From contig CAMNWZ010000006.1 in NCBI GenBank assembly GCA_946566645.1, forward strand, positions 1 through 32,139: 32,139 bases of DNA, written 5' to 3'. Numbering within the stretch: the first letter of the stretch is position 1; the number at the start of each line of letters is the position of its first letter. Below are positions 1-32,139 of this stretch, piece after piece. This DNA is from an uncultured Clostridia bacterium (GTDB lineage Bacteria; Bacillota; Clostridia; Oscillospirales; JAAYOS01). The notes under the pieces were generated by a model, which was not told the origin of the DNA, did not search any database, and saw only the letters and a program-made list of their open reading frames with translations. Position numbers and translations under genes: made by a program.

Positions 1-1
1 C

Positions 2-322
2 GGCTGGAGCGCCCACACCTACCGCTATATTTACGACAAGGACGGCAACGAGATAGAGCTGAAGGAGGAGGACGAGGACACCAGCTTCGGCGCGGTCGAG
101 CGCAGCGACAGCTACCGTGACCGCGGCGACGCCGGCGAGTTCGAGTCCGCCGGATACATGGTTCGCAACGTGGAGGAGGACGGCTTCGACAGCGACCTCG
201 ACGAGTATGACAACGAGGGCGACGAGGGCTCGGAGGACGACGACTACGACGATATGCTCGGCGACGACTTTGCCGAGGAGGAGAAGGAACCGTCGGACGA
301 TGAACTTTTCGATCTTGAATAA
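2..322 (+). CDS. rpoB: RNA polymerase beta subunit, C-terminal fragment (5' truncated by window)
   Basis: Frame 2 is open from the window start to TAA 320-322. It reads ...YIYDKDGNEIELKEEDED... then a highly acidic tail ending DDELFDLE, directly upstream of rpoC. Confidence 0.85.
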   Translation, partial: GWSAHTYRYIYDKDGNEIELKEEDEDTSFGAVERSDSYRDRGDAGEFESAGYMVRNVEEDGFDSDLDEYDNEGDEGSEDDDYDDMLGDDFAEEEKEPSDDELFDLE

Positions 323-343
323 TCGGGAAAAGGAGAAGATCAG

Positions 344-3985
<3,642 letters not shown>

Positions 3986-3989
3986 AGTG

Positions 3990-4018
3990 TTGACTTTTCC
4001 GAAAAGCGGTGATAAAAT
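3990..4018 (+). promoter_or_regulatory. Predicted sigma70-type promoter between rpoC and the L7Ae gene
   Basis: TTGACT (3990-3995), 17 bp spacer, TAAAAT (4013-4018), preceded by TGA (TGn extended -10). Confidence 0.6.
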
Positions 4019-4047
4019 CTATCGTGTGCGCTTTCGGAGGTATTGAT

Positions 4048-4317
4048 ATGCCAGAAGAACTCAACACCAAGAACAAAGTCGTCGGTCTCAAGCAGTCGAG
4101 ACGGGCGCTCCGCGAGGGGGAGGCGACAAGGGTCTACCTCGCGCAGGACGCGTCCGGTCAGATACGCCGCGAGATAACAGCGCTCTGCCGCATGAAACAT
4201 GTCGTGTGCGAGAGCGTTCCGACGATGAAGCGGCTCGGCGAGCTGTGCGGCATAACCGTCGGTGCGGCGGTGGCTGCGCTCGTAGCCGACAAAACCACCG
4301 ATTCTAGCGGGATATAA
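4048..4317 (+). CDS. L7Ae/L30e/S12e/Gadd45-family ribosomal protein (YbxF-like)
   Basis: 89 aa from ATG 4048 with RBS cggaggt. Located between rpoC and rpsL, the classical Firmicutes position. Motifs [19 protein letters not shown] and [22 protein letters not shown]. Confidence 0.88.
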
Positions 4318-4364
4318 TTCGATTTCCCGTCAAGAATATAACTTTGGAGGAAAGGAGGAAAAAT

Positions 4365-4781
<417 letters not shown>

Positions 4782-4913
4782 GCCTTTGCGCGTCGCAGAC
4801 AAGTCATTTCACGCGGCTCGTGCTCGCGTTTATATAAACGTGGGTGCTTTGCGGGAAAGACTCTTTTTTCGAGTACCTATGATCTCATATTCTTTGTGAA
4901 GGAGGGAAGATAA

Positions 4914-5384
4914 GTGCCCAGAAGAGGATTTGTCCCGAAAAGGGACGTGCTTCCGGATCCTATGTACAACTCTAAGGTTGTTACGAAGCTTATCAACAGT
5001 GTTATGCTCGACGGCAAGAAGGGTACCGCCCAGAAGGTCGTCTACGGAGCATTTGACATCGTTCGCGAGAAGACCGGCAAGGACCCCGTCGAGGTGTTCG
5101 AGGCTGCTCTCGAGAACGTAATGCCGGTGCTTGAAGTCAAGGCTCGCCGCGTCGGCGGTCAGAACTATCAGGTCCCGGTGGAAGTTCGCCCGGAGCGTCG
5201 TCAGACGCTTGCGCTGCGCTGGATAACCCAGTTTGCGCGCAACCGCAGCGAGCGCACTATGAAGGAGAAACTTGCAGGCGAGCTGATGGACGCGGAGAAC
5301 AGCCTCGGCAACGCCTTCAAGCGTAAGGAAGAGATGCACCGCGCGGCGGAGGCGAACAAGGCGTTCGCTCACTACCGCTTGTAA
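4914..5384 (+). CDS. rpsG: 30S ribosomal protein S7 (GTG start)
   Basis: [37 protein letters not shown]..., 156 aa. RBS gaaggaggg upstream of GTG 4914. Confidence 0.98.
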
Positions 5385-5408
5385 TCAGTTTAAGGAGTAG
5401 AAGCGTAG

Positions 5409-7490
<2,082 letters not shown>

Positions 7491-7507
7491 TTTTTGAAAA
7501 AAACCTA

Positions 7508-7536
7508 TTGCAAATGCAAGGGTTTTGCGGTACAAT
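7508..7536 (+). promoter_or_regulatory. Predicted promoter for tuf
   Basis: TTGCAA (7508-7513), 17 bp spacer, TACAAT (7531-7536), in the fusA-tuf gap. Confidence 0.6.
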
Positions 7537-7594
7537 ATCCTTGCGCATTGCAGGGAAAAACTACTAACGTGTCTGTATAAGGAGGATTATACAA

Positions 7595-8800
7595 ATGGCG
7601 AAGGCAAAGTTTGAACGTACTAAGCCGCATGTTAACATCGGCACCATCGGTCACGTCGACCACGGCAAGACCACTCTGACCGCTGCTATCACCAAGTATC
7701 TGGCGTTCAGCGGCAAGGCTCAGTATGAGGCTTACGACATGATCGACAAGGCTCCGGAGGAGCGCGAGCGCGGCATAACCATCAACACCGCTCACGTCGA
7801 GTATGAGACCGACGCGCGTCACTATGCGCACGTCGACTGCCCGGGTCACGCCGACTATATCAAGAACATGATAACCGGCGCCGCTCAGATGGACGGCGGC
7901 ATCCTGGTCGTTTCGGCTGCCGACGGTCCTATGCCGCAGACCCGTGAGCACATCCTGCTCGCCCGTCAGGTCGGCGTTCCGGCGATCGTCGTGTTCATGA
8001 ACAAGTGCGACCAGGTCGACGACCCCGAGCTGCTCGAGCTGGTTGAGATGGAGATCCGCGAGCTGCTTTCGAGCTACGACTTCCCGGGCGACGACACCCC
8101 GATAATCAAGGGTTCGGCTCTTAACGCGCTCGTCAGCGAGTCGACCGACCCGAACGCTCCGGAGTATGCCTGCATCAAGGAGCTCATGGACGCTGTTGAC
8201 AGCTATATCCCGACCCCGCCGCGTGACGACACCCTCCCGTTCCTTATGCCGGTCGAGGACGTCTTCACCATCACCGGACGCGGCACCGTCGCTACCGGCC
8301 GTGTTGAGCGTGGTCAGGTCAAGATGAACGAGGAAGTCGAGATAGTCGGTCTGATGGACGAGAAGCGCAAGACCGTCGTCACCGGCATCGAGATGTTCCG
8401 AAAGCTGCTCGACTTCGCAGAGGCGGGCGACAACATCGGCATGCTGCTGCGCGGCATCGCGAAGAACGAGGTCGAGCGCGGACAGGTCATATCCAAGCCG
8501 GGTTCGATCCATCCGCACACCAAGTTTGTCGGTCAGGTCTACGTTCTGAAGCAGGACGAGGGCGGACGTCATAAGCCGTTCTTCTCGAACTATCGCCCGC
8601 AGTTCTACTTCCGCACCACCGATGTTACCGGCGTCATCACTCTGCCGGACGGCACCGAGATGTGCATGCCGGGCGACAACGTCGACATGAAGGTCGAGCT
8701 GATCACCCCGATCGCTATCGAGAAGGGACTCCGCTTCGCTATCCGCGAGGGCGGCCGCACCGTCGGCTCGGGCGTCGTCATCGACATCGAGGACAAGTAA
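7595..8800 (+). CDS. tuf: Elongation factor Tu
   Basis: 401 aa. [37 protein letters not shown] and [11 protein letters not shown] aaggagga. Confidence 0.99.
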
Positions 8801-8828
8801 TTTCCCTCGAACTTGAGCAAAGCAACCG

Positions 8829-8858
8829 AAAAGACAGGGCTTTATGCCCTGTCTTTTT
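8829..8858 (+). terminator. Rho-independent terminator after tuf
   Basis: aaaaGACAGGGCtttatGCCCTGTCtttttg: 8-bp GC-rich stem flanked by A and T tracts. Confidence 0.9.
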
Positions 8859-8869
8859 GTATATTCCGC

Positions 8870-8898
8870 TTGACATTCCCGAACAAGTGTACTAAAAT
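8870..8898 (+). promoter_or_regulatory. Predicted promoter for the MFS gene
   Basis: TTGACA (8870-8875), 17 bp spacer, TAAAAT (8893-8898). Confidence 0.7.
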
Positions 8899-8937
8899 GT
8901 AGATAAATCAGGGGCATAATCGAGGAGGGAACGGAAT

Positions 8938-10179
8938 ATGGCAGAGACAAATAGCGCCGCTGTTCAAGGGGAAGGCGGCATAACCGCTAAAGCGAAGCGG
9001 ATACTTACGATGCAGCTCGCGGGTGCGAATTTCAGCTACTACATCGCAAACGCGGCGGCGGTTGGATACCTTGCGGTATATCTGGGCTCGCGGGGATACT
9101 CGTCGTCGCAGATAGGTACGATCGCGGCGGTGAACTCGGCGCTAGGCATCTTCGCGGCGCCGCTGTGGGGGATGCTTGCCGATCGCTGGCGCTCGGTGGT
9201 TAAGGTCATTTTGCTCTGCGCGATTGCGGGCGCGGCGCTCTATGGTTCGGTGCCGCTGCTCGAGAGCATCCATGTCGGAGCGTTCCCGATAGTGCTGGCG
9301 ATAATCCCGATGGCGTTCTTCTTCCGGATGCCGGTCATGTCGCTTATGCAGAGCGTGTTTTTGGACAAGTCGGAGCGCACCGGCATAAACTTCGGCGTTC
9401 TGCGGGCGGCGGGGTCGCTGTCCTTCGCGCTCGCCTCGATAGCGCTCGGGTTCATCATCCCGCACACCGGCGCGTGGATAACCTTCTACATCGCGGTGGT
9501 GTTTGCTATCCCGACGATAATTCTCATCCTCCGCGCGACAAAGGGGGAGAAGACCGAGAAGAAGCCGGCGATACCGCTGCGCGAGATGCACTTCGGCGAG
9601 CTGTTCGGAAACTGGCGGCTGATGACCTTCTTCCTGCTGTCGATATTCGCGTGCATTGCGCTGAACTGCAACTCGACCTTCTGGCCGAAGCTGCTCGAGA
9701 GCATAGGCGAGGACGGCGCGAAGGTGGGTCTGGTCAACGGCACGAAGGCGTTCGTCGAGGTGCCGTTCATGGTGCTGATACCCTTCCTGCGCAAGCGTTT
9801 CAAGCTCGAAACCATAATCATGGCGGCGTTCGCGCTGTTCGCGCTCGAGTCGGTCGTGTATGTGTTAGCGACGTCCTTCTGGCAGATAATTGCGGCGGCA
9901 ATAGTCTGCGACGGCGCGGGCGCGGGACTGTACTACGCCGCGAGCGCGACCTTCGTATTCTCGCTCGCGCCCGAGCGCCTCAGTTCCACCGCGCAGGCTA
10001 TGCTGAGCGCGGTCGGGTCGGTGACCGGCGTCGTGGGCAGCCTGGTAGGCGGATTCCTCATCGACGCGTTCGGAGTGCAGAGTTTCTACATCTTCGGCGC
10101 GGCGGTCGCGGCGGTCGCCACCGTACTGTTCGTTTTGATGTCGCGCGGCACGAAAAATCGAGCTTCCGCGAACGCTTGA
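8938..10179 (+). CDS. MFS transporter (12-TM, MFS_1-like)
   Basis: 413 aa with repeated hydrophobic segments. Motifs GYLAVYLGSRGYSSSQIGTIAAVNSALGIFAAPLWGMLADRW and AQAMLSAVGSVTGVVGSLVGGFLID. Confidence 0.85.
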   Translation: MAETNSAAVQGEGGITAKAKRILTMQLAGANFSYYIANAAAVGYLAVYLGSRGYSSSQIGTIAAVNSALGIFAAPLWGMLADRWRSVVKVILLCAIAGAALYGSVPLLESIHVGAFPIVLAIIPMAFFFRMPVMSLMQSVFLDKSERTGINFGVLRAAGSLSFALASIALGFIIPHTGAWITFYIAVVFAIPTIILILRATKGEKTEKKPAIPLREMHFGELFGNWRLMTFFLLSIFACIALNCNSTFWPKLLESIGEDGAKVGLVNGTKAFVEVPFMVLIPFLRKRFKLETIIMAAFALFALESVVYVLATSFWQIIAAAIVCDGAGAGLYYAASATFVFSLAPERLSSTAQAMLSAVGSVTGVVGSLVGGFLIDAFGVQSFYIFGAAVAAVATVLFVLMSRGTKNRASANA

Positions 10180-10204
10180 CCTCGCCGCCCGAGCGTGATA
10201 AAAT
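10176..10204 (+). promoter_or_regulatory. Predicted promoter for the MBOAT gene, overlapping the MFS stop codon
   Basis: TTGACC (10176-10181), 17 bp spacer, TAAAAT (10199-10204) with TGA extended -10. Confidence 0.55.
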
Positions 10205-10233
10205 AGCGATAGCTTCGGTTTCACGGAGGGCGT

Positions 10234-11631
10234 ATGGTTTTCAGCGGAATACCGTTTCTATACTACTTTCTGCCCGCGGTAATGCTCGTCTACTGGCTGG
10301 TGCCGCGCGGATGGAAAAACACGGTTTGCCTTGCGGCAAGCCTGTTTTTCTATGCCTGGGGAGAGCTTAGCTACCTGCCGCTGATGCTCGGCTCTATCGC
10401 GTTAAACTACATCTTCGGACGGCTCGTCTCGCGCGGAGAGCACAAAACGGCGTGGCTTGTCGTCTCGATAGTCTTCAATCTTGCGCTGCTCGGAGTGTTC
10501 AAATACGCGGGATTTGCGGTTCGCTCGCTCGGGCTTCTGCTCCGCGCCGACCTGCCTGTGCCGAACATCGCGCTGCCGCTCGGCATATCCTTCTTCACCT
10601 TCCAGGCGATGAGCTACGTCATCGACGTCTACCGCGGCGACGCGCCGGCGCAGAAAAACATCCTCAAAGTGGCGCTCTACATCTCGGCGTTCCCGCAGCT
10701 GGTCGCCGGACCTATCGTGCGCTACACGACGGTTATGGAGCAGATCGAGCGCCGCGAGATAACAATAAAAAAGGTCGGGCAGGGGATGCTGCGGTTCTCG
10801 GTCGGACTCGCGAAGAAGGTGCTGATCGCAAACTCGCTCGCGGTGATGGCGGACGCGGCGTTCGACGGTGCGGCGACTCCCGCCCTGACCGCGTGGCTCG
10901 GCATATTCGCCTACACGCTTCAGATATACTTCGACTTCAGCGGATACTCGGACATGGCAATAGGGCTCGGAAAGATGCTCGGGTTCGACTTCCTCGAAAA
11001 CTTCGACTATCCGTATGTGTCGAAGTCGATAACCGAGTTCTGGCGGCGGTGGCACATCTCGCTCGGCTCGTTCTTCCGCGACTATGTCTACATCCCGCTC
11101 GGCGGAAGCCGCCGTGGACTGCCTGTTCAGATACGCAACATCCTAATCGTCTGGGCGCTGACCGGACTGTGGCACGGCGCGGGATGGACATTCCTCCTCT
11201 GGGGAGTGTACTACGGCGTGCTGCTGACCGTCGAAAAGTGCGTCGGCGGCGAGCGGCTCGAGCGGATACCGTCTGCGCTGCGGCACATTCTGACCCTGCT
11301 TCTGGTGATGATAGGCTGGGTGTTCTTCCGCGCGGACGGCTTTGCGGGGGTTACGAGCTATTTCGCGGCGATGCTGGGCGCGAACGGATTTGCGAACTCG
11401 ATGGCGATCGTCTATCTGCACGACTATCTGCCGGCGCTCATCGTCGCGGCGATAGGCGCAACTCCGCTTGTGCGAACGGTCGCGCGCAGGATAGTCGGCT
11501 GTCGGCGGCTCGGCGAGGACACGAACCTCGGATGGCTGCTGCGCGGCGCGGTCTGCTGGACAAGCCTCGCGGTCTGCACGATAATGCTCGTCAACTCTAC
11601 CTACAATCCGTTCATCTACTTCCGATTCTAG
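10234..11631 (+). CDS. MBOAT-family O-acyltransferase (AlgI/DltB-like)
   Basis: MVFSGIPFLYYFLPAVMLVYWLVPRGWKNTVCLAASLFFYAWGE, DFSGYSDMAIGLGKMLGF, SITEFWRRWHISLGSFFRDYVYIPLGGSR and LWHGAGWTFLLWG (the usual MBOAT histidine region). Confidence 0.95.
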   Translation: MVFSGIPFLYYFLPAVMLVYWLVPRGWKNTVCLAASLFFYAWGELSYLPLMLGSIALNYIFGRLVSRGEHKTAWLVVSIVFNLALLGVFKYAGFAVRSLGLLLRADLPVPNIALPLGISFFTFQAMSYVIDVYRGDAPAQKNILKVALYISAFPQLVAGPIVRYTTVMEQIERREITIKKVGQGMLRFSVGLAKKVLIANSLAVMADAAFDGAATPALTAWLGIFAYTLQIYFDFSGYSDMAIGLGKMLGFDFLENFDYPYVSKSITEFWRRWHISLGSFFRDYVYIPLGGSRRGLPVQIRNILIVWALTGLWHGAGWTFLLWGVYYGVLLTVEKCVGGERLERIPSALRHILTLLLVMIGWVFFRADGFAGVTSYFAAMLGANGFANSMAIVYLHDYLPALIVAAIGATPLVRTVARRIVGCRRLGEDTNLGWLLRGAVCWTSLAVCTIMLVNSTYNPFIYFRF

Positions 11632-11640
11632 GAGCGAAAT

Positions 11641-12831
11641 ATGGACACAAAACGCAGTGGAAAATCGACAAAAGCGCCGCTTCTGGCGATAATACCCTTC
11701 TTTTTCGCGCTGATATCCTTTGCGGCGTGGAGCTTTGTCGATGCCGACAACGAATACTCGGAGGCGGAGGCGCGTTATCTGGCGCAGCGACCGAACATAA
11801 ACTTTGAGCACCTCGACTGGACGATAAGCGGGCTTGAGGACTACGCGGTCGACCAGTTCCCCGCGCGCTCGCAGTTTTTAAAGGCGTATTCGCGGCTGGA
11901 ACTGTTGCAGCACAAGACATTCACCCGCGATGTGTTTGTCGAGGGCGACTGGATATTCAGCCGAACGTACGCCATGACGGGGAAGGGCTTGGAGGCGTTC
12001 GAGAACGATCGCCGCGAGTTCGTGACGGCGACCGAAAGCGTTGCGGCGCGCGGGATACCCACGGTTTTCGCGATGCTTCCGGTCAAGAACTACCTCGTCG
12101 AGATCGAGCCGTCGCTGCATGTCGACGACGCGAGCGAGGCGAATCGACAGAAGTACCTAGCGGCGTTCGACGGCTCGTCGGTGCTTGTCAGCGACATAGC
12201 GGGCGCGATGGCGGAGCAGGACGAGGCGACCCGCATGAGCCAGTGGTACGCGACCGACTTCCACTGGAACGGCGACGGCGCCTACGCCGCGGCTGAGCAG
12301 CTGCTTTCGGACATGGCGGACGCGGGGATAATGCCGTCGGTCGAACTCTCCGACCTCGTCGAGCGCAGCGAATGGGACGCGGAGTATCACGGCGACCTCT
12401 CGCGGCGGTTCAGCTATCTGATACCCGAGACGCAGCCGGTGGTCGTCTACGCGCCGAAGGACGTGTCCGGTATGCGATACTACAAGTCGTTAGACTCGAG
12501 CGAGCCGGTCGAGCGGAGCGAGATAGTCGCGGCGGGGGAGGGCGAGCCGGTCGTCGACTATGGCAGCGCCTACACCAAAAACTTTGCCTACTACCGCGTG
12601 GAGAACGCTAACGCGGCGGTGGACATGCGGGTGGTCGTGTTCAAAGACTCGCTCGAAAACGCGATGACCGATATTTTGAGCGCGGTTTTCAGCGAGCTTG
12701 TGGTGGTCGACGCGCGGTTCGAGCAGCCGGCGGACATCGACGAAACACTCGCGGACGCCGACGCGGCGGTGTTCATCTTCCACCAGAACAACAACGCGCC
12801 GGACACCTCGAAATTCGTGCTCGGAAGGTGA
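11641..12831 (+). CDS. DHHW-family (AlgX/AlgJ-like) secreted protein, likely polysaccharide O-acetylation partner
   Basis: 396 aa. N-terminal TM segment, YATDFHWNGDGAYAAAEQLL motif, adjacent to the MBOAT gene. Confidence 0.8.
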   Translation: MDTKRSGKSTKAPLLAIIPFFFALISFAAWSFVDADNEYSEAEARYLAQRPNINFEHLDWTISGLEDYAVDQFPARSQFLKAYSRLELLQHKTFTRDVFVEGDWIFSRTYAMTGKGLEAFENDRREFVTATESVAARGIPTVFAMLPVKNYLVEIEPSLHVDDASEANRQKYLAAFDGSSVLVSDIAGAMAEQDEATRMSQWYATDFHWNGDGAYAAAEQLLSDMADAGIMPSVELSDLVERSEWDAEYHGDLSRRFSYLIPETQPVVVYAPKDVSGMRYYKSLDSSEPVERSEIVAAGEGEPVVDYGSAYTKNFAYYRVENANAAVDMRVVVFKDSLENAMTDILSAVFSELVVVDARFEQPADIDETLADADAAVFIFHQNNNAPDTSKFVLGR

Positions 12832-12837
12832 CAAAAA

Positions 12838-12868
12838 ATCGGACGGATTATCCGTCCGATTCGTTTTT
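12838..12868. terminator. Bidirectional terminator between convergent DHHW and VanZ-like genes
   Basis: aaaaaATCGGACGGA-tta-TCCGTCCGATtcgttttt: perfect 10-bp stem. The tta loop is the minus-strand TAA stop of the VanZ-like gene. Confidence 0.85.
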
Positions 12869-13441
12869 CAGCAGGTTTTTCTTCGGGAAAAGTTTCCGAA
12901 ACAGCAGATACAGCGCCGCGCCGACGACCACGCCTATTCCGTTGAGGATCAGGTCGTCGGTGTCGAAGCTGCGCCCGACTATCGGCTGGAAAAGCTCGGT
13001 CACAAGCGAGATGTTGAACCCTAACGCGATCGCCTTCAGATAGGTCGCGCGGGGCAGCACCCACATCGCGAGAAAGCCCATCGGCAGGTACATAACGACG
13101 TTGCCGAGCAGCATCGACCACACCCAGCCGTCGCTTGTGTATTCGCCGCTTATGTACTTAAAAATCGTCGGTATCAGGTTGAATTCGCCGGAAAACAGCG
13201 GCGCAAGTTCTCCGCCCGACTGTCCATGCCGCAGGAAGTAGAACAGGTACGACCAGGTGTTTGCGGGCGTGCAGACAAGCCCGAACAGCCCCGCGAGGTA
13301 ACACGCGAACAGTCCGAGCGACAGCTCGCGCGACAGCGTTCCGCGCCGACGACCGCGCTTCTTCAACCACAAATGGCGAAACAGCTCGAAAAGTGCGGTA
13401 ACCATCAGCGCAAACGGCAAAACTTCAAGAAAATATCGCAT
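12848..13441 (-). CDS. VanZ-like family membrane protein
   Basis: 197 aa, multi-TM. FNLIPTIFKYI ... LLGNVVMYLPMGFLAMWVLP ... ELFQPIVGRSFDTDDLILNGIGVVVG. Confidence 0.85.
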   Translation of the reverse strand: MRYFLEVLPFALMVTALFELFRHLWLKKRGRRRGTLSRELSLGLFACYLAGLFGLVCTPANTWSYLFYFLRHGQSGGELAPLFSGEFNLIPTIFKYISGEYTSDGWVWSMLLGNVVMYLPMGFLAMWVLPRATYLKAIALGFNISLVTELFQPIVGRSFDTDDLILNGIGVVVGAALYLLFRKLFPKKNLLKNESDG

Positions 13442-14340
13442 TAAAGTCCCTCCAAATCGAACGGCGGGGTGTACGCTTCGTCGGCGCTCTCACCGCCCTG
13501 CTCGTATCCCTCAAATCCGAGCGCCTCCACCGCGTCGGCGACCAGCGCGTACTCGTCGGGTGTCACGCGGCGGGCAAGCTCAGGCGGAAACCCTTGCGGT
13601 GCAACAGATGGCGGGGTGTACTGGCTCATCAGTCCGACCAGAATTTCGTCGGGCGGGACGAGGTCGCAGAGCGCCTCGAACACGGCGATGCTGTCGTCCG
13701 CGTGTCCCGGAAGCACGAGGTGCCGCACGAGCACGCCGCGCTGCAGGATGTCGTCGTCATCGAACGCGCATGCCCCGACTTGGCGGTGCATCTCGACTAT
13801 CGCAGCCGACGCGCGCTCGAAGTAGTCGCCTGCGTCCGAATACCTTGCGGCGAGCGCGTTTGAGCGATATTTCAGGTCGGGGAGGTAGACCTGCACAAGC
13901 CCGTCGAGAGTGCGCAGCGTGTCGAGCGACTCGTAGCCGCCGCTGTTCCACACCACCGGAATCCGCGGCTTTGCACGCTCAAGGGCGGCGGCAACCCACG
14001 GCGCGTAATGTCCCGCCGTGACGAGGTTCAGGTTGTGCACGCCGGTCGACTCGAGGCGGCGGAACACGTCGGCAAGCTCGTCGACGGTCAGCTCCTTGCC
14101 GAAGTTTCCCGCCGAGATCTCGCGGTTTTGGCAGAATACGCAGCCGAGCGCGCAGCCGGAGAAGAACACCGCACCAGAGCCGCGTGTGCCGCTTATGCAC
14201 GGCTCCTCCCAGTAGTGAGCGGCGGCGCGGGCGACCTTCACCTTTGACCCGCCTCCGCAGCGACCGAGCGAAACCGTGCGATCGGCTCCGCAGCGGCGCG
14301 GACAGAGCGTGCAGGCGGTCGGTATGATAAGCTCGCTCAT
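13441..14340 (-). CDS. Radical SAM protein, PflA-like
   Basis: FFSGCALGCVFCQNREIS (CxxxCxxC cluster). The likely start MSELIIPTACTLCPRRCG at 14340 overlaps the response-regulator stop; the ORF track start at 14475 is upstream of it. Confidence 0.85.
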   Translation of the reverse strand: MSELIIPTACTLCPRRCGADRTVSLGRCGGGSKVKVARAAAHYWEEPCISGTRGSGAVFFSGCALGCVFCQNREISAGNFGKELTVDELADVFRRLESTGVHNLNLVTAGHYAPWVAAALERAKPRIPVVWNSGGYESLDTLRTLDGLVQVYLPDLKYRSNALAARYSDAGDYFERASAAIVEMHRQVGACAFDDDDILQRGVLVRHLVLPGHADDSIAVFEALCDLVPPDEILVGLMSQYTPPSVAPQGFPPELARRVTPDEYALVADAVEALGFEGYEQGGESADEAYTPPFDLEGL

Positions 14341-15017
14341 GCGCGGAAACGATAGCCCGCGCCCCACACCGTCTCGATGTACTGCGGGTTCTGAGTGTCC
14401 TCTTCTATCTTCTCGCGCACCCGCTGGACGTGGACGGTGACCGTCGCGACGTCGCCGAGCGCGTCCATGCCCCATATGCGGTCAAACAGCGCGTCGCGGC
14501 TGAACACCTTGTTCGGGTTCTCGGCGAGGAAGAGCAGCAGGTCGAACTCCTTGGCGGTCAGATTGCGCTCGCGGCCGTTCATCATCACCTTGCGCGCGTC
14601 GCGGTGGATCTCAAGCCCGCGAATCTTCAGCACGTTCGAGCGGTGGACACCTACCAGGCGCGAGTAGCGGTCGATGTGGTTTTTCACCCGCGCGACAAGC
14701 TCTCCCGGGCTGAACGGCTTTGTCATGTAGTCGTCCGCGCCGAGTCCAAGCCCGCGCACCTTGTCAAACTCCTCGCTCTTGGCGGACAGGATGATGAGCG
14801 GGGTCTCCTTCTTCTCGCGGATGCGGCGGCAGACCTCAAAGCCGTCCAGTCCGGGCAGCATGAGGTCGAGAATTATCAGGTCGTAGTCGGTCGCGAGCGC
14901 AAGCTCAAGCCCCTTTTCGCCGTCGCCCGCGATGTCGCACTCGAAGCCGCTTATCTGCAGATAGTCGCGCTCAAGCTCGGCTATCGACTGTTCGTCCTCA
15001 ATTATCAGTATCCGCAT
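14337..15017 (-). CDS. OmpR-family response regulator
   Basis: MRILIIEDEQSIAELERDYLQISGF, DLIILDLMLPGLDG, KPFSPGELVARVKNHI, and a winged-helix C-terminus ending VETVWGAGYRFRA. Confidence 0.96.
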   Translation of the reverse strand: MRILIIEDEQSIAELERDYLQISGFECDIAGDGEKGLELALATDYDLIILDLMLPGLDGFEVCRRIREKKETPLIILSAKSEEFDKVRGLGLGADDYMTKPFSPGELVARVKNHIDRYSRLVGVHRSNVLKIRGLEIHRDARKVMMNGRERNLTAKEFDLLLFLAENPNKVFSRDALFDRIWGMDALGDVATVTVHVQRVREKIEEDTQNPQYIETVWGAGYRFRA

Positions 15018-16266
15018 GGGCGTCCTCCTTCTTGATAAGCGTGATGTGTACGTCGGTTCCCTCGCCGGCGCGTCCGGTTATCCATATCCGACCTCCGTGC
15101 TTCTGCATTATCTGACGGGCTATCGCAAGCCCCAAGCCGTGCCCCGCCGCGCCCGCCGTCCTTGCGGGGTCGCCGCGGTAGAAGCCCTCGAACACCTTCT
15201 CCGCGTCGCTCTGGGCAATGCCGCGTCCGTTGTCCGATATGATGATATGGACGCCGGTGGGGGTGCGCTCGGCGGTAAGCTTGACGCTGAGTTTTCGCTC
15301 GGGTGAACGGTACTTTATCGCGTTTGAGAGTATGTTTTGGAACACCCTGCCGAGCTTCTCGGGGTCGAGCCGCACGTCCAGTTTCTCGTCGGGAATGACC
15401 GCCTCGAAGTCGGCGTCGACGCGCTCGAGGTCTACGCGGAAGTCGTCGCAGAGGGTGCGGAGATAGTCGAATATGTCGCCGGTGACGAAGTCGAAGCTCA
15501 TCCGACCGAGTTCCAGCTCGGAGAAGTTGGACATCTGCTCTATCATCCGCTCCATCGTCTGCGCCTTCTGCTCGATAGTCTCGGCGTAGCGGCGCTGCAT
15601 ATCGGGGGTGGACGCGACACCGTCGATAAGCCCCTCGGCATAGCCCTTTATCGCGGTGACGGGGGTGCGCAGGTCGTGCGATATGTGGGCGAGCATCAGG
15701 TTTCGCTCGCGCTCGTAGCGGATGTTCTCGGCGACCTGGTCGCGAAGGCGGCGGCGCATCTCGTCAAACGCGGTGCACACCTCCTGCACCTCCGCGATGT
15801 TGCTGCCCAGTATGTCGAAGTCGAGGTCGCCCGAGCTTATCCGCCGAGCGGAGCGGCTCAGCTCCTTCATAGGCGGCAGTATCTTTCGCGAAAGATAGAT
15901 GACCCCGCTCGCAAACGACGCGCCCATGAGCACCAGCGCGGCAATGCCGAACGCGAGCACATAGCCGAACAGCCGGTTTCCCGGGCGCATCTGGCGCGAG
16001 AACTCCTGCTCGTTGAAGAAGTTGCGGTAGTTGTTATCTCCGCCGCCGCTCGGCGACACGGTTATCGCTTCGCTGTCCGGCAGGACGACAAACTCGCCGC
16101 TTTCGGTGGCGACGATAGGCGGCGCGCTCAGCTGTATATCTGCCGGCGATTTCGGCTCGCCGAAGACGTACGCGGCGTACATCGCGGAGGCGAGCAGCAT
16201 AAGCAGCATAGCGGGGATGAGCACCATCAGCAGTATCGTGATGACCAGCCGCTTTTTCAGTGTCAA
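14998..16266 (-). CDS. Sensor histidine kinase (HAMP-HisKA-HATPase), probable TTG start
   Basis: HISHDLRTPVTAIKGYAEGL H-box, NAIKYRSPERKLSVKL, ISDNGRGIAQSDAEKVFEGFYRGD and GHGLGLAIARQIMQKHGG. TTG at 16266 follows the permease stop; the longer ORF start at 16326 overlaps the permease out of frame. Confidence 0.92.
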   Translation of the reverse strand: MTLKKRLVITILLMVLIPAMLLMLLASAMYAAYVFGEPKSPADIQLSAPPIVATESGEFVVLPDSEAITVSPSGGGDNNYRNFFNEQEFSRQMRPGNRLFGYVLAFGIAALVLMGASFASGVIYLSRKILPPMKELSRSARRISSGDLDFDILGSNIAEVQEVCTAFDEMRRRLRDQVAENIRYERERNLMLAHISHDLRTPVTAIKGYAEGLIDGVASTPDMQRRYAETIEQKAQTMERMIEQMSNFSELELGRMSFDFVTGDIFDYLRTLCDDFRVDLERVDADFEAVIPDEKLDVRLDPEKLGRVFQNILSNAIKYRSPERKLSVKLTAERTPTGVHIIISDNGRGIAQSDAEKVFEGFYRGDPARTAGAAGHGLGLAIARQIMQKHGGRIWITGRAGEGTDVHITLIKKEDAHADTDN

Positions 16267-16270
16267 ACTA

Positions 16271-17011
16271 TCACATATCCTTTCGCTCGAAGATGTAGTA
16301 GCCGCCGCAGAAGAATAGCATCCCATAGCCGAGCAGCATGCCTATCTTCATTATCATCGCGCCGAAGGGGAGGGTGGTGCCTATCCAGAGGTTGTGCCAC
16401 TGACCGTAGCTGGTGAACAGCACCGCGCCCACCTGCGGCAGAAAGAGGTTTGCGACATACGACCCAACGAGCACGATTATGCAGATGAGCATAACGAGCG
16501 TGGACGAGCGGGTGAGCTGGTTGACAAACACCGCCATCAGCGCCATCACCAGCAGCGGTATCGCGTCAAGCAGATACGCGCCGAAGGAGGAGAAGAACCC
16601 GTGCAGGCTCGACCCGCCGATTATCTCGAGTATCACCGTCACGAAGAACAGCGCGAACAGATAGCAAACGCCGAGCAGATAGACCGCAAACGTCTTTGCG
16701 AAGAACACCTTGAATCGGCTCGCGGGACGCATGAGCGACGCGCGCATCGAGTTTTCGGACACCTCGCTCGAGAACAGGTCGCACGCGCCCATGAATATTA
16801 TCAGCGGAATGTATATCGAGATGAAGAATCCGAGCAGCATCATGCGCAGGTTCAGTCCGCGCAGACCTATGCCGCTCGCGTGCTCCACCGCCATCTGGAC
16901 GAGCAGGACGATGGCGCATATCAGCACCTCGATTACAAGAAACACTATGTACTTTTTGCGCGCCGCGAGCTTTGCTATCTCGCCGCGAAAAACACCCATA
17001 AACAGCTGCAT
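16271..17011 (-). CDS. ABC-2 type transporter permease
   Basis: 246 aa with about six hydrophobic segments. FRGEIAKLAARKKYIVFLVIEV; lies between ATPase and kinase genes. Confidence 0.85.
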   Translation of the reverse strand: MQLFMGVFRGEIAKLAARKKYIVFLVIEVLICAIVLLVQMAVEHASGIGLRGLNLRMMLLGFFISIYIPLIIFMGACDLFSSEVSENSMRASLMRPASRFKVFFAKTFAVYLLGVCYLFALFFVTVILEIIGGSSLHGFFSSFGAYLLDAIPLLVMALMAVFVNQLTRSSTLVMLICIIVLVGSYVANLFLPQVGAVLFTSYGQWHNLWIGTTLPFGAMIMKIGMLLGYGMLFFCGGYYIFERKDM

Positions 17012-17022
17012 AACCTGCCTCC

Positions 17023-17775
17023 TTACAGCGCGCCGCCGCGCTTTTTGCGAACTTCCTCAAGGAAGTAGTCCTCGAGCGTGGGACTGCGGCGCAGCGCCTC
17101 ATCCATCGTCGTAAAGCTGAACAGCTCGCCCTCGTGAACGACCGCGACCTTGTTGCAGGTGCGCTCAATCTCCGCCGCGAGGTGGCTGGCTATCAGAAAC
17201 GCGCATCCCTTCTCGCGCGCGGCGCGGACGATCATCTCGCGCGTCTCGACTATGCCCTCGATGTCAAGTCCGTTTATCGGCTCGTCGAGCACGATGAACT
17301 TCGGGTCGCCGAGCATCGCTATCGCAAGCCCCAGCCGCTGCTTCATGCCGAGCGAGAAGCGACCCACTTTGTCCCGCTCGTAGCCGTCGAGATGCACCAT
17401 GTGCAGGGCATTCAGCGCGTCCTGCTTGCCGAGTCCACGCACCCGCGCCGCGAGCATCAGGTTCTTCTCGGCGGACAGGTTCTCGTACAGCGCGGGCGAC
17501 TCGATGAGACAGCTCATCTGCGCCGCCGCCTGCTCGTACTCGCGCTCTATCGGATGCCCGAAAACGTCGCACACGCCGCTCTGGGCATGGCAAAGTCCGA
17601 CGACCACCTTCATTATCGTCGTCTTGCCCGAGCCGTTAGGTCCGAGCAGACCGACTATGTCGCCGGGGTAGATGTCCAAGTTTATGTCGCGCACGCCGCG
17701 CCCGTTCGAGTAGAGCTTGGTCATGTTCTCGATGTGCAGGATCGGCGCGGCGGTCGTGATATTCGTCTCGTTCAA
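17023..17775 (-). CDS. ABC transporter ATP-binding protein
   Basis: Walker A GPNGSGKTT, signature FSLGMKQRLGLAIAML, Walker B FIVLDEPINGLD. Confidence 0.97.
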   Translation of the reverse strand: MNETNITTAAPILHIENMTKLYSNGRGVRDINLDIYPGDIVGLLGPNGSGKTTIMKVVVGLCHAQSGVCDVFGHPIEREYEQAAAQMSCLIESPALYENLSAEKNLMLAARVRGLGKQDALNALHMVHLDGYERDKVGRFSLGMKQRLGLAIAMLGDPKFIVLDEPINGLDIEGIVETREMIVRAAREKGCAFLIASHLAAEIERTCNKVAVVHEGELFSFTTMDEALRRSPTLEDYFLEEVRKKRGGAL

Positions 17776-17856
17776 ATGCTTTCACCTCTTATATCGACGC
17801 CGAAACCGAGGGCAGTGAGTGCCTTCGGTTTCGGGTGAATTTGCGGATATTTCGTT

Positions 17857-19860
17857 TTAGCCTTCGGTCACGATCTCGCCTACGCGGTAGATGCCGCCGC
17901 TGTCCGGAAGAAGGGTCACGTTTTCCGGCACGCTGAACACCACGGAGCGCTCCTGTATGCACTTGTACGCCGCGGCGAACATCTCGTTCGCCTCCTCGTA
18001 GGTGAGCCCAAGCGACGAGGCGATAGGCTCGACCGCCTCATAGTCGTCCATCGCGTAGTAGACGTTTGTCAGGTCGTCCGCCGAAACCGCGACGATGCCG
18101 AACTTCGCGCCTGTGAGCTTCGCGTCGGCGATATAGAAGTCGCCGATGTTCTCGTCGGTGAAATCGTCCGCGTACAGCGGCTCGAAGCGGAGGTCAAGAC
18201 CCATGTTGCTGGAGAGCAGCGTGATAAATCCGAACGGACCGTACTCGAACGTGTAGTCGTCGATTATGTTTACGGTGTGGACACCCTCAAACTGCGCGTG
18301 CGCGCCCTCGAAAGGCTTGCCGGTGATGTTCGAGTACGCCTCGAGCAGCGCGTTCATCAGCGAGTCGGGGGCTACGCTAAGGAAGTTTGCGTAGTCCGCT
18401 ATCGTTTGGGTGTCGACAAACCACTTGTCGCACAAGGTGTCGAACTCGACCGCGCTGACGTAGAAGTCCGGCGCTATCTCATAGTAGCCGGCGGTGTCGG
18501 TCAGGTCATCGCCGAAGTGGAGGACAAGCGCGTTGTCCATAGAGTTTCCGATGTCGAACACATACTGGAGAAGCTCGTAGTCGTGCAGCGACGCCGAGCG
18601 GTCGAAGCGCTCGTAATAGCCGTCGTCGGAGGACGCGTGTATCGTGCTGTGATAGGTGGTGGTGCGTCCGTTCTCGGTCACGGTGTACTCGTAGTTGTTC
18701 TCCTCGCAGCTCTGAGAACGGTCGGTTATCACCGCGGCGTTCGGGTTTACCACCGGAAGCTCTATCGCCGCCTCGTCGCGGCTGTCGAACTCGCCGTTTA
18801 TCGTGAGCGTCGCCTCGTGCCAGCGTCCGTCTATCAGCCTGAACTCTATCGAGCCGCCGAGCGTGTTTTTCATCAGCCGACCCTGCGAGTCTATCGCGAG
18901 GTCGCAGGACACGTTGGTTATCCGCGGCTCGCCGTCGAGCAGAGCAAAGAGCAGCTCGCTGTTGTTGCAAAGCAGGGGAAAGAGCAGCTCATCGAGATCT
19001 ATCTCGCCGATGGTTTTGAGATAGTCCTGCGCGGTGGGGTACCAGCTTATCGACAGGTCTTTGTTTATCACCGCAGTGCCGGTGTCGCCGTGGTCGTACA
19101 GCTCATCCCACGCCTCGCGCCGCGCGGTGTAGTAGCCGTCGCCGTATCTGACATCCTCGGGCATGTCTATCGCGGCTACGACCATAGAGGACGAGCCGTA
19201 GAGTATGGGGGACATCGACTCGTTGTCGAACGCGAGCGACATGACCGCCTGCACTATCTCGGGAAGCTGGTCGCCGCTCAGCGATATGCGGTAGTACCTC
19301 AGTCCGTCCTCGCTGCCGAGATAGACGAAGTTGTTCTTGAGGTCTCCGACGAACATATCCACCGCAAGCTCGGCGATGCGCAGCATCTTCTGCTCATACT
19401 CGCTCGTCGTGTCGATGTTAAAGTCGCTGAATATGCCGCCCGCGCTGTACCCGGTGTTGATGTACCACGAGTCGTTTTTCGAGTCGTATTCGTAGTAGGT
19501 GTACGGCGTCTCGGTGATGTGGTCCTCGGGATTGACGACGCTCCAGTTCTCGTAACCGCTGTCGGTCATGTCGAACATCTCCGAGTAGCCGTCCATGCTG
19601 GTGTAGCTTATCGCTTCGCCCGCCTTCGCGTCCTTGTTGAACTTCTCGGTGTAGCGCGCGGTGACAAGGCTTGTGCCGTCCAGCGTCAGCTCGACGTTTC
19701 CGTGACCGGAGTAGCTGTCCATGTTCAGCAGTCCGAGAAGCCCCTGTTTATAAGCCTCATAGCCGCCGGCGTTGCCGATGTTGGCGACCGCCGCCGAGCA
19801 GAGCAGGACCGCTCCGAGTATCAGACAGACTATCGTGACGAAGTGTTTGTTCTGTCTCAT
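17857..19860 (-). CDS. Hypothetical exported or membrane-anchored protein
   Basis: 667 aa. N-terminal hydrophobic segment after MRQNKH, acidic extracytoplasmic-looking body. RBS aaaggagaatcact. No family recognised. Confidence 0.75.
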   Translation of the reverse strand: MRQNKHFVTIVCLILGAVLLCSAAVANIGNAGGYEAYKQGLLGLLNMDSYSGHGNVELTLDGTSLVTARYTEKFNKDAKAGEAISYTSMDGYSEMFDMTDSGYENWSVVNPEDHITETPYTYYEYDSKNDSWYINTGYSAGGIFSDFNIDTTSEYEQKMLRIAELAVDMFVGDLKNNFVYLGSEDGLRYYRISLSGDQLPEIVQAVMSLAFDNESMSPILYGSSSMVVAAIDMPEDVRYGDGYYTARREAWDELYDHGDTGTAVINKDLSISWYPTAQDYLKTIGEIDLDELLFPLLCNNSELLFALLDGEPRITNVSCDLAIDSQGRLMKNTLGGSIEFRLIDGRWHEATLTINGEFDSRDEAAIELPVVNPNAAVITDRSQSCEENNYEYTVTENGRTTTYHSTIHASSDDGYYERFDRSASLHDYELLQYVFDIGNSMDNALVLHFGDDLTDTAGYYEIAPDFYVSAVEFDTLCDKWFVDTQTIADYANFLSVAPDSLMNALLEAYSNITGKPFEGAHAQFEGVHTVNIIDDYTFEYGPFGFITLLSSNMGLDLRFEPLYADDFTDENIGDFYIADAKLTGAKFGIVAVSADDLTNVYYAMDDYEAVEPIASSLGLTYEEANEMFAAAYKCIQERSVVFSVPENVTLLPDSGGIYRVGEIVTEG

Positions 19861-20005
19861 AGTGATTCTCCTTTCGGGTTTCTGGATATATCATACACCC
19901 CAGGGCTAACAATGGCATAAAGTAGATATAAACAATTCATAAACTTTTTCGCGAAAACTTATACCGTACAGACCGATTATACCACACTATCCGCTTTTGC
20001 GCCAC

Positions 20006-20044
20006 AAAAAACGAGGGGGTCGCAGGATGCGGCTCCCTCGTTTT
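20006..20044 (-). terminator. Terminator of the rubredoxin gene
   Basis: Minus strand aaaACGAGGGagccgcatcctgcgacccCCTCGTttttt: stem flanked by A and T tracts. Confidence 0.75.
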
Positions 20045-20055
20045 CAATTGATGGC

Positions 20056-20211
20056 TTACTGCTTAGAGAAGCTGTCCTTGCCGACTCCGCAGAGCGGGCA
20101 GACAAAGTCGTCGGGCAGATCCTCAAACTTGGTGCCGGGCGCTATGCCGTTCTCCGGCGAGCCGGCTTCCTCGTCGTACTCCCATCCGCACACATCGCAG
20201 ACGTACTTCAT
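20056..20211 (-). CDS. Rubredoxin (51 aa; absent from ORF track)
   Basis: Hand-translated [51 protein letters not shown] with two CxxC(G) knuckles. RBS aaaggagtg. Confidence 0.96.
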
Positions 20212-20258
20212 CGAAAAACACTCCTTTCGTTGCTTTTATGATAGCCAAAAGTTGGATT

Positions 20259-21095
20259 TTATATCCCAACGTTGCCGCTGGAAATACCCGCGTTGCTGCC
20301 GTCGAGCGGCAGCCAGTTTATGACCTTCTCGATGTACTCGCCCCAGAACTCCCAGGTGTGACCGCCGGCGCTCTCCGCCCAGGTCACGTCGTAGCCGAGA
20401 CTCTTCAGCCTGTCGCGATAGGCGCGGTTCGGCTCGAGAAGCCAATCCTGAAGCCCGCAGCAGAGGTAGATCTTCGGCTTGTTCGGGTCGGACGCGACCT
20501 TGTCGGCAAGCGCATCGTAGTCGTTTTCCGAGCCGTTATAGTCCTCGATCTTATCCAGCCCGAATATCGCGCGGTACTGTGTGCGGGTGAAGATGTCGTG
20601 TCCCGGCTCGTCCACCGAGCTCAGGATGTTCTGCTTTATCAGCCCCGACGACAGTCCCGCTATGCAGCCGAAGGTCTCGGGGTGGCGCAGTCCGTTGACG
20701 ATAGCGCCGAAGCCGCCCATCGACAGACCCGCGATGAAGGTGTCCTCGCGCTTTTTCGAGACGTTGAAGGTATTTCGCATGAAGTCGACCAGCTCGACGC
20801 CGGTGAAAGTGCCGTAGCGGTCGCCGCTTATCTGCGAGTCGCAGTAGAACTTGTTGTCGCCCGACGGCATCACGACGGCGAGGTCGTGCGCCTCGGCAAA
20901 CGCCTGGACGCGCGTACCGGTGACCCAGTCGACATAGCTTCCGAACACGCCGTGCAGCAGCACGAGCAGCTTCTTCGGCTCGTTTGACGGCTCGGGCTGT
21001 CCGGGGAAGGTCAGCTTGTCGGTCGGCATGATTATGTTCACCGGAACGGTGCGCATGAGCGATTTTGACATGAATGACGCGGTGATGAGTGCCAT
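20259..21095 (-). CDS. Alpha/beta-hydrolase esterase (tributyrin esterase / esterase D-like)
   Basis: GLSMGGFGA nucleophile elbow, LVLLHGVFGSYVDW, late AESAGGHTWEFW catalytic His region. RBS cggaggtg. Confidence 0.88.
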   Translation of the reverse strand: MALITASFMSKSLMRTVPVNIIMPTDKLTFPGQPEPSNEPKKLLVLLHGVFGSYVDWVTGTRVQAFAEAHDLAVVMPSGDNKFYCDSQISGDRYGTFTGVELVDFMRNTFNVSKKREDTFIAGLSMGGFGAIVNGLRHPETFGCIAGLSSGLIKQNILSSVDEPGHDIFTRTQYRAIFGLDKIEDYNGSENDYDALADKVASDPNKPKIYLCCGLQDWLLEPNRAYRDRLKSLGYDVTWAESAGGHTWEFWGEYIEKVINWLPLDGSNAGISSGNVGI

Positions 21096-21126
21096 AGATA
21101 CACCTCCGAAGTTTTAGTATAATCGG

Positions 21127-21155
21127 ATTATACCAGATTTTCGGAGATTTTTCAA
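21127..21155 (-). promoter_or_regulatory. Predicted promoter for the esterase gene
   Basis: Minus strand TTGAAA (21155-21150), 17 bp spacer, TATAAT (21132-21127) with TGG extended -10. Confidence 0.75.
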
Positions 21156-21163
21156 GAGCGCGC

Positions 21164-24217
<3,054 letters not shown>

Positions 24218-24285
24218 CTACCATAATCGCGCGCGGATGCAAATGGATTTCCGACTATATCTCGAAAATAATCGGCTTGAAACAG

Positions 24286-24316
24286 AAAAATCGAGACGGC
24301 TTTTGCCGTCCCGATT
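24286..24316 (-). terminator. Terminator of the DNA glycosylase gene
   Basis: Minus strand aATCGGGACGGC-aaaa-GCCGTCTCGATttttc: 11-bp stem with one G-T pair, then a T tract. Confidence 0.8.
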
Positions 24317-24322
24317 CGCGTC

Positions 24323-24826
24323 TTATTCCGATTCGCCGACCCCCGCCGCGCGCCACGCCTCCACCAGCCGTATGAGCGAATAGGACGCGTTCGCGGGACT
24401 GGTCGACGGCAGCGCCGCCGCCTCGATGCCGACCTCCCGCTCGAGGTGCGCGCGATAGAGCCTGTGCGCCGTGCCGCCGTTGGTGAACACACGCGTTATG
24501 CTCGTCTTTGCGACCAGCGACTTCACGTCGTTCGGCAGCGCGTTCTTTATCGAACTGTCGTCCGAGCCGACGATGTCGCAACTCGCGATGACGTCCCACA
24601 GCGCGATGCCGTGAGACAGCAGGAACGCCCGCTTCTCCTCCACGGTGGAGGGAACGTCCCCGCCGAACAGTGCCGCGAGCACCCGCCAGAATCTGTTCTG
24701 CGGGTTGCCGTAGTAGAAGCTCACCTCGCGCGATTTGACCGATGGGAAACTCCCGAGTATCAGCACCCGCGAGTTATCGTCGAACACCGGTGGGAACGGG
24801 TGGGTGATGTGTTGGTGCTGGGTCAT
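24323..24826 (-). CDS. DNA-deoxyinosine / uracil-DNA glycosylase family protein
   Basis: HPFPPVFDDNSRVLILGSFPSVKSREVSFYYGNPQNRFW ... LPSTSPANASYS, the pattern of the HDG/MUG-type UDG superfamily. Confidence 0.85.
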   Translation of the reverse strand: MTQHQHITHPFPPVFDDNSRVLILGSFPSVKSREVSFYYGNPQNRFWRVLAALFGGDVPSTVEEKRAFLLSHGIALWDVIASCDIVGSDDSSIKNALPNDVKSLVAKTSITRVFTNGGTAHRLYRAHLEREVGIEAAALPSTSPANASYSLIRLVEAWRAAGVGESE

Positions 24827-24944
24827 TCATTCTCACTCCATCTCGCTCTCTGCAAATCAATCTTAAACTTATTTGTTTATGATATTTAACAAAGAGTATC
24901 TACATTATTTGTATTATCGGTAAAGCATACGCTATCCGATTTTT

Positions 24945-24963
24945 TGTTGCCATTCTGTTGCCA
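24945..24963. repeat. Two direct repeats TGTTGCCA with 11-bp period, near the element end
   Basis: TGTTGCCA at 24945-24952 and 24956-24963, inside the AT-rich non-coding gap at the composition break. Confidence 0.6.
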
Positions 24964-25004
24964 CGCTAAAAAGATTATCATGTTGGCCGTGTTATATAAA
25001 CTTC

Positions 25005-25160
25005 TCAAACACTCACCTTAATTCTTTCTACAAAAGTGTCTTTGATTTTTTTGTTTAAATCTCGCATGTTTTTAAATTGTGTCACATCTATAGCGCCAAC
25101 CACTTCGCCATGAATTCTCTCGGGTAAATCTGTTGAAACAAATATAGCGTACTCATTCAA
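25005..25160 (-). CDS. Small hypothetical protein, last ORF of the R-M operon (probable TTG start)
   Basis: 51 aa MNEYAIFVSTDLPERIHGEVVGAIDVTQFKNMRDLNKKIKDTFVERIKVSV. TTG start overlaps the stop of the upstream ORF. The track calls a longer ATG form, 25005-25211. Confidence 0.5.
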   Translation of the reverse strand: MNEYAIFVSTDLPERIHGEVVGAIDVTQFKNMRDLNKKIKDTFVERIKVSV

Positions 25161-26052
25161 CAGCCTTCTTTCTTCTTGCCGTTTTCTTGGGCTTGTCCTT
25201 AACATCAGCATCCTCTGACTTAATTAGCTGTATTATTGCAAGAAGATCAATATAATTGTAATCCTCGTCGTCATCTTCGCTTTTCAATTTGATTACGGAA
25301 GGAGTAGTGTATTGACTATTGTGGACTTCATTGTCCGAATCGGCATTTGAAGCATTCCCCAGCTCTTGAAAAAAATCAAATGAATTTTTCAGCCCACTTA
25401 TCTTTGTTTTACCCTTATAGATTCCGATTAAAGAAACATTCCCTATAAACAAATCGTCCACATTATAAAGATTTTCAAATTCATTTTCAAAGGTAAGTGG
25501 GATTTTTATCAATACTTTTTCATTACTGTCCTTGATTTCGCCTTGCAGCTTATAGGAATAATCCTTAAACATCGAATTAAATAGATTATTAACATCAAGT
25601 CCGCCAGCTTCTGGTAAGCGCATACCCTTGAAAGAACCATTTGAAAATATTTTGACTGTTCTTAATTCCATTTCATTTTCCAAAGAAAGAGAAACATTAT
25701 CAATTCTGACAAGTTGTCCTTCCGTAAGACAACTAAAGTCCACAATGGTTTTGCATTTATCCATTACTTCACTCAATATAAGTGATTTAGTCATAGTTAC
25801 TTTGAAGTTTTCAAGAACCTTTTGAGAATCGGTTGATCCAGATTTAACATCTGCGCCAACCTCCGCATTAAATAATTTCAGAAACTTTGTACCCATTTTC
25901 GCCTGCAAATCCGCATTAAGAGTATCACCTTGATCCGTTTCAACGCTTTCATCTGTCTTAATGACATTACTTAACATCATTTTTATTTCATATACCTTCG
26001 AGAAGTTTAAATAATAAACATTAAACAGCAAATTTGTTATCCCCACAATCAC
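25153..26052 (-). CDS. Uncharacterised protein encoded with the restriction-modification genes
   Basis: 299 aa, GTG start, VYYLNFSKVYEIKMMLSNVI... EGQLVRIDNVSLSLENEMELR. Starts 3 nt after the endonuclease stop; lysine/arginine-rich C-terminus. Confidence 0.75.
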   Translation of the reverse strand: MIVGITNLLFNVYYLNFSKVYEIKMMLSNVIKTDESVETDQGDTLNADLQAKMGTKFLKLFNAEVGADVKSGSTDSQKVLENFKVTMTKSLILSEVMDKCKTIVDFSCLTEGQLVRIDNVSLSLENEMELRTVKIFSNGSFKGMRLPEAGGLDVNNLFNSMFKDYSYKLQGEIKDSNEKVLIKIPLTFENEFENLYNVDDLFIGNVSLIGIYKGKTKISGLKNSFDFFQELGNASNADSDNEVHNSQYTTPSVIKLKSEDDDEDYNYIDLLAIIQLIKSEDADVKDKPKKTARRKKAVE

Positions 26053-26055
26053 ATA

Positions 26056-26871
26056 TTATTTTTTAGTAAATCCCTTATAACTGCCAAAACCGAGCATATA
26101 AGCAGCCATTGCGATTGCCAAATCTTCCGATTCAATATTCTGTTCACTCGCCATAGCTCTCAGCTCATCAATAACAGTATCATGCGGAACAATTGTACCT
26201 TCCAGTTCTTTGACTACCTTTTCGATAACAGACGGCAGTATCATACACATTTGATAAAAAGCATCTTCTTGCCCTGTTACTAAAGCATAAAATTGGTCAA
26301 GGCTTACTCTTCGAATAAGCTTATGGCCAACCTTTTTCTTATCAACGGTTGTTTCCCATTTGATATTTTGAGAACGCTGTGCAATCGCTTCTACCAAAAA
26401 GCAAGCACAATCGTCATCGTTTAACAACTGATTCTGCATTTTAATAAAGGTTTTACCAGCCGAAGCAGAGTTCATTGTGTTATGCTTGTTTTTCATTTCA
26501 ACATAAACGGTATGTACAATTCCGGCTTCAGGAATAGGGATGCCATCAGGATTCTCATAAATCACATCCCAACCACCTTCTTCACCATTTGGTGGAACAT
26601 GACAGTTTTTAATATACTGGAAAATTCGCTGATGGAAGTATCCAATATCGTTATTATTAGACTTATCTCTTTGGCGGAAGATTTCGTTGCTTACAATTTC
26701 TTCCCAAGATGATTGATATACGGTCTTGTCAAAGATCAACTTAATTGGATCAATGATATTTTTATTGAAGCGCTTTAAATCGAATGATTCCAGCTTTTCT
26801 CCATATTTTTCAATTGTCGCTTTGACATGATTTGTAAAATCTTCCTCTGAAATAAAAGTTAAATTCCACAT
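26056..26871 (-). CDS. Type II restriction endonuclease, Eco47II family (predicted GGNCC-type)
   Basis: MWNLTFISEEDFTNHVKATIEKYGEKLESFDLKRFNKNIIDPIKLIFDKTVY... VEMKNKHNTMNSASAGKTFIKMQNQLL. Adjacent to the cytosine methyltransferase. Confidence 0.88.
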   Translation of the reverse strand: MWNLTFISEEDFTNHVKATIEKYGEKLESFDLKRFNKNIIDPIKLIFDKTVYQSSWEEIVSNEIFRQRDKSNNNDIGYFHQRIFQYIKNCHVPPNGEEGGWDVIYENPDGIPIPEAGIVHTVYVEMKNKHNTMNSASAGKTFIKMQNQLLNDDDCACFLVEAIAQRSQNIKWETTVDKKKVGHKLIRRVSLDQFYALVTGQEDAFYQMCMILPSVIEKVVKELEGTIVPHDTVIDELRAMASEQNIESEDLAIAMAAYMLGFGSYKGFTKK

Positions 26872-26872
26872 T

Positions 26873-28102
26873 TTATAGTTCCTCCAACGCTTCTTTTATT
26901 TTTATCGCAATGTCATATGCTAAATTTACAGGAACAGCATTTCCAACCTGCTTATACTGTTGTCCAATGCTCCCACAAAATTGCCAATCATCAGGAAAGC
27001 TCTGGCATCGTGCGTTTTCTCTAATTGTAAACGGACGAGGCTCCAATGGGTGGCAACGATCAGTTTGCTTTTGACTTGGAGAAGTCAGAACGGTAAGTGA
27101 TGGTTCATCTAAACTCAATCGTCTTAAAATTCCAGTTCTGCCACCTTCCATATGCCAACAGCTTTTCATATATTCTTTTGCAATGTCTTCGGGAATATCT
27201 CGCCAGTATCCTCCGGGAGGAACAAGCTCAAATATTTTTCGTTTATATTCAGAGTAGGAAGCACCTTCACTTTTCGGACAGTCAAGCAAAACATCTCGGA
27301 GAACTGGTTTATACTTATGGGGAGCAGGAAATTCAAAAAACATTCTATCTTTCAAATCATTGCGAATGCCTATCGTAATAAGTCGTTCCCGCTTTTGTGC
27401 AACCCCATAATCCCAAGCATTTAGTACCTTTTTTTGAATAGTGTATCCCGTACTCTCAAAAATGTCTGTAATCGTTTTATAGGTGCGTCCTTTGTCGTGT
27501 GTAAGCAACCCTCTCACATTCTCAAATAAAAACATTTTGGGCTGTAATTGCTCTAAAAATTTAGCGTAATGATAAAAAAGAGTTCCACGAGCATCCTCTA
27601 ATCCTAGCCGTTTTCCTGCATAAGAAAAACTTTGACACGGAGCACCACCGGAGAGCAAATCGAGCTCACCCTCAGCAAGACCAAAATATTCCTTCAAATC
27701 CAGACAAGAAATATTAGCTATATCATCATTAATAACACGCCAATTTGGACGATTACATTTCAGCGTGTCAGAAGCGTCTTTATCAAATTCAATGAGCCCT
27801 AAAGTCTCAAATCCGGCTTTTTCAATGCCAAGCGCCAATCCGCCTGCACCAGCAAACAATTCTATCGTTGTGAAAGTTTTAGGAATAGTTTCTTCGTGCT
27901 GGTCTTGGGTGATCTCAATAATATCTCCAATATTGCATTGCAATGCAGCACATATTTTTTCAATGCTTTCAAATGAAATCGTCTCATTCTTGCCCATTCG
28001 AGCCATCACATTGAAACTAATGCCCGCTGCTTCTTTAAGCTCTGTTTTATTCATATTTCTATCTATAAGAAGTTTCCACAAGTTATTATAGCAAACAGCC
28101 AC
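26873..28102 (-). CDS. DNA (cytosine-5) methyltransferase with N-terminal XRE-type HTH
   Basis: FTTIELFAGAGGLALGIEKAGF (motif I), LLSGGAPCQSFSYAGKR (IV), FLFENVRGLL (VI), FTIRENARCQSFPDDW (IX), GNAVPVNLAYDI (X). HTH in residues 1-66. GTG start, RBS ggaggt. Confidence 0.96.
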   Translation of the reverse strand: MAVCYNNLWKLLIDRNMNKTELKEAAGISFNVMARMGKNETISFESIEKICAALQCNIGDIIEITQDQHEETIPKTFTTIELFAGAGGLALGIEKAGFETLGLIEFDKDASDTLKCNRPNWRVINDDIANISCLDLKEYFGLAEGELDLLSGGAPCQSFSYAGKRLGLEDARGTLFYHYAKFLEQLQPKMFLFENVRGLLTHDKGRTYKTITDIFESTGYTIQKKVLNAWDYGVAQKRERLITIGIRNDLKDRMFFEFPAPHKYKPVLRDVLLDCPKSEGASYSEYKRKIFELVPPGGYWRDIPEDIAKEYMKSCWHMEGGRTGILRRLSLDEPSLTVLTSPSQKQTDRCHPLEPRPFTIRENARCQSFPDDWQFCGSIGQQYKQVGNAVPVNLAYDIAIKIKEALEEL

Positions 28103-28153
28103 AACATTACCTCCATATCGCCAAACTCAAAAACACAAAATTGGGTCATCTGT

Positions 28154-28182
28154 ATAATACCATATTTTCGCCGAATAATCAA
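28154..28182 (-). promoter_or_regulatory. Predicted promoter of the R-M operon
   Basis: Minus strand TTGATT (28182-28177), 17 bp spacer, TATTAT (28159-28154) with TGG extended -10. Confidence 0.65.
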
Positions 28183-28297
28183 CAGTTCTCACGATTTCGT
28201 TAGAAATTCTTTTTTTCAATGACGATTGTGCTAAAGCAAAAGACAGATGCCTAATTGCTGGAAACAAAGCGCCCTATTTCGAGCCTCTTAAAACGAG

Positions 28298-28334
28298 TAA
28301 AAATGGCGGATAAGGAGTTATCCCTATCCGCCAT
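28298..28334 (-). terminator. Terminator downstream of the tnpV-like gene
   Basis: Minus strand ATGGCGGATAgggataactccTTATCCGCCATttttac: perfect 10-bp stem, then a T tract. Confidence 0.8.
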
Positions 28335-28361
28335 AGTTTTGCACTTGTGTATCACATTGCT

Positions 28362-28739
28362 TTATTTTATTATGATTTCTTCATTTACAATCTCCATCGC
28401 CCTGCTACGAATGTTGTTCATCCTGCAAACCCATTCCATCTGATTTTCCGCTTTTAGCTGTTCGGTCACGCCCTCACGATTTGCTATCTGTTCTATTAGC
28501 CGAAGAAACATATCTTCCGCCTGCTTGTCAATATCCGCAAGATAACTGTTCAGCTTACCGCTTGTGAGCAGATTGGTGTAAAGCACCTTGCGGTGCTGTT
28601 TGAGATAGTGCAAATGCCGCTGTCCCCACACTCCAATGGGCTTGTTTTCTTTTTCGGCGGGTAAGGACAGACAGGGGAGATTATACTCTCCTTGCCGTAC
28701 ATAAGTGCCGCCCATTTCTTCAAAAATCGTCTTTGCCAT
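28362..28739 (-). CDS. TnpV-like transposon-encoded protein
   Basis: 125 aa, MAKTIFEEMGGTYVRQGEYNLPCLSLPAEKENKPIGVWGQRHLHYLKQHRKVLYTNLLTSGKLNSYLADID, characteristic of TnpV in clostridial mobilizable elements. Confidence 0.85.
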   Translation of the reverse strand: MAKTIFEEMGGTYVRQGEYNLPCLSLPAEKENKPIGVWGQRHLHYLKQHRKVLYTNLLTSGKLNSYLADIDKQAEDMFLRLIEQIANREGVTEQLKAENQMEWVCRMNNIRSRAMEIVNEEIIIK

Positions 28740-28763
28740 TTTGTTTGCCTCCTGAAAATTGAT

Positions 28764-29924
28764 TTATCTTGAGCGTGCATGATCACGCTTTTGACCCTTG
28801 AGATTTCTCGCCTGTTCAAGCAGGCTGTCTATCTGTTTGTGTCCGAACACTCTGCGGAGCAGTGAATAGTCTTTGTTTTCAGCCCTCAGTCTTGTGTTTT
28901 CTTCGGTAAGCTTACCGTTGATTTTTGAGAGCTTCTCGTTTTCCCGATACAGATTTGCGTTTGTGATATTCAGCCTGTTATAGCTGTCTATCGCCTTGAA
29001 ATACCGTGCGAATAAGGTTTTTATCAGCGATTTCAATTTGGCTATAAGCGGCTCAACAAACTTTGCCTTATAGCTTCTTGCCGACATCATTGCAGTCGGC
29101 TCAGGGAGCTGATACTCAGGCTCGTTCATGATACTTTCATCCAGCTTCTTCAACGCTCTTTCGCCGTTATCAAAATTTTCGATACGGTCAGCCATCACAC
29201 GGAACTCATCTTTTTTCTCGGCGAGTTTATCTTCAAGAGCGTTGATTTCCTTCTCCCGTTCCTGCTTTTTGTAGTCCAAAACGGACAGATGTTTTTCGTG
29301 CGTACCCTTGTGTTCCCACTCGATTCCGTGGCGTTCCATCACGGCGGCAAGCTGTTCTTTTTCGGATTGTACCCATTGATTCCACTCGGTATCGCCACGG
29401 CTTCCGCCCTTGAATCCCTGCGCCGCAAGTGCCTGTTTCAGCGATACACGGGTATCAAGTCCACGCTTGCTGCCGGTGGTGAAGGGAACAAAATCAATGT
29501 GCAGATGCGGCGTTGCCTCGTCCATATGCAGATGTGCTGAGAACACTTTTAACCGAGGATTGCGATCCTGAAATCCACGATAGTATTCATCCAGCAGCTC
29601 CCTTGCAAGCGTCCCATTTTCGCTTTCAGCACTCATATTTTCCTTATCGCCTATCTGCAAAATCAATTCGTGAAACGGTTTTTCCTGCTTGGAACTGCGG
29701 ATTTTTTCATAGTAGTTTTCTATTTTTCTATCGGCTCTCGTCTGCTTGTCATTGTATCTTTTAAGTGCCTCATCAAACAATCGGTGATACACTTCCTTGA
29801 TGTTCTCATTGCAGTAATCTATATTAAGATGAGTTCGGCTCGGATCTACATTTTCAGCTTTAAATTTACGGCTGTTGTGATTTACAGAGCCTTTCCCGAC
29901 CATTGCGCTTATTGTTCTTTTCAT
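28764..29924 (-). CDS. MobV-family relaxase (Mob/Pre plasmid recombination protein, TnpZ-like)
   Basis: AHLHMDEATPHLHIDFVPF HxDExTPHxH motif; coiled-coil C-terminus. RBS ggaggtgta. Confidence 0.93.
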   Translation of the reverse strand: MKRTISAMVGKGSVNHNSRKFKAENVDPSRTHLNIDYCNENIKEVYHRLFDEALKRYNDKQTRADRKIENYYEKIRSSKQEKPFHELILQIGDKENMSAESENGTLARELLDEYYRGFQDRNPRLKVFSAHLHMDEATPHLHIDFVPFTTGSKRGLDTRVSLKQALAAQGFKGGSRGDTEWNQWVQSEKEQLAAVMERHGIEWEHKGTHEKHLSVLDYKKQEREKEINALEDKLAEKKDEFRVMADRIENFDNGERALKKLDESIMNEPEYQLPEPTAMMSARSYKAKFVEPLIAKLKSLIKTLFARYFKAIDSYNRLNITNANLYRENEKLSKINGKLTEENTRLRAENKDYSLLRRVFGHKQIDSLLEQARNLKGQKRDHARSR

Positions 29925-29968
29925 AAGTTACACCTCCAATCTCTTAAAGATAGTTCTTCCTCGGTTCT

Positions 29969-30176
29969 GTTACTCTTGTCAAGAGTAACGCAAAAGCACT
30001 TTTGACAGGCAAGCCTATCAAAAATGCAACCTGCAAGCAGGTTTTGCGCTCTCCGAGGGGCAAAGAACAACCTTTGAAAAGGTGCTCTCTGCACTCTCCA
30101 CCAAACTTTATTACTTCCCGAAAAAGGAAGATTGCAAGGTTGCAGATGTGCCTGCCTTTGCAATGTTGCAACCTTG
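29969..30176. repeat. Array of six inverted repeats between mobV and the RepA-like gene
   Basis: Stems at 29969-29989 (9 bp), 30000-30023 (10 bp, one mismatch), 30028-30043 (7 bp), 30070-30083 (6 bp), 30114-30130 (5 bp) and 30135-30176 (10 bp). Confidence 0.8.
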
Positions 30177-30183
30177 AAAAACT

Positions 30184-31146
30184 TCACTCTGTTTTTTCGG
30201 GAAGCCGCCAGTACCACTGACTGCCCTCTTTAACCGATTGGACATTCAGTGCTTTCTTTGCTTCGTCCAGCACACGCTTTGAAATTCCCATCGCCTGTGC
30301 TTTTCTCAGCAACGCTTGCTGCGGGTATTTGTCCTTTGAAAGATACTCAAGAATTAAATTTTCTGCCTGTTCTGATTTCTTTTCCTTTGGAATACCGCTG
30401 AGTAAATCATCAACCGAGATATCGTAATGACCAAGCCAGCTGAATCCGTTTTCCTTATCCAGTTCGAAGGCAATCGCTTCACCTTCGGGTGCAAGGGAAG
30501 ACTTATCCTGTACCATCACTCGCACCTGCGGATTGTCTTTAATTCTCCCGACAATCAGAACGCTTCTTGCCGAAGCCTGAAAGTCAATCGAACCAAGTCC
30601 ACGGTAAGAGGATTTATTCCCGTTTCCTTTATTCATATGACCGACAAGCAAAATGGCACAGTCATATTTTTCTGCGATTCGTCCCAGCTGCGCCATCACA
30701 TTGCGGACTTCATTGGCATTGTTCATATTGATATTCGCACCGACATAGGCTTGTATCGGGTCAAGTATCATTACTCTTGCACCGACCTCTATAATTGCTT
30801 TTTCTATTCGCTCGTCCAGCATACCGAGTGCGGCTTCCGATTCGTCTATCACTTTGATTTGCGTACAGTCCGCCTCAGCGGATTCCAATCTCGGCTTGAT
30901 GGTATCTTCCAGTCCGTCCTCGGCAGTTTGATAGATAATTTTTACAGGCTCACGCTCAGTATTGTCATAGGGCAGCGCCTCTCCTTTCGAGAGAAGCGCC
31001 GCAAGTCTTAAAGCCAAAGTTGTTTTGCCCTCGCCGGGATCGCCCTGAATGATTGTGATTTTCCCGTATGGGATATATGGATACCAAAGCCAATTCACTT
31101 CCTTGCTTTGGACTTCATCCATACTGATGATTTTAAGTTCAGCCAT
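30184..31146 (-). CDS. RepA-like AAA (RecA-fold) ATPase/helicase
   Basis: Walker A IIQGDPGEGKTTLALRLAALLSKG, VMILDPIQAYVG, CAILLVGHMNKG, SSYRGLGSIDFQASARSVLIV. Confidence 0.88.
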   Translation of the reverse strand: MAELKIISMDEVQSKEVNWLWYPYIPYGKITIIQGDPGEGKTTLALRLAALLSKGEALPYDNTEREPVKIIYQTAEDGLEDTIKPRLESAEADCTQIKVIDESEAALGMLDERIEKAIIEVGARVMILDPIQAYVGANINMNNANEVRNVMAQLGRIAEKYDCAILLVGHMNKGNGNKSSYRGLGSIDFQASARSVLIVGRIKDNPQVRVMVQDKSSLAPEGEAIAFELDKENGFSWLGHYDISVDDLLSGIPKEKKSEQAENLILEYLSKDKYPQQALLRKAQAMGISKRVLDEAKKALNVQSVKEGSQWYWRLPEKTE

Positions 31147-31285
31147 TCATACCACCGCCTTTCAGAAGAAAAGCATTGATATTTCCGTTTTGATTGGTTA
31201 TACTGTAATTAGTTACATGGAGTGACTGCCTGTCATCTGCGCCAACAGATGTGTTACAGGCGGTCATTTCTTTTTGTCTATTCAT
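31139..31285 (-). CDS. Small ORF, 48 aa, between mobC-like and repA-like genes (not in ORF track)
   Basis: Hand-translated MNRQKEMTACNTSVGADDRQSLHVTNYSITNQNGNINAFLLKGGGMNG. Start overlaps the MobC-like stop and its end overlaps the RepA-like ATG. Confidence 0.6.
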   Translation of the reverse strand: MNRQKEMTACNTSVGADDRQSLHVTNYSITNQNGNINAFLLKGGGMNG

Positions 31286-31610
31286 TCTGTTCCTCTCCTT
31301 TCAAGCCGCCGAGAATAACGGCAATCATCTCAATAACATCAAGCAGCTCGTCATCGATACAGCTTCCCGTTTCAATGCGTTGCAATTCTACAAGCACACC
31401 GGCAAGCTGATTCCGCAAGGCTTTGAAAACCCTCGGGCTTCCCTGCACAACGATATCTCTGTGCGTAAGCCGTCTTGTGATATAGTCCTGCTTGGTCAGT
31501 CCTGAAAGCTGCACATAGCGTTCGATTTGTTCATTTTCTTCCGGCGATACACGAAACGCTATAGTTTTGCTTCTCCACCGATTGTGATTGTCACAGTTTT
31601 TAGCTGACAT
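31278..31610 (-). CDS. MobC-like mobilization accessory protein
   Basis: MSAKNCDNHNRWRSKTIAFRVSPEENEQIERYVQLSGLTKQDYITRRLTHRDI (ribbon-helix-helix-like N-terminus). Start overlaps the integrase stop; the track start at 31724 is internal to the integrase. Confidence 0.75.
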   Translation of the reverse strand: MSAKNCDNHNRWRSKTIAFRVSPEENEQIERYVQLSGLTKQDYITRRLTHRDIVVQGSPRVFKALRNQLAGVLVELQRIETGSCIDDELLDVIEMIAVILGGLKGEEQNE

Positions 31611-32139
31611 AATCTTCACCCCTTTCCATATCCAGCTTATCCGCCATCTCTGTCTGCTTGGACGGAAATAAATGAGCGTACTGATAAGTGATTTCAATGC
31701 TCTCATGTCCCACACGGTCTGCAATCGCCACCGCTGAAAATCCCATATCGATCAGCAAACTTATGTGGCTGTGACGAAGGTCGTGAATGCGAATTCGCTT
31801 CACGCCTGATTGCCTGACGCCTCTCTGCATTTCTCTGTACAGATAGCTTTTTGTTATGGGAAATATCCTGTTGTCAGGCTTTACATCGTACAGCATACTC
31901 AGATAGTCCTGTATTTCCCCACAGAGGAATTTCGGCATCTGAATGGTGCGGTTGCTTTTTTCTGTTTTGGGAGTGGTAATGATATCCCTGCCGTTCAGGT
32001 GCTGGAATGATTTACTGATCGTAACCGTCTGCTTTTCAAAATCAAAGTCCGCAGGCGTCAGCGCCAGCAGCTCGCCCTCACGGATACCGCACCAGTAGAG
32101 CATTTCAAAGGCGTAAAAGGAAACGGGCTTATCCATCAT
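31600..32139 (-). CDS. Tyrosine recombinase/integrase, C-terminal catalytic part (N-terminus outside window)
   Basis: CGIREGELLALTPADFD (Arg I), RIRIHDLRHSHISLLIDMG (HxxR), VGHESIEITYQYAHL (H and Tyr nucleophile). Confidence 0.95.
   Translation of the reverse strand: MMDKPVSFYAFEMLYWCGIREGELLALTPADFDFEKQTVTISKSFQHLNGRDIITTPKTEKSNRTIQMPKFLCGEIQDYLSMLYDVKPDNRIFPITKSYLYREMQRGVRQSGVKRIRIHDLRHSHISLLIDMGFSAVAIADRVGHESIEITYQYAHLFPSKQTEMADKLDMERGEDYVS

Follow-up and report, generated by a model that had tools for sequence, protein, structure and literature searches.

A Dodola-related gene pair, truncated by a deletion, at the tail of an Eco47II-family restriction-modification operon in a Clostridia bacterium

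Organization of the operon

What do two further open reading frames contribute behind the methylase and endonuclease of a type II restriction-modification (R-M) system? The question is raised by a 32,139-nucleotide stretch of an uncultured Clostridia bacterium (hereafter the window), where the original prediction placed a four-gene operon with an apparently shared promoter: an XRE-fused 5mC methyltransferase (M), an Eco47II-family endonuclease (R) and two unknown genes of 299 and 51 amino acids. Profile searches bear out the first two assignments. M matches PF00145 (6.3e-82), TIGR00675 (8.8e-78) and, in its helix-turn-helix part, PF13443 (6.8e-19), while R belongs to PF09553 (Table 1). The pairing of a C5 methylase with an adjoining Eco47II-family endonuclease is that of known type II Eco47II systems, which are likewise found on mobile replicons or elements; the window system differs from these in the HTH carried by M itself and in a defence tail of two genes. 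M, R and the intact 299-codon gene (A) all lie on the minus strand with spacings of 1-3 nucleotides (1 between M and R), and this part of the predicted operon stands; the 51-aa open reading frame, as shown below, does not stand as a gene.

A terminator-like hairpin sets the operon apart from the gene upstream. One promoter common to the operon's genes is plausible; yet promoter-like sites do not outnumber those in shuffled sequence (12 versus 13.4), and this holds for the weak candidate upstream of M. Judging from their families, the R-M proteins would cleave incoming unmodified DNA, and the HTH on M would probably autoregulate the operon.

Table 1. Features of the operon and of the element that carries it (positions in the window)
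Feature	Positions	Strand	Evidence
Right end of the element, where identity with locus L002 stops	24842	.	Alignment; GC shift from about 0.35 to 0.60
51-aa ORF, TTG start: residual C-terminal tail of PDC-M37B	25005-25160	-	PADLOC; L002 alignment
Junction of the 1,021-bp deletion (L002 8911-9931 missing), 1-nt microhomology	25142-25143	-	Alignment to L002
First 14 nt of the deleted B gene, ATG at 25156 overlapping the stop of A	25143-25156	-	L002 8897-8910
A: PDC-M37A/DolA-like protein, intact	25153-26052	-	PADLOC PDC-M37A, 3e-112
R: Eco47II-family restriction endonuclease, 271 aa	26056-26871	-	PF09553, 1.6e-90
M: XRE-type HTH_26 fused to C5 cytosine methyltransferase, 409 aa, GTG start	26873-28102	-	Pfam, NCBIfam
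Weak candidate promoter upstream of M, TTGATT-17-TATTAT, TG before the -10	28154-28182	-	Not above chance
Terminator-like hairpin between tnpV and the operon	28303-28334	-	14-bp stem and T tract
TnpV, mobile-element marker	28362-28739	-	PF14198, 1.4e-48
MobV-type relaxase	28764-29924	-	Mob_Pre, PF01076, 1.7e-21
RepA-like AAA ATPase of the element	30184-31146	-	AAA_25, PF13481, 1.8e-28
Tyrosine integrase, cut by the contig end	31600-32139	-	PF00589, 3.7e-18

The 51-aa open reading frame and the loss of gene B

The 51-aa frame, predicted as an unknown gene, hits the PDC-M37B model (390 positions) only at its C-terminal end, positions 338-384 (4e-8). A near-identical element, with a single mismatch over 4,418 bp spanning M, R and A, is borne by locus L002 (UBA7067), and there A is followed by a full-length gene, B, of 390 amino acids, which overlaps A by 4 nucleotides. 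The 51-aa frame aligns with the L002 B protein at 1.1e-23. Relative to L002, the window lacks 1,021 bp and retains the first 14 and the last 138 nucleotides of B, out of frame with each other; B's original ATG now yields a frameshifted peptide of 22 residues. Nearly all ATPase motifs are removed, only the sensor-2 end of B being left, and the window genome has no other B-family gene, its remaining matches being larger Clp-like proteins. The PDC-M37 pair is incomplete in the window, where A is present and an adjacent full-length B is missing; L002 has both.

From these alignments we infer that the 51-aa frame is debris of B and no independent gene, and the second of the two extra genes originally proposed becomes the remnant of a deleted AAA+ partner of A. 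A genuine small gene, coding for a toxin, an antitoxin or a regulator, could be imagined from the open frame and the TTG start overlapping A's stop, but it is hardly credible given that 45 of the 51 residues are shared with the C-terminal end of L002's AAA+ protein and that the N-terminal stub of B is out of frame. In annotation, this 'gene' should not count as a new defence protein.

The deletion is seen in one fragmented assembly (159 contigs) and is possibly a minority variant or a misassembly, the real operon then having an intact A-B pair. We consider this unlikely: the homology at the junction is merely 1 nucleotide and the L002 element has a private deletion as well, both of which speak for an artefact, but the junction shows no repeat that could explain a misjoin. 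A 9-bp repeat suspected at this position was absent once the two sequences were aligned. The private deletion of L002, of about 1,230 bp relative to the window, lies between the RepA-like ATPase and MobV genes (L002 4493-4494).

The proteins A and B

The PADLOC model PDC-M37A covers residues 9-280 of A, and PDC-M37B matches the L002 B protein at 6e-152; as in other PDC-M37 loci, the two genes are adjacent and their order is kept. The window differs in that B is cut to its last 45 residues and in that the module forms the tail of an R-M operon. From the starts of its homologues, the true start of A is likely the TTG at 26031, giving a protein of about 292 amino acids. No Pfam or NCBIfam model matches A. 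Its homologues occupy 42 loci in Clostridia and Bacteroidota, plus a few Bacilli plasmids, and are absent from the phage and viral collections searched. A sequence search for relatives of solved structure found none; AlphaFold models A only poorly (pLDDT 61), and a PDB search with that model gave no significant match. Low-probability OB-fold matches recur for A and are a lead only. Two fusions were observed in Flavobacterium: an A-B fusion protein (L016, 8004-10028) and an A protein joined to an unclassified N-terminal region (L024, 6600-8864). A PIN domain guessed by eye in the latter has no match in Pfam.

B is better defined. Besides PDC-M37B, the L002 protein matches AAA_2 (1.3e-22) and DolB (2.2e-29), its nearest solved relatives are ClpC and ClpB, and its predicted structure has a pLDDT of 85. 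Among 29 B homologues, the Walker A and Walker B motifs, sensor 1, the arginine finger, the sensor-2 arginine and a GYxG pore loop are all invariant or nearly so, and a simple pattern search found no conserved ClpP-docking loop. A and B adjoin in almost all homologues. Clostridial relatives share 71-81% protein identity with the window and L002, as high as or above their DNA identity (72-78%), which is the pattern expected under purifying selection.

Is PDC-M37 a form of Dodola? The gene order is alike, B and DolB are homologous in both search directions, and both families can be embedded with R-M genes. The A side differs: A has no DolA match at a threshold of 0.1, the Pfam domain DUF6414 is absent from the 38 M37A members scanned, and a direct hhalign comparison of M37A with six DUF6414 proteins yielded nothing of use; in the window, moreover, the DolB-like gene is deleted. 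A and DolA, which miss each other directly, are linked through a bridging protein, a DolA protein of G129, which matches DolA (3.5e-83) and PDC-M37A (5e-6) collinearly over the same residues. On these profile comparisons, PDC-M37 is a separate branch related to Dodola. A survey of the Bacillus cereus group reported one overlap between PADLOC Dodola and PDC-M37 calls (PMC11811056). Dodola protects against phages by itself in B. subtilis and S. thermophilus (PMC11514479, PMC12322248); PMC12322248 lists its mechanism as unknown. DUF6414 proteins unaccompanied by DolB were seen beside a YhcG nuclease (L077) or close to a type III Mod/Res pair (L080).

A probable integrative mobilizable element

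The operon block is AT-rich (GC about 0.34-0.41, against 0.60 for the chromosome, with an edge near 24.85 kb). Ahead of it come tnpV and the genes of a MobV relaxase, a RepA-like ATPase and a tyrosine integrase, and it is probably cargo of an integrative mobilizable element. Integrase and relaxase are both found; the contig stops inside the integrase, and the left end of the element is not in view.

In L002, the element is located at the 3' end of guaA (GAGTGGGAATGA; L002 780-960 and 10180-10420), a known integration site (PMC5704250). The element of the window abuts a look-alike core (GAGTGAGAATGA) just before a DNA-deoxyinosine-glycosylase-like gene (24323-24826), and the guaA of this genome is on a different contig; here the element probably occupies a secondary attachment site. 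Downstream of guaA, M37AB or Dodola loci were likewise seen in L007, L011 and L084, and this region is possibly a defence-island hotspot.

A discrete cassette behind diverse restriction genes

Across nine clostridial loci, DNA similarity of 70-89% is confined essentially to the segment between the start of A and a point just short of the stop of B, and the flanks mostly differ, so that on comparison of these sequences the A-B pair is a discrete cassette. This cassette follows, at 3-62 nucleotides, five unrelated type II R-M modules: Eco47II in the window and L002, a C5+N6 methylase fusion with the endonuclease PDLC03488 in L003, XamI in L004, AlwI with two putative D12-like methylases (recognized by eye) in L005, and BsuBI/PstI in L006. 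A small HTH protein in L003, L004 and L006 resembles the HTH part of the window's M. Elsewhere the pair lies between hsdM and hsdS (L020), or behind hsdS (L031), EcoRI_methylase with GmrSD_N/HNH (L076), a YhcG nuclease (L035) or a PDC-S06/PrrC-like ATPase (L027). In front of a true Dodola locus (L083) is an N6/N4 methylase (PF01555) similar to type III Mod; behind the locus comes a Res-like protein, recognized by eye, whose 101-aa fragment has no Pfam match.

Do the homologues then occur mostly without R-M genes, as would be expected of a pair unrelated to restriction? Most have no methylase or R-M gene within 3.5 kb. Methylase motifs are nonetheless enriched close to the pair, in 10 of 105 large ORFs versus none of 140 farther off (p = 1.6e-4, or 9.7e-4 once collapsed to eight loci), a count over related M37 loci with a near zone picked by the analyst. 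The tightly linked upstream gene is usually of a restriction or other nuclease type; non-R-M genes occur too. A type II R-M system downstream of one Dodola locus is mentioned in one paper, and we found no description of a recurrent association of R-M systems with the Dodola family in the literature searched, a scope outside which most subscription journals fall. It is this recurrent association, rather than the damaged copy of the window, that we regard as new.

Possible roles of the A-B pair

The original prediction had offered a second defence layer among the functions of the extra genes, and this fits the placing of the 299-aa gene in a Dodola-related family of two-gene anti-phage candidates. 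We think it probable that R-M and a separate Dodola-like module are stacked in one operon, the second layer being broken here. The mobilizable element would carry the type II R-M genes, then PDC-M37A and PDC-M37B as the last genes of the operon. Intact B would form a ClpB-like AAA+ ring threading protein past the tyrosine of its pore loop, with A acting as its adaptor or sensor, and together they would add a further phage-defence layer, for which the family relation is established and the mechanism is our proposal. The anti-phage activity would be carried over by analogy from Dodola, whose A protein is distant. In the window genome, a recent frameshifting deletion would have removed B; the Dodola-like module is predicted to be inactive in this copy, and only R-M should protect, A standing alone. 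The tight coupling to nuclease genes exceeds what a free-standing second layer needs, and counts against this reading.

Alternatively, A-B might monitor its R-M system and be released or activated when a phage blocks restriction. The position behind five unrelated type II modules, the loci with hsdM and hsdS or with EcoRI_methylase and GmrSD_N/HNH, and the type III-like methylase beside Dodola all favour such a guard, for which PrrC in the EcoprrI type IC operon is a precedent (PMC3874165). We find it doubtful even so, in view of the majority of homologues without R-M genes nearby, the non-R-M genes among the close neighbours and the protection given by Dodola alone. An adaptor-unfoldase pair might instead dismantle the nuclease on self DNA, easing the entry of R-M operons into new hosts, much as ClpXP acts in restriction alleviation (PMC3874165). 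B resembles Clp proteins and has its pore loop intact, the varied upstream partners are mostly nuclease genes, and the context is mobile. We judge this improbable: the lack of a conserved ClpP-docking loop in the simple pattern search would require unfolding without degradation, Dodola stops phages unaided, and the R-M system of the window apparently persists without B. PrrC and ClpXP are both precedents for a coupling to restriction (PMC3874165). With EcoprrI the window operon shares, as a functional analogy only, a second defence gene within an R-M operon; it differs in having no anticodon nuclease.

A broader view, which we put forward tentatively, is that Dodola and PDC-M37 belong to a single superfamily of restriction-coupled AAA+ modules, mobile A-B cassettes that enter type I, II and III R-M or other nuclease operons and guard or regulate the nuclease there. 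With the same reserve, R-M modules may swap in front of a conserved A-B tail. Dodola relatives inside or behind R-M operons are in any case a clue that restriction enzymes may be partners or targets of the ATPase pair, and the window and L002, with near-identical operons lacking and containing B, offer a natural comparison.

Eco47II R-M systems are also found without an A-B tail, as in L. iners and B. thetaiotaomicron. In Lactococcus (L089, 4297-5063), two other small hypothetical genes come after the Eco47II system, and these are perhaps another R-M tail.
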